From Bacteroidota bacterium (GTDB lineage: Bacteria; Bacteroidota; Bacteroidia; Chitinophagales; Chitinophagaceae): a DNA stretch of 64,000 nucleotides. The stretch covers positions 248,001 to 312,000 of the forward strand of contig VGFK01000003.1 of assembly GCA_016868895.1 (NCBI GenBank). Reading direction: 5' to 3'. The notes under the pieces were generated by a model. The model did no database searches. It saw nothing but the letters and a program-made list of their open reading frames with translations, and had not been told where the DNA came from. Of this stretch, positions 1 through 64,000 are shown one piece after another (the stretch's first letter is position 1; each line of letters starts with the position of its first letter). A program made the translations under genes and the position numbers.

Positions 1-532
1 TTGCTACGTCTCCGATCGCTACGTGTTCGGTCAGGAGGGCAACCTTCATGTTTGCTGCTGTCATCAACATGATGACGTCTTTGGCATTGAAGGCCTCTTT
101 TAGGTAGGGAGTGTGCCCGGTAAACTGAAAGTCCCCCGATTGCATCGTGTGCTTATTCAAGGGGGCTGTGATCAGGGCATCGATTTCGCCGGACTTCAAT
201 GCTGCGACTGCCGACTGCAATGAGAGCACACCATATTTTCCCCCGGTCTCTGTGGCTTTACCAGGCTCAATGGCTACCTCTTCTTCCCACACGGTGAATA
301 CATTGAGTTGTTTGGGATGGGCTTTTGAGATTTCCTTGATGCTGTTGCAGTTGATGGTTGTCTCGGGCATCAGCTTTCGGTAAAAATTGATCACCTTGCT
401 GGAACCAAAGACAATAGGAGTGCACAATTCAGTAATTCTGCTATCGGAAAATGTTCGGATAATCAGCTCGGTGCCGATTCCGTTCAAATCGCCCAACGAA
501 ATGCCTATGACCGGTCGTTTATTCGTACTCAT
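1..532 (-). CDS. pdxA: 4-hydroxythreonine-4-phosphate dehydrogenase PdxA (3' end outside window)
   Basis: This gene runs off the left edge of the window, so only the N-terminal 177 residues are visible. The protein oxidises 4-phosphohydroxy-L-threonine in the DXP-dependent pathway to pyridoxal 5'-phosphate. The translation opens with the family's N-terminal strand and loop (PVIGISLGDLNGIGTE) and later shows ITAPLNK, FTGHTPYL and a conserved stretch ending in LLTEHVAIGDVA, all characteristic of PdxA. The start is the ATG at 530-532. It is divergent from rsmA across a 60-bp gap, which contains a one-mismatch -7 box (TACCTTTA on the minus strand, 553-560) and a small inverted repeat (CCCCA/TGGGG, 537-548) in the leader. 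Family assignment is firm; completeness of the gene cannot be judged. Confidence 0.93.
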   Translation of the reverse strand, partial: MSTNKRPVIGISLGDLNGIGTELIIRTFSDSRITELCTPIVFGSSKVINFYRKLMPETTINCNSIKEISKAHPKQLNVFTVWEEEVAIEPGKATETGGKYGVLSLQSAVAALKSGEIDALITAPLNKHTMQSGDFQFTGHTPYLKEAFNAKDVIMLMTAANMKVALLTEHVAIGDVA

Positions 533-584
533 GTGCTCCCCATCTGGGGCGGTAAAGGTACAAGGAAAACGGGGATCTTTGTGC

Positions 585-592
585 TATTTTTG
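585..592 (+). promoter_or_regulatory. -7 box TATTTTTG of rsmA
   Basis: This is an exact match to the Bacteroidota -7 consensus TAnnTTTG. It ends 6 nt before the ATG at 599, so a transcript starting at the usual distance would begin at or almost at the start codon. No convincing -33 TTG lies upstream. Confidence 0.5.
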
Positions 593-598
593 ATGTCC

Positions 599-1351
599 AT
601 GTACACCCTGAAAAAGTCGCTGGGACAGCATTTTTTAACCGAAAATGCAATTTGTGAACAGATCATAGGCCTTCTCAAAGAGGAACCGTTTGCGCGACTC
701 TTGGAAGTTGGTCCCGGTGGAGGGGCACTGACCCGCCACCTGTTATCCATTCTGAACATTGATTTTAAGGCAGTTGAAATTGACCGCGAAAAAATCAGTT
801 ATTTATCTGCCAACTATCCTGCGTTAAACGGAAAGTTGATTGAAGGCAGCATTCTGGATATCCCGAACCCTTTTTCAGAAACGTTTACACTGGTCGGTAA
901 TTTTCCTTACAATATTTCCTCTCAAATTGTGTTTCGAGTGGTGGAATGGCGCGCATCGATGGAGCGCATGATCGGCATGTTTCAAAAGGAGGTTGCTGAA
1001 CGCATTTGTGCAGCCCCGGGATCAAAAGATTATGGGATCCTCAGTGTAATTGTGCAGGCATATTTTGAAACCTACTATCGGTTTGATGTGTCGCCTGAAT
1101 GCTTCAAGCCCCCTCCCAAGGTCATGAGTGGAGTGATTGTACTGAAGAGCATAGGAAATCCATATGGGATTGCTGATCACGATAAGTTTGTACGATTGGT
1201 GAAGGCTGCATTTGGTCAACGGAGAAAGCAATTGCGCAATCCGCTAAAGTCGTATTTTGATGCAACGGTAATTCACGATGAATTATTTTCAAAGCGTGCA
1301 GAACAACTTTCTGTCGCCGATTTTGTCATGTTACTAAATAAAATGAAGTGA
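599..1351 (+). CDS. rsmA: 16S rRNA (adenine1518/1519-N6,N6)-dimethyltransferase RsmA/KsgA
   Basis: RsmA dimethylates two adjacent adenines in helix 45 of 16S rRNA using S-adenosylmethionine, late in 30S assembly. The 250-residue protein starts with the typical KKSLGQHFL segment (residues 5-13), has the SAM-binding LEVGPGGG (35-42), the acidic EID at 60-62, and the catalytic motif as GNFPYN (100-105; NLPY in many homologues). I chose the ATG at 599 because MYTLKKSLGQHFL matches family N-termini; the ATG at 593 adds only two residues, and a longer reading frame from 533 would pass through the promoter box. Its stop overlaps the next gene by 4 bp (GTGA), which suggests co-translation. Confidence 0.96.
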   Translation: MYTLKKSLGQHFLTENAICEQIIGLLKEEPFARLLEVGPGGGALTRHLLSILNIDFKAVEIDREKISYLSANYPALNGKLIEGSILDIPNPFSETFTLVGNFPYNISSQIVFRVVEWRASMERMIGMFQKEVAERICAAPGSKDYGILSVIVQAYFETYYRFDVSPECFKPPPKVMSGVIVLKSIGNPYGIADHDKFVRLVKAAFGQRRKQLRNPLKSYFDATVIHDELFSKRAEQLSVADFVMLLNKMK

Positions 1352-2286
1352 AACAGCGCGTTCTCATCACGGCGAAGGCCCATCCTTTTCTGGCGGATTT
1401 TTTTTCGCGCAAGAAGTGGGAAGTGGAGGTGCGTGAATCCATTCAATACGATGAGTTGAAGCGCATCATCGGTGATTATACGGGTTTAATTGTGTCGACT
1501 CGTTTATCTATCGATTCGTCCATTTTGGATAGTGCAGCACACTTGAAATGGATCGGCAGGTTAGGAAGCGGAATGGAGATCATTGATGTGGAATATGCAG
1601 AGTCAAAGCAAATAGCCTGTTTCAGTAGTCCCGAAGGCAACTGCACTGCTGTAGCGGAGCATGCACTTGGTTTGGTACTCGTGCTCTATCACCGCATCAT
1701 CGTATCCAGTCAATACGTTAAACAAGGAAATTGGGTACGAGAGGCCAACAGGGGATTGGAACTGAGCGGTAAAACGGTAGGCATCATTGGGTACGGTAAC
1801 ACCGGTTCCAGTTTTGCTCAATTATTGCAGCCTTTTGAAGCGACAGTTTTGGTGTACGATAAGTACAAACAAGGTATTGGAAACGATGGTATTCGCGAAG
1901 TAGCATTAACTGAACTGTTGGAGCATTCAGATGTGGTGAGTCTGCATGTACCCCTCACGGATGAGACCCATCATATGGTCAATGACCAATTTTTCAACAT
2001 GCTCAGACGGAAACCGCTGCTCATCAATACCAGTCGCGGTAGCGTGATAGACACAGACGCATTGCTTGGAGCCTTGCGCGAAGGGCAGATCTCCGGTGCA
2101 GGAATTGATGTACTTGAAAATGAAGATCTTGCACATTTTTCAGCGGCAGAAAAAGAGCAGCTCAGGTTGCTCACGGATTACGATCAGGTCATCGTAACCC
2201 CGCACATTGCGGGGTATTCTCATGAGGCCTTGTTCAAGATGGCAGATGTACTGGCCAGGAAGCTGGAGGCTGCCGGAATGCTCTAA
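1348..2286 (+). CDS. D-isomer-specific 2-hydroxyacid dehydrogenase (phosphoglycerate dehydrogenase-like)
   Basis: This is an NAD-dependent oxidoreductase of the D-2-hydroxyacid dehydrogenase family. The Rossmann glycine motif GIIGYGNTG lies near residue 145. The catalytic Arg (NTSRGSVID), Glu (GAGIDVLENE) and His (TPHIAGYS) are all in place, so the enzyme should be active. The substrate is not readable from sequence: 3-phosphoglycerate, glyoxylate/hydroxypyruvate or another 2-oxoacid are all possible. At 312 residues it lacks the C-terminal ACT or ASB regulatory domains of long SerA enzymes. It starts with GTG inside the GTGA overlap with the rsmA stop and is probably in the same operon. Confidence 0.88.
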   Translation: MKQRVLITAKAHPFLADFFSRKKWEVEVRESIQYDELKRIIGDYTGLIVSTRLSIDSSILDSAAHLKWIGRLGSGMEIIDVEYAESKQIACFSSPEGNCTAVAEHALGLVLVLYHRIIVSSQYVKQGNWVREANRGLELSGKTVGIIGYGNTGSSFAQLLQPFEATVLVYDKYKQGIGNDGIREVALTELLEHSDVVSLHVPLTDETHHMVNDQFFNMLRRKPLLINTSRGSVIDTDALLGALREGQISGAGIDVLENEDLAHFSAAEKEQLRLLTDYDQVIVTPHIAGYSHEALFKMADVLARKLEAAGML

Positions 2287-2300
2287 GATTCAAAATTGGT

Positions 2301-2308
2301 TATATTTG
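2301..2308 (+). promoter_or_regulatory. -7 box TATATTTG upstream of greA
   Basis: This is an exact TAnnTTTG match 73 nt before the greA start. Transcription from it would begin just before the terminator hairpin at 2316-2345, giving either a very short RNA or read-through into greA. Confidence 0.45.
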
Positions 2309-2315
2309 CATTTCG

Positions 2316-2354
2316 GCAACGCTTCGGTCTTTACTGAGGCGTTGCTCTTTTTTT
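2316..2354 (+). terminator. Intrinsic terminator in the greA leader
   Basis: GCAACGC (2316-2322) pairs with GCGTTGC (2339-2345), and three further pairs including one G-U extend the stem to 10 bp. A T-rich tract (2346-2354) follows. It ends the rsmA/dehydrogenase transcript, but it also lies downstream of a -7 box at 2301-2308, so it can act as a leader terminator for greA. Confidence 0.7.
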
Positions 2355-2381
2355 CTCATCGCCAAACTGAAAAACTACCGT

Positions 2382-2852
2382 ATGAGCATATTGTACGTAA
2401 CAAAAGAGACGTTAGATCAGATGAAAGCTGAATTGCAGCACATGAAGGCTGTTGAGCGGCCGGCCGCTTCAAAAGCTATTGCAGAAGCACGCGAAAAAGG
2501 AGATCTGAAAGAGAATGCAGAATACGATGCTGCCAAAGAAGCCCAGGGAATTTTGGAAGCCAAGATTAGTCGCATGGAAACCGAACTGGTAAACGCCCGT
2601 ATAGTAGATACCGCGACAATTGATACCAGCAAAGTATCCATTCTGACCAAAGTCACCATCACCAACAGGGCCACCCAAAAATCCGTTACCTATCAAATTG
2701 TTTCTGAAAAAGAAGCGGATCTGAAACAGCAAAAAATTTCGGTGACTTCTCCTATCGGAAAAGGATTGTTGGGGAAGAAAGTCGGCGACGAAGCAGAGAT
2801 CCAGGCCCCCAATGGAAAATTGATTTTCACCATTGACCACATCAGTGTTTGA
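2382..2852 (+). CDS. greA: Transcription elongation factor GreA
   Basis: GreA binds the secondary channel of RNA polymerase and stimulates cleavage of backtracked RNA. The 156-residue length is normal. The N-terminal coiled coil shows the acidic tip region (GDLKENAEYDAAKE, about residues 40-53) and the C-terminal FKBP-like domain contains SPIGKGLLGKKVGDE. The start is the ATG after the short leader at 2309-2381. The gene is followed 2 bp later by a HIT-family gene and is likely co-transcribed with it. The leader carries an intrinsic terminator, so expression may depend on read-through. Confidence 0.97.
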   Translation: MSILYVTKETLDQMKAELQHMKAVERPAASKAIAEAREKGDLKENAEYDAAKEAQGILEAKISRMETELVNARIVDTATIDTSKVSILTKVTITNRATQKSVTYQIVSEKEADLKQQKISVTSPIGKGLLGKKVGDEAEIQAPNGKLIFTIDHISV

Positions 2853-2854
2853 GT

Positions 2855-3253
2855 ATGGCTTCCATTTTTTCCAAGATCATTGCGGGTGAAATTCCTTCCT
2901 ACCGCATTGCAGAAAACGAATTGTTTTATTGCTTTTTGGATGTATTTCCCTTGGTCCATGGCCACACGTTGGTGGTTCCCAAACGAGAAGTGGATAAGCT
3001 GTATGAGCTGAATCAGGATGAACTCAGTGCCATGTTGGTCTTTGCCCAGCCCATCGCACAGGCTATTGAAAAGGCGTTTCCGTGCAAGCGTTGTGGATTT
3101 TCAGTAGTAGGATTGGAAGTGCCGCATGCCCACCTGCATATCGTGCCCATTGATTCGGCGGGTGATTTAAATTTTACGCGCCCTAAACTCAAGCCTACCG
3201 CCGAAGAGTTGGCGGATGCTCAGCAGCGTATTTTACAGCACTTGACTGCATGA
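2855..3253 (+). CDS. HIT family protein (histidine triad nucleotide-binding hydrolase)
   Basis: This is a small HIT-superfamily protein of the HINT/Ap4A-hydrolase type, which hydrolyses nucleoside phosphoramidates or related dinucleotides. The active-site triad reads VPHAHLHIVPID near residue 90, and the N-terminus (SIFSKIIAGEIPSYRIAE) is typical. I chose the ATG at 2855, 2 bp beyond the greA stop, over the in-frame TTG at 2849 that would overlap greA. The greA-HIT pairing suggests one transcript. The physiological substrate is unknown. The gene is convergent with ruvC. Confidence 0.92.
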   Translation: MASIFSKIIAGEIPSYRIAENELFYCFLDVFPLVHGHTLVVPKREVDKLYELNQDELSAMLVFAQPIAQAIEKAFPCKRCGFSVVGLEVPHAHLHIVPIDSAGDLNFTRPKLKPTAEELADAQQRILQHLTA

Positions 3254-3267
3254 TCAGATTGTTCCGT

Positions 3268-3852
3268 TTATTTACGCAACCGTTCTGGATTGTTTTTTAA
3301 AAATGTTTCCCAAGAGGAGACTGCACGTGCGGCCTTTTTCTTCTTTGTGGGCGCTGAAGGTATGGTTCCATGCTGGGCAAAATGGTGACAGACCGCAACG
3401 GCCAATGCGTCAGATGCATCGTAGTACCGGAGTGTGTGTTTGAGAGGGACAATGCGATTGAGCATTTTCCATACCTGTTCTTTATCGCTGTTGCCGTTTC
3501 CGGTTATGGATTGTTTTACTTTTTTGGGAGAATATTCTGAAACCGGTATCTGATTAGACATGGCCACAGCAATGGCTACACCTTGTGCTCTTCCCAATTT
3601 CAACATGCTCTGAACATTCTTTCCAAAAAAAGGAGCCTCGATGGCCACGGCAGTGGGCTGGTACCGTTCAATCAGCGATTGAATCGTTTGGTTGATGATG
3701 CCCAGTCGTTCAAACATATCCTTTTTCCCGTTGAGTTTCACAACATCCATATCCAACATGCTCAGCCGATTGCCATCGCAGGCCAAAATGCCAAACCCCA
3801 TGATCACGGTTCCGGGATCAATGCCTAAAATGATTTTTCGTTTCTGCGTCAA
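3268..3852 (-). CDS. ruvC: Holliday junction endodeoxyribonuclease RuvC
   Basis: RuvC resolves Holliday junctions by paired nicks, working with the RuvAB motor; ruvB is also in this window at 12.6 kb. The RNase H-like fold is evident from GIDPG at the N-terminus with the first catalytic Asp, AIEAPFFGKN with the catalytic Glu, and the C-terminal DASDALAVAVCHH carrying the last two acidic residues. The only start consistent with the family N-terminus is a TTG at 3850-3852 (MTQKRKIILGIDPG), since no ATG or GTG lies between the upstream stop and the conserved core. The C-terminal tail is lysine-rich. The gene is divergent from a membrane protein gene 20 bp away. Confidence 0.95.
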   Translation of the reverse strand: MTQKRKIILGIDPGTVIMGFGILACDGNRLSMLDMDVVKLNGKKDMFERLGIINQTIQSLIERYQPTAVAIEAPFFGKNVQSMLKLGRAQGVAIAVAMSNQIPVSEYSPKKVKQSITGNGNSDKEQVWKMLNRIVPLKHTLRYYDASDALAVAVCHHFAQHGTIPSAPTKKKKAARAVSSWETFLKNNPERLRK

Positions 3853-3859
3853 GCGGGAT

Positions 3860-3867
3860 TACTTTTG
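3860..3867 (+). promoter_or_regulatory. -7 box TACTTTTG of the flippase-like gene
   Basis: This is an exact TAnnTTTG match ending 5 nt before the GTG at 3873 and 8 nt before the ATG at 3876, again predicting an almost leaderless transcript. Confidence 0.45.
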
Positions 3868-3875
3868 CCGTTGTG

Positions 3876-4868
3876 ATGGGGCATTTGAACAAAAATATCA
3901 AAATAATCCTCAATTGGGGGGTAGGACCACTGCTCTTCCTGTTTCTCAGCTGGGGAATCGTACAACAACTGAATCAACAAGGGGAATGGAAGCGTTTTGC
4001 TTGGCAAACCCTGTTGCAGGATCGCTGGTATTTTTTATTGGGATTTCCAATTCTGCTCATGTTGCTGCAGTGGTACCTGGAAGCCATCAAGTGGAAACTC
4101 TTGATGCGCTCTACCCAGGAAATCACAGACGGATTTGCATTCAAATCGGTCTTGGGTGGAATCGCGTTGTCCGTTGTCACGCCCAATCGGATGGGTGAGT
4201 GGGTGGGCCGCGCCTTATTCCTTCCTCCCGCTTCCCGTCCTGCGGGTGCCGCAACGGTATTCATTGGGAACCTCGCACAGCTTTGCATCACACTGGTTAT
4301 GGGAGAAATTGCGGTTCTGTACATTCTTTGGAGTGGAGCCGATGTAAGCCAAACTGGATTATGGAACTGGAGCTGGTTGTTCTTGTCTGTTGTTTCATTC
4401 TTTTTTGCTGTGCTGACGATTGCGCTCTATTTTGGTTCACCGGGATTGATCCATCGATTATTGCAGTGGAGGGTACTTGATGCGTATAAAGAAAGATGGA
4501 GCTACCTCGGACAATTGCCACGCGGATGGTTATTCAAAGCGCTTTCGCTTGCTTTATTGAGGTATGGTATATTTCTTATACAATATGCCTGGGTCCTGTA
4601 TGTTCTGGCGGATATTTCCTGGTTAGAAGTGCTGGTGTTCATCCCCGTTTTTCTGTTGATGTTATCCATTATTCCTACATTTTCGATTGTGGAATTGGGA
4701 TTGCGGTGGCAATTGGGCGCCCTGTTGATTCCCTCAGCACGTGAGCATTTACTGGAAGTGACCATCGGAAGTTCTTGGATATGGTTCATCAACATGATCG
4801 TGCCGGCTTGTTTAGGAGCACTGTTGTACTTGTTTTATCGACCCTTTTCCTTAGGAAAAAAAATTTGA
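3876..4868 (+). CDS. Lysylphosphatidylglycerol synthase transmembrane-region (flippase-like) family membrane protein
   Basis: This is an integral membrane protein of about 330 residues with roughly eight hydrophobic segments. It resembles the transmembrane domain of MprF-type proteins (UPF0104/LPG synthase TM family), with the conserved region around EAIKWKLL, SVVTPNRMGEWVGRALFL and a C-terminal EL(G)LR segment. No aminoacyl-lipid synthase domain is attached, so it should not make lysyl-PG; a lipid translocation role is an inference from the family. An in-frame GTG at 3873 immediately precedes the ATG used here. It lies directly upstream of a DUF3108 gene. Confidence 0.8.
   Translation: MGHLNKNIKIILNWGVGPLLFLFLSWGIVQQLNQQGEWKRFAWQTLLQDRWYFLLGFPILLMLLQWYLEAIKWKLLMRSTQEITDGFAFKSVLGGIALSVVTPNRMGEWVGRALFLPPASRPAGAATVFIGNLAQLCITLVMGEIAVLYILWSGADVSQTGLWNWSWLFLSVVSFFFAVLTIALYFGSPGLIHRLLQWRVLDAYKERWSYLGQLPRGWLFKALSLALLRYGIFLIQYAWVLYVLADISWLEVLVFIPVFLLMLSIIPTFSIVELGLRWQLGALLIPSAREHLLEVTIGSSWIWFINMIVPACLGALLYLFYRPFSLGKKI
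3890..3897 (-). promoter_or_regulatory. Possible -7 box TATTTTTG for ruvC
   Basis: This is an exact consensus match on the minus strand, 37 nt before the ruvC TTG start. It lies inside the first codons of the divergent gene, so the two promoters would face each other and overlap. No -33 element is clear. Confidence 0.3.
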
Positions 4869-4875
4869 CAAAGCA

Positions 4876-4883
4876 TATCTTTG
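4876..4883 (+). promoter_or_regulatory. -7 box TATCTTTG of the DUF3108 gene
   Basis: This is an exact TAnnTTTG match ending 4 nt before the GTG start at 4888. Confidence 0.45.
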
Positions 4884-4887
4884 CATC

Positions 4888-5688
4888 GTGCACCGCATTC
4901 GTCACTACACTCTGATTTTTTTCTTCAGCCTGATGAGTATACAGCTCAGTGAAGGCAATGATTTCTGTATCACGAATAATTTTTCATTTCAAGCAGGAGA
5001 GGTGATTACCTACAAGGTTTTTTATAATGTAATCGGATTGTACGTAGATGCCGGCACGGCATCGTTTACGGTGAGCAATACGCGACTCAACAACACACCG
5101 GCCTATCACATTGTGGGATTGGGAACTTCCAATCCTTCCTACGACTGGATTTTTCGGGTAAGGGATCGGTATGAAACGTATATCGATACGGCTTCACTCA
5201 AGCCCATGCGATTTGTGCGCCAAGTGGAAGAAGGTGGATTCCGTAAAGATGAACTCGTTAACTTTTTTCATGACGAACAAAAGGCCATCTCTACAAAAGG
5301 AACGTATCCAATCAACGCATGCATGCAGGATGTGCTCAGTTCCATCTACTTTGCCCGTAATATTGATTTTTCCCAGTACAAGATTGGCGACAAGATTCCA
5401 TTCAGCATGTTCTTGGATGATCAGGTGCACAATATTTATATCCGCTTTTTGGGGAAAGAGGTGATCAAAACGCGGTATGGTAAGTTCAATGCCATCAAAT
5501 TCAAGCCCATGCTGATACGGGGGACCATTTTTGAGGGAGGAGAGTTGATGACCGTTTGGGTCTCCAACGATTTCAATCGCATACCGCTTCGCATTGAAAG
5601 TCCCATTACCGTGGGCAGCGTGAAAGTCGACATGATGGGCTACCGCAACCTGCGTTATCCACTGCGTTCCATGATGAAGTTCAACTGA
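4888..5688 (+). CDS. DUF3108 domain-containing exported protein
   Basis: This is a protein of 266 residues with a cleavable signal peptide (basic MHRIRHYT, then a hydrophobic stretch ending near residue 22). The rest is a beta-rich domain of the DUF3108 family, recognisable by the opening FQAGEVITYKVFYN, the GTASFTV strand and a C-terminal region with RTRYGKFNAIKF-like and PLRIES elements. The role is not known; the family is thought to sit in the periplasm or outer membrane. The GTG at 4888 is the only start that leaves the signal peptide intact and follows a perfect -7 box by 4 nt. It is convergent with the MBL hydrolase gene, with no spacer between the stops. Confidence 0.8.
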   Translation: MHRIRHYTLIFFFSLMSIQLSEGNDFCITNNFSFQAGEVITYKVFYNVIGLYVDAGTASFTVSNTRLNNTPAYHIVGLGTSNPSYDWIFRVRDRYETYIDTASLKPMRFVRQVEEGGFRKDELVNFFHDEQKAISTKGTYPINACMQDVLSSIYFARNIDFSQYKIGDKIPFSMFLDDQVHNIYIRFLGKEVIKTRYGKFNAIKFKPMLIRGTIFEGGELMTVWVSNDFNRIPLRIESPITVGSVKVDMMGYRNLRYPLRSMMKFN

Positions 5689-6534
5689 TCAACATTTGGT
5701 CAGATCAAATGTCGCTTTGACTCTGAATCCTTTTTCGGTATGCTGCACTGTTGCGCATTCCGTGTTTGGATCGTGTTCAAAAAACAGTACATAGTCCTGA
5801 GCCACTGCTTCCGTTAAAAACAATTCTTTTTCAATCAGCGTAGTATACGCAAACAGGTCATAGCTCATGATAAAAGGAAGGGGAACATGAAAGGATGACG
5901 GAATCAGATCGGCCATGAACACGATTCTTCTGTTCTTGTACCGAATCATGGGCAGCATCATGGAGCGGGTATGTCCCTGGGTAAAGAGGATGTCCATGTT
6001 TTCGCTGAACCGAGTTGTTCCCGAATTCGGTTCTTCAATGAATTTCAATTGATGGTGTTCCATGAGGGGAAGGATATTTTCTTTCAGGAACGATGCCTTT
6101 TCTCGTGGGTTGGGATCAATGGCCCAGTTCCAGTGGCGTTCATTGGTCCAGTAAGTGGCGTTGCGGAACGTGGGCTGAAGCGTTCCATCGATCAAGGAAA
6201 CGGCTCCACCGCAGTGATCGAAATGCAAATGCGTTAGGATGACATCGGTGATGTCCTCTGGCGAGACGCCTGCTTTTTTCAATGAGCTCAGCAAATCGCT
6301 TTCTCCGTGCGGTTGGTAGTGGCTGAAAAATTTTTCCGATTGCTTGTTTCCGGCACCGGTATCGATCAATATTTTTTTCTCGCCATCGATGACCAACAGG
6401 CAACGCAGTGCCCAGGTGCAGAGATTGTTTTCATCGGAAGGATTGAGTTTGTTCCACATGGATTTTGGAACTACGCCGAACATGGCTCCGCCGTCGAGCT
6501 TGAATCGGCCGGCATCAATTGAATAAAGCTGCAT
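5689..6534 (-). CDS. MBL-fold metallo-hydrolase
   Basis: This is a metallo-beta-lactamase-fold hydrolase of about 281 residues. The metal-binding motif is DVILTHLHFDHCGG (HxHxDH), followed by the downstream His in FTQGHTRSMM and the Asp in FMADLIPSS. The closest known types are cytoplasmic quorum-lactonase-like or N-acyl hydrolase-like MBL proteins, but no substrate can be assigned. I chose the ATG at 6534 (MQLYSIDAGRF), which overlaps the upstream MFS gene by 20 bp; a start at 6576 would overlap it by 62 bp. It is the last gene of the leftward ftsX-uppP run. Confidence 0.82.
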   Translation of the reverse strand: MQLYSIDAGRFKLDGGAMFGVVPKSMWNKLNPSDENNLCTWALRCLLVIDGEKKILIDTGAGNKQSEKFFSHYQPHGESDLLSSLKKAGVSPEDITDVILTHLHFDHCGGAVSLIDGTLQPTFRNATYWTNERHWNWAIDPNPREKASFLKENILPLMEHHQLKFIEEPNSGTTRFSENMDILFTQGHTRSMMLPMIRYKNRRIVFMADLIPSSFHVPLPFIMSYDLFAYTTLIEKELFLTEAVAQDYVLFFEHDPNTECATVQHTEKGFRVKATFDLTKC

Positions 6535-7843
6535 AATCTTTTCGGGTAACTGCTTTTCGGGTATGCAATAGTGCAAAGAAACTGAGGATGAAGAATACCA
6601 TGAGCACGATGATGGAATTGCGCATGCTACCGGTCAGTTCTTCGTTTCGGGCAAACAACAGCAAGCCGATGGTCAAGGCTATTTTTTCTGTAACATCATA
6701 GAAGCTGAAATACGAGGTGGTATCGGCCGTTGGCGGGATGAGTTTGGAATACGTACTTCTTCCAATGGTTTGGATGCCCCCCATGACCAGTCCCACAAAA
6801 AACGCGAGGATGTAAAATTGGGTCTGGGAGTAGATGAAGTATCCCCAGATGCAAATACCGATCCAGATGGTAACGGCCACCATGAGGGTGGGGATATTTC
6901 CAATGAATTTGGTGAGGCGACTCATGATCAATGCACCCACCATCGCAACCAGCTGAATGAGGATGATGGTCATCAACAGCTTGGGTTCATCTTCATCTTT
7001 TGGGAAAATTTCTTTTTTGCTTAAGCTGGCTGCGACCAGCATAACCGTCTGAACCCCTACGCTGAATAAAAAGAATGACAATAAAAAACGCTTGAGTGCA
7101 GGGATCTGCTTGGCCTGATCCCAAACCAGTTTTAATTCATGGAAACCGTTGACCAGCACGTGTTTTTTGAGTTGCTTGTTTGATTGGGTGTTGTTGGGAA
7201 GCACCGAGAAGGGTATTTGGGCAAAGCCCAGCCACCAGATTCCGACCAGTAGAAAAGAGACGCGGGCGCCAATTGTCTTGTCTTCTGTCCCCAAACCAAA
7301 CCAGCCCGGTTGGAGAATAATCACAAAGCAAACCAATTGCAGCAGCACACTCCCAATGTATCCGAGCGCAAATCCTTTTGCGCTTACTTTATCCCGGTCC
7401 TGCGGCTCGGCAATATCGGGGAGATAGGAATTGTAAAACACCAGGCTGCTCCAGAATCCCAAGGCTGCGATGGAGAAAAAGAGGATTCCCCATTCAATTC
7501 TTTCAGGCGTGAAAAAAAACAGGGCCATGCAGGACATAGAACCCAGCCAGGTGAAGCCCTTCATAAAGGCTTTCTTATTTCCTCGGTAGTCGGCAATCGA
7601 TGAAAGAATAGGCGAGGCGATGGCCACAATCAGAAAAACAATGCCCAGGGCATAGTTCTGAAGGGCGGTATTGATGATTTCCAATCCAAAGAAGTTCACA
7701 TACGACTCTTCAATGTTTTCTTTGTTGGAGGTAACCGCAACGTAGTAAGCAGGAAAGATGGTGGAGGTGATGACCAGGTTATATGTACTATTTGCCCAGT
7801 CGTACATGGCCCAGGCGGTATGGACCTTCCTGTTTTTATTCAT
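6515..7843 (-). CDS. MFS transporter, UMF1 / Atg22-like family
   Basis: This is a membrane protein of 442 residues with about 12 predicted helices. The N-terminal AWAMYDWANSTYNLVI is the hallmark of the UMF1 (Atg22-like) branch of the major facilitator superfamily, and GIQTIGRSTYSKLIP is a second conserved segment. The substrate is unknown; eukaryotic relatives export amino acids from vacuoles. The stop lies within the start of the MBL gene and the start is 3 bp downstream of the uppP stop, so all three are likely co-transcribed. Confidence 0.85.
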   Translation of the reverse strand: MNKNRKVHTAWAMYDWANSTYNLVITSTIFPAYYVAVTSNKENIEESYVNFFGLEIINTALQNYALGIVFLIVAIASPILSSIADYRGNKKAFMKGFTWLGSMSCMALFFFTPERIEWGILFFSIAALGFWSSLVFYNSYLPDIAEPQDRDKVSAKGFALGYIGSVLLQLVCFVIILQPGWFGLGTEDKTIGARVSFLLVGIWWLGFAQIPFSVLPNNTQSNKQLKKHVLVNGFHELKLVWDQAKQIPALKRFLLSFFLFSVGVQTVMLVAASLSKKEIFPKDEDEPKLLMTIILIQLVAMVGALIMSRLTKFIGNIPTLMVAVTIWIGICIWGYFIYSQTQFYILAFFVGLVMGGIQTIGRSTYSKLIPPTADTTSYFSFYDVTEKIALTIGLLLFARNEELTGSMRNSIIVLMVFFILSFFALLHTRKAVTRKDYAALFN

Positions 7844-7846
7844 ATG

Positions 7847-8641
7847 CTACAGCTTACCCATCAAGATAAGCATAATTAGCGTAGTGCCGACGATTATCCG
7901 GTACCAACCAAAGACACGGAACCCATTTTTTTGAAGATAGCGGATCAGGAAACGAATGGCTGCCAACGCCACTGCAAACGAAACAACTGAGCCGATTAAA
8001 ATTGTTTGGAGTCCTTCGAAGTTCAATAATGCCGGCTCCTCTTTCCAAATGTCATAGAGGCTTTTCAACGTCGCGGCCAGCATGGTAGGGATGGCCAGAA
8101 AAAATGAAAACTCAGCCGCTAAGGGTCGCGATAATTTTTGCTGCATACCGCCGATGATGGTGGCTGCTGACCGGCTCAAGCCCGGCAGCATAACGGCGAG
8201 GACTTGAAAGCATCCCACCCACCAGGCGTTCTTAAAACTTATTTCCTTTTCCTCGGTTTTGCCTCCATCCTTGAACCAGGTATCTAGCATCAGCAAGACA
8301 ATACCACCCGCAACCATGATGATGCAAATCATGAGTGTGTTGCCCAGAGCGGATTTGATGTAGCGCACCAGTCCTAGTCCCGCCACTACCGAAGGAATTA
8401 AGGCAATGAAAAGTTTTCCATAGAAACCAAGGTTCTTGAAGTCCACCACCTTTTTCCAGTACACAGCTACTACCGACAGAATTGCCCCGAATTGGATGAC
8501 AACCAAATACAGTTTAGTAAACGGATCGTCTTCTGATCCAAAGAATGCCGACGCAATAGCCATATGCCCTGTGGAGGAGATGGGCAGAAATTCGGTTATG
8601 CCTTCAATGATAGCCAGCACAATGGCTTCGACAGTACTCAT
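7847..8641 (-). CDS. uppP: Undecaprenyl-diphosphatase UppP (BacA)
   Basis: UppP dephosphorylates undecaprenyl pyrophosphate so that the lipid carrier of peptidoglycan and polysaccharide precursors can be reused, and its activity confers bacitracin tolerance. The 264-residue polytopic protein shows both family signatures: EGITEFLPISSTGH at about residues 13-26 and LPGLSRSAATIIGG near residue 155. It is transcribed with ftsX and a DUF3098 gene, an order common in Bacteroidota. Confidence 0.97.
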   Translation of the reverse strand: MSTVEAIVLAIIEGITEFLPISSTGHMAIASAFFGSEDDPFTKLYLVVIQFGAILSVVAVYWKKVVDFKNLGFYGKLFIALIPSVVAGLGLVRYIKSALGNTLMICIIMVAGGIVLLMLDTWFKDGGKTEEKEISFKNAWWVGCFQVLAVMLPGLSRSAATIIGGMQQKLSRPLAAEFSFFLAIPTMLAATLKSLYDIWKEEPALLNFEGLQTILIGSVVSFAVALAAIRFLIRYLQKNGFRVFGWYRIIVGTTLIMLILMGKL

Positions 8642-8657
8642 GATGGGGTGCTTCGGA

Positions 8658-8888
8658 TCACTTGGACTTTTTCATGATGGCGTACACTTCAACCAGCAAT
8701 CCAATGACAATGAGAATAGGCGCAATGGTGATCCGGGTTGTGCTGTACACCTGAGATTCATCGAATACATTCGGGTCGTCGTTTTTACCCCCCGCCATCA
8801 GTAAAAATCCCAGCACAATGATCACTGCACCGACAAGCATCCACGTGAGGTTGCTTTTTTCAAACAAGACATTATTTTTCTTTTCCAT
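8658..8888 (-). CDS. DUF3098 domain-containing small membrane protein
   Basis: This is a protein of 76 residues with two transmembrane helices (about residues 14-33 and 52-70) joined by a short polar loop (GGKNDDPNVFDESQVYS). It belongs to DUF3098, a Bacteroidota family found between ftsX and uppP. The function is unknown; conserved neighbours hint at cell envelope or division. I chose the ATG at 8888, which follows the ftsX stop by 10 bp. An upstream in-frame start at 8912 would overlap ftsX. Confidence 0.85.
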   Translation of the reverse strand: MEKKNNVLFEKSNLTWMLVGAVIIVLGFLLMAGGKNDDPNVFDESQVYSTTRITIAPILIVIGLLVEVYAIMKKSK

Positions 8889-8898
8889 ATTTCGGGTT

Positions 8899-9774
8899 TC
8901 AATAAAGATCATCGAGTTTCATCTTCAGGTATTTCACTACACTTCTGTGGGTACTGAGGAAGGTAATGGAAATGCCGATGATGATCAGCGTAAAAAACAG
9001 CAGGAATAACATCGTGTTGTCCCGCAGCGCTTTGATTTCTGGTAGCCACCAATTCTCTACCCCATAAATGATCACTACAATTCCGGCTATAGCGATGGCA
9101 GCACTGCCAAAACCATTGGCAATTGCTTTTTGATCAAAGGGTTTAGAAATGAACCAGCGGGTTGCTCCCACCATTTGCATGGTCTTGATGAGGAAGCGGT
9201 TTGAAAACATCGCCAGTTTAATGGTATTGTCGATCAGAATGATCACGATCAGCGCCAGTATTCCTGCAAGTGACAAGAGGAAGTATCCTGTTTTCCGAAC
9301 AATGTTGTTCAGGTTGCTCACTACGGCATCGGGATATTTGACTTCGCTTACGATGAAATTCTTAGTGATCTGTTTGGTGATTGCATTCAGGCTGTCTTTA
9401 TTCACATAATCCGGTTCAAGGTAGAAGTCAATGCTTGCGGGCAATGGATTGTAGTCGAGTACCTGATGCCAGTCTTCGTTGCCGTCGCCGATGAATTTTG
9501 CACGGGCAGCATCTTTGGTCACCAACTCAACATTTCGCGCATAGGGTTTTGAAGCAATGGATTTCAATACCAGGTCAATTTCGCGTTGTGGAGAGCCGTC
9601 GCGGATGAATGCGTTGACCTGGACACTTCCTTTGAAATAGCTTTCCAGTTTTGTTGCATTGATGATCAGCCATCCCAATAGACCCAAAATAAACAAGACC
9701 AATGCTACTCCCAATATGGCCATGAAATACGATGGCTTGCTTCTCTTCATCGATGATCTGCTCTGTTCGCTCAT
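8899..9774 (-). CDS. ftsX: Cell division permease-like protein FtsX
   Basis: FtsX is the membrane subunit of the FtsEX complex, which regulates septal peptidoglycan hydrolases. The 291-residue protein has a cytoplasmic N-terminus, a first transmembrane helix near residues 20-45, an extracytoplasmic domain of about 120 residues (FsxA/ECD type), and three C-terminal helices including the DNTIKLAMFSNRFLIKTMQ segment typical of the family. The start is the ATG at 9774; a TTG at 9786 is less likely. No ftsE is adjacent, which is usual in Bacteroidota. It heads the leftward DUF3098-uppP-MFS-MBL run. Confidence 0.93.
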   Translation of the reverse strand: MSEQSRSSMKRSKPSYFMAILGVALVLFILGLLGWLIINATKLESYFKGSVQVNAFIRDGSPQREIDLVLKSIASKPYARNVELVTKDAARAKFIGDGNEDWHQVLDYNPLPASIDFYLEPDYVNKDSLNAITKQITKNFIVSEVKYPDAVVSNLNNIVRKTGYFLLSLAGILALIVIILIDNTIKLAMFSNRFLIKTMQMVGATRWFISKPFDQKAIANGFGSAAIAIAGIVVIIYGVENWWLPEIKALRDNTMLFLLFFTLIIIGISITFLSTHRSVVKYLKMKLDDLY

Positions 9775-9794
9775 GCTTTTCCTCAAATGATCTT

Positions 9795-9802
9795 CAAAAA
9801 TA
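9795..9802 (-). promoter_or_regulatory. -7 box TATTTTTG of ftsX
   Basis: This is an exact minus-strand consensus match, 20 nt before the ftsX ATG. It is back to back with the leuS box at 9823-9830. Confidence 0.5.
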
Positions 9803-9822
9803 GCGATTTTAAAGCGTTTGCG

Positions 9823-9830
9823 TATTTTTG
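9823..9830 (+). promoter_or_regulatory. -7 box TATTTTTG of leuS
   Basis: This is an exact consensus match, 23 nt before the leuS ATG at 9854. The divergent ftsX and leuS boxes are separated by only 20 bp. Confidence 0.5.
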
Positions 9831-9853
9831 CCGCTCATCTTACGGCACGCACA

Positions 9854-12616
9854 ATGGAATATGCTTTCAGGGAAATCGAGCGAAAATGGCAAGAGCGATG
9901 GAGAGACAACGCCGTATACAGTGTACGCAATGATGTGAGTCGACCCAAATGCTATGTACTCGATATGTTTCCCTACCCCAGTGGTGCGGGACTCCATGTC
10001 GGTCATCCCCTGGGATACATCGCCAGTGACGTATACAGCCGGTACAAACGCCTCAAGGGGTTTAATGTACTGCACCCTATGGGGTATGATTCTTTTGGAT
10101 TGCCTGCCGAACAATACGCCATTGAGCATGGCATCCCTCCAGCCATTTCTACACACAACAACATCGACACGTTTCGATCGCAACTCGATAAAATTGGCTT
10201 TTGCTATGATTGGACTCGGGAAGTCCGCACTTCTGACCCCTCATATTATAAATGGACGCAGTGGATTTTTTTGCAGTTGTTTGAAAGTTGGTTCGACCGT
10301 CATCGGCAGCAGGCGCGTCCGATTGCAGAATTGATTTCCATATTCGAAACCGAAGGAAATCAGCAGCACGGATGTCCGGGCGATACTGCCATTCGTTTCA
10401 CAGCTGAAGAATGGAAATCATTTGATCCGCAGCAGCAGTCCGATGTGCTCATGCATTACCGTCTTGCTTATTCCGGTGTGGGTGAAGTAAACTGGTGCGA
10501 GGCATTGGGGACTGTCCTGGCAAATGATGAAGTGATCAATGGTGTGAGCGAACGGGGCGGCCACCCGGTGGTTAAAAAGAAACTCCGCCAATGGTATTTG
10601 CGCATCACGGAATATGCGGAACGGTTATTGAAGGGACTGGAAACAGTCGACTTCAGCGATAGCATGAAAGAAATGCAATCCAACTGGATCGGAAAAAGTT
10701 ACGGGGCAGAAATCGATTTTGAAATCATGGGCATTACGGGCCGTTCATTCAAGGTGTATACGACTCGTCCCGACACCATTTTTGGAGTCGACTTCATGGT
10801 GATTGCGCCAGAGCATGAACTGGTTGAATCTCTCAAAACCTCCGAATCTGCTCAGGCTGTAGAGGACTACATCGCGAATGTGAACAGCAGAAGCGAGCGC
10901 GAGCGGATGGCGGAAAAAAAGATCACTGGTGTCTTCAGCGGTTCGTACTGCAGTCATCCGTTTACCGGACAACCCATTCCGATTTGGATCAGTGAATATG
11001 TGCTTGCAGGATACGGTACTGGCGCCATTATGGCTGTACCGTGTGGCGACGAACGTGATTTTCGCTTTGCCAAACATTTTGGAATTCCAATCACCAACAT
11101 AATAGGAGCATTTTACGATGGAACAGATGCCAACCCGACCAAGGAAGCACGATTGGAGAACAGCGACTTCCTGAACGGATTGCTGATGAAAGATGCCATT
11201 GAAGTCAGCATTGCTCGGATGGAGCAGATGGGAATTGCGCATCGGCAAACAAATTATAAGATGCGGGATGCGGCGTTTAGTCGGCAACGCTATTGGGGCG
11301 AACCCTTTCCCATTGTCTGGAAAGGGGAAGTTGCGGTCCCTTTGTCCGTTTCTGAACTCCCGCTGGAATTACCGCAGCTGGAAAATTTAAAACCGGGACC
11401 TGAAGGTCAGGGACCTTTGGCCAATTTGCCGGAATGGGTAACGGTTGCCGATGGCAACCGTGAAGTCAATACCATGCCCGGTTATGCGGGAAGCAGCTGG
11501 TATTTCTTGCGGTACATGGATCCACACAATGAGCAAGAATTTTGCAGCCGCACTGCCAGTGATTACTGGGGACAAGTCGATTTATACGTAGGAGGAACAG
11601 AACATGCGGTGGGACACCTTTTGTACAGCAGAATGTGGACCAAAGCCTTGTTCGATCTGGGTCACATCGGTTTTGATGAACCGTTCAAGCGCCTGCTGAA
11701 TCAGGGGAAGATTGGTGGCGACTCCCGACTGGTGTACCGTATCCGGGGTACCCAACAATTTGTCTCTTCCGGTTTGAAGGATCAATATGAAACCGACGAA
11801 TTGCATGTGGACGTCAGCCTGGTAGACGGGTTTGTGCTGGATACCCAGCGATTCAAACAGTGGAAGCCGGATTTCAATGACGCAACGTTCATTACGGAGA
11901 ATGGTGTGTTCACCTGTGGAGGTCGTCTTGAAAAAATGAGCAAACGCTACTTCAATGTGGTCAACCCGGATGAAATCGTAGAAAAATACGGTGCCGATAC
12001 TTTCCGGATGTATGAAATGTTTTTGGGACCAATCGATCAGGACAAGCCTTGGGATACCAAGGGCATTGAAGGGGTGCATCGATTCATGCGGAAGTTTTGG
12101 CGATTGTTTTATGATACTGAAAAAGGCTGGAGGGTAACGGATGCTCCAGCAACCGATGCATCCTGGAAATCATTGTATAAAGTCGCCAAAAAAGTAGAAG
12201 AAGACACCGCCCGTTTCTCTTTCAATACAGCAGTATCGGGATTGATGATTGCGGTGAACGAACTCACCGATCAGGACTGTCACTCGCGCGAGCTTTTGGA
12301 AAAACTGGTCGTAGTCATTGCCGCTTATGCCCCTCACGTGGCCGAAGAGTTATGGTCGGCACTCGGGCATTCCGGATCCGTGTTGGATGCTTCTTATCCG
12401 GCCATTGAAGAACACTATTTGGTAGAGAGCTCCAAGGAATATCCGGTTGCCATCAACGGCAAAACCCGTACAACCCTGTTGCTGGACATCAACTTATCTC
12501 AATCCGAAATTGAATCCATCGTCATGCAGGATGCAGTCGTCATCAAATGGTTGGAGGGAAAATCCCCTAAGAAGATCATCTATGTGAAGAACAAGATGAT
12601 CAATGTGGTGATGTAA
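9854..12616 (+). CDS. leuS: Leucyl-tRNA synthetase
   Basis: LeuRS charges tRNA-Leu with leucine and edits mischarged residues. The 920-residue protein has the class I HIGH-type motif in PYPSGAGLHVGHPLGY (about residues 39-54), a CP1 editing domain with a threonine-rich motif (VYTTRPDTIFG) and the GTGAIMAVPCGDERD segment, and a KMSKS-type loop as EKMSKRYFN. A 100-residue stretch between WGQVDLYVGGTEHAVGH and EKMSKR is longer than in E. coli, as in other Bacteroidota LeuRS. I chose the ATG at 9854 (MEYAFREIERKWQ) because upstream in-frame codons run through the promoter box. ruvB follows after 24 bp. Confidence 0.97.
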   Translation: MEYAFREIERKWQERWRDNAVYSVRNDVSRPKCYVLDMFPYPSGAGLHVGHPLGYIASDVYSRYKRLKGFNVLHPMGYDSFGLPAEQYAIEHGIPPAISTHNNIDTFRSQLDKIGFCYDWTREVRTSDPSYYKWTQWIFLQLFESWFDRHRQQARPIAELISIFETEGNQQHGCPGDTAIRFTAEEWKSFDPQQQSDVLMHYRLAYSGVGEVNWCEALGTVLANDEVINGVSERGGHPVVKKKLRQWYLRITEYAERLLKGLETVDFSDSMKEMQSNWIGKSYGAEIDFEIMGITGRSFKVYTTRPDTIFGVDFMVIAPEHELVESLKTSESAQAVEDYIANVNSRSERERMAEKKITGVFSGSYCSHPFTGQPIPIWISEYVLAGYGTGAIMAVPCGDERDFRFAKHFGIPITNIIGAFYDGTDANPTKEARLENSDFLNGLLMKDAIEVSIARMEQMGIAHRQTNYKMRDAAFSRQRYWGEPFPIVWKGEVAVPLSVSELPLELPQLENLKPGPEGQGPLANLPEWVTVADGNREVNTMPGYAGSSWYFLRYMDPHNEQEFCSRTASDYWGQVDLYVGGTEHAVGHLLYSRMWTKALFDLGHIGFDEPFKRLLNQGKIGGDSRLVYRIRGTQQFVSSGLKDQYETDELHVDVSLVDGFVLDTQRFKQWKPDFNDATFITENGVFTCGGRLEKMSKRYFNVVNPDEIVEKYGADTFRMYEMFLGPIDQDKPWDTKGIEGVHRFMRKFWRLFYDTEKGWRVTDAPATDASWKSLYKVAKKVEEDTARFSFNTAVSGLMIAVNELTDQDCHSRELLEKLVVVIAAYAPHVAEELWSALGHSGSVLDASYPAIEEHYLVESSKEYPVAINGKTRTTLLLDINLSQSEIESIVMQDAVVIKWLEGKSPKKIIYVKNKMINVVM

Positions 12617-12627
12617 TCCTTTAAGTG

Positions 12628-12635
12628 TAATTTCG
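12628..12635 (+). promoter_or_regulatory. Possible -7 box TAATTTCG of ruvB
   Basis: This has one mismatch to TAnnTTTG and ends 5 nt before the ruvB ATG, so a leaderless ruvB transcript is possible in addition to read-through from leuS. Confidence 0.3.
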
Positions 12636-12640
12636 AAAGC

Positions 12641-13666
12641 ATGAATCCATATTTGGATCCTTCCTCGCACTCATCTGCTTCAGGTGATTTTGAATTTGAA
12701 AATTCAATTCGTCCTTCGTCCTTGGATGATTTCTCCGGTCAGCCTGGGATCATTGAGAATTTGAACATCTTCATCCGTGCAGCAAAGATGCGGGCGGAGT
12801 CGCTCGATCACGTATTGTTTCATGGTCCTCCGGGACTGGGAAAAACGACCTTGTCCCGTATTGTAGCGCGCGAGATGGGCGTCAACATCAAAGAAACTTC
12901 TGGTCCCGTTATCGAAAAGCCAGCAGATTTGGCGGGGCTCCTTACCAGCCTTGAACCGCACGACGTTTTGTTCATTGATGAGATCCATCGATTGAGTACT
13001 GTGGTCGAAGAGTATCTCTATTCGGCAATGGAGGATTATAAAATCGATATCATGATCGATAGTGGTCCCAGCGCCAAAACCATCCAGATCAACCTGCATC
13101 CCTTTACGTTGATCGGCGCAACCACGCGCAGCGGCTTGCTGACTGCACCCTTGCTTTCACGCTTTGCAATCAAATCGCGTCTTGAATACTACACCAGCGA
13201 AGTGCTGGAAAAAATCATTGTCCGTTCTGCCGGCATTTTATCCACCCGCATCACTTCGGATTCTGCGAAAGAGATTGCGCGGCGTAGCAGAGCTACGCCG
13301 CGCATAGCCAACGGACTCCTCAAGCGGGTGCGCGACTTTGCGCAGGTGTTGGGAGACGGCGTCATCACTCTCGATATCACCCGCCACGCATTGAAAGCGC
13401 TGCAGGTGGATGAATTCGGTTTAGATGAAATGGACAACCGCATCTTGGGCACCATCATTGATAAATTCAAAGGGGGACCTGTGGGACTAGGGACCATTGC
13501 TACAGCAGTAGGCGAAGAACCCGGCACCATCGAAGATGTGTACGAGCCTTTTCTGATTCAGCAAGGATTTTTACAACGTACAGCGAGGGGCAGAGAGGTT
13601 ACTTCAAAAGCGTATGAACACATGGGTCGACGACCATCCAAGCCCAACGATAACCTCTTGTTCTGA
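12641..13666 (+). CDS. ruvB: Holliday junction branch migration helicase RuvB
   Basis: RuvB is the AAA+ motor that drives branch migration of Holliday junctions with RuvA. The 341-residue protein shows the RuvB N-terminus ([12 protein letters not shown]), Walker [12 protein letters not shown] near residue 65, Walker [12 protein letters not shown], the sensor region [13 protein letters not shown], and the C-terminal winged-helix part with [15 protein letters not shown] and FLQRTARGR. It is not linked to ruvA or ruvC here. The gene is convergent with a response regulator 3 bp away and has no terminator of its own. Confidence 0.97.
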
Positions 13667-13668
13667 TG

Positions 13669-14364
13669 TTATTTTTCCAGCAAACGGAATCCGTTTCCGT
13701 GAATGTTGACGATCTCTACGTTCTCATCGTCCTTCAAGTACTTTCTTAGCTTGGCAATGTAGACGTCCATGCTCCTGCCGTTGAAGTAATTATCATTGCC
13801 CCATATCTTTTTCAATGCCAATTCGCGGGGCAAGAGATCATTCTTGTATTCGCTCAGCATTTTGAGCAATTCGTTTTCTTTTGGGGACAGCGTGATTTTT
13901 CCTGCTTCGGAAGAAAGTTCTCTGAGCTTAGGAATGAAATGGTATTTACCCAGATCGTATTCTATGTTTTCCTGCTCACGCGATTGCTCTTCGTTGCGCT
14001 TGAGAATCGCTTTGATTTTAAACAGCAACAATTCTGAATCAAATGGTTTGGTGATGTAATCGTCTGCACCCAGTTTGTACCCTTTGATCTGGTCTTCCTT
14101 CATCGATTTGGCAGAAAGGAAAAAAAGCGGAATATCCGGATTGATGTCGCGGATATCTTCAGCCAGTGCAAATCCATCCATCTTGGGCATCATCACATCC
14201 AACAGGCAGATGTCAAATTTTTCCCGCTGAAATGCTGCCAGTCCAAGATGTCCATCTCTTTCCAGTACCACGTCAAGATCGTTCAGTTCAAGAAAATTTT
14301 TGAGGACTGTTCCCAGGTTGGGATCGTCTTCGCAGAGCAGGACTTTGGGTTTGGAGGTGGACAT
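13669..14364 (-). CDS. OmpR/PhoB-family response regulator (RprY-like), orphan
   Basis: This is a two-component response regulator of 231 residues. The receiver domain has the acidic pocket CEDD (residues 11-14), phospho-acceptor Asp56 in LLDVMMPKMDG, and TKPFD with the conserved Lys; the C-terminal half is a winged-helix DNA-binding domain (LSPKENELLKML and NGRSMDVYIAKLRKYL). I chose the ATG at 14364. A longer in-frame reading to 14817 runs antisense through the GroES-like gene and is not homologous to anything expected. No histidine kinase is adjacent; the only kinase in the window is the orphan at 38.7 kb, which could be its partner. Confidence 0.92.
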   Translation of the reverse strand: MSTSKPKVLLCEDDPNLGTVLKNFLELNDLDVVLERDGHLGLAAFQREKFDICLLDVMMPKMDGFALAEDIRDINPDIPLFFLSAKSMKEDQIKGYKLGADDYITKPFDSELLLFKIKAILKRNEEQSREQENIEYDLGKYHFIPKLRELSSEAGKITLSPKENELLKMLSEYKNDLLPRELALKKIWGNDNYFNGRSMDVYIAKLRKYLKDDENVEIVNIHGNGFRLLEK

Positions 14365-14380
14365 GTGGAATGGTTTTAGA

Positions 14381-14388
14381 CAAATAAA
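14381..14388 (-). promoter_or_regulatory. Possible -7 box TTTATTTG of the response regulator
   Basis: This has one mismatch to TAnnTTTG, 16 nt before the ATG at 14364. Confidence 0.25.
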
Positions 14389-14428
14389 ATTACTAACTTC
14401 TACATTTCCGATTGCAGGACAATAAAAT

Positions 14429-14460
14429 TTTGTTAAACAGCGTCCCATTCTTGAAATTTG
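14429..14460 (+). promoter_or_regulatory. Possible promoter of the GroES-like gene
   Basis: TTTG at 14429-14432 is followed after 20 nt by GAAATTTG at 14453-14460, a one-mismatch -7 box. The ATG at 14476 lies 15 nt downstream. Confidence 0.3.
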
Positions 14461-14475
14461 TGCCAAAACAAAACA

Positions 14476-14856
14476 ATGCCAGCACTGCACATCACTTCCG
14501 ATAATACATTCAAGAAGCTTGTGGTCATTGGCGACCGGGTGTTGATTCGTCCATCCAAACCAGATGAAAAAACGGAAAGCGGACTCTATCTGCCTCCTGG
14601 CGTTCAGGAAAAAGAGAAAGTTCAACAAGGTGTTGTCATAAAAACAGGTCCGGGTTTTGTTATTCCCATGCCCGTTGAAGATGAGGTATGGAAATCCGAT
14701 GAAGAAAAAGTCAAGTATGTTCCGCTTCAGGCGAAAGAAGGTGATTTGGCCATTTTCCTCTTGAGCGGGGCCACGGAAGTACTGTATGAAGGCGCGAAAT
14801 ACTACATTGTCCCCCAAAGCGCAATCCTCATGCTCGAGCGGGAAGAGGAAATTTAA
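14476..14856 (+). CDS. GroES-like co-chaperone family protein (stand-alone)
   Basis: This is a protein of 126 residues with a GroES/chaperonin-10 fold: the N-terminal strand LVVIGDRVLIRPSK, the mobile-loop region (DEKTESGLYLPPGVQEKEKVQQGVV) and the C-terminal EGAKYYIVPQSAILM. It is about 30 residues longer than true GroES because of an insert around residues 68-88 (PVEDEVWKSDEEKVKYVP). No groEL is adjacent, so it is probably not the canonical chaperonin operon GroES; a specialised or second co-chaperone is an inference. The ATG at 14476 gives the expected N-terminus. A hairpin terminator lies 120 bp downstream. Confidence 0.8.
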   Translation: MPALHITSDNTFKKLVVIGDRVLIRPSKPDEKTESGLYLPPGVQEKEKVQQGVVIKTGPGFVIPMPVEDEVWKSDEEKVKYVPLQAKEGDLAIFLLSGATEVLYEGAKYYIVPQSAILMLEREEEI

Positions 14857-14977
14857 GTGCTAAATAATTGAAAAGCACGCTATTAGATCGTGGGTAATTT
14901 TATTGTGATTTTATTAGTATTTATAAAATCTAGCGTATATCTTCGTCTCGGTTTTTCATAGGATATTGGATTTATAT

Positions 14978-15004
14978 GGGCCGGATTTCTATCCAGGCCC
15001 TTTT
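14978..15004 (+). terminator. Intrinsic terminator downstream of the GroES-like gene
   Basis: GGGCC plus GGAT (14978-14986) pair with ATCC plus GGCCC (14991-15000) around a TTCT loop, with one bulged A, followed by TTTTCTATTTT. The tract runs into the end of the convergent recQ gene. Confidence 0.7.
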
Positions 15005-16912
15005 CTATTTTAGGGAGATGCTACCATCCGGATTCATCTCAATTATTGCCTCGTTTTTCAAGAATAAAAGTGCATCTCGGACTGCGTTTTCCGAATGCCC
15101 AGTTGCCGTTGTCAATTGTTCTCTGGTTTTAGTTCCATCCGCCAAGTGTTGACGAATGAGCGTTGCGCAACGATTCAAATCGGTTAAGGGTATGGTTGAA
15201 GCAGCCTTTTTACGACAACTGCTGCAGATGCCGCATTCGTTTTGGTGGTCGGCTCCAAAATAGGAGGAAATGAAACTTGATTTACACGCATTGCTTGTTG
15301 CATAGTCGATCACGCATGCAATGCGGTGTGCATATTCTTTTTTTCGCAATAAATACCGTGCATGATCGATGGAAAGTTCAGCGCTGTTGATTCTGTCCTG
15401 CAGCAAACATACCTGCGGTGTTTCTTTTCGAGGAGAATACGCAATCACTCCGAGTTGATCCAATCGGATGAGTTGTTCACGTATTTCTGTGATACCGGTC
15501 CCCAATTGCCAAGCCAATTTTGTTTCCTGAATCGATACGGAGAAGTCCAGAATGCCTCCATAGCTTCTCAGCAAAGCTTTGATCAGCGATTCAAGTTCAG
15601 GATGAAACTGTTCTGCATCTTCGATGCCTTGTCGGTCGGCGATAAATTCTACCTGCGACGACTGAAATACTTTATCGATGTAGGCAATCACCTGTTCCTG
15701 CCGAAGTGCCTGTAAACTATTCAACGTATCGCTGGCAGACACTGGGAACCGTTTTAAAAAAGCTTCCATATCGAAATCATAGTATTCCCCGGCGCGGCTC
15801 CCTACGGGCAATTGCAGGTAGTTGCAAAGGGACTGATAAACGGTACGGATGACTGACATGGGAGGATATTTCACCTCAGGAAGCCGACGCAGTTCGTCAA
15901 GTTCTGTATCTGTGTACAGCAATACGGCATGGGCAGGTTGTTCATCTCTTCCAGCGCGACCTGCTTCCTGGTAGTAGCTTTCCAAACAATCGGGTACATC
16001 AACGTGGATCACTAGTCGCACATTGGGTTTATCTATTCCCATTCCAAATGCATTGGTGCAGGCCATCACGCTGGTGTGGCTGTTGATCCAACTTGTTTGT
16101 TTGAGTTTTCGTGTATCACGGTCCAGTCCGGCATGGAAATAGTCGCATTCGATACCATGCAAGCGAAGCAGGTCGGCAATCTCCTTGGTTTTTCTTCTGG
16201 TTTTGCAGTATACAATTGCTGAGCCGGGAATTTTTTTCAGCCACTTCAAAGTGGCGTTTATTTTATCGCCGGTGTTTTCTGTGGCATAGGAAAGATTTTT
16301 TCGTTCGAAGGAGCCCATGAAGAATTGGTGCGACTTCCAACCGAGTTTATCGGCAATATCCGTTTGAACTTTTTTTGTGGCAGATGCAGTAAGTGCAATC
16401 ATGCGCACGTGGGGAAGTCGCTCCCGAATGCGGGCGATGTGTAAATAGGAGGGACGAAAATCATAGCCCCACTGGGAAATGCAATGGGCTTCGTCAATGG
16501 CAATAAGGGTAATGGGTAGGTCTGAAAGCTCATTCATGAACCGATCGTTTTCCAGTCGCTCTGGCGAAACATATAAAAATTGCAGATCGCCTTCAGCGCA
16601 TTGCTGGAGCATGGCATGAACATCTTGAGCACTGGTTCCGGCAATCAACGCAGCAGCAGAAATCCCCATGGATTGGAGTCGCGCTACCTGATCTTCCATC
16701 AGTGCCACCAATGGTGAGATCACGATGCAGCATCCCCCCAACGATAAACCGGGAACCTGAAAGCAAATGGACTTGCCGCTTCCTGTTGGCAGCACTGCCA
16801 GCGTGTCGTGTTGATCCAGTACCGATTGAATGATGTCTTCTTGCAGCGGTCGAAATTGAGCATGTCCCCAATACTGCTTCAACAGTTCTGCGGGTGATGG
16901 GTGCAAAGGCAT
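15005..16912 (-). CDS. recQ: RecQ-family ATP-dependent DNA helicase
   Basis: This is a 3'-5' superfamily 2 helicase involved in recombination and replication-fork repair. The 635-residue protein has motif 0/I (AQFRPLQEDII, LPTGSGKSICFQ), a DEAH box (IDEAHCISQWGYDFRPSY), motif VI (YYQEAGRAGRDE) and the zinc-binding module with cysteines in CKSSFISSYFG and CGICSSC. After the zinc site only a short helical winged-type region remains (TREQLTTATGHSENAVRDAL) and no recognisable HRDC domain, so this is the shorter RecQ type. Its ATG overlaps the copA stop by one base (TGATG), which suggests translational coupling. A weak hairpin follows on the convergent side. Confidence 0.93.
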   Translation of the reverse strand: MPLHPSPAELLKQYWGHAQFRPLQEDIIQSVLDQHDTLAVLPTGSGKSICFQVPGLSLGGCCIVISPLVALMEDQVARLQSMGISAAALIAGTSAQDVHAMLQQCAEGDLQFLYVSPERLENDRFMNELSDLPITLIAIDEAHCISQWGYDFRPSYLHIARIRERLPHVRMIALTASATKKVQTDIADKLGWKSHQFFMGSFERKNLSYATENTGDKINATLKWLKKIPGSAIVYCKTRRKTKEIADLLRLHGIECDYFHAGLDRDTRKLKQTSWINSHTSVMACTNAFGMGIDKPNVRLVIHVDVPDCLESYYQEAGRAGRDEQPAHAVLLYTDTELDELRRLPEVKYPPMSVIRTVYQSLCNYLQLPVGSRAGEYYDFDMEAFLKRFPVSASDTLNSLQALRQEQVIAYIDKVFQSSQVEFIADRQGIEDAEQFHPELESLIKALLRSYGGILDFSVSIQETKLAWQLGTGITEIREQLIRLDQLGVIAYSPRKETPQVCLLQDRINSAELSIDHARYLLRKKEYAHRIACVIDYATSNACKSSFISSYFGADHQNECGICSSCRKKAASTIPLTDLNRCATLIRQHLADGTKTREQLTTATGHSENAVRDALLFLKNEAIIEMNPDGSISLK

Positions 16913-19047
16913 CAGGACACTTTTTTAAAGAAGAGTCGAACTGAATTCGCAGCCAGCACCACATCGCTGAGTCCCATCACCAGTGCACCAAACGTAGGCG
17001 TCAGGAATCCAAAAGCCGCGACGGGTATGGCGATGATGTTGTAGAAAAATGCCCAGAATAAATTTTCTTTGATGGTGATGAAGGTCGCTTTTCCTAGTCC
17101 CAAAGCAGTCGTCAGTTTTTTCAAACCGGAACTCATCAGTACGACTTGTGCACTTTGAATGGCCAGCTGCGAAGCTTCGCTCAATGAAATACCGATTGTA
17201 GCCTTGGCCAGAGCTGGAGCATCATTAATGCCGTCGCCGACCATGGCCGTAGGAGCGCTTGCGCTCAGGTTGGCAATTTTTTCTAATTTTTGCTCGGGAC
17301 TTTGTTCCGCAATGACTTCGTCAATGCCCAAGGTACGCGAGAGCTTATCGCATTTTTCCTGACGATCACCGCTGAGCAGAATGGTTTTCAGTCCTTTTGC
17401 TTTGAGGGCGTTGATCACACCGGCTGCCTCGGGACGAATTTCATCTTCTACATCAATCCATCCGATGAGTTGTTCGTTCTTGAGCAAGTAAACATTATGA
17501 TGGTGCTCGTTTGTTTTTCCATTCACCAGTTTGAACGATCCTGCCCAGTATGCGTTGCCTTCCTGATCCACGCCGTTCATGCCAATTCCCTTGACCTCTT
17601 CAATTGTTTTCCACCGGATCTCTTCTTTGGTTTTGAAACTGCTGGCGATGCATTGTGCAATGGGGTGATTGGAATATTTTTCCAATGAATACACGATACG
17701 CTTCCATTCATCTTCGGGTGTATCCAGGATATTGTATTCAGAAAGTTTGAATGCTCCTGTAGTGAGTGTTCCTGTTTTATCAAAAACGATTTGACGGATG
17801 TGCTTGAAGTTTTCAAGGCTGGTTGCGTTTCTAAAAAGGATGCCATTGCATGCAGCTCTTCCGAGTCCCACTGCTATGGCGGCCGGCGTTGCCAGTCCCA
17901 TTGCACAAGGGCAGGCAATCACCAAAACGGCGATGCTGCGCATGAGTGCTTCTGTAAACACAGATGATACGGCCGGGTCTTTGCTCAGGAGGATGTAGTT
18001 GACAGCAAAGGTGAGCAGTGCAATGCCGACAACCAATGGGACAAAAACGGCGCTGATTTTATCGGCCAGGTCTTGAATGGGTGGTTTTTCACCCTGTGCC
18101 TGTTTCACCATGTTCAGTATTCCGGAAAGCACGGTGTCGTCGCCAACTGCTGTGACCTGCGCTTTGACGGATCCTGATTCCACAATGCTTCCTCCGATCA
18201 ATTTATCCTTGGCCAGTTTGTGCACAGGAATGCTTTCTCCCGTGAGCAAAGCTTCGTTCACATGTGCATCGCCCCATAAGATTTTACAATCGATCGGGAC
18301 CTGTTCGCCACTTCTTACCAAAATGAGATCGCCTACTTTGAGTTGTGTGTTCTCAATCGGGAAGATGACTTCCTGATGGTGTTCGTCGAAGGCGATCATG
18401 TTGGCCATGACCTTTTGTGATTTGATCAGGGATTTGAGTGCACGTTGTGTCGACTGCATCGATGCATCTTCCAGGTAGTTTCCAAAAAATACCAACGTGA
18501 TGATGGTGGCTGCAGTTTCATAGAACAGGTACTGTTCTCCTTGTCCCATCAACGTCCCCATCAGGCTGTATGCAAATGCTGCAGTTGCTCCAATAGAGAT
18601 CAAGACGTTCATGTTTGGAATGCCGTTGCGCAAGCTCTTGATTGCACTTTTTCCAAAAAAGGACATGCCCACCAGGTAAACAGGCAGGCAAAGGACCAGC
18701 TGCAACCATGGATTCATCAGCCAGTGGATGTGAATCCATCGCTCCAGCATATGCAACATCAACACGAGTGTGAAAGGAAGGCAAAACAGAAAGCGGTGGA
18801 GTTGTGTCGATAAAAAACGACGCGATGATGGAGCCACTGCACTATCGCCCACTACTTCGTATCCCAGATCGTGTATGCCTTTGATCAATTCTTTTGTAGG
18901 TGAACCTTCTTCGATGTCAAAAGAGACTTCTGCATCGATGGGATTGACGTGAATGTTCTGCATCCCCTGTTTATCCAAGTACTTGTTGATGGTCAGTGCG
19001 CAGTTTGCACAGGTCATTCCTTCCACTTTCCATTTAACGGTTTCCAT
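16912..19047 (-). CDS. copA: Copper-translocating P-type ATPase (P1B-1, CopA-like)
   Basis: This protein exports Cu(I) from the cytoplasm using ATP. The 711-residue sequence has one N-terminal heavy-metal-associated domain with GMTCANC (residues 10-16), the transmembrane CPC motif in VIACPCAMGLATP, the phosphorylation site DKTGTLT, TGES in the actuator domain (ALLTGESIPV) and the hinge GDGINDAPAL. CPC with a Cys-x-x-Cys HMA domain points to copper or silver rather than zinc. No copper regulator is adjacent. The ATG at 19047 sits 4 nt from a perfect -7 box, divergent from tsaE. Confidence 0.94.
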   Translation of the reverse strand: METVKWKVEGMTCANCALTINKYLDKQGMQNIHVNPIDAEVSFDIEEGSPTKELIKGIHDLGYEVVGDSAVAPSSRRFLSTQLHRFLFCLPFTLVLMLHMLERWIHIHWLMNPWLQLVLCLPVYLVGMSFFGKSAIKSLRNGIPNMNVLISIGATAAFAYSLMGTLMGQGEQYLFYETAATIITLVFFGNYLEDASMQSTQRALKSLIKSQKVMANMIAFDEHHQEVIFPIENTQLKVGDLILVRSGEQVPIDCKILWGDAHVNEALLTGESIPVHKLAKDKLIGGSIVESGSVKAQVTAVGDDTVLSGILNMVKQAQGEKPPIQDLADKISAVFVPLVVGIALLTFAVNYILLSKDPAVSSVFTEALMRSIAVLVIACPCAMGLATPAAIAVGLGRAACNGILFRNATSLENFKHIRQIVFDKTGTLTTGAFKLSEYNILDTPEDEWKRIVYSLEKYSNHPIAQCIASSFKTKEEIRWKTIEEVKGIGMNGVDQEGNAYWAGSFKLVNGKTNEHHHNVYLLKNEQLIGWIDVEDEIRPEAAGVINALKAKGLKTILLSGDRQEKCDKLSRTLGIDEVIAEQSPEQKLEKIANLSASAPTAMVGDGINDAPALAKATIGISLSEASQLAIQSAQVVLMSSGLKKLTTALGLGKATFITIKENLFWAFFYNIIAIPVAAFGFLTPTFGALVMGLSDVVLAANSVRLFFKKVS

Positions 19048-19051
19048 GGTG

Positions 19052-19059
19052 CAAATTTA
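19052..19059 (-). promoter_or_regulatory. -7 box TAAATTTG of copA
   Basis: This is an exact minus-strand consensus match ending 4 nt before the copA ATG. It lies 10 bp from the divergent tsaE box at 19070-19077, so RNA polymerase could not serve both at once. Confidence 0.5.
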
Positions 19060-19069
19060 CTGATTAAAT

Positions 19070-19077
19070 TATCTTCG
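19070..19077 (+). promoter_or_regulatory. -7 box TATCTTCG of tsaE
   Basis: This has one mismatch to TAnnTTTG and ends 6 nt before the tsaE ATG at 19084. Confidence 0.35.
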
Positions 19078-19083
19078 CAGGGA

Positions 19084-19518
19084 ATGACACTGCTGGATCG
19101 CATATACGAAAAGGGTGAATTGGCAGAGGTTTCAGCTGAGCTGTTGCCTCTGATTGCACCCCATCGCATTATCCTATTTTATGGTGATTTGGGTGCGGGA
19201 AAAACCACCTTGATTCGGGAGATTTGTCGGCAATTGGAGTGTGTAGACAACGTCAGCAGTCCCACATTTTCCATTATCAATACCTACCTCACCAAGCACC
19301 AGCAGCGCCTGGTGCACATGGACCTCTATCGGATCTCCGGATACGCGGAAGCCATGGACGCCGGAGTGGAAGATTACCTCTACAGCAACGATCTATGTTT
19401 CGTGGAATGGCCGGAAAAAGCCGATCAACTTTTTCCAGAAAATTGTCTTTTCATTCATGTGCAACAGGAAGGAGATGACCGCCGTCGGATCAGGGTGTTT
19501 AACCAAAAAAATGGTTAA
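19084..19518 (+). CDS. tsaE: tRNA threonylcarbamoyladenosine biosynthesis ATPase TsaE
   Basis: TsaE is the ATPase that works with TsaB and TsaD to place the threonylcarbamoyl group on A37 of ANN-decoding tRNAs. The 144-residue protein has Walker A in LFYGDLGAGKTTLIRE and the family motif VSSPTFSIINTY, followed by the Walker B-like LVHMDLYRI and CFVEWPEKA. I chose the ATG at 19084; longer in-frame readings run antisense through copA. ald follows 20 bp later and the nucleotidyltransferase 11 bp after that, so the three form a likely operon. Confidence 0.95.
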   Translation: MTLLDRIYEKGELAEVSAELLPLIAPHRIILFYGDLGAGKTTLIREICRQLECVDNVSSPTFSIINTYLTKHQQRLVHMDLYRISGYAEAMDAGVEDYLYSNDLCFVEWPEKADQLFPENCLFIHVQQEGDDRRRIRVFNQKNG

Positions 19519-19526
19519 CTTGTCAT

Positions 19527-19534
19527 TCGATTTG
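19527..19534 (+). promoter_or_regulatory. Possible -7 box TCGATTTG of ald
   Basis: This has one mismatch to TAnnTTTG and ends 4 nt before the ald ATG at 19539, so an internal leaderless start is possible. Confidence 0.2.
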
Positions 19535-19538
19535 CATT

Positions 19539-20753
19539 ATGGCCCAGCGTAAACCATTCATCAGCACAGGGCTCAGCTATGAGCCATTGGAAGAGACCCT
19601 TGATGTGCGGCCTTCCTCCTCCTCGTTGCGAATCGGTATTCCCAAGGAAACAGCCTTTCAGGAAAATAGAATCGCCCTGACCCCCGATGCGGTGGGAGTA
19701 CTCACAAACAACGGCCATGCAGTTGCTGTAGAGCAAAAAGCAGGGGAGGGAGCTCATTTCCTGGACAACGACTACGCCGAAGCGGGAGCGGAAATTGTTG
19801 CCGACAAAAAAGAGTTGTTCAAAAACGATATCATTATTAAATCTGCCCCGGTATCCGAAGAAGAACTGCCGTTGCTTTCGGTGGGACAAACCATCATATC
19901 CCCCATCCATCTTCCGGTGATGAAGACCCATATCCTGGAAAAAATGATGGAAAAAAAGATTACCGCACTTTCTTTTGAAAATCTCAAAGATGAATCCGGC
20001 AACAACCCCATCGTTCGAAGCATGAGCGAAATCGCGGGCAGCGCGGTGATGTTGATTGCGGGGCAGTACCTGGGAAGCTCCAACAATGGAAGAGGTGTTT
20101 TGCTCGGTGGCATCTCTGGAATTCCGCCGACTAAAGTCGTCATCATTGGTGCAGGCATTGTAGGCGAATATGCTGCGCGTACAGCTTTGGCCATGGGGGC
20201 CAGCGTCAAGATTTTTGATAACAACATTTACAAACTCAAGCGGCTCCAAAATAATATGGGAGTAAGGCTATGGACTTCTGCGCTGGAGCTCAAGATCCTT
20301 TCCAAACAACTAAAGACCTGTGATGTGGCCGTGGGTGCACTTACCTCCAGCGGCGGTCGAACCCCGGTGGTGGTGACGGAAGAAATGGTTTCGATGATGC
20401 GACCGGGCAGTGTGATTGTGGATGTCAGCATCGATCGTGGAGGGTGTTTTGAAACCTCAGAAGTTACCTCCCATCAACGGCCGGTTATCAACAAATACGG
20501 CGTCATTCATTATGGCGTTCCCAATATCCCTTCTGGATTTGCTCGTACAGCTTCTCAGGCGATCAGCAATGTGCTCATGCCTCTGCTGATGAAGGTTGGA
20601 GACGAAGGAGGCATTGAACAACTGGTGTGGCAACAGCTGAATATCCGCAATGGTATTTACCTGTTCAAAGGCTCGCTCACCAATTTTCATTTGAGCCAAC
20701 GGTTCAATTTAAAATTCACCGACCTCAATCTGCTGATTGCCAGTCAGCGCTAA
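19539..20753 (+). CDS. ald: Alanine dehydrogenase (AlaDH/PNT family)
   Basis: This enzyme interconverts L-alanine with pyruvate and ammonia using NAD. The 404-residue protein belongs to the AlaDH/PNT family: the substrate-binding N-terminus IGIPKETAFQENRIALTPD, a Rossmann motif VVIIGAGIVGEYAARTA, and the C-terminal GGCFETSEVTSH and GVPNIPSGFARTAS segments. It has a 30-residue N-terminal extension before the core, as in other Bacteroidota members, and the last motif differs from the classical VPNMPGAVPRTST, so a different amino acid or regulatory role cannot be excluded. It lies between tsaE and a nucleotidyltransferase. Confidence 0.83.
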   Translation: MAQRKPFISTGLSYEPLEETLDVRPSSSSLRIGIPKETAFQENRIALTPDAVGVLTNNGHAVAVEQKAGEGAHFLDNDYAEAGAEIVADKKELFKNDIIIKSAPVSEEELPLLSVGQTIISPIHLPVMKTHILEKMMEKKITALSFENLKDESGNNPIVRSMSEIAGSAVMLIAGQYLGSSNNGRGVLLGGISGIPPTKVVIIGAGIVGEYAARTALAMGASVKIFDNNIYKLKRLQNNMGVRLWTSALELKILSKQLKTCDVAVGALTSSGGRTPVVVTEEMVSMMRPGSVIVDVSIDRGGCFETSEVTSHQRPVINKYGVIHYGVPNIPSGFARTASQAISNVLMPLLMKVGDEGGIEQLVWQQLNIRNGIYLFKGSLTNFHLSQRFNLKFTDLNLLIASQR

Positions 20754-20764
20754 ACAGTTCACGA

Positions 20765-21757
20765 ATGAAAGCAATCATCCCTGTAGCAGGGGCGGGAACG
20801 AAACTCAGGCCGCATACTTATACCCAGCCCAAAGCGTTGATCCCCTTAGCAGGAAAAACTGTGTTGAGCATCATCATGGATCAACTCATTGAAGCAGGTG
20901 TAAACCAAATGGTGTTGGTGGTAGGGTATCTGGGCGATAAGATTACGGACTATGCCAAAAGTCATTATCCCGATCTGGAAATTACCATCATTCATCAAAA
21001 TGAGCGGAAAGGACTGGGCCATGCTGTCTACCTCTGCAAAGAATGGGTCAATAACGATGAAGTGATCATTGCATTGGGAGATACCATTTGCGAATATCCA
21101 GTCGTCGAAATGGTAAAACAGGAGGGATCGGTGTTGTGCGTAAAAAAGGTAGATGACCCGCGTGATTTTGGAGTAGCGGAAACGGATGAAGCGGGAATGG
21201 TCACCAAGCTGGTGGAAAAGCCTCACATCCCAAAGACCAACAATGCACTGGTGGGCATTTACAAGATCGCAGAGACGTCTCAGCTGTTTGATTGCCTGGA
21301 ACAACTCTTGCAGGCAGTACCCAAGATGGATGGAGAGTGTGGACTCACATCGGCACTGGATTGCATGGTGCACGGTGGAACCCGGTTCACCACGATGAAG
21401 GTTTCCAATTGGTTCGACTGCGGCAAAATGGAAACGTTGCTGGAAAGCAATGCGACCTTATTGAAAAAATGGGGCGGGAATGGTTCCGATCAGCACAATT
21501 TTGAAAACACCATCATCATTCCGCCCGTCAGCGTTGCCCCTGGGTGCACCATCCAGCATGCCATTATTGGTCCCAATGTCACCATCGGTGAAAAGACCAT
21601 CATCGATTATTCCGTTGTGAAAAATTCCATCATCGGTTCTTTCTCCAAACTCTATGATGTGGTGTTGCACGATTCACTGATCGGATCCGATACCGTGATC
21701 AAAGGCGAAACGCGTACGCTCAATATTGGCGACAATACCGAAATAGATCTGGGCTAG
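20765..21757 (+). CDS. Sugar-phosphate nucleotidyltransferase with left-handed beta-helix tail
   Basis: This is a protein of 330 residues that transfers a nucleotidyl group to a sugar 1-phosphate. The signature GAGTKLRPHTYTQPKAL at residues 8-24 is the nucleotide-binding loop of the RmlA/GlmU-type family, followed by LVVGYLGDKI and later WFDCGK. The last 80 residues contain hexapeptide-repeat features (IHPP-like, VTIGEKTIIDYSVV). The specific sugar and nucleotide are not determinable; glucose-1-phosphate thymidylyl- or uridylyltransferase are the closest known activities. The start is the ATG at 20765, 11 bp after ald. It is convergent with fumC, separated by a single base. Confidence 0.86.
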   Translation: MKAIIPVAGAGTKLRPHTYTQPKALIPLAGKTVLSIIMDQLIEAGVNQMVLVVGYLGDKITDYAKSHYPDLEITIIHQNERKGLGHAVYLCKEWVNNDEVIIALGDTICEYPVVEMVKQEGSVLCVKKVDDPRDFGVAETDEAGMVTKLVEKPHIPKTNNALVGIYKIAETSQLFDCLEQLLQAVPKMDGECGLTSALDCMVHGGTRFTTMKVSNWFDCGKMETLLESNATLLKKWGGNGSDQHNFENTIIIPPVSVAPGCTIQHAIIGPNVTIGEKTIIDYSVVKNSIIGSFSKLYDVVLHDSLIGSDTVIKGETRTLNIGDNTEIDLG

Positions 21758-21758
21758 A

Positions 21759-23159
21759 TCATTTGATCTTTCCTACCATGTCTCCCGGTACTACCCACGC
21801 ATCAAATTCTTCCTCACTGAGGTAGCCCAGTTGGACCGCCATCTCTTTGAGTGTTGTACCCTCTCGGTGCGCTTTTTGTGCTATCTCCGCAGCTTTGTAA
21901 TAGCCAATCTTGGTATTCAGTGCCGTGACCAGCATGAGCGAATTGTTCAGGTGTTTGTCGATGTTGTCGTACAGGGGTTCAATCCCGACAGCACATTTAT
22001 CATTGAAGCTGACACATCCATCTCCGATCAATCGAGCACTGTGTAGAAAATTATAGATCATCATGGGTTTGAACACATTCAGTTCAAAATGACCGTTGGC
22101 ACCTCCCACATTGATGGCCACATCGTTCCCCAAGACCTGTGCTGCTATCATGGTCAATGCTTCGCATTGGGTGGGATTGACTTTTCCCGGCATGATGGAA
22201 GATCCGGGTTCATTGTCGGGAATAAAAATTTCACCAATTCCACTGCGTGGTCCGGACGATAACATACGAATGTCGTTTGCAATTTTCATCAGGCTTACGG
22301 CAACGGTTTTCAATGCACCGTGTGCTTCTACAATCGCATCGTGTGCAGCCAATGCTTCAAATTTATTTTCTGCGGTGATGAAGGGATACCCCGTAAGCGA
22401 AGCGATGTGATGGGCTACCCGCTCTGCATATCCTTCCGGCGTATTGATGCCGGTGCCAACGGCGGTACCGCCTAAGGCAAGTTCGGCAAGGTGGGAGAGG
22501 GTATGGCGAATGGCTTTTATTCCATGATCCAGCTGCGAAACATATCCGCTGAATTCTTGACCTAGGGTCAGGGGAGTGGCGTCCATGAAATGCGTTCTTC
22601 CAATTTTCACCACGTGCATGAATGCTGCACTTTTTTTGGCCAGCGTGTTGCGCAGCAGTTCAATGCCGGGAAGAGTCGTTTCCATCAGCATCTTGTACGC
22701 AGCAATGTGCATGGCTGTTGGGAATGTATCATTGGAAGATTGCGATTTATTGACATCATCGTTCGGATGCAGAAATTTTTCTTTGTCGCTCAACTCACCG
22801 CCTTTCAAGACGTGTCCCCGATAGGCCACCACTTCGTTCACGTTCATGTTACTCTGCGTGCCGGATCCGGTCTGCCATACCACCAATGGAAAATATGCGT
22901 CCAGCGATCCTGAAAGAATTTCATCGCATACCTGTCCAATCAGTGCGCATTTGTCATCGGCCAACACTCCGGCATCTTTGTTTGCCAGTGCAGCCGCTTT
23001 TTTGAGGTAGGCAAATGCCCGTATGATTTCTCTAGGCATGGTATTGATGTCTTGTGCAATCTTGAAATTGTCGATGCTGCGTTGTGTTTGTGCACCGTAG
23101 TAGGCATGAATGGGCACACTCACTTCACCCATGGTGTCTTTTTCAATCCTGTATTCCAT
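21759..23159 (-). CDS. fumC: Class II fumarate hydratase
   Basis: FumC catalyses the reversible hydration of fumarate to L-malate in the TCA cycle without an iron-sulfur cluster. The protein is about 466 residues, with YYGAQTQRS near residue 20, [12 protein letters not shown], and the superfamily signature [16 protein letters not shown] chose the ATG at 23159 ([13 protein letters not shown]), matching family N-termini; a GTG at 23174 overlaps the upstream stop as GTGA and is possible. It is the last gene of the leftward gltX run. A weak 5-bp hairpin (21756-21769) straddles the convergent stops. Confidence 0.96.
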
Positions 23160-23170
23160 ATGTTCTGTTT

Positions 23171-23941
23171 TCACTTGAATTGTGGTTTTCTCTTTTCCAG
23201 AAATGCCGTTGTTCCTTCCAGCATATCATCCGATGCAAAAGCCGTTCCGAAACATGCCGCTTCTGTTTTCATTCCTTCTTCTACACCTACTTCTGAAGCA
23301 TTGGTTGCGGCGATGATTTGTGCAAGTGCAGTGGTGGATTTGCTGATGATGGTGCGCATTTTTGTTTCTGCGAATGTTTGCAGTTCGGATGCGGGGCACA
23401 CATGATTGACCAATCCTATGCGCCAGGCTTCTTGTGCATCATAGCTGTCGCCGGTCATCATCCATTCCAGGGCACGTCCTTTTCCAATCAACCGGGTGAG
23501 CCGTTGCGAACCGCCGTAACCGGGAATGATGCCGAGGTTGACTTCCGGTTGACCAAACCGGGCGTTGTCCGATGCAATTCGAAAATGACAGGCCAACGCC
23601 AGTTCGCATCCGCCTCCCAACGCGTAGCCGTTCACCGCTGCAATGATGGGTTTTGGGGAACGCTCGATGGAAAAAAACAATTGTTGTCCCAGTTCTGCCA
23701 ATTCCTTTCCGATGTTCCGATCGGCTTTGACAAATGTGGAGATATCGGCTCCTGCGACAAATGCTTTTTCGCCTGCTCCGGTGATGATGCACCCTCTCAT
23801 GGACGCATCGTTGTGCAGATCGTGAAGTGCCTCTTGCAATCCCTGCAGCACGGATGCATTGAGTGCATTTAACTTATCCGGCCGATGGATGGTGATTTTC
23901 ATCCATCCTTGATTTTTTTCAATTAGAATTACTTTTTCCAT
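23171..23941 (-). CDS. Enoyl-CoA hydratase/isomerase family protein
   Basis: This is a crotonase-superfamily protein of about 256 residues, which usually hydrates trans-2-enoyl-CoA in beta-oxidation or carries out a related acyl-CoA reaction. The signature reads [24 protein letters not shown] near residue 100 onwards, with the oxyanion-hole Gly-Gly-Gly-Cys-Glu. The catalytic Glu in [15 protein letters not shown] is present. I chose the ATG at 23941 ([14 protein letters not shown]); a TTG at 23950 is less likely. It lies between a B12-binding protein and fumC in one tight leftward run. Confidence 0.92.
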
Positions 23942-23950
23942 GATGAGCAA

Positions 23951-24382
23951 TTAAAAGCTTCGGTTGATTTGGGTCCATTCTCGGATATATGCAGCGATTT
24001 CCTGTGAAGGAGTACCGGGAGGAAACAATTTTCCGACTCCCATGGAGGAGAGTGTTGATCGGTCCTCTTCCGGAATGATGCCTCCGCCGGTGAGCAACAC
24101 ATCGTTGAGGTCTTTTTGTTTCATCAATTCAATGACGCGGGAGAATACGGTCATGTGTGCGCCGGACAAAATGCTCACCCCTATGGCGTCTACGTCTTCC
24201 TGCAGTGCAGTTTCCACCACCATTTCGGGCGTTTGACGCAGACCGGTGTAAATCACTTCCATTCCAGCATCCCGCAGGGCTGTTGCAATCACTTTTGCTC
24301 CACGGTCATGGCCATCCAGTCCCACCTTTGCGATGAGAACACGAATTGGTCGGTTACCCTGTTCAGGATGAGGCTGCATCAT
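23951..24382 (-). CDS. Stand-alone cobalamin (B12)-binding domain protein, methylmalonyl-CoA mutase small-subunit type
   Basis: This is a protein of 143 residues consisting of a single B12-binding Rossmann-like domain. The corrinoid motif DGHDRGAKV contains the histidine that coordinates cobalt (DxHxxG), followed by GVSILSGAH and [11 protein letters not shown]. It matches the C-terminal domain of methylmalonyl-CoA mutase or the separate small subunit of heteromeric acyl-CoA mutases. No catalytic TIM-barrel subunit is adjacent, so the partner must lie elsewhere. It overlaps the gltX stop by 20 bp and precedes an enoyl-CoA hydratase, which supports an acyl-CoA role. Confidence 0.88.
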
Positions 24383-25904
24383 CTAATATATGGATTGCGT
24401 GGGAAATACGGGACAAAGTACTGTCTTTCTGAAGATAGTGGGCGATCAGGAAAACGGGGGGACCAAACTTGCCGCCGACAAGCATGATGCGCAAGGACAA
24501 TTGTACCTCACCCGGTTTGATGCCCAATCGTATCGCCACCTGTTTAAACGAATCTTCAATCGCCTCTGTTTTCCATTCAGCGAGTGCAGCAAGTTCGTTC
24601 GACCATTCCGTGAAAAAATTCTTCTTTCCGCTGTCCCACTTAGCACGTATGCTGTTCCAGTCGACTGAAACCGGATCACGGAAAAAATAGTCCAATTGAG
24701 GAATGAAATCCATTAGCGTCTGACATCGCTCCTTCACCAGTCCAATGAGTGGCGTGATGGCTTCTTGTGTAACCTGTATACCTTGCTGTTTCATCCGTTC
24801 GCACACCTGCGGCGCCAGTTCTTCGTCGCGTTTGCGCTTGATCCATTCTTGGTTGAACCACTTGGCTTTTTCAAAATCAAATCGTGCTCCGCCTTTGTGA
24901 ATGCGGTCTACCGAAAAACGCTCACAGAGTTGTGAACGATCGAATACTTCTTCGCCGGAACCATCGTTCCATCCGAGCAAGGCCAGCATGTTGATGAATG
25001 CTTCAGGCAAGAACCCCATTTCCCGGAATCCCCGCGTCAATTCCTGGGTACGTGGATCGTGCCAGTCCATTGCAAAAACCGGAAATCCCAATCGATCTCC
25101 ATCGCGTTTACTCAGCTTTCCGTGTCCATCGGGTTTTAAAATCAAAGGAAGGTGGGCCCATTGCGGCATGCTGTTCTTCCAGCCCAGGAAATCCCAGAGG
25201 AGGAGGTGGACAGGTGCGGATGGCAGCCATTCTTCCCCTCGGAAGGCATGCGAAATCTGCATCTGGTAATCGTCTACCACCACTGCCAGGTGATAGGTGG
25301 GCATGCCATCAGCCTTCAGCAATACTTTATCGTCTACTTCGTTGCTGTTGAAATGAACCTCACCCCGTATCATGTCGTGCAGCACCACCGTTTGATTGGC
25401 GGGGACATTGATCCGAATGACGTGTGGCGTTTTTTCGCTCAAGAGTCGTTCCACTTCCGATGCATCGAGTGCCAGCGAATTGCGCATGTGTGCCCGGATG
25501 GATGCATTGTATTGTGGGGAAGGATTGTTCTCCGATTTGAATCGCTCGCGCATGGCTTCCAGCTCCTCTGGAGTATCGAAGGCATAGTAGGCATGACCCT
25601 GTTGAATCAATTGTTCAGCAAAGGCCCGGTAAGTGGATTTGCGTTCGCTTTGCCGGTAGGGGCCAAAGCGACCTTCTTTATGGGGACCTTCATCGGGAGA
25701 TATGCCACACCACTCAAGGCAATCAAGAATGTAGTGTTCCGCGCCCGGTACAAATCGTGTTTGATCCGTGTCTTCGATGCGAAGCACAAAGGTTCCACCG
25801 TGATGGCGTGCAAATAAATAATTGAATAATGCTGTTCTCACACCACCCAGATGGAGTCCGCCGGTGGGACTGGGTGCAAACCGAACCCGTACTGCAGATT
25901 TCAT
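24363..25904 (-). CDS. gltX: Glutamyl-tRNA synthetase
   Basis: GluRS attaches glutamate to tRNA-Glu. The 513-residue class I enzyme shows the HIGH-type motif in [20 protein letters not shown] at its N-terminus, [10 protein letters not shown], and the KMSKS-type motif as GKLSKRDGD. It may also be non-discriminating and charge tRNA-Gln if GatCAB is used, which cannot be told from here. The ATG at 25904 is only 4 nt from a perfect -7 box. It is the first gene of a run with the B12-binding protein, enoyl-CoA hydratase and fumC. Confidence 0.97.
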
Positions 25905-25908
25905 GATG

Positions 25909-25916
25909 CAAAGATA
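25909..25916 (-). promoter_or_regulatory. -7 box TATCTTTG of gltX
   Basis: This is an exact minus-strand consensus match ending 4 nt before the gltX ATG. Confidence 0.5.
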
Positions 25917-25944
25917 AGCAGGAATGCCGGCTAAGGGGGATAAC

Positions 25945-25979
25945 GAAAAAACCTCCGCTTAGAGAAGGGGAGGTTTTTT
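25945..25979. terminator. Perfect bidirectional intrinsic terminator
   Basis: AAAAAACCTCC (25945-25955) is exactly complementary to GGAGGTTTTTT (25969-25979) with a 13-nt loop. It has a U-tract in both orientations. On the minus strand it would end transcripts coming from aceF/CoA-binding or from a small RNA in the adjacent spacer; no plus-strand gene lies upstream. Confidence 0.8.
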
Positions 25980-26162
25980 AATCAAACAATACGTTTAGTT
26001 CGATTCGTAGGATACTGGATAGTTCGTTGGGTACGGATTAAAAACGGGCCTTTGGATTTCTGTTTAGTTTCATAGGGGTACGCAACAATAACGGTGGACC
26101 GTTTCTGGCTAGTATAAAACACGTAGTTATTCAGGCGGATTGAGTACTAGTACCCGGCAAGG

Positions 26163-26217
26163 GGGGTCAATAATTGCAGAAAATACGGTCTATAGGGGTC
26201 AGTCGACTTAAAATACG
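26163..26217. repeat. Imperfect tandem repeat of about 31 bp at the end of the CoA-binding gene
   Basis: GGGGTCA (26163-26169 and 26195-26201) followed by AAAATACG (26180-26187 and 26210-26217) occurs twice. The second copy covers the stop codon of the CoA-binding protein gene. The repeat is degenerate between the conserved words. Confidence 0.35.
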
Positions 26218-26573
26218 CCAGTCGACAACATCACCAGGGTACAGGCTTCCATGCACACAATGCCCTGTTCAGCAGCCTTTTTCATAAAAGCAGGGTTCTC
26301 GGCACCCGGATTAAAGATGATCCTTCGTGGATGAAGGGAGAGCATATAGTCCTCATAGGCAGTTTGCCGATTGGTATTGAGGTAGAGCGTGACCGTATCA
26401 ATATCGGAAAACGGTTCAGGGGAATCGATGACGTTCACAGTCCCGATAGAAAAGGGTTCGCGCCCGATGGCAACCGCTTCATGTCCTGCTGCGGTAAGCC
26501 GCACCACTGCAAGATGGCTGTATTGTGTGGGATTGGATGATGCGCCGAGGACCAACGTTTTTTTTCCGGACAT
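26208..26573 (-). CDS. CoA-binding domain protein (CoA_binding_2 family)
   Basis: This is a small Rossmann-fold protein of 121 residues with the N-terminal TLVLGASSNPTQYSHLAV and a central IIFNPGAENP motif, as in the CoA_binding_2 family related to the N-terminal domain of succinyl-CoA synthetase alpha. Members bind CoA or nucleotides; the specific role is unknown. I chose the ATG at 26573, whose first base pairs with the aceF stop as TGATG. A longer in-frame start would lie inside aceF. It is likely translationally coupled to aceF and followed by the repeat-rich spacer. Confidence 0.82.
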   Translation of the reverse strand: MSGKKTLVLGASSNPTQYSHLAVVRLTAAGHEAVAIGREPFSIGTVNVIDSPEPFSDIDTVTLYLNTNRQTAYEDYMLSLHPRRIIFNPGAENPAFMKKAAEQGIVCMEACTLVMLSTGVF

Positions 26574-28195
26574 CAGACGAGCATGGTAACGGGGTTCTCC
26601 ATGTATTTTTTCAGGGTCTGCAAAAATGCGGCACCAACGGCACCGTCCACGCTGCGGTGATCGCAACTCAAGGTTACCTTCATCATGTTGGTGACACCGA
26701 ACCCATCGTTTTTGCGTACCACTACTTCTTTGATTTTTCCAACGGCCAAAATGCAGCTGTCGGGCGGATTGATGATTGCAGTGAATTCATCAATGTCCAT
26801 CATTCCTAAATTGGAAATCGTAAATGTATTGCCGGAGAATTCTTGTGGTTGAATTTTTTTATTGCGCGCTTTATCGTACAACTCTTTCGCATCGGCTGCA
26901 ATTTGAGCAAGCGACTTCTGATCGGCAAAGCGCACGACTGGAACGATCAGCCCTTCGGGCAATGCAATCGCCGATCCAATGTGTACGTGTTCATAGGTGC
27001 GAATGAATTCACCCATCCAGCTGCTGTTTACTGCTGGGTGCTTGCGCAGGGACAACGCAGCAGCTTTGATCATCATGTCCTGAAACGAAATCTTCACCGG
27101 ACTCACTTCATTGAGTTGGGCTCGGGCACTCATGGCATTGTCCATGCAAATTTCCATTCCCAAATAGAAATGAGGAGCAGTGAACATGCTTTCTCCCAAT
27201 CTCCGAGCAATGGTCTTCCGCATGGAGGTGAGCGGGGTATCCACAAATCCTTCTTTGCCTGCTACAAATTGCGGAGCAGCGGCAACTGTGTGTGATGCTG
27301 AACCAGGAGCATAATCGTCGATGTCCTTTTTAATGATTCTTCCACCATCGCCGGATCCGCTTACGCTTCCCAGATCAATGCCTTTCACCTTGGCCAACAT
27401 TTTTGCAAGGGGAGAGGCTTTTACCCGACCATTTGCATCCTGTGCTTCAGGTGAAGCGGTTGGCGCAGGTGTGTTTACAACAGCAGGTGCAGCTGGAGCA
27501 ACATGGGGAGTCGCAGGTGCCGGAGCAACGGGTGCTGCCGGAACAGCTGTAACCGAATGCAGGAGTCCTGAAACATCAGTACCCGCTTTACCAATGATGG
27601 CGATCACATCGTTGACGTTTGCCGATTCCCCTTCTTTCACGCCAACATATAATAATGTTCCCTCTGCATAGCCCACTACTTCCATGGTTGCTTTATCGGT
27701 TTCCACATCCGCCAGGTTGTCGTCGCTTTTGACAGCGTCTCCAACTTTTTTGTTCCACTGCACAATCTTGCCACTGGTCATCGTATCGCTGAGCAACGGC
27801 ATGCGGATGACCGTAACGCCCAATTGTTCAGCAGTAACCGTGGGGGCAGCCGCAGCTGCTGCAAAGGAGGGAGCTGGTGTTGGTGCAGGAGCAGGTGTAG
27901 GAACTGCAGCTGCAGAGGATGCAGCTGCCGGTTGTATGAGGGATTGAATGTCTTCACCTTGTTTGCCCACAATGGCAATGATATCGTTCACTTTAGCAGC
28001 TTCGCCTTCTTTGCACCCAATATAGAGCAGGGTGCCATCGGCATACCCCACTACTTCCATAGTGGCTTTATCGGTCTCCACATCTGCGAGAACATCGTCG
28101 CTCTTCACGGAATCGCCTACATTCTTGTTCCATTTCACGACTTTTCCCTCTGTCATGGTATCGCTGAGAAGTGGCATTCTGATGACCTCTGCCAT
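26573..28195 (-). CDS. aceF: Pyruvate dehydrogenase complex E2 (dihydrolipoamide acetyltransferase) with two lipoyl domains
   Basis: E2 transfers acetyl groups from lipoyl-lysine to CoA and forms the core of the PDH complex. The 540-residue protein has two lipoyl domains (each with VETDKATMEVVGYA around the modified lysine, near residues 42 and 165) joined by Ala/Pro-rich linkers, a peripheral subunit-binding domain (KASPLAKMLAKVKGIDL), and the catalytic domain ending with SCDHRSVDGAVGA, which holds the active-site His and Asp. No E1 or E3 gene is adjacent. A 2-oxoglutarate or branched-chain E2 is possible, but two lipoyl domains and this catalytic core favour PDH. Confidence 0.9.
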   Translation of the reverse strand: MAEVIRMPLLSDTMTEGKVVKWNKNVGDSVKSDDVLADVETDKATMEVVGYADGTLLYIGCKEGEAAKVNDIIAIVGKQGEDIQSLIQPAAASSAAAVPTPAPAPTPAPSFAAAAAAPTVTAEQLGVTVIRMPLLSDTMTSGKIVQWNKKVGDAVKSDDNLADVETDKATMEVVGYAEGTLLYVGVKEGESANVNDVIAIIGKAGTDVSGLLHSVTAVPAAPVAPAPATPHVAPAAPAVVNTPAPTASPEAQDANGRVKASPLAKMLAKVKGIDLGSVSGSGDGGRIIKKDIDDYAPGSASHTVAAAPQFVAGKEGFVDTPLTSMRKTIARRLGESMFTAPHFYLGMEICMDNAMSARAQLNEVSPVKISFQDMMIKAAALSLRKHPAVNSSWMGEFIRTYEHVHIGSAIALPEGLIVPVVRFADQKSLAQIAADAKELYDKARNKKIQPQEFSGNTFTISNLGMMDIDEFTAIINPPDSCILAVGKIKEVVVRKNDGFGVTNMMKVTLSCDHRSVDGAVGAAFLQTLKKYMENPVTMLV

Positions 28196-28233
28196 AGCAC
28201 TGTTGCGTTTTAGTTGGTGATGATTTGGAAGGC

Positions 28234-28263
28234 CGAAATTACGCCAAAATGGGCAAGTTCAAA
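28234..28263 (-). promoter_or_regulatory. Promoter of aceF: TTTG-N18-TAATTTCG
   Basis: On the minus strand TTTG (28263-28260) is followed after 18 nt by TAATTTCG (28241-28234), a one-mismatch -7 box with good -33 spacing. The aceF ATG lies 38 nt further on. Confidence 0.4.
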
Positions 28264-28288
28264 TCTGATGTGGAAAGTTTATGAGGGC

Positions 28289-30028
28289 TCAGTAATCCAG
28301 GTCCAGGTTCAGTCGTTCTTTCAATTCGTTTACGATAGGATACTTGCCGACCAGTCGGATGAACTGGTCCTTTTTTGAAAGCACCTGTTCTTTGACAGGT
28401 GCAGCCTCGTCTGCCTGGGGATCCAGCTGCAGGCTGATTTGGATCTTGGGATTGTTGAACCATTCTTGCAGGTGAAGGGTGAGTCCCGTTTTTTCAGCTT
28501 CAATAAACTGCAGTTGAACGCGGTTGTCGGCCATTACTTCCAATACATGTTCCTCAGTGATATTCACCCGGGCATCTTTGAGGTTGTGATGACTGGTGAC
28601 CTGATTATTCGCTGTGAGCCGTTCCAGGTATGCCGACCAGGCTTCTTTAACCGGTTCAGCCGAAAGCGGAAGAACGGTGGCAACCTCTTTTTTCCGGTTT
28701 TGGATCTGGTCGCGGATTTTCTTGAGGGCGCCTATGCCTGCTGCAGGAGGAATGGGACGATCGGGTTCTGCAGGGGCTGACGGTTGATGGTTGACTGGGG
28801 TGGGAGCTGGAGGAGTGGCCGGGGGTACAGCCGGTTGGGGGTGTGGACGAAAACCTATGGCACGAAATGCCACAGGTTTCATCTCATCCAGTCGTTTTTT
28901 TTTTGAACCGCTTTCTTCAGCCACCAGGGTAACCGCTTGCTGCAAGTAGTTCAACTTGATGAGATGAAATTCAACGTGCAGTTTTTTGTTTCGTGCCGAC
29001 TTATATCCAATCTCTGCCTCATTCAGTATGCTCAGTGCACCAATGACATAAGCAGTGGAAAGTGAACGAGCGGCTTCCATGTATCTGGTTCTGAATCCAT
29101 CCATCACCTGCAGCAGTGGAACGGATCGTTCATCTTTGCTGACCAGTAGATTTCTGAAAAATTCACTGAGCGATCCGAGCAGCATATCTCCTTCAAATCC
29201 CTTTGTATCGATTTCATCAACAAGCGACAGCACGGAAGGAAGATCTTCCTGTATCAACATATCGAGCAAACGAAAGAAATAATCTTCATCCAAAGCATTG
29301 AGGTGTTCAAGCGTGTTGGAATACGTGAGGTTTGAATGGGTGAAGCTTACAATTTTATCCAGAATGCTCAAGGCGTCCCGCATGCATCCATCGCATTTTT
29401 GTGCAATGATTTGCAATGCTTCCGGCTCTGCCTGGATGCCTTCTTTTTGCGCAATTTCTTGCAGGTGTGCCACCACAGCAGCTGGGGTGATGCGCTTGAA
29501 ATCAAATATCTGACAACGGGAAAGAATGGTCGGAAGAATTTTATGTTTTTCAGTGGTAGCCAAAATGAAAATGGCATGTGCAGGGGGTTCTTCCAATGTT
29601 TTTAAAAATGCATTGAATGCAGATGCGCTGAGCATGTGGACCTCATCGATGATATACACTTTATAGCGGCCGGACTGCGGTGCAAACCGAACCTGCTCGA
29701 TCAGCTCCCGTATATCGTCGACGGAATTATTGCTCGCGGCATCCAACTCGTGTACATTGAATGTAGATCCGCTTTCAAACGAAACACAGGAACTGCAGGT
29801 GTCGCAGGCCTCACCTTCTGGCGTAATGTGTTCGCAGTTGATTGTTTTGGCAAGGATGCGCGCACACGTTGTTTTGCCTACGCCCCGTGGACCGCAAAAC
29901 AAAAAGGCATGTGCCAGGTGTTGTTGCAGGATTGCATTCTTGAGGGTGGTCGTGATGTGTGATTGTCCCACCACACTTGAAAAGTGCTGCGGCCTGTATT
30001 TGCGGGCGGAGACAACAAAATTTTCCAT
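28289..30028 (-). CDS. dnaX: DNA polymerase III subunit gamma/tau DnaX
   Basis: DnaX is the ATPase of the clamp loader; full-length tau also tethers polymerase cores and the helicase. The 579-residue protein has Walker A in FCGPRGVGKTTCARI (about residues 41-55), a zinc module with CDTCSSC, Walker B and the DEVHML box, and the sensor SRCQIFDFKR. The collar domain ends near residue 370, followed by a Pro/Ala-rich linker and the tau-specific C-terminal domain. Exactly at the collar-linker boundary the coding strand has ten consecutive A (codons 375-378) and a downstream stem-loop, so a shortened gamma form of about 381 residues is predicted. It is divergent from glpK. Confidence 0.96.
   Translation of the reverse strand: MENFVVSARKYRPQHFSSVVGQSHITTTLKNAILQQHLAHAFLFCGPRGVGKTTCARILAKTINCEHITPEGEACDTCSSCVSFESGSTFNVHELDAASNNSVDDIRELIEQVRFAPQSGRYKVYIIDEVHMLSASAFNAFLKTLEEPPAHAIFILATTEKHKILPTILSRCQIFDFKRITPAAVVAHLQEIAQKEGIQAEPEALQIIAQKCDGCMRDALSILDKIVSFTHSNLTYSNTLEHLNALDEDYFFRLLDMLIQEDLPSVLSLVDEIDTKGFEGDMLLGSLSEFFRNLLVSKDERSVPLLQVMDGFRTRYMEAARSLSTAYVIGALSILNEAEIGYKSARNKKLHVEFHLIKLNYLQQAVTLVAEESGSKKKRLDEMKPVAFRAIGFRPHPQPAVPPATPPAPTPVNHQPSAPAEPDRPIPPAAGIGALKKIRDQIQNRKKEVATVLPLSAEPVKEAWSAYLERLTANNQVTSHHNLKDARVNITEEHVLEVMADNRVQLQFIEAEKTGLTLHLQEWFNNPKIQISLQLDPQADEAAPVKEQVLSKKDQFIRLVGKYPIVNELKERLNLDLDY
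28851..28904 (-). promoter_or_regulatory. Predicted dnaX frameshift/slippage signal: A10 run plus stem-loop
   Basis: The coding strand reads TCA followed by nine more A (positions 28904-28895), giving S-K-K-K in frame. A -1 slip, or one extra A in the mRNA, gives T-T-G then TGA (28886-28884). A +1 slip or one A fewer stops at TGA (28881-28879). Fifteen nucleotides further on, 28879-28868 pairs perfectly (one G-U) with 28862-28851 around the loop UUUCG, 12 pairs in all, followed by U. This is the arrangement of known dnaX recoding sites. Confidence 0.7.
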
Positions 30029-30030
30029 TC

Positions 30031-30059
30031 TTGCGCAAGATAAGAAAGGTTTAACTTAG
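30031..30059 (+). promoter_or_regulatory. Possible glpK promoter TTG-N18-TAACTTAG
   Basis: TTG at 30031-30033 and TAACTTAG at 30052-30059 (one mismatch to TAnnTTTG) are spaced by 18 nt. The -33 element lies in a perfect 10-bp palindrome CTTGCGCAAG (30030-30039), which also abuts the dnaX start and could be an operator. Confidence 0.35.
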
Positions 30060-30093
30060 ATGCTCATCCACCAACGCATACAACTACTCGGAT

Positions 30094-31581
30094 ATGAGGT
30101 ACATCTTATCGATGGATCAGGGAACCACCAGTTCGCGGGCGATCTTATTTGATATCAGTGGCTCCATTGCTGCTGTTGCACAAAAAGAATTTAAGCAAAT
30201 TTTTCCAGAATCAGGCTGGGTAGAACACGATCCGATGGAGATTTGGGTCAGCCAGGCAGCCGTCGCTAAAGAGGCCATGCTCAAGCTGGGAATCAAGTCT
30301 GATCAGGTGCATGCGATAGGCATCACCAATCAGCGGGAAACCACCATTGTGTGGGATAAGCAAACCGGCGAGCCAGTATACAACGCAATCGTGTGGCAGG
30401 ATCGGCGCACGGCTTCTTACTGCGATGCACTCAAGCAGGAGGGGAAGGCCAGCATGATCCACGAAAAAACCGGATTGGTGGTCGATGCCTATTTTTCTGG
30501 AACCAAGTTGCGGTGGATACTGGAACATGTTCCGGGGGTGCGGGCTCGTGCGGAAAAAGGACAATTGGCATTTGGAACAGTTGATAGTTGGTTGTTGTGG
30601 AAGCTGACCGAAGGCAAAGTGCATGCTACGGATGTGAGCAATGCGTCGCGGACCATGCTGTTCAACCTGCATACGCTGGACTGGGACGATGAATTGCTGC
30701 AGTTGATGAACATCCCCCGTTCCATGATGCCCAAAGTGAAAAGCAACAGTGAAGTATATGGGTATGCTGCAGCAATTGGCATGCCCAATGTACCCGTTGC
30801 CGGGATGGCCGGTGATCAGCAGTCGGCTTTATTTGGACAAATGTGCACTTCGGAAGGGATGGTGAAGAATACTTATGGAACCGGCTGCTTCATGCTCATG
30901 AACACCGGTACACGCATCGTTGCTTCAAAAAATAATCTCCTCACTACTGTTGCCTGGCAACTCAACGGCATTACCCACTATGCATTGGAGGGAAGTGTTT
31001 TCATCGCCGGAGCTGCTGTTCAGTGGTTGAGGGATGGATTGAAAATCATTCTCAGTTCAGGCGAGGTGCAGACGCTTGCCACTGCTGTAGCCGACAACGG
31101 AGGGGTGGTGGTGGTACCTGCATTTTCCGGACTGGGTGCACCGTACTGGAATCCCTATGCTCGCGGAGCTATTTTTGGAATCAGTCGCGGCACCACCGAT
31201 GCACATATTGCGCGAGCAACGTTGGAAAGCATTGCGCTGCAAACACACGATGTGGTGAAGTCGATGGAATCCGATGCCGGTGTTCCCATTGCTGAATTGC
31301 GCGTGGATGGGGGAGCGACGGTCAACGATCTGATGATGCAGTTCCAGTCCGATATTCTGGGGGTAAACGTGTTGCGACCGGAAGTCATTGAGACCACCGC
31401 GTTGGGGGCAGCCTATCTGGCGGGACTCGCAACCGGTTATTGGTCGAGCACCACTGAAATTGCATCCCAATGGAAAGTATCCGGATCATTTCAGCCGGCA
31501 ATGGATGAAGAACACAAGCAAGCCTTCATCCGAGAATGGAAACGAGCGGTTCAATCGGTATTGAGTTGGTCAAATGCATAG
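30094..31581 (+). CDS. glpK: Glycerol kinase
   Basis: GlpK phosphorylates glycerol to sn-glycerol 3-phosphate, trapping it in the cytoplasm. The 495-residue FGGY-family protein opens with [15 protein letters not shown] and has [15 protein letters not shown], the ATP/glycerol-binding [13 protein letters not shown] and the C-terminal [17 protein letters not shown]. Length and motifs are complete. It is the first gene of glpK-glpD-glpF, with glpD starting 9 bp after its stop, so the operon supplies uptake, phosphorylation and oxidation. Confidence 0.97.
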
Positions 31582-31590
31582 TGAATTGGC

Positions 31591-33159
31591 GTGAACAGAT
31601 TGAAAGCCATACAGGCAGTGCGCGAAACAACGGTGTGGGACCTGATCGTGATTGGAGGAGGTGCTACGGGATTGGGTATTGCCGTAGATGCCAGTCAACG
31701 CGGCTACACAACATTGCTCCTCGAGAAAAATGATTTTGCAAAAGGCACATCGAGCCGCAGCACCAAGCTGGTTCACGGAGGTGTTCGTTACCTGGCACAA
31801 GGAAATATAAAACTGGTGGTGGATGCATTGCGGGAAAGGAGTTACCTGCTTTCCAACGCGCCACACCTCACCCGCATTCAGGATTTTATCATTCCCACGT
31901 ACAGTATATTTTATACCATTTTTTATGGTGTGGGACTCATGATCTATGATTTGCTTGCCGTACGCAGAAGCGTAGGTAAAACAAAATGGTTGAGTGCATC
32001 TGCAGTTCTTGCTGCGCTGCCTTCAATACGAAAACGGGGACTCAGCGGAGGTATTCGCTACAGCGATGGACAATTTGATGATGCGCGACTTGCGCTGGCG
32101 TTGGCGCTTACGGCCCATGATCACCAAGCAACGTTATTGAACTATACTGCGGTGACAGCCTTGATCAAAGAGCGCGGAAAAATTGTGGGAGTAGTGGCAG
32201 AAGAGGAATGGTCGGCCCTTCGTTTTGAAATCCGTGCAAAATCCGTCATCAACGCCACCGGCGTTTTTGTAGATGGCATTTTGGATATGGATGATCCAGC
32301 ATCGCCTGCCATGGTGATGCCTTCACAAGGCGTGCACCTGGTGATCGATAAAAAGTTTTTTCCTGGTACCCATGCCCTGATGATTCCTAAAACCCGAGAT
32401 GGTCGTGTGCTATTTGCACTTCCCTGGCACGATCGGGTAGTAGTGGGAACTACCGATACGCCGCTGGACAGCATGAGCGAGGATCCGGTTGCCCTGGAAG
32501 AAGAAATTGAATTCATCATCAGTCATTTCAACGACTACAACGAAAAACGCATCGATCGAAAAGATGTGCTTTCGGTGTATGCGGGACTGAGGCCGTTGGT
32601 GAAATCCACCAATGCCGATTCTACAGCTTTGGCCTCGCGGGATCATACAATACTAGTGTCGCCCAGTGGACTTGTAACCATTACTGGGGGGAAATGGACC
32701 ACCTATCGAAAAATGGCCAATGATGCGGTAAACAATGCTGCATTCATTTCCAAACTACCGGTTGTAAAAAGCGCCACCCGTTCACTGCGGTTGCATGGGT
32801 ATACACGAGAGGTAAAGTATGGAGATTTTCTCAGTGTCTATGGATCGGATGCGGCAGTAATCAAAGCGTGGATGAATGAGGACCCGATGCTGTCGGTCAA
32901 GGTACACCCCGATCATGAATACCGGCGAGCAGAAGTCGTGTGGTCGGTCAACATGGAAATGGCGATGACGGTAGAAGACATTCTTTCACGCAGGTGCCGC
33001 ATGCTCTTGCTGGATGCGCGTGCGGCCATAGAAGCCGCGCCCATTGTTGCGCGGATCATGGCCCCGTTGTTGGGAAAAGACAAAGAGTGGGAGGAGCAAC
33101 AGGTCCAGCAATTCAGGGAATTGGCTGCGCATTACCTCTTGCAGGAAGTCGGAGATTAG
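31591..33159 (+). CDS. glpD: Aerobic glycerol-3-phosphate dehydrogenase
   Basis: GlpD is an FAD-dependent membrane-associated enzyme that oxidises glycerol 3-phosphate to dihydroxyacetone phosphate and passes electrons to quinone. The 522-residue protein has the dinucleotide-binding motif VIGGGATGLGIAVDA, LEKNDFAKGTSSRSTKLVHGG split across the FAD-binding N-terminus, and the C-terminal GGKWTTYRKMA. I chose the GTG at 31591 because no ATG lies between it and the core. It is the second gene of the glycerol operon. Confidence 0.95.
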   Translation: MNRLKAIQAVRETTVWDLIVIGGGATGLGIAVDASQRGYTTLLLEKNDFAKGTSSRSTKLVHGGVRYLAQGNIKLVVDALRERSYLLSNAPHLTRIQDFIIPTYSIFYTIFYGVGLMIYDLLAVRRSVGKTKWLSASAVLAALPSIRKRGLSGGIRYSDGQFDDARLALALALTAHDHQATLLNYTAVTALIKERGKIVGVVAEEEWSALRFEIRAKSVINATGVFVDGILDMDDPASPAMVMPSQGVHLVIDKKFFPGTHALMIPKTRDGRVLFALPWHDRVVVGTTDTPLDSMSEDPVALEEEIEFIISHFNDYNEKRIDRKDVLSVYAGLRPLVKSTNADSTALASRDHTILVSPSGLVTITGGKWTTYRKMANDAVNNAAFISKLPVVKSATRSLRLHGYTREVKYGDFLSVYGSDAAVIKAWMNEDPMLSVKVHPDHEYRRAEVVWSVNMEMAMTVEDILSRRCRMLLLDARAAIEAAPIVARIMAPLLGKDKEWEEQQVQQFRELAAHYLLQEVGD

Positions 33160-33189
33160 TTTTTTGTATATTGTATAAAATTGCTCCAT

Positions 33190-33894
33190 ATGAATCCTTT
33201 TGTTTCCGAATTGATAGGAACTACCGTACTCATCACCCTTGGAACAGGCGTAGTAGCAAATGTGGCCTTGAATAAAACCAAGGGAAACAATGCTGGCCTG
33301 ATTGTGGTAGCATTTGGATGGGCCATTGCCGTGTTTGTAGGTGTATTCATTTCTGCAGAAGCAAGTGGTGCTCACCTCAACCCGGCGGTGACAGTGGGCT
33401 TGGCCGTTACCGGAAAATTTTCCTGGCAGGATGTACCGCTTTATGTCGCTGCGCAATTCTGCGGTGCCTTGATCGGTTCCTTACTTACGTTTTTAGCATA
33501 CAGTGATCATTTTGAAGCCACGGCTGATGCCGAAACCAAATTGGGGGTTTTTGCAACGGGTCCGGCTATTCATCGTCCCATTAATAATTTAATGACCGAG
33601 CTGATCGCTACGTTTGTCTTTATGCTGGCCATCCTGTTCATTCAAAAAGGGGAGCTGAAGCTCGGATCCCTTGATGCATTGCCGGTGGCGTTGCTGGTGC
33701 TGGGCATTGGGTTGTGCCTGGGTGGACCTACAGGGTATGCCATCAATCCTGCACGCGATTTGGGTCCCCGAATTGCGCATGCGTTGTTGCCTATTCCCGG
33801 CAAGGGCAGCAGCAACTGGGGATATGCCATCATCCCCGTTCTGGGTCCACTTCTCGGGGCGGTCTTGGCCGGGTTGTTGTTCATGCGGTTGTAG
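33190..33894 (+). CDS. glpF: Glycerol uptake facilitator (MIP/aquaglyceroporin family)
   Basis: This is a channel protein of 234 residues with six transmembrane helices and two NPA boxes, HLNPAVT near residue 65 and AINPARDLGPR near residue 185. The Asp following NPAR is typical of glycerol facilitators rather than water-specific aquaporins, and the glpK-glpD neighbourhood supports glycerol transport. I chose the ATG at 33190; a TTG three codons upstream is less likely. It closes the glycerol operon and has no evident terminator before atpD. Confidence 0.92.
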   Translation: MNPFVSELIGTTVLITLGTGVVANVALNKTKGNNAGLIVVAFGWAIAVFVGVFISAEASGAHLNPAVTVGLAVTGKFSWQDVPLYVAAQFCGALIGSLLTFLAYSDHFEATADAETKLGVFATGPAIHRPINNLMTELIATFVFMLAILFIQKGELKLGSLDALPVALLVLGIGLCLGGPTGYAINPARDLGPRIAHALLPIPGKGSSNWGYAIIPVLGPLLGAVLAGLLFMRL

Positions 33895-33931
33895 GCTCCC
33901 CGCCAGTAGAAAAATTTCTCCACCTGATTTT

Positions 33932-33959
33932 TTTGATCTCTTCATCCTGCTTACCTTTG
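33932..33959 (+). promoter_or_regulatory. Promoter of atpD: TTTG-N16-TACCTTTG
   Basis: An exact -7 box TACCTTTG (33952-33959) follows TTTG (33932-33935) with 16 nt between. The atpD ATG lies 38 nt downstream. Confidence 0.5.
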
Positions 33960-33985
33960 CGGCCTGAAACGAATAACAGCTTTAA

Positions 33986-35497
<1,512 letters not shown>

Positions 35498-35511
35498 TCA
35501 GCACAACCAGC

Positions 35512-35769
35512 ATGCACATAGAGATCTTGACCCCGGAGAAGAAATTATTTTCAGGCGATGCCTATGGTATCCAGTTGCCTGGCATCAGCGGTTCATTTGA
35601 GGTGTTGGAAAATCATGCTCCGTTGGTCAGTGCGCTGGGAAAGGGGAACGTAAAAATTTTACTCGACAAATCCGGTAAAGCAAGTAATTATTCCATTGTT
35701 GGTGGATTTGTCGAGGTGCTCAACAACCGTGTTTCGGTCCTGGTAGAAGGGGCTACTGAAACACTCTGA
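35512..35769 (+). CDS. atpC: ATP synthase F1 subunit epsilon (short form)
   Basis: This is the epsilon subunit of 85 residues, which connects the rotor to the catalytic head. Only the N-terminal beta-sandwich is present (IEILTPEKKLFSGDAYGIQLPG, GSFEVLENHAPLVSALG); the C-terminal two-helix inhibitory domain found in E. coli (about 50 residues) is missing, as in other Bacteroidota. Inhibition by that domain should therefore not occur. Its end overlaps the end of the convergent GH16 gene by 17 bp. Confidence 0.95.
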   Translation: MHIEILTPEKKLFSGDAYGIQLPGISGSFEVLENHAPLVSALGKGNVKILLDKSGKASNYSIVGGFVEVLNNRVSVLVEGATETL

Positions 35770-36949
35770 TGTAATCCACAAAATACCATTGCGGAAAGTA
35801 GGTCGTTGCATTTGGAGCTCCCGGCCAGTTTCCTCCAACGGCCAAATTAACCAGGAAGAAGAAAGGATTGTTGAACGGATGGTCGGTGATCCCCAAATCC
35901 AATGGTTTGTACACGGCAATTTCTTTATCGTCAATCAGCATCCTCATGTAATCCTGTTTCCATTCGAGGCTGAACACGTGGTATTCATTGGGGATGGGTG
36001 CTGTTGTGTTGATGAAGGCGGTATTGTTTCGGGCTCCTGTTCCAAATTTATAGTGAATGGTGGAATGAACTTTTGATTCTTCGTGTCCTAAAAACTCCAT
36101 GATGTCGATCTCTCCGCAACCGGGCCAGCCGACCTGTGGTGTACCGCGGTAGGAATTACCCAGCATCCAAAATGCGGGCCAGATGCCTTGTCCTCTGGGA
36201 AGTTTTGCGCGCATATCGATTCTTCCAAACTTGAATGATCGTTTGCCCATCGTTGTGAGGCGCGTGGATGTATAATTTTTACCCGCCTTTGCTTCTTTTC
36301 TGGCTTCGATGATCATGTTGCCTCCACTGAACGAGAGATTTTGTCCATCGGTGTAGTACTGCAACTCATTGTTTCCCCAATTGCAATTGCCGTCTCCACA
36401 ACCATCGCCCAGGTCATAGTTCCAGTCGTTCGTATTCAGTGAAGTGCCGTTGAATTCATCACTCCATACCAGCTGCATACCTGGATATGAAGTAGGTGAA
36501 GTATAGCCTGCGGTGGTAACCGGAATCTTGGTGTCGTCATTATTGATCAGGGCCTGACCAAATCCATCGCTGATGCTCCCGTTTTGAGCATTGGTGAGGG
36601 TGACAATAAAATCATCTTCGCCTTCTTTGATGTCATCTGCGACAATGACAATGGAAATTTTTTTGGATCGTTCACCTGCTTTCAGGGTGATCGTTTGATT
36701 GAAGGGCTGATAGTCCTCATTCACCTTGGCAAATCCATCTTTTGTGGAAACACTGACGCTTACATCCTGTGATGCAGCTGCATCCAGGCTGATGGTGAAA
36801 TCCATATTGACTGTTCCGCCATTCCCTTCGGGCTGGGTTACATCGTTGATGGAAATGTTGGGCAGACTCGGAGAAGGGGAAGTTCCTTTTTTGCAGGCGA
36901 AAGCCAGCAGCGCAAGAACAACCCACAGGTTGAAAAGTGATTGTTTCAT
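35753..36949 (-). CDS. GH16-family endo-beta-glucanase (laminarinase-like) lipoprotein with Calx-beta domain
   Basis: This is a surface or periplasmic lipoprotein of 398 residues. The N-terminus has a lipoprotein signal ending in LLAFACKKG (Cys as the lipidation site). Residues about 35-135 are a Calx-beta domain (DVTQPEGNGG, GEDDFIVTLTNAQNG). The C-terminal two-thirds is a glycoside hydrolase family 16 domain with the catalytic motif GEIDIMEFLGHE (E-x-D-x-x-E) and WAFW-type IWPAFWML. GH16 enzymes of this type cut beta-1,3- or beta-1,3/1,4-glucans. No susC/susD pair is adjacent, so it is not part of an obvious utilisation locus. I chose the ATG at 36949, which gives an intact signal peptide. 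Confidence 0.93.
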   Translation of the reverse strand: MKQSLFNLWVVLALLAFACKKGTSPSPSLPNISINDVTQPEGNGGTVNMDFTISLDAAASQDVSVSVSTKDGFAKVNEDYQPFNQTITLKAGERSKKISIVIVADDIKEGEDDFIVTLTNAQNGSISDGFGQALINNDDTKIPVTTAGYTSPTSYPGMQLVWSDEFNGTSLNTNDWNYDLGDGCGDGNCNWGNNELQYYTDGQNLSFSGGNMIIEARKEAKAGKNYTSTRLTTMGKRSFKFGRIDMRAKLPRGQGIWPAFWMLGNSYRGTPQVGWPGCGEIDIMEFLGHEESKVHSTIHYKFGTGARNNTAFINTTAPIPNEYHVFSLEWKQDYMRMLIDDKEIAVYKPLDLGITDHPFNNPFFFLVNLAVGGNWPGAPNATTYFPQWYFVDYIRVFQ

Positions 36950-36969
36950 TGTTGTGAAGATAATATTTT

Positions 36970-36977
36970 TACATTTG
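36970..36977 (+). promoter_or_regulatory. -7 box TACATTTG of the MFS gene at 37 kb
   Basis: This is an exact TAnnTTTG match ending 3 nt before the GTG start at 36981. It supports choosing that GTG over longer reading frames that run into the divergent GH16 gene. Confidence 0.5.
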
Positions 36978-36980
36978 TCT

Positions 36981-38123
36981 GTGCAGTCATCCAACCGTTT
37001 CTCCCGATTCACCATTTCTCTCTATTTCTTTTTATTAGGGTTCATTTTTTCTTCATGGGCCTCACGCATTCCCGATGTAAAAGACCAGTTTGATTTAAGT
37101 GAAGCACAGCTGGGCAGTTTGCTGTTTATGCTTCCCCTTGGCGCGCTGACCTGTTTACCGGTTTCCGGATGGCTAATAACCAAAGCAGGAAGCAGAGTCA
37201 TCAGCCTTTCCAGTATGGTTTTCTACTCATTTACCTTACTCGCTATTCCATTTTCGGAAAATACAGTTCAATTGTCAATCGCACTCTTTTTGTTTGGGAT
37301 GCTGGGGAATATGGGGAACATTTCCTTAAACGCACAGGGGATTTCGATACAGCACCTGATTGGAAAATCTATTTTGTCGAGCCTGCATGCCATGTGGGGA
37401 GTGGGTGCGTTCGGTGCAGCAGCCCTAACCGATTGGATGATGGAGAATGATGTTGACACATCTTTCCATTATCGAGTGGTATCCGCAGCAGCCCTTTTCT
37501 TCTTATTGCTTCTGTTTATTTTTTTGGTCAAGGATCCGAAATTGAAAGATGAGCAGCAAAAAATATTTGTATGGCCGACGCGGGGATTGTTGATGTTGGG
37601 CTTGATTTGTTTTTGTGTGGCGATGTCGGAGGGTACCATGGCCGATTGGAGCTCACTCTATTACCGACAGATCATTCATCAGTCGCATGTTGTCAGCGCC
37701 CTTGGTTACACTGCCTTTGCATTGTTCATGACCATTGGACGATTTTTAAGTGATCCCCTGGTTGAACGGTTTGGTCATGGTACGGTCCTGAAAACAAATG
37801 GCATATTGATTGCTACCGGCATACTGGTTGCATTGTCTACTGATATTCCATCAATTGTGTTGGCCGGATTTGCTTTGGTTGGGTTGGGAGTCTCTTCCGT
37901 ATTCCCAATTGTCTACATCCTTGCTTCAAAAGAAAAGAGCATGGTTCCTTCTGCAGCATTGGCAGCGGTGAGCAGCGTGGGCTTCATTGGTTTTTTAATT
38001 GGTCCGCCTGTAATTGGATGGATTGCACAGGGAATTGGATTGCGGTTGGCCTTGCTGTTGGTGATGGTGCTGGGCGTTACGATTTACCTGTTGACGCTTC
38101 GCGAAGGGAAGCGAATCAATTGA
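36981..38123 (+). CDS. MFS transporter (sugar/fucose permease-like)
   Basis: This is a major facilitator superfamily protein of about 380 residues with 12 predicted helices. The opening segment (FIFSSWASRIPDVKDQFDLSEAQLG) and the central QGISIQHLIGKSILSSLHAMWGVGAF region resemble a bacterial MFS branch annotated as fucose or sugar permease-like, but the substrate is unknown. The GTG at 36981 is the only start not inside the divergent GH16 gene, and it follows a perfect -7 box by 3 nt. The stop overlaps the convergent YqgE gene by 8 bp. Confidence 0.85.
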   Translation: MQSSNRFSRFTISLYFFLLGFIFSSWASRIPDVKDQFDLSEAQLGSLLFMLPLGALTCLPVSGWLITKAGSRVISLSSMVFYSFTLLAIPFSENTVQLSIALFLFGMLGNMGNISLNAQGISIQHLIGKSILSSLHAMWGVGAFGAAALTDWMMENDVDTSFHYRVVSAAALFFLLLLFIFLVKDPKLKDEQQKIFVWPTRGLLMLGLICFCVAMSEGTMADWSSLYYRQIIHQSHVVSALGYTAFALFMTIGRFLSDPLVERFGHGTVLKTNGILIATGILVALSTDIPSIVLAGFALVGLGVSSVFPIVYILASKEKSMVPSAALAAVSSVGFIGFLIGPPVIGWIAQGIGLRLALLLVMVLGVTIYLLTLREGKRIN

Positions 38124-38667
38124 GAGAAGGGTCAACCGGATAATTAAGAAGTGGGAGGTATTCGGTTCCGAGTGTCTTCACTGCGTCTTTCCATATTTGT
38201 TGTGGGCTATCGTGAAAGACCAACCGGGATGATGCGGGAGCAAGGAGCCAGCTTTTCTCTTTGAGTTCGTCATCCAGTTGTTCTTCATCCCATCCGGAGT
38301 ATCCAATGATGAATCGAATGGATCCTGTAGGAATCTGCTTCGACAGCACCAACGATTTCAGTGCATCAAAGTCGCCTCCCCAATACATGCCATCTGCAAC
38401 ACAATGTCCGCCGGGAATGACCTCCGGGAGGGTATGCAGAAAAAACATTTGGTCTTTGCCCACGGGCCCACCTTCATACACTGGAAGCCCGCATCCTTCC
38501 AGTTCCTGTACCCAGTCTCCTATGGTTCCGCGTAACGTTCGGTTGATGATGAATCCCACTGCTCCTTCATGCTGATCTTGGCAAATCAGCACGACCGACC
38601 GCTGAAAATTTTCATCCTTCATGAATGGCTCAGCAATCAACAGCGTTCCTTTCTCAACCTTATTCAT
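38116..38667 (-). CDS. YqgE/AlgH family protein
   Basis: This is a protein of 183 residues of the UPF0301 (YqgE/AlgH) family. The typical features are GTLLIAEPFMKDENFQRSVVL at the N-terminus, HEGAVGFIINR, the YEGGPVGKDQMFFLHT motif and GYSGWDEEQLDDELKEKSW. The function is unknown; a transcriptional regulatory role for AlgH in Pseudomonas is established but not general. The ATG is the expected one, and the gene is divergent from the histidine kinase gene across 65 bp. Confidence 0.93.
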   Translation of the reverse strand: MNKVEKGTLLIAEPFMKDENFQRSVVLICQDQHEGAVGFIINRTLRGTIGDWVQELEGCGLPVYEGGPVGKDQMFFLHTLPEVIPGGHCVADGMYWGGDFDALKSLVLSKQIPTGSIRFIIGYSGWDEEQLDDELKEKSWLLAPASSRLVFHDSPQQIWKDAVKTLGTEYLPLLNYPVDPSLN

Positions 38668-38718
38668 AAACCTAAGTTAATTAAATTCCTTCTCCTTATC
38701 TTCATGAAACAGGGAAGT

Positions 38719-38726
38719 TATTTTTG
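38719..38726 (+). promoter_or_regulatory. -7 box TATTTTTG of the sensor kinase
   Basis: This is an exact TAnnTTTG match ending 6 nt before the ATG at 38733. Confidence 0.5.
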
Positions 38727-38732
38727 TTTTCC

Positions 38733-40091
38733 ATGAAAAAATTGTTCTCGCTCATTACTGTTTTGATTACCCTGTCGCTGATCGGAATCATAGCGATACA
38801 GTATTCGTGGTTGAAGAACGTGACGGCCATCCGAAAAGATCAGATTGCAGGAAAAGTCGAAATGGTGGAGTTTGAAGTGGTGGAGGCTTTGGTAGAAGAG
38901 AAATTACAATCGGCCCCACAATTGCCCATCGATGTTCTTCCAAAAGGTGCACAGGATCAGCTCTTACAATTGCTCGGACCGCAAACCATTGCCGAGCGGT
39001 TCAGCGTGGAAGAGGTCAGACAGAAATTCGAAAAAGCATTCGAGGCCAATGGACTGAAGGGGGCGAAGTTTGAATTTGCAGTACTTTCCAATACAAATGA
39101 GTATGGTCCTGAACTTGCCTCTCCTGGTTACGAGCTGCACTATGAATTGGGATTAAAGGATTCTGCCAATTATTGGATTCATGTGTGGCCGCTGGTTTCC
39201 CTAACGGAAGAAGAAACAGCACCTTTGGCGCCAGAAGAAAAATTGGTCCTCATCATCCATGATATGCAGGACTTTGTATTGCGTTCTGTAGGATGGATGA
39301 TTGGTGTAGCAGTGATATTTACATTGATCATCATTGCTGCTTTTTATCTTACTATTCGAACGATACTCACCCAAAAGAAACTCAGCGAGATGAAAACCGA
39401 TTTCATCAACAACATGACGCATGAGTTGCGAACCCCACTTGCCACTATTGCCATTGCAGTCGATACATTGAAAAATGAGAAAGTCATTGGCAACCGCGAT
39501 CAATTGTTGTCGATTGGACAGATCATTAAAAACGAGAATCTCCGGATGAATACTCAGGTAGAGCAGATTTTACAAGCTGCCCAGCTCGATGTCCATCAGG
39601 TACTCAAGGGAAAGGTGGAGCTTCATTTACACGAAGTCATGAGAAAAATTCAAGACAAGTTTTCTTTGCAGATCGCTGAACGCAATGCACAAGTTCGGTA
39701 TCAGTTGAACGCCTCTGATGATGTGGTCATGGGACACCCCGTTCATTTTGTCAACATGATCAGCAACCTGATTGATAATGCCTTGAAGTATTCAAAAGAA
39801 GATGTTCCGCCGTCTATTATGGTATCGACAGAAAATGTTCGGCGCAGCATTGTCATTACGGTGCAGGACAATGGAATCGGCATGACAAAAGATACGCAAT
39901 CCAAAGTCTTCGATAAATTTTATCGCGCCCATACCGGAAATGTGCACAACGTGAAAGGATTTGGATTGGGACTGAACTACACGCGCAAGATGGTAGAGGC
40001 TCACAACGGTACTATTGCTGTAAAGAGTCAACTGGGTGAAGGCAGTACGTTTACCGTGACCCTTCCGCTGAAGGGACTCATGGCCGGATAA
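38733..40091 (+). CDS. Sensor histidine kinase, orphan (RprX-like)
   Basis: This is a membrane-bound histidine kinase of 452 residues. A first helix (about residues 4-24) and a second (about 193-213) frame an extracytoplasmic domain of roughly 165 residues without a recognisable fold. The kinase core has the H box (MTHELRTPLA), N box (MISNLIDNALKYS), G1 (DNGIGM) and G2 (GFGLGLNY). No HAMP domain is evident. It starts at the ATG 6 nt after the -7 box. No response regulator is adjacent; the orphan OmpR-type regulator at 13.7-14.4 kb is a candidate partner. It overlaps the convergent queA by 14 bp. Confidence 0.92.
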   Translation: MKKLFSLITVLITLSLIGIIAIQYSWLKNVTAIRKDQIAGKVEMVEFEVVEALVEEKLQSAPQLPIDVLPKGAQDQLLQLLGPQTIAERFSVEEVRQKFEKAFEANGLKGAKFEFAVLSNTNEYGPELASPGYELHYELGLKDSANYWIHVWPLVSLTEEETAPLAPEEKLVLIIHDMQDFVLRSVGWMIGVAVIFTLIIIAAFYLTIRTILTQKKLSEMKTDFINNMTHELRTPLATIAIAVDTLKNEKVIGNRDQLLSIGQIIKNENLRMNTQVEQILQAAQLDVHQVLKGKVELHLHEVMRKIQDKFSLQIAERNAQVRYQLNASDDVVMGHPVHFVNMISNLIDNALKYSKEDVPPSIMVSTENVRRSIVITVQDNGIGMTKDTQSKVFDKFYRAHTGNVHNVKGFGLGLNYTRKMVEAHNGTIAVKSQLGEGSTFTVTLPLKGLMAG

Positions 40092-41310
40092 AGAGCAGCG
40101 AGCCATCGCCATAACTCAAAAACCGATAGTCGTTATCCATTGCTTCCTGATACACCCGCTTCCAATCATCGCCCAAAATAGCGGCGATCAACAGCAGCAA
40201 GGTAGAATGGGGCTGATGAAAATTGGTGATCAGTGCATCAACTGTTTTGAATGCATATCCCGGCGTGATGCATATGCCTGTTCGTCCACTGAGTTTTTCG
40301 TGCCCCATCGCTGCTAGTCGTTCACTCAACAGCATAAATGCCTCCTGGCGTGAGTAGGTTGCGTAGTGGTTGAGCGCAATGTGCTCCCACTGATTCAACT
40401 CCCACTGGGTGTGAACGGATTGCGGATTGATCATGGCTTTAACCGCCATCCAGTAGAGTGATTCCAGGGTGCGCAGGGTGGTGGTACCGACTGCAATGTG
40501 CATGTCCTCATGGTGTGCAAGTGAAAGCAACAGCGATCGGTCCACTTCAAAATATTCGTGGTGCATCTGATGATCGGCAATGCTGGCAGCCGTAACCGGT
40601 TTAAACGTGCCTGCGCCCACGTGCAGGGTCAGGTAGCGCTGTGCAATTCCTTTTTCACTCAATGTTTCCAACAGATGCGGGGTAAAATGCAATCCCGCAG
40701 TGGGAGCCGCTACTGAACCGTCCTGTTCGGCATACACCGTTTGATAATGAAGTTTATCCTGTTCTTCCGCTTCTCGTTTGATGTACGGTGGAAGGGGAAC
40801 GTTTCCGATGCATTCGATCAATTCGCGGCATGTGGCAGTGCCATCCCATTGCATGTCGACTACACAGTAATCTTCTTTTTTTTCAACGAGTACAATGGAG
40901 ACGGAAACGGTCGACTGGTTCCATGCCATGGTTTGTGAAAGCGGCTGACCCGCAGACCATTTTTTTAATCCCCCAATCATGGCTTTCCACCGCACGGGAC
41001 TTCCCCGGTGCAACAGTTGATAGTCGCCTGCATACGGTTCCAATAAAAATACCTCTATAATGGATCCCGTTCCCAGTGTAAAGCGCATGCGTGCTGGAAT
41101 TACACGGGTATTGTTGAAGAGAATACTTGATGGGGAAGGCAGCAACTCCGGCAAGGCAGCATAGCGCGAATGGGAAATGTTGCCGGAGCGGTACACCAGG
41201 AGCTTGGCCTGATCACGGGGTTCGCAAGGCGACAAGGCAATTCGGGAAGCGGGTAGGTCGTAGCTGAATTCACTCATCGACCACTGTTTCATATCGTCGA
41301 ATTGTTTCAT
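40078..41310 (-). CDS. queA: tRNA preQ1(34) S-adenosylmethionine ribosyltransferase-isomerase QueA
   Basis: QueA transfers and isomerises the ribose of S-adenosylmethionine onto preQ1 in tRNA to give epoxyqueuosine. The protein (up to 410 residues) shows FNNTRVIPARM, GAGTFKPVTAASIADHQMHHEYFEV and ATGCVGTTTLRTLESL-like AVGTTTLRTLESL, and ends with ITNFHQPHSTLLLLIAA. It is longer than E. coli QueA (356 residues), as in other Bacteroidota. Three candidate starts exist: ATG 41310, 41292 and 41277; the last (MSEFSYDLPASRIA) best matches family N-termini. It is divergent from mraZ across a 193-bp gap. Confidence 0.95.
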   Translation of the reverse strand: MKQFDDMKQWSMSEFSYDLPASRIALSPCEPRDQAKLLVYRSGNISHSRYAALPELLPSPSSILFNNTRVIPARMRFTLGTGSIIEVFLLEPYAGDYQLLHRGSPVRWKAMIGGLKKWSAGQPLSQTMAWNQSTVSVSIVLVEKKEDYCVVDMQWDGTATCRELIECIGNVPLPPYIKREAEEQDKLHYQTVYAEQDGSVAAPTAGLHFTPHLLETLSEKGIAQRYLTLHVGAGTFKPVTAASIADHQMHHEYFEVDRSLLLSLAHHEDMHIAVGTTTLRTLESLYWMAVKAMINPQSVHTQWELNQWEHIALNHYATYSRQEAFMLLSERLAAMGHEKLSGRTGICITPGYAFKTVDALITNFHQPHSTLLLLIAAILGDDWKRVYQEAMDNDYRFLSYGDGSLLFIRP

Positions 41311-41503
41311 GCTATCCGTTAATTCACAGGTTATTCACAGGGTTTTTGCCTCCATCAACATCCCACACACTCCTTTGACCGTAAAGCCAGTCCCAAAGCG
41401 GTTTTCCGCTGTGGAAAAATTTAGAATGGAAAAAACTGACATTAAAGTGGGAAATTGTGTTAATTTGTGTCATAATATGTTTTTCTCGCTTAAAGCATTG
41501 TAA
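41311..41503. promoter_or_regulatory. queA-mraZ intergenic region with DnaA-box-like repeat and mraZ leader
   Basis: This divergent gap holds two ATTCACAGG units 11 bp apart (41322-41330, 41333-41341), the second inside a perfect DnaA-type nonamer TTATTCACA (41331-41339). TGTGGAAAA at 41410-41418 is a near-match on the other strand. A hairpin AGCGG-TTTT-CCGCT lies at 41397-41410. A one-mismatch -7 box TTAATTTG sits at 41460-41467, with a TGGGA word just upstream that recalls MraZ-binding repeats. Confidence 0.35.
41319..41341. repeat. Tandem repeat ATTCACAGG with 11-bp period, DnaA-box-like
   Basis: Two copies of ATTCACAGG one helical turn apart, preceded by TTA and TT respectively. The second copy completes TTATTCACA, an exact match to TTATNCACA. 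By chance about two such nonamers are expected in 64 kb, so the tandem arrangement, not the box alone, is the notable part. Confidence 0.4.
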
Positions 41504-41962
41504 ATGATAGGGTTTATAGGAGAATATGAGGCTACCATCGACAGCAAAGGTAGGTTTCTTCTTCCGGCAGGCATAAAAAAGCAGCTGCCAGAGGGGGAGG
41601 ATCTAGTCTTTGTGGTGAACCGTGGTTTTGAGAAATGCCTCTCCATGTATCCTGTCCAAAGCTGGAGGCCATTGTACCAGAGCATCAGCAACCTGAATGA
41701 TTTTGACCCCAAGGTCCGGGAGTTCAGGCGGTATTTTTTGAATGGAGCGATGCAGATCGACCTTGACAGTGCCGGCCGGTTGTTGTTGCCCAAAAGTCTG
41801 ATGGAGCATGCGGGTCTTGAAAAGGACATCGTGTTGGTCTCCGCGGTCAACAAAATGGAAATATGGGATAAAAATAAGTATCAGCAGTTCTTTGAAAACT
41901 TTTCACCCGACACATTCAGCACCCTTGCAGCTGAAGTGATGGCCAAAAAGGAGCAATCCTGA
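41504..41962 (+). CDS. mraZ: Transcriptional regulator MraZ
   Basis: MraZ is a DNA-binding regulator that in E. coli represses its own dcw cluster by binding repeated TGGGN words upstream. The 152-residue protein has the two expected SpoVT/AbrB-like halves: YEATIDSKGRFLLPAGIK and MQIDLDSAGRLLLPKSLM, each with the conserved D-x-K/A-G-R-L-P. It is the first gene of the dcw cluster, followed 13 bp later by rsmH. Autoregulation is likely but only one clear TGGGA word is seen upstream. Confidence 0.95.
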   Translation: MIGFIGEYEATIDSKGRFLLPAGIKKQLPEGEDLVFVVNRGFEKCLSMYPVQSWRPLYQSISNLNDFDPKVREFRRYFLNGAMQIDLDSAGRLLLPKSLMEHAGLEKDIVLVSAVNKMEIWDKNKYQQFFENFSPDTFSTLAAEVMAKKEQS

Positions 41963-41975
41963 TCAAGCGAGCGGT

Positions 41976-42893
41976 ATGCCTGAAGCACAACCATCGTCTT
42001 ATCATGTTCCGGTGTTGCTTCACGAGGCGGTCGATGCACTGGACATTCGTCCAGATGGCATCTACGTGGATTGCACCTTTGGCGGCGGCGGACATGCCAG
42101 GGAGATTATGTCCAGGCTAAATGAGAACGGAAGGCTGTTTGCATTCGATCAAGATCCGGATGCGCAGGCCAACCTGACTGCTGATACGCGCCTGACATTC
42201 ATCCCGCACAATTTTCGGCATTTGTCCCGCTTCATGCGACTCGAAGGCGTTGCTCAAGTTGATGGCATCCTTGCTGACCTGGGCGTAAGCAGTCACCAGT
42301 TTGATGAGCCTACGCGGGGATTTTCCATTCGATTCGATGCTCCGCTGGATATGCGCATGGATACCACCTCTGGTCAAACGGCTGCAGCATGGATGGCCGA
42401 GGCCTCTGCCGAATCGCTTCAGTGGATTTTCCAGGAATATGGCGAAGTGACCAATGCGCGAACGCTGGCGACACGCATTCACGAGCATGCTCGCCTCCAA
42501 CCCATCCGCACGATCACCGAGCTCAAAGCGGCAATCGAACCAGTGGTCAAGGGAAATCCGCACAAGTACCTCGCACAAGTCTTTCAGGCATTGCGCATGG
42601 TGGTGAACGATGAAGTCGGTGCATTGAAAGAGCTGCTCGATCAATCGGTACCGTTGTTGCGAACGGGTGGACGATTGGCCATCATCACCTTTCACAGCAT
42701 TGAAGACAGAATGGTGAAACAATTTCTCAAGCAGGGTGGTGTGCACGAGCAATCGACCGATCCGTTGTTTGGAACCCGTGTGGCAGCAAGCATGCAGCCG
42801 GTCAACAAGAAACCCATCGAGCCATCCGTGCAGGAAGTGAAAAGCAATCCAAGATCAAGAAGTGCCCGTCTTCGGGTGGGCATCCGAATATAA
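41976..42893 (+). CDS. rsmH: 16S rRNA (cytosine1402-N4)-methyltransferase RsmH (MraW)
   Basis: RsmH methylates N4 of C1402 of 16S rRNA with S-adenosylmethionine. The 305-residue protein shows YHVPVLLHEAVDAL, the SAM motif DCTFGGGGHAREIMSR, and the conserved ILADLGVSSHQFDEPTRGFSI and ITFHSIEDRMVKQF. It is complete and typical in length. It sits second in the dcw cluster, as in most bacteria, and is followed 17 bp later by ftsL. Confidence 0.97.
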   Translation: MPEAQPSSYHVPVLLHEAVDALDIRPDGIYVDCTFGGGGHAREIMSRLNENGRLFAFDQDPDAQANLTADTRLTFIPHNFRHLSRFMRLEGVAQVDGILADLGVSSHQFDEPTRGFSIRFDAPLDMRMDTTSGQTAAAWMAEASAESLQWIFQEYGEVTNARTLATRIHEHARLQPIRTITELKAAIEPVVKGNPHKYLAQVFQALRMVVNDEVGALKELLDQSVPLLRTGGRLAIITFHSIEDRMVKQFLKQGGVHEQSTDPLFGTRVAASMQPVNKKPIEPSVQEVKSNPRSRSARLRVGIRI

Positions 42894-42910
42894 TTCATGA
42901 AAAACCAACA

Positions 42911-43231
42911 ATGAGCGAAAGGAAAAAAGAGGCAAAATGGCTGTTCATCAACCAGGCATGGCTGGTGAGGAACGTGCCATTTTTCCTCTATGTGTCGGTG
43001 CTTGCTGTCCTCTACATCTACAACGGCCACCATGCCGAAAAAGCGATCAAGGACATCAACAAAACATCCAAAGAATTGAAAAACCAGCAATATGAATTCA
43101 AAATGGTCAAGAGCGAATGGATGTTCCTGACCAAACAATCCGAAGTGGTAAAAGCAGTGGAGGCCTCCGGGATCAAAGAAATCCTGGAGCCTCCGATTGC
43201 ACTCGTGGATTCTGCTGCTGTGCGTAAATGA
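42911..43231 (+). CDS. ftsL: FtsL-like cell division membrane protein
   Basis: This is a small bitopic protein of 106 residues with a short cytoplasmic N-terminus, one transmembrane helix (about residues 22-41) and a periplasmic coiled-coil-like segment (INKTSKELKNQQYEFKMVK). Sequence identity to E. coli FtsL is not obvious, but size, topology and the position between rsmH and ftsI match the Bacteroidota FtsL-like family. In other bacteria FtsL binds FtsB and FtsQ and activates FtsWI. Its stop precedes the ftsI GTG by 16 bp. Confidence 0.85.
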   Translation: MSERKKEAKWLFINQAWLVRNVPFFLYVSVLAVLYIYNGHHAEKAIKDINKTSKELKNQQYEFKMVKSEWMFLTKQSEVVKAVEASGIKEILEPPIALVDSAAVRK

Positions 43232-43247
43232 AAAACCAAGGGGAAAC

Positions 43248-45386
43248 GTGGAGACGAAGAAGGACATTCTCTGGAGGACCTACCTGATCTACATCGGCAT
43301 GCTGGTGTTTGGCATCCTCATCTTCGGAAAGGCGCTGCACATCCAGCGTGTGGAAGGGAGTTATTGGAAATCCCTGAGCGACAGCCTTCATTTAGAATAC
43401 CGGGAGATGGATGCGGAACGCGGAACCATTTACAGCGAAGACGGCCGCATGCTCAGCAGTTCAATTCCGTTTTTTGATATTTACCTGGATTTTGGCGCAG
43501 AAGGGATTCAGGAAAAAAATGGTACTCGGTTCAAGCAACAGGTCGACAGCCTCAGTTATCATTTGTCGTACATCCTGGGGGAACAATCTCCTGAACAATA
43601 CCGCCGCGAATTGATGGATGTATTTGATCGGCGCGACCGCTATCACTTGCTGTTCAAAAATATTGGGTTTGGTCAGTATCAGGCCTTGCGCAATCTGCCC
43701 TTCATCCAAAAAAACAAAAACAAGAACGGTTTCATTTTTGTCGAAAAAGAAAAGCGACTGAATCCGTTTGGGGAGTTGGCCAAGCGAACCATTGGTTTGG
43801 CTCGGGAATACGCAGATGCAAGCGGAAAGCTGATCAGCACGAATGTAGGATTGGAAAAAACATACGACAGCCTGCTGAAAGGAGTGACGGGTAAACGGTT
43901 GGTGAGAAGAGTGGCGGGGGGCGCATTTGTACCCGTGGAGGGATCAGAAATTGAGCCGGAAAATGGCAAAGACATTATCACGACCATTGACGTCAACATA
44001 CAAGACTTGGCGGAGCAGGCCTTGCTGAAAGTAATGACCGAGAATGAGTGCACCAACGGGACCTGCATCGTGATGGAAGTCAAGACAGGGAAAATCAAGG
44101 CGATTGCCAATCTTGGTCGACAAACCGACGGTACCTACAAAGAGGATTTCAATTACGCCATCACCCGCTCTGAACCGGGTTCTACGTTCAAGCTGATGAC
44201 CATGCTTGCGGCGCTGGAAGATCAAAACATCAACCTCAACAGTCAGGTCAATATCGAAGGAGGAAAATGGAATTTCAGTGGAAGAACGGTGTGGGACAGT
44301 GAGCGCCATCAGCGTACACATGTGACCTATCAACAGGCATTTGAGTTGAGCTCCAATGTTGGGATGGCCAAACTTGCTGTAAATTATTACTATACGAATC
44401 CTTCCAAGTTCATTGCGCACTTACAGCGATTGAATTTGCACAAGCCCACTGGAATAGACTTGGTGGGAGAATCAATGCCTAGTATACCTGGACCATCAAG
44501 TCCCGGATGGAGTAACGTAGCACTTCCCTGGATGAGCTTCGGGTATAACCTATCGATCAGTCCGCTGCAAACCCTCACGGTATACAATGCCATTGCCAAC
44601 GACGGAAAGATGATGCGTCCCTATCTGGTCAATGCCGTAATGAAAGACGGATTTGTTGTGCAATCGTTTAATCCATCCATCGTGCGCGATTCCATTTGCA
44701 GTCGTTCTACGTTGCAACAGCTCCAAGCCTGCCTGAAGGGCGTGGTCACTTCCGGAACCGCGAAAGGACTTCAGTCCCCCTATTTCACGTTCGCGGGCAA
44801 AACCGGAACCGCCATGGTGGCCAATGGCAACAAGGGGTATACCGAGCATATTTATCAGGCTTCGTTTGCAGGGTACTTTCCTGCGGACAATCCCAAGTAT
44901 TCCTGTATCGTGGTGATCAAAAACAAACCCTTTGCCGCCCGCTACTATGGAGCACTCGTTGCCGGTCCCGTGTTCAAAGAAATTGCGAGTAAGCTGTTTA
45001 CGGTGGATGCGGATTTCTATGCAACCTTCCAGCACACGATGATCAAATACTCTACACCGGTAAACTGGAAAGGATCGACAAAAGATTTTACCGTGATCGC
45101 GAAGAAAATGAATGCACGGGTCATTGATTCAACCAGAAGCAGTGCATGGAGTGCTATCAAGTCCGATACCAGTGGGTTGTCGGCATACGCATGGACCAGT
45201 GCTTCGGGTACCATGCCGGATGTAAAAGGATTTGGGCTCAAAGATGCGCTGGATCTTTTGGAACAGCTTCAATTACAGGTCATCGCTTATGGGAAGGGGA
45301 AAGTGCTGGCTCAATCCATACAGGCGGGACTCCCTATTCAACGCGGACAAACTGTTTACCTCACCCTCAATCAGTCGGTCGATTAA
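43248..45386 (+). CDS. ftsI: Septal peptidoglycan transpeptidase FtsI (PBP3) with C-terminal PASTA domain
   Basis: FtsI cross-links peptidoglycan at the division septum, with FtsW as its partner glycosyltransferase. The 712-residue protein has an N-terminal membrane anchor (about residues 11-32), a PBP dimerisation region with RGTIYSEDGRML, and the transpeptidase motifs SxxK (GSTFK), SxN (SSNVG) and KTG (KTGTA). The last 60 residues form one PASTA domain (MPDVKGFGLKDALDLLEQL). I chose the GTG at 43248, preceded by GGGGAAAC, because no ATG precedes the membrane anchor in frame without running into ftsL. It is directly followed by murE with no gap. Confidence 0.95.
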   Translation: METKKDILWRTYLIYIGMLVFGILIFGKALHIQRVEGSYWKSLSDSLHLEYREMDAERGTIYSEDGRMLSSSIPFFDIYLDFGAEGIQEKNGTRFKQQVDSLSYHLSYILGEQSPEQYRRELMDVFDRRDRYHLLFKNIGFGQYQALRNLPFIQKNKNKNGFIFVEKEKRLNPFGELAKRTIGLAREYADASGKLISTNVGLEKTYDSLLKGVTGKRLVRRVAGGAFVPVEGSEIEPENGKDIITTIDVNIQDLAEQALLKVMTENECTNGTCIVMEVKTGKIKAIANLGRQTDGTYKEDFNYAITRSEPGSTFKLMTMLAALEDQNINLNSQVNIEGGKWNFSGRTVWDSERHQRTHVTYQQAFELSSNVGMAKLAVNYYYTNPSKFIAHLQRLNLHKPTGIDLVGESMPSIPGPSSPGWSNVALPWMSFGYNLSISPLQTLTVYNAIANDGKMMRPYLVNAVMKDGFVVQSFNPSIVRDSICSRSTLQQLQACLKGVVTSGTAKGLQSPYFTFAGKTGTAMVANGNKGYTEHIYQASFAGYFPADNPKYSCIVVIKNKPFAARYYGALVAGPVFKEIASKLFTVDADFYATFQHTMIKYSTPVNWKGSTKDFTVIAKKMNARVIDSTRSSAWSAIKSDTSGLSAYAWTSASGTMPDVKGFGLKDALDLLEQLQLQVIAYGKGKVLAQSIQAGLPIQRGQTVYLTLNQSVD

Positions 45387-46853
45387 ATGGCACTGCTGCA
45401 GGACATATTATATACTGTCAGGATTCAGTCGCTGGTCGGCAACACCGACCGCAAGGTGACTGCTGTGCAAACCGACTCCCGATTGGTTGAGCCCGGTGCT
45501 TGTTTCATTGCTGTTCGAGGCGTTCAACAAGATGGTCACGATCACATTGCTGCCGCAATTAAACAGGGATCAACCGCTATTGTTTGTGAACGCCTTCCGC
45601 AAACCATTCAAGATGGGGTGACCTATGTTGTGACCAGCAATTCTGCGGAGGCTGCGGGGATCATCGCACATGCCTTTTATGGAGCACCGTCTAAACGCCT
45701 TCAACTCATCGGGGTTACCGGTACCAACGGCAAGACAACCGTTGCAACCCTGTTGTATACTTTATTCACGTCAATGGGAGAGACGTGCGGACTTCTTTCT
45801 ACCGTGAGCAACCGCATCGGAGCAGCAGAACTGGAATCCACCCACACCACTCCAGATGCCGTTTCACTCAATCAGTTGCTGAAAAAAATGGTCGATGCCG
45901 GATGCACCCATGCATTCATGGAAGTCAGTTCCCATGCCATCCATCAGCACCGCATCGCGGGACTCCAATTTGTAGGAGGAATTTTCACCAACATCACCCA
46001 CGATCATCTCGATTACCATAAAACATTTGATGAGTATATCCGGGTAAAGAAGTTGTTCTTCGACGGATTGCCGTCCACTGCATTTGCCATTGCCAACCTG
46101 GACGACAAAAACGGAGTGATCATGCTTCAGAATACGCAGGCAGATAAATTCTACTACAGCCTGCGCACGATGGCCGATTTCAAAGGAAAGATTCTCGAAA
46201 ATTCCATCACGGGACTTCAAATGGTCGTTAATGAAACCGATGTTCATTTTCGACTGATCGGAGAATTCAACGCCTATAATCTCCTAGCCGTGTATGCAGC
46301 TGCTATTTGCCTGGGAGAAGACCGGCAAGAAGTATTGCAGTACCTGAGCAATCTATCTGGCGCCGAAGGCCGCTTTGATTATGTCATCTCTGCACGGGAA
46401 AATGTAATCGGAATCATCGATTATGCCCATACCCCGGATGCTTTGCACAACGTACTCACGACCATCAAGCAATTGCAAAAAGGACACGAACACATCATCA
46501 CCGTGGTAGGTTGCGGAGGCGATCGGGACCGGACCAAGCGCCCCAAGATGGGCACCATCGCTGCGGAATACAGCAGCAAAGCCATTTTTACGTCTGATAA
46601 TCCGAGGAGCGAATCTCCCGAGCAGATCATAAAAGAAATGCATGTGGGACTGGATCCGGTTCTTTCAAAAAAAATACTGGATGTACCTGAACGGGGTGAA
46701 GCCATTCGTACGGCAGTCATGCTGGCCCGTCAAGACGATATCATTTTGCTCGCCGGAAAAGGGCATGAAAAATATCAGATCATCGGAAGTGAACGCTTGC
46801 CATTTGATGATCGACAAACATTGTTGAACGCTTTCAAAGAAATGGATAAATAA
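45387..46853 (+). CDS. murE: UDP-N-acetylmuramoyl-tripeptide synthetase MurE (meso-DAP type)
   Basis: MurE adds the third residue to UDP-MurNAc-L-Ala-D-Glu. The 488-residue Mur ligase has the P-loop GVTGTNGKTTVATLL, the carbamylated-lysine region, and the motif DNPRSE near residue 405, whose Arg is characteristic of enzymes that add meso-diaminopimelate rather than lysine. This predicts mDAP-type peptidoglycan. It starts at the base after the ftsI stop and mraY follows after one base. No murF lies between murE and mraY. Confidence 0.96.
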   Translation: MALLQDILYTVRIQSLVGNTDRKVTAVQTDSRLVEPGACFIAVRGVQQDGHDHIAAAIKQGSTAIVCERLPQTIQDGVTYVVTSNSAEAAGIIAHAFYGAPSKRLQLIGVTGTNGKTTVATLLYTLFTSMGETCGLLSTVSNRIGAAELESTHTTPDAVSLNQLLKKMVDAGCTHAFMEVSSHAIHQHRIAGLQFVGGIFTNITHDHLDYHKTFDEYIRVKKLFFDGLPSTAFAIANLDDKNGVIMLQNTQADKFYYSLRTMADFKGKILENSITGLQMVVNETDVHFRLIGEFNAYNLLAVYAAAICLGEDRQEVLQYLSNLSGAEGRFDYVISARENVIGIIDYAHTPDALHNVLTTIKQLQKGHEHIITVVGCGGDRDRTKRPKMGTIAAEYSSKAIFTSDNPRSESPEQIIKEMHVGLDPVLSKKILDVPERGEAIRTAVMLARQDDIILLAGKGHEKYQIIGSERLPFDDRQTLLNAFKEMDK

Positions 46854-46854
46854 A

Positions 46855-48126
46855 ATGGTATACCACTTTTTTGAATGGTTGAGACAGGCAGGGTATAACA
46901 TACCGGGTGAAGGACTATTTCAGTTCATCACATTCCGGGCTATGTTGGCTGTTCTGCTTTCACTGTTTATTACACTGGTGTACGGTAAGCGCATCATTTT
47001 ATTACTGAAACGGATGCAGGTAGGTGAAAGTGTTCGGGAGCTTGGACTTCAAGGAGAGGAACAAAAAAAGGGTACACCAACGATGGGAGGATTCATCATC
47101 CTGCTGGGCATCCTGATTCCTACTGTATTGTTTGCCAATTTGGATAAAGTCTATATCAAGCTGTTGTTGCTCAGCACAGTCTGGCTCGGCTTGGTAGGAT
47201 TTGTGGACGATTACCTCAAGCTCAGGGCAAAGCGCATGGCTCAAGAGAAGGGCGTGAATTACAAAAAGGGTAACGACGATGGATTGGCGGGGTGGTTCAA
47301 GGTGATGGGACAAGTGGGGCTAGGCATCATCATCAGCACCACACTGTTGTTCAACGAAAACGTGAAAGTGATGCGTGAATACAAAGGATCGGTGAAACCG
47401 GAAGGCGCCAGTGAAATTAAGTATCAAGGAGATGTTCGCTATTTCGTTAAAGCCAATGAACCCATCACAACCATTCCGTTTATCAAAAACCATGAATTCA
47501 ATTATGCGAAGCTGCTGCCGGCGGCATTGCGGGAATATGGATGGGTGGTCTACATGCTGGTCATCATTTTTATTGTGACTGCTGTTTCCAACGGAGCCAA
47601 TATCACAGATGGACTGGATGGATTGGCAACAGGTGTTTCTGCCATCATCGGTGCCTGTCTTGCCTTGTTCGCATATGCTAGTGGCAACTTGATTTTGGCC
47701 GATTACCTGAACATCATGTACATCCCGAACCTGGGCGAAGTATCCATTTTTATTGCTGCCATGATTGGAGCCTGTATTGGATTCCTTTGGTACAATACCT
47801 ATCCGGCGCAGGTGTTCATGGGCGATACCGGCAGTTTGGCGTTGGGTGGCATCATTGCCGCGTTGGCCATTATTGTTCGAAAAGAACTCTTGATTCCCAT
47901 CTTTTGTGCGGTGTTTCTGGTGGAGAACCTGAGCGTGATGATTCAAGTGGGGTATTTCAAGTACACGAAAAAGAAATACGGAGAAGGCAGAAGGGTGTTT
48001 CTGATGAGTCCTCTGCATCACCATTATCAAAAAAAAGGATACCACGAAAGCAAGATTGCCATCCGTTTCTGGATTGTTACCGTGCTGTTCGTTGTGTTCG
48101 CAGTGATGTCGTTAAAAATTCGATAA
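46855..48126 (+). CDS. mraY: Phospho-N-acetylmuramoyl-pentapeptide transferase MraY
   Basis: MraY transfers phospho-MurNAc-pentapeptide onto undecaprenyl phosphate to make lipid I. The polytopic 423-residue protein has KKGTPTMGGFIIL, the Mg-binding VGFVDDYLKL, the NGANITDGLDGLATG loop, MGDTGSLALGG and SPLHHHYQKKG. It is longer than the 360-residue E. coli enzyme because of an insert of about 60 residues (near 160-220) typical of Bacteroidota. It lies between murE and murD. Confidence 0.97.
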   Translation: MVYHFFEWLRQAGYNIPGEGLFQFITFRAMLAVLLSLFITLVYGKRIILLLKRMQVGESVRELGLQGEEQKKGTPTMGGFIILLGILIPTVLFANLDKVYIKLLLLSTVWLGLVGFVDDYLKLRAKRMAQEKGVNYKKGNDDGLAGWFKVMGQVGLGIIISTTLLFNENVKVMREYKGSVKPEGASEIKYQGDVRYFVKANEPITTIPFIKNHEFNYAKLLPAALREYGWVVYMLVIIFIVTAVSNGANITDGLDGLATGVSAIIGACLALFAYASGNLILADYLNIMYIPNLGEVSIFIAAMIGACIGFLWYNTYPAQVFMGDTGSLALGGIIAALAIIVRKELLIPIFCAVFLVENLSVMIQVGYFKYTKKKYGEGRRVFLMSPLHHHYQKKGYHESKIAIRFWIVTVLFVVFAVMSLKIR

Positions 48127-48130
48127 CCGA

Positions 48131-49468
48131 GTGAAGAAAAAAATGGTCATACTGGGAGGAGGCGAAAGCGGTGTAGGCACGGCCATGCTGTGCCAACAGC
48201 AGGGCTATGAAGTCTTCCTCAGTGATGCCGGAGTGATTCGCCCTCACTATTACAATGAGTTGACCGAGCTGGGAATTGATTTTGAATCCGGTGGACACGA
48301 TCTGGATCGCATTCTGCAAGCAGACGAAGTGATGAAGAGTCCCGGTATTCCGGAAAAAACTCCCGTGATAAAAAGCATTCGCCAAAAAGGGATACCCATC
48401 ATCAGTGAGATGGAGTTGGCCTATCGCCACAAAGGAGAAAGCCGCATCATTGGAATTACAGGAAGCAATGGCAAAACCACCACGACTGCTTTGATCCATC
48501 ATATCTGTATCAAAGGCGGAATGGATTGTGCGCTGGTGGGAAACATCGGAACATCCATCGCGCGTCAAATTGCAATAGACCCTAAACGATTATATGTAGC
48601 AGAAATCAGCAGCTTCCAGCTGGATGACATCATTTCATTCCGCCCGGATATCGCAGTGCTGACCAATATCACCGAAGATCATCTCGATCGCTATGAATAC
48701 GACCTCAGCAAGTACGCTGCTGCAAAATTCAACATCGTAAAAAATCAGAACGATCTCGATTTCTTCATCTATAACGAGGACGATCCCGTTACGATGGAGT
48801 ACTTCAGCCAATATCCATTCCATTCAAAACCAATGCCCATCAGTATGCGAAGAGAACTGCCTAAAGGCGCCTTTATCAAGGACAAGCAGATGCACGTCAA
48901 GCACGGAGAGACACTGTCTATGAGCATTTTCGATTTTGCCCTCAAAGGCAAACACAACCAGTACAACACAATGGCCGCGGCTGTTGCAGGTTCCCTTGTG
49001 GGCATCCGCAAGGAAAAAATCAGAGAAGCGGTTGCTTCTTTTGAGAGCTTGGAACACCGCATGGAGAAAGTAGCTACAGTCAGGGGAATAGAATTCATCA
49101 ACGATTCAAAAGCGACGAACGTCAACAGCACCTGGTTTGCGCTGGAAAGCATGGAGAAGCCGGTTACGCTGATCCTGGGGGGAATCGACAAGGGTAATGA
49201 TTATGGCTTGATCCGGGATATGGTTCAGGAAAAAGTGAAAGCCATTATTTGTATGGGTGCCGAAAACAAAAAAATTCATGATGCTCTTGGGCAGGTTGTT
49301 CCCATCATGATGGATGCACACAGCGCGGAAGAAGCTGTACAGAAGGCCTATGGTGTTTCTGCAAAAGGCGATGTGGTGTTGCTGAGTCCTGCTTGTGCAA
49401 GTTTCGATCTGTTTAAAAACTATGAAGACAGAGGGAATCAATTTAAAAAAGCGGTGAGAGAATTATAA
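48131..49468 (+). CDS. murD: UDP-N-acetylmuramoylalanine--D-glutamate ligase MurD
   Basis: MurD adds D-glutamate to UDP-MurNAc-L-alanine. The 445-residue protein begins with a Rossmann-like domain (VILGGGESGVGTAML), has the P-loop GITGSNGKTTTTALIHHI, NITEDHLDRY and the C-terminal LSPACASFDLFKNYEDRG. The GTG at 48131 gives MKKKMVILGG; an ATG four codons on (48143) is also possible. It is 4 bp after the mraY stop and 2 bp before ftsW. Confidence 0.96.
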   Translation: MKKKMVILGGGESGVGTAMLCQQQGYEVFLSDAGVIRPHYYNELTELGIDFESGGHDLDRILQADEVMKSPGIPEKTPVIKSIRQKGIPIISEMELAYRHKGESRIIGITGSNGKTTTTALIHHICIKGGMDCALVGNIGTSIARQIAIDPKRLYVAEISSFQLDDIISFRPDIAVLTNITEDHLDRYEYDLSKYAAAKFNIVKNQNDLDFFIYNEDDPVTMEYFSQYPFHSKPMPISMRRELPKGAFIKDKQMHVKHGETLSMSIFDFALKGKHNQYNTMAAAVAGSLVGIRKEKIREAVASFESLEHRMEKVATVRGIEFINDSKATNVNSTWFALESMEKPVTLILGGIDKGNDYGLIRDMVQEKVKAIICMGAENKKIHDALGQVVPIMMDAHSAEEAVQKAYGVSAKGDVVLLSPACASFDLFKNYEDRGNQFKKAVREL

Positions 49469-49470
49469 AG

Positions 49471-50718
49471 ATGCAAACTACCGGAAGCGATATCAGAAAA
49501 TATTCACTGGGAGAACTCTCCAGCAGAACGCGTGGCGATAAAGTCATCTGGACGCTCGTCGTACTGCTGACCATGATGAGTTTGCTGGCGGTTTACAGCA
49601 GTACCGGAACGCTCGCCTATAAACTTTCCCGCAGTACGGAATCCTATTTGTTCAAGCAAATTGCCTTCATCACTATTGGGGTTGCCTTGATATATTTTCT
49701 GCACCTGGTGAATTATACCATGTATTCCCGTATTGCACTGATCCTCTTTACGATTTCAATTCCTTTATTGATCTATACACTTCTCTATGGCACCAATTTG
49801 AACGATGCCAACCGCTGGATCAAATTACCGATCATCAATTTGACGTTTCAAACATCGGATCTTGCAAAACTGGCGTTGTTCATGTACTTGAGCCGACAAA
49901 TCAGCAAACGGCAAGAAACCATCAAAGAGTTTAAAAAAGGATTTCTTCCTGTAATCCTTCCAGTAGTGGTGATCTGTGCACTCATTGCACCGGCCAATCT
50001 TTCTACTGCACTGCTCACCGGTGCCACCAGTTTGATTTTATTGTTTATTGGTCGGGCCAGCCTCAAACACCTCGGTGCGGTTGTACTCATTGCCGCCATT
50101 CCAATAACCCTGTTGATTGGATTGGCCATGACGTATTATAATAAGGCAGACGCAAAGTCTGACCCTCTTCCTTCGGTATTGACAAAAGGCCGCGTAGAGA
50201 CCTGGATCAAACGGGTGCAAGGATTCATGTATGCCGATAAAGACGAAGTTTCCTATCAGGTTCAGCAATCAAAGATTGCCATTGCAAAGGGGAGCTGGTT
50301 CGGACTAGGCCCCGGCAACAGTCAATCCCGCAACTTCCTTCCGCATCCTTATTCTGATTTTATTTATTCCATCATCATTGAAGAGTATGGACTGGTGGGA
50401 GCCGGCATCATCCTGTTGATCTATTTACTTTTCCTCTACCGATGCATTCGTATCGTGAAGAAATGTCCGTATGCATTTGGTGCATTCCTCGCGCTGGCCT
50501 TGAGTTTTACATTGGTGATACAGGCATTGGCGAACATGGCAGTCAACGTGAGCCTCTTCCCGGTCACCGGTGTAACACTGCCTCTGGTAAGCATGGGAGG
50601 AAGTTCCTTCCTCTTTACCTGTGTGGCAATCGGCATCATTTTGAGTGTAGCCCGCAACGTTGAAATTCTGGAAGGGAAGGCGGAACCATTGTCCACTCCA
50701 AATCCCGAAAACGCATGA
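49471..50718 (+). CDS. ftsW: Septal peptidoglycan glycosyltransferase FtsW
   Basis: FtsW is the SEDS-family glycosyltransferase that polymerises septal glycan from lipid II together with FtsI. The 415-residue membrane protein has about ten helices, the conserved DLAKLALFMYLSR, the extracytoplasmic loop segment IAIAKGSWFGLGPGNSQ and the signature LPLVSMGGSSFLFTC. The final TGA overlaps the murG ATG as ATGA, indicating coupling. Confidence 0.96.
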   Translation: MQTTGSDIRKYSLGELSSRTRGDKVIWTLVVLLTMMSLLAVYSSTGTLAYKLSRSTESYLFKQIAFITIGVALIYFLHLVNYTMYSRIALILFTISIPLLIYTLLYGTNLNDANRWIKLPIINLTFQTSDLAKLALFMYLSRQISKRQETIKEFKKGFLPVILPVVVICALIAPANLSTALLTGATSLILLFIGRASLKHLGAVVLIAAIPITLLIGLAMTYYNKADAKSDPLPSVLTKGRVETWIKRVQGFMYADKDEVSYQVQQSKIAIAKGSWFGLGPGNSQSRNFLPHPYSDFIYSIIIEEYGLVGAGIILLIYLLFLYRCIRIVKKCPYAFGAFLALALSFTLVIQALANMAVNVSLFPVTGVTLPLVSMGGSSFLFTCVAIGIILSVARNVEILEGKAEPLSTPNPENA

Positions 50719-51821
50719 AGCTGAATAGAATCATCATAGCGGGTGGGGGTACCGGGGGACATATTTTCCCTGCAATTGCGGTAGCGAATGCATTGCGTTC
50801 ACTCCTTCCTCAGCTGGATGTGTTGTTTGTCGGTGCACAAGGAAAAATGGAGATGGAGAAAGTTCCGCAAGCAGGATACCGCATTGAGGGGTTGGACATT
50901 GCCGGATTCAACCGCAGCGCATGGTTGAAGAATTGGAATCTTCCGTTCAAATTGATCAAAAGTTTTGTACAGGTCCGCAGCATCTTCAACCGATTTCGAC
51001 CGGATGCCGCATTTGGAGTGGGTGGATATTCCAGTTTTCCTGTACTTCGGTATGCGCAACAACAACACATTCCGACATTTCTGCATGAAGCCAATTCGTT
51101 TGCCGGTCGATCCAACAAGATACTGGCCAAACATGCTGCGCTGGTCATGGTGGGCACTCCCGGCATGGAGCAATTCTTTCCATCCGACACCTTGCTCTAT
51201 ACCGGTAACCCAATCCGAAAGGAAATCCTTTCTTCTGTACCCGACCGATCTCATGCGCTTCAACAATTTGGATTGATGATGGGAAAGCCAACTGTTTTGG
51301 TAATGGGTGGAAGCTTAGGAGCGCGCAGCATCAATGCATCGATGGTAAACGGCATTGCCCGTTTACTGCAGCAGGATATACAGGTGATTTGGCAAACCGG
51401 AAAAGGGCATTATCCATCATTGCCCGAACCGCTGAATGCCCACAAGCAATTATGGGTGGGCGAATTCATCCAGCACATGCCTGAAGCCTATGCTGCCGCT
51501 GATCTGGTGGTATCGAGAGCTGGTGCCATTGCGCTTGCGGAGATCTGTGCGTGCGGTAAGCCTTCCATTCTGGTTCCATTCCCCCATGCCGCTGAAGATC
51601 ATCAAACATCAAACGCACGGGTATTGGTAGATGCCGGTGCAGCGTGGTGGGTGCGGGATGCAGATGCAGAACGCGTATTGGTGGATCAAATTATATCGAT
51701 GATGCAGCAACCTTCACTCCGCGAGCAGTTCTCTCGTGCAGCATTGGGATTGGCGCACCGCGATGCTGACCGTGTAATCGCAGAACAGATTATAGAAAAA
51801 CTAGCAACACTGCATGAATGA
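50715..51821 (+). CDS. murG: Lipid II synthase MurG
   Basis: MurG transfers GlcNAc from UDP-GlcNAc onto lipid I to make lipid II. The 368-residue GT-B protein shows IAGGGTGGHIFPAIAVA at the N-terminus, GVGGYSSFPVL, FLHEANSFAGRSN and the C-terminal VSRAGAIALAEICACGKPS donor-binding region. It overlaps ftsW by 4 bp and murC by 8 bp, consistent with a translationally coupled operon. Confidence 0.97.
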   Translation: MKLNRIIIAGGGTGGHIFPAIAVANALRSLLPQLDVLFVGAQGKMEMEKVPQAGYRIEGLDIAGFNRSAWLKNWNLPFKLIKSFVQVRSIFNRFRPDAAFGVGGYSSFPVLRYAQQQHIPTFLHEANSFAGRSNKILAKHAALVMVGTPGMEQFFPSDTLLYTGNPIRKEILSSVPDRSHALQQFGLMMGKPTVLVMGGSLGARSINASMVNGIARLLQQDIQVIWQTGKGHYPSLPEPLNAHKQLWVGEFIQHMPEAYAAADLVVSRAGAIALAEICACGKPSILVPFPHAAEDHQTSNARVLVDAGAAWWVRDADAERVLVDQIISMMQQPSLREQFSRAALGLAHRDADRVIAEQIIEKLATLHE

Positions 51822-53181
51822 TCATATGAACATATCGAACATTCGTTCTGTCTTTTTCATCGGTATCGGTGGAATCGGAATGAGTGCGCTTGCACGGTAT
51901 TTTCATTCAAAGGGCATGGAGGTAAGCGGTTACGACCGGACTTCCACTACATTGACAGAAGCGCTGGTGGCAGAAGGAATTGCGGTGGTATGCGAGGATG
52001 ATCCTCGACTGGTTGATGCGGATGCAGATCTTGTAGTCTATACTCCTGCGATTCCTGTTGAAAGTCGCATTCGCCAACACTGTGTGTCCATCGGAAAAAC
52101 ACTGTATAAGCGAAGCGAAGTGTTGGGAATGATTTCTGCCAGCACCTTCAATATATGCATTGCCGGTACGCATGGAAAGACCACGACCAGTTGCATGGTA
52201 GCACACCTGCTGCGCGACAGCGGTTACGGATGCAATGCGTTTTTGGGCGGGATTGCCAGTAACTACGGAACTAATTTTTGGAGCCATGATCGCAGCGTTG
52301 CTGTGATAGAAGCCGATGAATACGATAGGAGCTTTCTTACACTGCATCCGGATGTCGTTTCCGTTTCGTCGATGGATCCGGATCATCTGGATATTTACGG
52401 GACTGCTGCAGAAATGGAGGCGGCATTCATGACGTTTGCATCGCAGCTCAAAACAGGAGGTTGGCTGATTACCCGAAAAGGCTTGAAGCGCGAAAGTGAT
52501 TTTAATGCTGAACATCATCTGACTTATCATGCGGAAGATCAAACAGCTTCTGTTCATGCCCGTTCATTGCGGGTAGAAGACGGCGCGTTTGTGTACGATG
52601 TGGTGGGTCCTGATTGGGAGATTACCGACTTGCATTTGTCGATGGGAGGTATACACAATGTTGAGAACAGTTTGGTTGCTATAACGGTCGCCCGACTCCT
52701 GGGCATCGATGATCAAGCCATCCGCGCTGCACTTGCTTCATTTAAAGGAGTAAAGCGAAGGTTTGAGTACATTGTCAATCAGCCATCGGGAACATACATC
52801 GATGATTATGCCCACCATCCCGAAGAGCTACGGGTTTTGATTCAAGGTGCCCGCACCATGTTCAAAGGGGAATCCATCACCTTGGTCTTTCAGCCCCATC
52901 TCTATTCACGAACCCGGGACCTCGCAGATGATTTTGCAGCAGTATTGGATAGCGCCGATCGGGTGTATCTCTTGCCGATCTATCCTGCGCGAGAAAAACC
53001 CATGGAAGGAGTGACCAGTGCTACCATAGCGGATCGCATGAAGAGCAAGCCCATGTTGCTGAATAAGCTGGAGCTGCTCGACCAGCTCAGAAACGAGCCA
53101 CCTCATTTGTTGATCACGGCAGGTGCCGGTGATATTGATACACTGATTGATCCTATAAAAGAAACGTTTCATCGCGCATGA
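51814..53181 (+). CDS. murC: UDP-N-acetylmuramate--L-alanine ligase MurC
   Basis: MurC adds the first amino acid, L-alanine, to UDP-MurNAc. The 455-residue protein has FFIGIGGIGMSALARYF near the N-terminus, the P-loop IAGTHGKTTTSCMVA, IEADEYDRSF and the C-terminal YIDDYAHHPEEL and FQPHLYSRT. The ATG at 51814 overlaps murG by 8 bp; an ATG at 51826 would leave a 4-bp gap and is also plausible. Its stop overlaps ftsQ as ATGA. Confidence 0.97.
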   Translation: MNDHMNISNIRSVFFIGIGGIGMSALARYFHSKGMEVSGYDRTSTTLTEALVAEGIAVVCEDDPRLVDADADLVVYTPAIPVESRIRQHCVSIGKTLYKRSEVLGMISASTFNICIAGTHGKTTTSCMVAHLLRDSGYGCNAFLGGIASNYGTNFWSHDRSVAVIEADEYDRSFLTLHPDVVSVSSMDPDHLDIYGTAAEMEAAFMTFASQLKTGGWLITRKGLKRESDFNAEHHLTYHAEDQTASVHARSLRVEDGAFVYDVVGPDWEITDLHLSMGGIHNVENSLVAITVARLLGIDDQAIRAALASFKGVKRRFEYIVNQPSGTYIDDYAHHPEELRVLIQGARTMFKGESITLVFQPHLYSRTRDLADDFAAVLDSADRVYLLPIYPAREKPMEGVTSATIADRMKSKPMLLNKLELLDQLRNEPPHLLITAGAGDIDTLIDPIKETFHRA

Positions 53182-53996
53182 AGATCAGGAAGCAAACCAT
53201 ATTGAACGTATTGAATATACTGCTCTGGATCATGATCGGTTCAGGACTTACCTTCTTGCTAGTGAGTGCGGTACGAAAAGAGAGGGCTGCAACCTGCAAG
53301 GGAATAATTGTACAATTCAACGACAATGCTTCCTACCGCATGCTGGATCAGCAAGAAGTCCTGAATACCGTATGGCCATTGGGAACGACAACCTACCCAA
53401 TCGGAAAGTCGATTTCCTTGGTCGATATGCGGGCATTGGAGGAACAATTGGAGCGCAACCCATGGGTGAAGGATGCTGATCTGTATGTTGATCACAATGC
53501 GATGCTGCATGTATCCATTCAGCAGCGCAAACCAGTTGCCCGTGTATTCACGCATGAAGGCAATTCATTTTTTCTGGATGATCAGTACACGCTGTTGCCG
53601 GTAAAGCTCGGGTCACGGATTTCGCTTCCCGTGTTCACCAATTTTTTTGTCAATCCTGCCGCAGCCACTCAAGCAGATTCAGTCCTCATGGCGCGTGTGG
53701 TTGCTCTTTCGCAATTCATTCAAACGGATTCTTTGTGGATGGCACAAATCGAATCCATTGCCATTCGCCCGGATCGCGCATTGGAAGCGACGGTTCAAAT
53801 GGGTGATCAGGTGGTGCAGCTTGGTTTTCGAAAAGATTGGGCCATCCTATTCAACAAATTGGATGTCCTCTACCGTCACATTGGCAAAGAAGGTAATTGG
53901 TCGAAGTACTCTAAAATCGACTTGCAATACAAAGACCAGGTCGTGTGCATCCGCAATAAACAACAAACCGTTCTTAATAACCCCAGTAAACAGTAA
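53178..53996 (+). CDS. ftsQ: Cell division protein FtsQ
   Basis: FtsQ is a bitopic membrane protein that links early and late divisome proteins. The 272-residue sequence has a short cytoplasmic N-terminus, one transmembrane helix (about residues 10-32), then a POTRA-like region with RNPWVKDADLYVDHNAMLHVSIQQRKPVAR split over residues 90-125, and a C-terminal beta domain. Similarity to proteobacterial FtsQ is weak, but the POTRA pattern and gene position are clear. It starts in an ATGA overlap with murC and ends 3 bp before ftsA. Confidence 0.9.
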   Translation: MKIRKQTILNVLNILLWIMIGSGLTFLLVSAVRKERAATCKGIIVQFNDNASYRMLDQQEVLNTVWPLGTTTYPIGKSISLVDMRALEEQLERNPWVKDADLYVDHNAMLHVSIQQRKPVARVFTHEGNSFFLDDQYTLLPVKLGSRISLPVFTNFFVNPAAATQADSVLMARVVALSQFIQTDSLWMAQIESIAIRPDRALEATVQMGDQVVQLGFRKDWAILFNKLDVLYRHIGKEGNWSKYSKIDLQYKDQVVCIRNKQQTVLNNPSKQ

Positions 53997-53999
53997 GCT

Positions 54000-55358
54000 A
54001 TGACAAATGAACAGCCCATCATTGTAGGCCTTGACATCGGCACCACCAAAATTGCAGCGATTGCCGGAAGAAAAAATGAATTCGGGAAATTGGAGATCCT
54101 AGGGTTTGGATTGGCCAGCAGTACCGGTGTTCAACACGGAATGGTCTTAAACATTGATCAGACCATCAAAGCCATTGAGACGGCTTTGAAAAATTGCTAT
54201 GCGTCCAATCCGGGACTGGAGATCAGTGAAGTGTATGTGGGCATTGCCGGTCACCACATCAAAAGCCTGCAGACGCGCGGGGATATTGTTCGCCGGTCGA
54301 CCGAAGACGAGATCAAGCAATTTGAGATCGATCAGTTGATCAATGATCAATACAAAACCTATATCCCTGCAGGAGATCAGATCATTGATGTGATTCCACA
54401 GGAATACACCGTTGACAATATTCAAAACATTACGGATCCGATCGGACACACTGGGGTAAAGATCGGCGCCAACTTCCATATCATCACCGGTGACCGCAAC
54501 GCCATCCGCAACATCAACCGTTCTGTTGAAAAAGCAGGCTTGCGTGTAAAGGATCTTATGCTTCAGCCATTGGCCTCCTCTGCTGCGGTCATGAGCGAGC
54601 AAGACATCGAAGCGGGAATCGCGATACTGGATATTGGTGGAGGCACTACGGATCTCGCCGTATTCTACGAAGGCATCCTCAAGCATACAGCCGTGATCCC
54701 ATTTGGCGGTGAAAACATCACCAATGATATCAAAACGGGACTTGGAGTGCTGAAAACCCAAGCGGAACTCATGAAAGTGCAATACGGCAGTGCGTTGTCG
54801 GATGTGGCTCAAGCCAATGCATTTATTAAGATTCCGGGATTGCGCGGACTGCCATCAAAAGAAATCAGTGTAAAAAACCTGGCTTCCATTATTCAAGCCC
54901 GCATGAGTGAAATCCTTGCATTTGTTACGTTCCATTTGAAGCAAGTGGGACTGGACAACAAAATGCTCAATGGTGGTATAGTACTGACCGGTGGCGGATC
55001 CCAGCTCAAGCACCTGATTCAGCTCACCGAATACGCAACAGGGTTAAATGCACGCATCGGTTACCCCAATGAGCACATAGCACCCAATCAAATTGCAGAA
55101 CTGGAAAAGCCGGCCTATGCAACCTGTATCGGCCTTATTCTAAAGGGATACAATATTCATGAGAACAACCAGAATCGACTGAATCCTCCGGCGAATAAAG
55201 TGAAATCAACAGAAAGCACTGCTTCGGGTGAATCTACCGAAGAAATTGTGATGCGTTCCGTGCCAACAAAGGGCAGGAAGACGCTGGGCGATTTCATGAA
55301 TTCGATCAAAGACGGACTCATTGATCTTTTTAAAGAAGAAGGCGACAAACAACTATAA
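54000..55358 (+). CDS. ftsA: Cell division protein FtsA
   Basis: FtsA is the actin-like protein that anchors FtsZ to the membrane. The 452-residue protein has the phosphate-1 motif GLDIGTTKIAAIAG, phosphate-2 AILDIGGGTTDLAVF and the adenosine motif VLTGGGSQLKHL. A linker of about 50 polar residues precedes the amphipathic C-terminal helix (DGLIDLFKEEGDKQL) expected to bind the membrane. ftsZ follows after 33 bp. Confidence 0.97.
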   Translation: MTNEQPIIVGLDIGTTKIAAIAGRKNEFGKLEILGFGLASSTGVQHGMVLNIDQTIKAIETALKNCYASNPGLEISEVYVGIAGHHIKSLQTRGDIVRRSTEDEIKQFEIDQLINDQYKTYIPAGDQIIDVIPQEYTVDNIQNITDPIGHTGVKIGANFHIITGDRNAIRNINRSVEKAGLRVKDLMLQPLASSAAVMSEQDIEAGIAILDIGGGTTDLAVFYEGILKHTAVIPFGGENITNDIKTGLGVLKTQAELMKVQYGSALSDVAQANAFIKIPGLRGLPSKEISVKNLASIIQARMSEILAFVTFHLKQVGLDNKMLNGGIVLTGGGSQLKHLIQLTEYATGLNARIGYPNEHIAPNQIAELEKPAYATCIGLILKGYNIHENNQNRLNPPANKVKSTESTASGESTEEIVMRSVPTKGRKTLGDFMNSIKDGLIDLFKEEGDKQL

Positions 55359-55391
55359 ACACATATCCTCAAAACCCATAAACCAAAAGAA

Positions 55392-57059
55392 ATGTTACAA
55401 TTCGATCTTCCCAAAGAACAATCCTCCATCATCAAAGTCATTGGTGTTGGCGGCGGCGGCAGCAATGCAGTGAATTACATGCACAGCCTGGGCATTGGCG
55501 GTGTAGATTTTGTAGTGTGCAATACAGATGCACAGGCCCTTGCAATCAGCAAGGTTCCGAATAAGGTGCAGCTGGGTCCATCGCTCACACAGGGACTGGG
55601 TGCAGGTGCCAATCCTGAAATCGGTCGGCAAGCCACCCAGGAAAGCCTGGAGGAAATCCGCCGTATTTTGGAAGTCAATACCAAGATGGCCTTTGTTACT
55701 GCCGGAATGGGTGGCGGTACCGGTACGGGCGGAGCTCCAATTATTTCCAAGATCTGTAAGGAGATGGGAATCCTTACGGTGGGAATTGTAACAACTCCAT
55801 TTTCATACGAAGGCAAAAAAAGAGCGCTGCATGCCAATCTGGGAATTGAACAATTGCGCGAACACGTTGACACCCTCCTGGTGATCAGCAACGATAAATT
55901 ACGTCACCAATTTGGTAACCTCACCATGAGTGCTGCGTTGTCGACTGCCGACAATGTTCTTGCTACTGCAGCTAAATGCATTACCGACGTGATCAATACT
56001 ACCGGTCAGATCAATGTTGACTTTGCGGATGTTTGTACGGTGATGCGCAACGGCGGTGTGGCCATTCTGGGCAGCGCACGTGCTCAGGGCGAAAACAGAG
56101 CCCAGACTGCAATTGAGAAAGCACTCAACTCACCATTGCTCAACGATAGCGATATCAAGGGAGCAAAATGGATCTTGATCAACATCAACTCCAGTACAGG
56201 GTCACATGAGTTTACCATGGATGAGGTTGAATCCATCCAGGAATTCCTGCTTTCACAGACAGGGTCAGAAGCCGATGTTATACTGGGATTGGGATACGAT
56301 GATTCGTTGGGTGAAGACATCAGCATCACCATAATCGCAACAGGATTTGAACAGAAGTCGGCCACCGGAGCACCAACACTATCGGCACGGGAAGAGGCAA
56401 AAGATGAAAAAGTCCTCTATACGCTCGATGTAGCCCCAGCGCCTGCACCCGCACCGGTTCAACTGATTGCACCAGAACCAGCGCCTGTTGTAGAACTAAA
56501 GGAGGTGGAATTGCCGGTTGCAGAAGTTGAATCGGCTGAGACGTTCACATTTGAATTAAACGTTGAAGAAGAGAAGCCTATTGAATCTGCTGCTCCGCCA
56601 GTAATCGGCGCGTTCCTGGCCAAACCTGTTCAAATCTATGCTGAGGAATCAACACCTCAACCCATCGTTGCGCAGGAAGAGGTACAGGAGGAATCCTTTG
56701 AGTTGGTTTATCACGATGCACCTGCTGTGGAAGAGCCTGTCATTCAGATTGCTCTGCCTGCTGTGGAGGAAGTCGTTGAAGAACCGGTTTCACACATCGA
56801 TGAGGCCGAGGCACAACGCGCCAGGGCTGCAGAACGACTCTATAAACTGCGTAACCTCTCATTCAATTTCAATTCTGCCGACCCCGGAAACGAATACGAC
56901 AGCGTACCAGCCTATGTCAGGCAAAACCTCCAGGTGCACAACACCACGCTCGCTTCCGTAGAAAAATTCTACAGCAGCTACGCGGTGGACAAGGATGAAA
57001 ACAACATCACTCAAATCAGTACCATCAACACATTCCTGGAAGGGAAAAAGCCCGACTGA
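55392..57059 (+). CDS. ftsZ: Cell division protein FtsZ with long acidic linker
   Basis: FtsZ is the tubulin-like GTPase that forms the division ring. The globular domain (about residues 10-325) shows IGVGGGGSNAVNYM, the tubulin signature GMGGGTGTGGAPII near residue 105, and NVDFADVCTVM. Beyond it, a linker of about 150 residues is rich in Pro, Ala, Val and Glu with repeated EEPV and PAPAPAP words, followed by a conserved tail ending ITQISTINTFLEGKKPD, the likely FtsA-binding peptide. At 555 residues it is much longer than E. coli FtsZ (383). It ends the dcw cluster and is followed by a strong terminator. Confidence 0.97.
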   Translation: MLQFDLPKEQSSIIKVIGVGGGGSNAVNYMHSLGIGGVDFVVCNTDAQALAISKVPNKVQLGPSLTQGLGAGANPEIGRQATQESLEEIRRILEVNTKMAFVTAGMGGGTGTGGAPIISKICKEMGILTVGIVTTPFSYEGKKRALHANLGIEQLREHVDTLLVISNDKLRHQFGNLTMSAALSTADNVLATAAKCITDVINTTGQINVDFADVCTVMRNGGVAILGSARAQGENRAQTAIEKALNSPLLNDSDIKGAKWILININSSTGSHEFTMDEVESIQEFLLSQTGSEADVILGLGYDDSLGEDISITIIATGFEQKSATGAPTLSAREEAKDEKVLYTLDVAPAPAPAPVQLIAPEPAPVVELKEVELPVAEVESAETFTFELNVEEEKPIESAAPPVIGAFLAKPVQIYAEESTPQPIVAQEEVQEESFELVYHDAPAVEEPVIQIALPAVEEVVEEPVSHIDEAEAQRARAAERLYKLRNLSFNFNSADPGNEYDSVPAYVRQNLQVHNTTLASVEKFYSSYAVDKDENNITQISTINTFLEGKKPD

Positions 57060-57084
57060 TGAAAAACCAGCGTAATGCCGTACC

Positions 57085-57114
57085 AGCCCCGGAAATCCGC
57101 CGGGGCTTTTTTTT
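57085..57114 (+). terminator. Intrinsic terminator of the dcw cluster
   Basis: AGCCCCGG (57085-57092) pairs perfectly with CCGGGGCT (57100-57107) around a 7-nt loop, followed by a run of T (57107-57114). It lies 25 bp after the ftsZ stop. No terminator of similar strength is seen within the cluster. Confidence 0.9.
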
Positions 57115-57140
57115 GCTCCTGTAGAGTCTGTGATTCCTAC

Positions 57141-57148
57141 TAATTTTG
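57141..57148 (+). promoter_or_regulatory. -7 box TAATTTTG of the TIGR01777 gene
   Basis: This is an exact TAnnTTTG match, 15 nt before the ATG at 57164 and just after the ftsZ terminator. Confidence 0.5.
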
Positions 57149-57163
57149 CACAAAACAGATCCA

Positions 57164-58117
57164 ATGCCAACAGTCATGATCACCGGCGGTACAGGAATGA
57201 TTGGGACTTCCCTGAGTCGGTTGTTGCTTCAACAAGGGTACGACGTGATCATTCTTTCACGCAATCCAGTTGAAACAGCTACTTTGTATAAGACCACCTC
57301 ACAACAGAATAGTTTTCGGCCAAGCGGTAAAATATTTTATGCCAAGTGGGATATGGAACGAATGACCATTGATCAGCAGGCACTTTCTTCTGCAGACCAT
57401 ATTGTTCACCTTGCTGGAGAAGGAGTGGCAAAAAAAAGATGGACGCGCAAACGCAAACAGGAAATTCGCGAAAGCCGCACGCGTTCCAGTGAACTGCTGT
57501 ATCAGGCCCTTGCCAATCAACCCAACAAGGTCAAGTCCGTAATCAGCGCTTCTGCAATTGGATGGTATGGTCCTGATACCGGTAGGCCGTTTGTTGAAAC
57601 AGATGCTGCTTCGGATGATTTCCTTGGTGAAACCTGTAAGGCATGGGAAGAGAGCATTGATAAAGTCGGTACGCTTCAAAAACGGCTGGTGAAGCTGCGC
57701 CTGGGCATAGCGCTCAGCAATGAAGGTGGAGCGCTGGTGGAATTCAAACGCCCTGCACGACTTGGTGTTGCAGCTGTATTGGGGAGTGGCAAGCAAATGG
57801 TGAGCTGGATTCATATTGACGATCTCTGTCGTGCATTCATCCACGCCATCGAAACACCATCCATGCATGGAGTGTACAATTTAGCTGCTCCGGAACCTGT
57901 CAATAACCGTGATTTGGTCATAGGAGTTGCACGCTCCATGAATGGTAATTTCTTTTTGCCCCTTCCGGTCCCTTCGTTAGTTCTAAAACTGGCATTGGGT
58001 GAAATGAGTGTTGAAGTATTGAAGAGCGCAACCGTCAACATCGCTAAAATTCAAGAAACGGGGTTTTCATTCATCTATCCCAACATTCATGCAGCTTTGC
58101 GCCACTTGATTGGGTGA
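57164..58117 (+). CDS. TIGR01777 family NAD-dependent epimerase/dehydratase-like protein
   Basis: This is a protein of 317 residues with an extended short-chain dehydrogenase fold: MITGGTGMIGTSLSRLL at the N-terminus binds the dinucleotide, with HLAGEGVAKKRWT and SASAIGWYG following. The C-terminal DUF1731-type segment (LKLALGEMSVEVLKSATVN) completes the family profile. The E. coli homologue is YfcH; the reaction is unknown. I chose the ATG at 57164 (MPTVMITGG). It is convergent with the LD-carboxypeptidase gene across a 23-bp gap. Confidence 0.88.
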   Translation: MPTVMITGGTGMIGTSLSRLLLQQGYDVIILSRNPVETATLYKTTSQQNSFRPSGKIFYAKWDMERMTIDQQALSSADHIVHLAGEGVAKKRWTRKRKQEIRESRTRSSELLYQALANQPNKVKSVISASAIGWYGPDTGRPFVETDAASDDFLGETCKAWEESIDKVGTLQKRLVKLRLGIALSNEGGALVEFKRPARLGVAAVLGSGKQMVSWIHIDDLCRAFIHAIETPSMHGVYNLAAPEPVNNRDLVIGVARSMNGNFFLPLPVPSLVLKLALGEMSVEVLKSATVNIAKIQETGFSFIYPNIHAALRHLIG

Positions 58118-58143
58118 GGACGCTGGGTTGCAACCTTTCCTCA
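58115..58143. terminator. Weak inverted repeat between convergent genes
   Basis: TGAGGA (58115-58120) and TCCTCA (58138-58143) enclose the palindrome GGTTGCAACC. There is no T-tract, so terminator function is uncertain. Confidence 0.2.
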
Positions 58144-59049
58144 TCTACTCATTAGCTTGCTTCCGGTGCTGTCAATGATTAGCCGATACGACTGCCCAAT
58201 TGCTACGGGGAAATTATTTCTCCCGTGACTGATCGGAAAACCAAAACAAACAGGAAAAGAATATTCCCGAACAGCATCGAAAATGATGGAATGGACATTC
58301 TTGCCAAATGGCCGATCGGTATCTTTTATTTCTGTAAATCCTCCTACAATCAATCCCTTTATTCCTTTTAGCATCCCTGTTCGTTTCAGCTGGATCATCA
58401 TCCGATCAATGGCATAGCGTTGTTCTCCAATGTCTTCGATGAATAACATTTTACCTTTTGTCTGATAACCGGATGTTGTTCCTATGGAATGTGCGATCAA
58501 TGCCAGGTTGCCTCCTACAATGGGCGCTGTTATGTTTCCGGGTCTATTCAATGGATGAATTGGACCCTTGCATGCGGTTGATTTTCCTTGCAGGATATCC
58601 AGCAATGCCGTGATATCGGAAGGGTTTCCATATTCAGGATCAAATGCGCGCGCCATGGGACCGTGAATACTGGATAGATGGAGGGTATTTTCAAGGTACC
58701 CGTGCCAAATGGTGATGTCGCTGAATCCTATCAGCCATTTGGGATTTTTTTTAAATGCTTTCCAGTCGATGCGATCCAGTATTCTGCTGCTCCCGTATCC
58801 ACCGCGTGCACAAAGGATGGCCTGTACGTTGGGATCGTCTAAAAATTGTTGCATGTCGTGGAGTCGTTCTTCGTCGGTGCCTGAAAAGTAGGTAGATGAC
58901 CGACCGCCGACAGTACGACCGACTTTGACTGCATAGCCCATCGACTTCAAATGCTTCACACATGCATTGGTTTTTTCTCGTGGCATATATCCTGCGGGAC
59001 ATACCAATGCGATTGTAGCTCCAGGTTGAAGGTAAGCAGGGCGTTTCAT
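58141..59049 (-). CDS. LD-carboxypeptidase (peptidase S66 family)
   Basis: This is a protein of 302 residues of the LdcA/S66 family, which removes the terminal D-alanine from murein tetrapeptides during cell-wall recycling, or in some members hydrolyses microcin-type substrates. The nucleophilic Ser lies in ILCARGGYGSSRILDRID near residue 90, with the Glu in FIEDIGEQRYAIDRMM and the His near FGFPISHGRNNFP. There is no signal peptide, so it is cytoplasmic. It stands alone between the epimerase and metG. Confidence 0.9.
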   Translation of the reverse strand: MKRPAYLQPGATIALVCPAGYMPREKTNACVKHLKSMGYAVKVGRTVGGRSSTYFSGTDEERLHDMQQFLDDPNVQAILCARGGYGSSRILDRIDWKAFKKNPKWLIGFSDITIWHGYLENTLHLSSIHGPMARAFDPEYGNPSDITALLDILQGKSTACKGPIHPLNRPGNITAPIVGGNLALIAHSIGTTSGYQTKGKMLFIEDIGEQRYAIDRMMIQLKRTGMLKGIKGLIVGGFTEIKDTDRPFGKNVHSIIFDAVREYSFPVCFGFPISHGRNNFPVAIGQSYRLIIDSTGSKLMSR

Positions 59050-59107
59050 GCCCTAAATTTAATCGCTTCGAACTGAAAATGGCAGAAATCCATTACCTGT
59101 AATTGGC

Positions 59108-59115
59108 TATTTTTG
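59108..59115 (+). promoter_or_regulatory. -7 box TATTTTTG of metG
   Basis: This is an exact TAnnTTTG match, 14 nt before the metG ATG at 59130. Confidence 0.5.
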
Positions 59116-59129
59116 CGCCTGAATCGATT

Positions 59130-61244
59130 ATGTCTGCTCATCCCAAACGATACCTGGTTACTTCTGCGCTTCCCTATGCCAACGGACTGAAACACATTGG
59201 TCATCTGGCAGGAGCGTATGTTCCAGCGGACATCTACGTTCGATACCTGCGTGCACAAAAACGTGATGTTGTTTTTGTGTGTGGAAGCGATGAGCACGGC
59301 ACGGCCATTCCCATTCAGGCGATGAAGGAGGGAACCACTGCGCAGGCAATCATTGACAAGTACCATCAGGCGATGAAAGAGGATTTTCAAGATCTCCACA
59401 TCAGCTTTGATGTTTATCACCGGACTTCCGATCCTTTGCACCACGAAACCTCTCAGGAGTTTTTTACGTATTTGCATCAGCGAGGTCAATTGGAGACCAA
59501 AGAAACCGAACAGTATTATGACGAAAGCAGTCGCACGTTTTTAGCCGATCGTTATATCAAAGGCACTTGTCCCCATTGTAAAAGTGATCGCGCATTTGGA
59601 GATCAGTGCGAATCATGCGGAACAGCGCTGAGTCCCGATGAACTCATCAACCCGGTCAGCACGATCAGCGGTGCAGCACCTTTTAAGAAAAAAACAACCC
59701 ATTGGTATTTGCCACTGGCTCAACATGAATCTTTTTTAAGGGAATGGATCCTCAACGAGCACCGCCAAGATTGGCGCGCTACAGTTGTGGGCCAGTGCAA
59801 AAGCTGGATAGAAGGGGGGTTGCAATCACGTGCGGTTACACGCGATCTGGATTGGGGTGTAAAAGTGCCATTGCAAGAAGCAGACGGCAAAGTGCTGTAT
59901 GTTTGGTTTGATGCTCCGATTGGATACATCTCTGCCACGCGTCAATGGGCCCAGGATACCGGAAAGGACTGGAAGCCCTACTGGTACGATAACGATACTC
60001 AACTGGTGCATTTTATCGGCAAGGATAATATTGTATTCCACTGCATCATTTTTCCGGTCATGCTCAAATTGCACGGCAATATTCTTCCGGTCAATGTTCC
60101 CGCAAATGAATTCCTCAATCTGGAAGGCGATAAAATGAGTACCAGCCGAAACTGGAAACTCGATATGCGCGACTACATCACGGATTTTGTCAAGAAAGAA
60201 AATGGGGGAGACCAGTGCGTGGATATGCTGCGGTATTATTTGACCCAAATTGCGCCCGAGACCAAGGACAGTGAATTTACCTGGAAAGGATTTCAGGATG
60301 CAGTGAACAATGAACTCGTATCGATTTTTGGAAATTATGTCAACCGCACTTTTGTGCTCATGCATAAACTTTGCCAAGGGAAAGTGCCTACGTTTCATGA
60401 AGATAAATCCGATGCGCTGGATGCTGCCCTCGTAAATGATATCCAGTTGGCCAAAGAAAGAATTACTGCATGCCTGGAACAATACCGCTTCCGGGAAGGA
60501 TTATTTGAGGTGATCGATCTGGCACGAAAGGGAAATAAATACATGCAAGAAAAAGAACCCTGGATTGTGGCTAAAAAAGTTGCAGCGCAACCGGATCAAC
60601 AGGGACTGATTGATAATTGCTTGCACCATTGTCTACAGCTTACTGCCAATCTCGCGATACTGGCTCAGCCTTTTCTGCCCGGTACATCAAAGAAGATGTG
60701 CCACATGATGAAAGTAGTGGATCGGATCCTTGATTGGGAACATGCTGGAAGCATGAAGTTGCTCAGTGTTGGATACAGCCTTCGTGAACCGCAGTTGTTG
60801 TTCCGGAAAATTGAAGACGCTGAAATAACAGCACAAATCACCAAACTCAAACACGCATTCATGAATGATGCTTCATCCTTGCCAGTGTCAAACGAGCCTG
60901 GACATCTTCCCTTGAAACCCGAGATCGGAATCGATGATTTTTCAAAGATTGACTTGCGAACGGGAATCGTGTTAGCAGCGCAGAAGGTCCCGAAGGCCGA
61001 CAAACTGCTTCAACTGGAAGTCGACCTCGGCTTTGAAAAGCGAACCATTTTATCCGGCATTGCCCTTCATTTTCAGCCAGAAGAAGTGGTAGGAAAGCAA
61101 GTGGTGGTGGTGACTAATTTGGCGCCCCGGAAAATGAGGGGAATCGACAGTCAGGGCATGATCCTTATGGCCGAAGATGCTTCCGGAAAGCTCCATTTTG
61201 TGCAGCCCTCCTCCATGATCAATGGAGGGAGCACGGTTTCTTGA
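59130..61244 (+). CDS. metG: Methionyl-tRNA synthetase with C-terminal tRNA-binding domain
   Basis: MetRS charges initiator and elongator tRNA-Met. The 704-residue class I enzyme has the HIGH motif in LPYANGLKHIGHLAGAY, a zinc knuckle with CPHCKSD and CESCG, and the KMSKS motif as DKMSTSRNW. The last 110 residues form an EMAPII/Trbp-type OB-fold (KIDLRTGIVLAAQKVPKADKLLQLEVDLG in pieces), which helps tRNA binding and dimerisation. The start at 59130 (MSAHPKRYLVTSALPYA) is placed by the promoter; a TTG at 59103 runs through the -7 box. Confidence 0.97.
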   Translation: MSAHPKRYLVTSALPYANGLKHIGHLAGAYVPADIYVRYLRAQKRDVVFVCGSDEHGTAIPIQAMKEGTTAQAIIDKYHQAMKEDFQDLHISFDVYHRTSDPLHHETSQEFFTYLHQRGQLETKETEQYYDESSRTFLADRYIKGTCPHCKSDRAFGDQCESCGTALSPDELINPVSTISGAAPFKKKTTHWYLPLAQHESFLREWILNEHRQDWRATVVGQCKSWIEGGLQSRAVTRDLDWGVKVPLQEADGKVLYVWFDAPIGYISATRQWAQDTGKDWKPYWYDNDTQLVHFIGKDNIVFHCIIFPVMLKLHGNILPVNVPANEFLNLEGDKMSTSRNWKLDMRDYITDFVKKENGGDQCVDMLRYYLTQIAPETKDSEFTWKGFQDAVNNELVSIFGNYVNRTFVLMHKLCQGKVPTFHEDKSDALDAALVNDIQLAKERITACLEQYRFREGLFEVIDLARKGNKYMQEKEPWIVAKKVAAQPDQQGLIDNCLHHCLQLTANLAILAQPFLPGTSKKMCHMMKVVDRILDWEHAGSMKLLSVGYSLREPQLLFRKIEDAEITAQITKLKHAFMNDASSLPVSNEPGHLPLKPEIGIDDFSKIDLRTGIVLAAQKVPKADKLLQLEVDLGFEKRTILSGIALHFQPEEVVGKQVVVVTNLAPRKMRGIDSQGMILMAEDASGKLHFVQPSSMINGGSTVS

Positions 61245-61292
61245 TTTCTCGGGTAGCTTCACTAACTTACGGATCTCAAAACCTGTGGCCAT

Positions 61293-63677
61293 ATGAAACC
61301 TCAAATCAGGAAAGTAGCTGTATTGGGTAGCGGAGTCATGGGATCCCGAATTGCCTGTCACTTTGCCGGCATTGGAATCCCAGTTCTCTTATTGGACATT
61401 GTAACTCCAGATGCAAAAGACAGCAGCGTCACCGAGCGGAATAGATTGGTCAATACTGCCTTGCAGAACGCAGTCAAGTCCAATCCCTCTCCTGTGTATA
61501 CCCGCGATGTTGTCAAGAAGATCACTACCGGAAATTTTGACGATGATTTACAAAAAATCAATACCTGTGACTGGGTCATTGAGGTGGTGGTAGAGCGACT
61601 CGACATCAAAAAGCAACTATACGATAAAGTAGAACTTCATCGTAAGCCTGGAACGCTCATCACTTCCAATACTTCCGGTATTCCCATACACATGATGGCC
61701 GAAGGCCGAAGTGAAGATTTTCAACACCATTTTTGCGGCACACATTTCTTTAATCCTCCCCGTTATTTGCGCTTATTGGAAATCATTCCTACTCCAAAGA
61801 CCCAGCAATGGGTGGTTGATTTTCTGATGCAATACGGTGACTTGTATTTGGGAAAAACGACTGTATTGTGCAAGGATACTCCAGGATTCATAGCCAACCG
61901 GCTGGGTATTTATGGTGTGATGTCGCTTTTCGATACCATCGAAAAATTAGGATTGACCATTGATGAAGTGGATGCGCTTGCTGGACCGATTATTGGTCGA
62001 CCCAAATCCGCTGTCTTTCGTACAGCCGATGTAGTTGGAATCGATACCCTGATCCATGTGGCAAATGGGCTGTATGAAAATTGCCCTAATGACGAAGCGC
62101 GGGAAAGTTTCATATTGCCGGCATGGTTGGAAAAACTGGGAGAAAACAAATGGTTAGGCGATAAGACTGGACAGGGATTCTTCAAAAAAACCAAGAATGC
62201 TGCAGGGGAAAAAGAAATTCTGACCCTCGACCTCAAAACGATGGAATACGGTCCACGCAAAAAAGCCAAGTTTGCAGCGTTGGATGCCGCCAAACCCATC
62301 GATGATTTGCATACCCGATTAAAAATGTTGATGGCGGCTCCGGATACGGTCGGAGAATTTTACAAGGCGTTTCATTATCATCTGTTTGCCTATATCGCTA
62401 ACCGCGTTCCTGAAATTTCAGATCATCTCTATAGCATTGATGATGCCATGATGACCGGTTGGGGATGGGAAATTGGAGCATTTGAATCGTGGGATTTATT
62501 TGGAGTCGAAAAATGCCTGCAGGAAATGCGAAAAGCAGGTCACCAGGTGGCTCCTTGGGTTGATGAAATGCTGGCAAAAGGGATCAAAACATTTTTCACC
62601 ATAAAAGACGGCAAGCGATACGCCTATTCCCCCGTTACCAAGGAGCTGCAATCCGTATACGCAAAAGGTCAGGAGCACGCATTCATCGTCATGAAAAACT
62701 TTTCCAGCCAAACAGTCTGGAAAAACAGTGCGTGCCGAACCTATCACCTTGAGGATGATGTATTGGGATTGGAATGGTACACCAAAATGGGCAGCATAGG
62801 CGGTGAAGTGCTGGAAGGAATCCAAAAAAGCATTGGTCTGGCTGAAGAGAAGTACAAGGGACTGGTCATCGCCAATGAAGGCAATAATTTCTCTGCCGGT
62901 GCCAACGTCGGCATGATCTTTATGCTTGCCATTGAGCAGGAATACGATGAGATGGATATGGCTATTCGCATGTTCCAAAACAGCATCATGCGGGCACGGT
63001 ACTCTGCTGTCCCGGTGGTAGTAGCGCCGCATGCATTATCGTTGGGTGGTGCCTGCGAATTAAGTCTTCATGCCGACAAAGTATGCGCTGCTGCTGAAAC
63101 CTATATCGGTCTGGTCGAATTGGGAATTGGCGTAATACCAGGAGGCGGTGGTACAAAAGAGTTTGTCTTGAGAGCTGCTGATGAAATGCACGAAGATGAG
63201 CCGGAGACGATTACATTGAAAAATCGTTTCATTTCCATTGCAACCGCTAAGGTTGCTACATCTGCACATGAGGCGTATGCACTTGGCATTTTGCGAAAAG
63301 GCCGTGATGAAATCATCATGAATCAAAGCCGACGAATCAGTGAAGCCAAGCGCTCTGTCATCGAACTTTACGACAGCGGATATGTGATGCCGCAGCAACG
63401 ATCGGATATCAAAGTACTGGGCCGCACCGGATTGGGAGCGCTTTATGCCGGCATTCATGTGATGAAAGAAGGCGGTTATGCTACTGAACATGATGCCTTG
63501 GTTGCGAAGAAACTGGCCTATGTAATGTGTGGCGGTGATTTGAGTGAACCGACGCTGGTTACTGAACAATATTTGCTGGATTTGGAACGTGAAGCTTTTT
63601 TAAGCCTTTGTGGTGAGAAGAAAACATTAGAGCGTATCCAATCTGTTTTAAAGAGTGGTCGACCAATAAGAAACTAA
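61293..63677 (+). CDS. 3-hydroxyacyl-CoA dehydrogenase / enoyl-CoA hydratase fusion (FadN-type)
   Basis: This is a bifunctional beta-oxidation enzyme of 794 residues. The N-terminal half is the NAD-dependent 3-hydroxyacyl-CoA dehydrogenase (VAVLGSGVMGSRIACHFAG, later CGTHFFNPPRYLRLLEIIP and CKDTPGFIANRLG). The C-terminal half is a crotonase-like hydratase with ANEGNNFSAGANVGMIF and SLGGACELSLHADKVCAAAETYIGLVELGIG. The dehydrogenase-first order is that of FadN-type proteins, the reverse of E. coli FadB/FadJ. No thiolase gene is visible before the window edge. Confidence 0.92.
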   Translation: MKPQIRKVAVLGSGVMGSRIACHFAGIGIPVLLLDIVTPDAKDSSVTERNRLVNTALQNAVKSNPSPVYTRDVVKKITTGNFDDDLQKINTCDWVIEVVVERLDIKKQLYDKVELHRKPGTLITSNTSGIPIHMMAEGRSEDFQHHFCGTHFFNPPRYLRLLEIIPTPKTQQWVVDFLMQYGDLYLGKTTVLCKDTPGFIANRLGIYGVMSLFDTIEKLGLTIDEVDALAGPIIGRPKSAVFRTADVVGIDTLIHVANGLYENCPNDEARESFILPAWLEKLGENKWLGDKTGQGFFKKTKNAAGEKEILTLDLKTMEYGPRKKAKFAALDAAKPIDDLHTRLKMLMAAPDTVGEFYKAFHYHLFAYIANRVPEISDHLYSIDDAMMTGWGWEIGAFESWDLFGVEKCLQEMRKAGHQVAPWVDEMLAKGIKTFFTIKDGKRYAYSPVTKELQSVYAKGQEHAFIVMKNFSSQTVWKNSACRTYHLEDDVLGLEWYTKMGSIGGEVLEGIQKSIGLAEEKYKGLVIANEGNNFSAGANVGMIFMLAIEQEYDEMDMAIRMFQNSIMRARYSAVPVVVAPHALSLGGACELSLHADKVCAAAETYIGLVELGIGVIPGGGGTKEFVLRAADEMHEDEPETITLKNRFISIATAKVATSAHEAYALGILRKGRDEIIMNQSRRISEAKRSVIELYDSGYVMPQQRSDIKVLGRTGLGALYAGIHVMKEGGYATEHDALVAKKLAYVMCGGDLSEPTLVTEQYLLDLEREAFLSLCGEKKTLERIQSVLKSGRPIRN

Positions 63678-63757
63678 TTTTAGTGATTCATTAGGAGTAG
63701 TTTTTACAAATGGTAAATTGAATCATCAAATTAGATTTACCTTGTAAAAAAACCGCT

Positions 63758-64000
63758 ATGTCTGTCCTACAGATTCATAATTTGTCTAAATCTTACGGAA
63801 AGATTAAGGCATTAAGTGATGTTTCGTTTGATGTTCCCAAGGGAGCTGTATTTGGACTACTTGGCCCCAATGGAAGTGGTAAAACTACTCTGTTAAGTAT
63901 CATCTTAGACATTTTGGGTGCAGATGCAGGAAGTTTTGCATGGTTTGGAGAGCCTTCTACATTTGTACATAGACAACGTATAGGCTCACTCCTTGAGACC
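63758..64000 (+). CDS. ABC transporter ATP-binding protein (3' end outside window)
   Basis: Only the first 81 codons are visible. They encode an ABC ATPase N-terminus with an aromatic A-loop (SKSYGKIKAL) and Walker A in FGLLGPNGSGKTTLLSIIL, of the ABC-2 / antibiotic-exporter type. The signature motif and Walker B are beyond the edge. The codon usage here and the 80-bp upstream gap are noticeably more A/T-rich than the preceding genes. The partner permease is likely downstream but not seen. Confidence 0.9.
   Translation, partial: MSVLQIHNLSKSYGKIKALSDVSFDVPKGAVFGLLGPNGSGKTTLLSIILDILGADAGSFAWFGEPSTFVHRQRIGSLLET

Follow-up and report, generated by a model that had tools for sequence, protein, structure and literature searches.

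The dnaX gene of the Bacteroidota bacterium considered here contains an uninterrupted run of A residues at the point where the coding sequence passes from the clamp-loader collar to the linker. The question raised by this locus is whether the run serves to make both gamma and tau from one gene and, if so, whether it is the RNA polymerase or the ribosome that slips. A first-pass annotation had predicted a programmed site in dnaX but left the mechanism open, stating that the run "could use either". The window, i.e., the whole stretch of DNA that was analysed, is 64,000 nucleotides long, and its relevant features are as follows.

28289–30028, minus strand: dnaX, DNA polymerase III gamma/tau, 579 aa, tau in frame 0 (open reading frame, NCBIfam and solved-chain match)
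28895–30028, minus strand: segment common to gamma and tau, ATPase and collar domains, residues 1–378 (NCBIfam and solved-chain matches)
28292–28894, minus strand: tau-only segment, Pro/Ala-rich linker and C-terminal part (a homologous tail lies in the shifted frame of relatives with the reversed layout described below)
28895–28904, minus strand: A10 run, predicted RNA-polymerase slip site, codons 375–378, S-K-K-K (sequence; kept in relatives)
28884–28886, minus strand: TGA that would end gamma after one A added (−1 frame), giving ...KKKTTG (sequence)
28879–28881, minus strand: TGA that would end gamma after one A lost or two added (+1 frame), one loss giving ...KKNDWMR (sequence)
28844–28890, minus strand: downstream stem-loop of 20 pairs with a 4-nt bulge, −26.9 kcal/mol (minimum-energy fold), present in this genome and partly in its nearest relative; role uncertain

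NCBIfam names the encoded protein DNA polymerase III subunit gamma/tau. As computed from the sequence, tau would have a mass of 64.8 kDa, and the predicted gamma would comprise 381 aa (42.5 kDa) with the C-terminus KKKTTG. The run stands in the context TCA AAA AAA AAA CGA, its ten A residues being the last base of codon 375 plus codons 376–378, and both its length and its place at the collar/linker junction agree with the earlier annotation. The end of the collar was placed by sequence matches to solved chains, one of the two being very weak: in this alignment (E 9.1), with a DnaX chain which we take to be that of E. coli, the junction falls at about residues 370–373, close to where the gamma chain of 1jr3 (373 residues) stops. 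Since E. coli gamma extends to residue 431, the earlier statement that the break lies where gamma ends in known systems holds only roughly.

The whole-genome count showed no other A10/T10 anywhere in the 1.75 Mb. On both strands together there are 20 A9 windows, two of them within the A10, which leaves 18 other A9 sites, and the chance of an A9 or longer run in a given 330-nt sense stretch is about 0.2%. As stated in the accessible part of PMC1088944, at length nine selection against slippage is visible in a large proportion of bacterial genomes.

To see the run in its relatives, dnaX loci were collected from the genus and order (56 loci from 55 of 60 genomes, the gene being missing or cut in the other five), from a GTDB-phylum draw of 158 genomes with 156 dnaX matches, where 70 were analysed (the 30 best and 40 picked down the list), and from a scan of named genomes, where the best 80 of at least 594 matches were taken. 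The named genera include Chitinophaga, Terrimonas, Pedobacter, Hymenobacter, Rufibacter, Dyadobacter and Chryseobacterium, and the assignment of the genomes in the genus, order and phylum sets to Bacteroidota rests on these named relatives. Removal of five cut loci and of two duplicate entries (L087, L097) brought the total from 206 to 199, among which a species may occur in two of the sources. The longest A-run of the junction window was 9–13 nt in 166 of the 199 distinct uncut loci (A9 in 43, A10 in 109, A11 in 12, A12 and A13 in one each; hence 9–11 in 164), and 3–7 nt in the remaining 33, with length 8 in none; as related genes share ancestry, these are not counts of independent events. 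No such two-humped pattern was found in the T, G and C runs of the junction windows. Outside the junction, A9 or longer runs were met only twice in about 355 kb of dnaX loci, besides the junction runs of two cut loci.

Broken down by set, runs of at least nine were present in 52/53 loci of the genus and order, 36/37 of the same class in the phylum draw, 18/31 outside the class and 60/78 of the named genomes. Relatives with AAG codons or without the run had been named in advance as the case that would count against the prediction; within the genus, A9 or A10 was kept in 31 of 32 uncut loci, the exception being L020 (genome G032) with an A7. In two further genus loci the gene is truncated, before the junction in L030 and directly past an A10 in L028, and the junction letters of L029 and L084 are identical. 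The other families of the order have A9–A11 in 21 of 21 uncut loci, and the single same-class miss in the phylum draw, L105, belongs to the same order and carries only an A7; in both run-less genes of the order the A7 is in phase. In L020 both off-frame stops are still near, at 1 and 3 codons, which looks like the recent loss of a single AAA codon. The 18 run-less loci of the named set are titled Bacteroidales, its families or genera, or only "Bacteroidia" or "Bacteroidetes". In the lineages of the 33 run-less genes gamma may be dispensable, or it may be made otherwise.

The annotated off-frame stops were also found in the window: the −1 frame meets TGA three codons after the run, and the +1 frame, expected to stop within six codons, does so after 4. 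Among the 123 run genes with tau in frame 0, a −1 stop lies within six codons in all 123 (mean of codon shuffles 42%) and a +1 stop in 100 (mean 30%), both figures being outside all 200 codon shuffles; two +1 outliers, at 20 and 85 codons, were retained in these counts. A like picture was obtained for 103 less redundant genes with 500 shuffles (100% and 80%, respectively). Each of the three codon phases is represented among the run starts of the same 123 genes (37/45/41). Taken together, the conservation of the run, its position and the near off-frame stops make the comparison across related Bacteroidota strongly positive, thus strongly supporting the prediction of a programmed gamma/tau site in dnaX.

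Furthermore, the run genes fall into two layouts. Tau is in frame 0 in 123 of the 166, the long frame lies in −1 in 40 and in +1 in 2, and the tail is cut in 1. The culturable relatives Terrimonas ferruginea (L117, A9) and Chitinophaga terrae (L120, A10) share the layout of the window gene. In the 42 genes of the reversed layout, frame 0 yields gamma, and tau is encoded in the shifted frame: its tail was recognised by homology in 40 of them, always in the shifted frame (39 in −1 and one, L111, in +1), and L065 and L072 gave no tau-tail match in this test. The window protein matches both the 397-residue NCBIfam gamma/tau model NF011516 and the 620-residue NF011515, each below its cut-off; the short model may, as a guess, derive from reversed-layout genes annotated without tau.

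These data bear on the simplest alternative, namely that there is no recoding and the lysine-rich patch at the start of the linker just happens to use AAA codons. Lysine is indeed written more often as AAA than as AAG in these dnaX genes (AAA being on average 67% of lysine codons, and 78% in the window gene), but such usage fits poorly with the only A10 of a genome, with a gap at length 8, with runs in all phases and with off-frame stops beyond the range of the shuffles, and it leaves 42 genes with a long frame that is unreadable without a shift. We consider this explanation highly improbable for the window, and as a general reading it is already contradicted by the counts.

Another alternative is a replication-slippage switch, where the run length would vary between cells (phase variation) and thereby toggle tau. 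Of the genes with unlike layouts, L231 (A9, tau in −1) and L232 (A10, tau in frame 0) form the closest pair; a single A separates their runs, and there are other changes as well. This is in line with such a switch, and also with programmed slippage. However, runs are 9–11 nt long in nearly all of the 166 genes, in either layout a single slip leads from one product to the other, and dnaX is expected to be essential, so that a switch of this kind appears very doubtful. With a slip level near one half, a layout change by one A costs little, according to the remark on dnaX in the accessible text of PMC5009743.

The best explanation, to which we assign a probability of about 80%, is that the A10 run is programmed for transcriptional slippage. 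The RNA polymerase would slip on it, giving dnaX mRNAs with 10 A residues along with mRNAs bearing other counts. Those with 10 A residues, or with a number differing from 10 by a multiple of 3, would direct the synthesis of tau, and translation of the remaining ones would hit a stop within 3–4 codons to yield gamma ending just past the clamp-loader collar. We infer from the comparison that slippage takes place in this species at a level close to one half, and that the cell makes gamma and uses it. On the mechanism that the earlier annotation left undecided, the comparative evidence favours RNA polymerase, because the run obeys a length threshold with all codon phases allowed, because both off-frames appear to be under selection, and because of the place of RNA structure: stem-loops are enriched at the 5′ edge of the run, and 3′ ones at the distance used in ribosomal frameshifting are not.

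Uninterrupted stem-loops (≤−4 kcal/mol) ending 0–3 nt before the run occur in 22 of 109 non-redundant genes, as compared with a control mean of 3.5% (maximum 7.3%), whereas those starting 5–9 nt past the run are rarer than the background (0.6 vs. 2.1 genes per position). Examples of the 5′ type are L127, whose stem has ten pairs, and L080, whose stem has nine; each includes one G-U pair. Stem-loops of differing sequence abutting the 5′ side within about 25 nt of the run were seen in these two genes as well as in L126, L148, L067, L085, L116 and others. In family f24 of the class, the stem holds eight pairs despite base changes (L116 vs. L112), and in L110, L113 and L114 of the same family it is absent. 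The 32-nt windows ending at the run fold better than their shuffles (mean z −0.76, s.e. 0.11, 133 genes); this signal fades within 16 nt upstream, and a z of −0.47 is again found in one window 32 nt up. For 45-nt windows starting 0–20 nt downstream there is a weak folding tendency (z −0.32 to −0.49 vs. −0.08 to −0.35 farther away), thus allowing a possible minor role of RNA structure on the 3′ side.

The window gene itself is a counterpoint to slippage by RNA polymerase: a stem-loop abutting the 5′ side of its run was looked for and none was found, but a strong one is present on the 3′ side, which is a better fit to ribosomal frameshifting. The annotated 12-pair stem-loop with a UUUCG loop 15 nt past the run does exist, but the minimum-energy fold has 20 pairs and starts 4 nt after the run. 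Its z-score is −5.8; none of 200 shuffles folds as well, and an equal fold appeared in 8 of 5,000 synonymous recodings and in 8 of 14,212 windows taken across the 64 kb, a count that includes those overlapping the stem-loop itself. It ranks first by z-score among 80 sampled downstream folds, a sample into which it was deliberately put. The first-pass annotation stressed this element as a part of the site, but it is not conserved: the nearest relative, L002, has the same fold in a weaker form (−15.4), and in the other 29 genus loci the fold was sought and not seen, alternative folds of −3.4 to −19.7 being found there. The window stem-loop may be due to chance or may be a local addition acting on ribosomes. 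As a conserved stimulator, a downstream stem-loop was rejected for the set, being unconserved in the genus and unenriched, and was kept open for the genome of the window.

Programmed −1 ribosomal frameshifting would imply that ribosomes slip back on A_AAA_AAA with the help of the 3′ stem-loop and stop at the TGA three codons on. Besides the very strong window stem-loop 4 nt past the run, this is in line with the −1 stop being always near, with the long frame lying in −1 in 40 of the 42 reversed genes, with an excess of Shine–Dalgarno-like motifs upstream (10/133 vs. 2/133 in the control), and with the slippery heptamer A_AAA_AAG, which 19 of the 40 genes encoding tau in −1 have in phase, so that a ribosomal part is possible in that group. 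Yet the heptamer is in phase in only 15 of the 123 tau-in-frame genes and not in the window, where A_AAA_AAA is followed by CGA; an A7 would suffice for ribosomes, but the runs have at least nine residues and none has 8; and L111 has its tau in +1. The close +1 stops also count against a purely −1 ribosomal shift, because such a shift needs no +1 stop. Shine–Dalgarno-like motifs are few in the set, none of those searched for was found upstream of the run in the window, and Bacteroidia ribosomes are reported to be blind to Shine–Dalgarno sequences in the part of PMC9976891 available. With 3′ stem-loops behaving across the set as described above, we regard ribosomal frameshifting as an unlikely, though not negligible, explanation of the window site.

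Transcriptional slippage at an A-run in dnaX is a kind already known. The nearest precedents for the window gene are the Thermus thermophilus dnaX and the two-ORF genes found with GeneTack, as far as the accessible texts describe them. In T. thermophilus, slippage at A9 operates on tau encoded by a single ORF with an A-run of slip length, and near stops in both other frames yield gamma (PMC1088944, PMC5009743, in their available parts). The window shares both marks, having a run of more than nine A residues and stops 3 and 4 codons away in the two non-zero frames, enriched over codon shuffles in its relatives. In distinction from Thermus, the run of the window gene lies directly after the collar, about two-thirds through the gene, and slippage, measured in Thermus, is here predicted from comparison of genes. 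The GeneTack study, in the text available, lists 17 two-ORF dnaX genes from 12 genera, nine of them with A10, and proposes transcriptional realignment for the synthesis of tau (PMC3711429). Those genes correspond to the reversed layout of our 42 genes, while the window has tau in frame 0; the accessible text covers genes that need a shift for tau, with no 5′ stem-loop described, whereas the majority here are single-ORF genes.

The likeness to −1 frameshifting in E. coli dnaX consists in the same pair of products, the shift onto a near stop and the downstream stem-loop of the window gene. In contrast to E. coli, A_AAA_AAG is unfavoured in the tau-in-frame genes, upstream Shine–Dalgarno-like motifs are few, the stem-loop is unconserved and the run is longer than needed. 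A nascent-RNA stem-loop adjacent to the 5′ side of the slip site is a known stimulator of polymerase slippage in the Roseiflexus IS, as given in the available part of PMC5009743. A stem-loop likewise abuts the slip site in the 22 dnaX genes mentioned above, the window gene not being one of them; in the IS the site is T5C5 and a base is deleted, and here it is an A-run. A-runs of this kind slip without stem-loop help in Thermus, for which the accessible text mentions no stem-loop. The literature searched, which included few subscription papers, yielded no description of the breadth of the A-run, its length gap, the 5′ stem-loops or the layout switches; a search for a dnaX gamma/tau frameshift in Flavobacteri- gave no match, one for dnaX slippage in Bacteroidetes gave PMC3711429, and among the matches listed for a wider search with group names none concerned dnaX or slippage.

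In one uncultured Bacteroidales family, that of L173, the A-run is often replaced by another element. Loci from 50 of its 97 genomes with a match (30 best and 20 picked for short frames) were joined by L238 and L240 from other genomes to make 52; L173, L161, L177 and L176 are the same genes as L237, L238, L239 and L240, respectively. The TAG element was found in 29 of the 52 (L238 included), A9–A11 with a short frame 0 in 12, and a long frame with neither device in 6; the rest comprise L259, where the element is shortened, L240 and L285, which lack any known motif and have their long frame in +1, and 2 cut loci.

dnaX junction, TAG element: L237–L239, L241–L252, L256–L258, L260, L261, L263, L265–L267, L269–L273

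The 29 TAG genes lack the A-run and have an invariant in-frame TAG directly past the collar, followed by AT(T/A)GCNAG. An ungapped comparison gives a column identity of 0.97 for TAG plus the following 8 bases, as against 0.52 for the 60 bases upstream and 0.57 for the 35 downstream. Of the 12 genomes tested, 6 have the 11-mer TAGATTGCAAG in dnaX, and in 5 of those nowhere else; in the other 6, where dnaX has a variant, it is absent in 4 and found elsewhere in 2. The frame-0 tail after TAG is 186–254 aa long and matches the tau tail in 28 of the 29 genes, all in frame 0, L273 giving no match in this homology test. These tails terminate in TGA (20), TAA (6) or TAG (3), so that TAG is not simply a sense codon in these genes. 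Probably, UAG readthrough gives tau there, and termination at UAG gives gamma. Rfam at gathering thresholds gave no match for six TAG-element loci, and since RNAalifold on 24 elements returned no consensus pairs, we claim no fold for the element. L259 has a shorter relative of the element, and its tau tail lies in another frame, as might result from decay of the element or from faulty assembly. At the junction of L240 and L285 the long +1 frame runs past a frame-0 TAA with neither A-run nor TAG element, either through another type of shift or through an error. Stop-codon readthrough in Bacteroidales was not found among the literature matches listed. Gene callers halting at the first stop codon would miss tau both in the reversed and in the TAG genes.

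The evidence from the window and its relatives leads to a broader proposal, for and against which we see about equal odds: that most Bacteroidota, in the wide GTDB sense, use polymerase slippage at A9–A11 to make gamma and tau, helped in many lineages by a stem-loop in the exit channel, that the layout flips between lineages, and that UAG readthrough replaces slippage in many members of one Bacteroidales family. In this set, polymerase slippage could be measured at many natural slip sites, some of which have a 5′ stem-loop and some of which lack one. The need for gamma has long been argued, mostly from E. coli (PMC5009743, in its available part, and general background). If one slip motif, present in two layouts, maintains the two products across a wide group, with readthrough apparently taking its place in one family, then selection would be keeping both. 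In other words, if the proposal is true, making both gamma and tau matters more to these bacteria than the route by which they are made.
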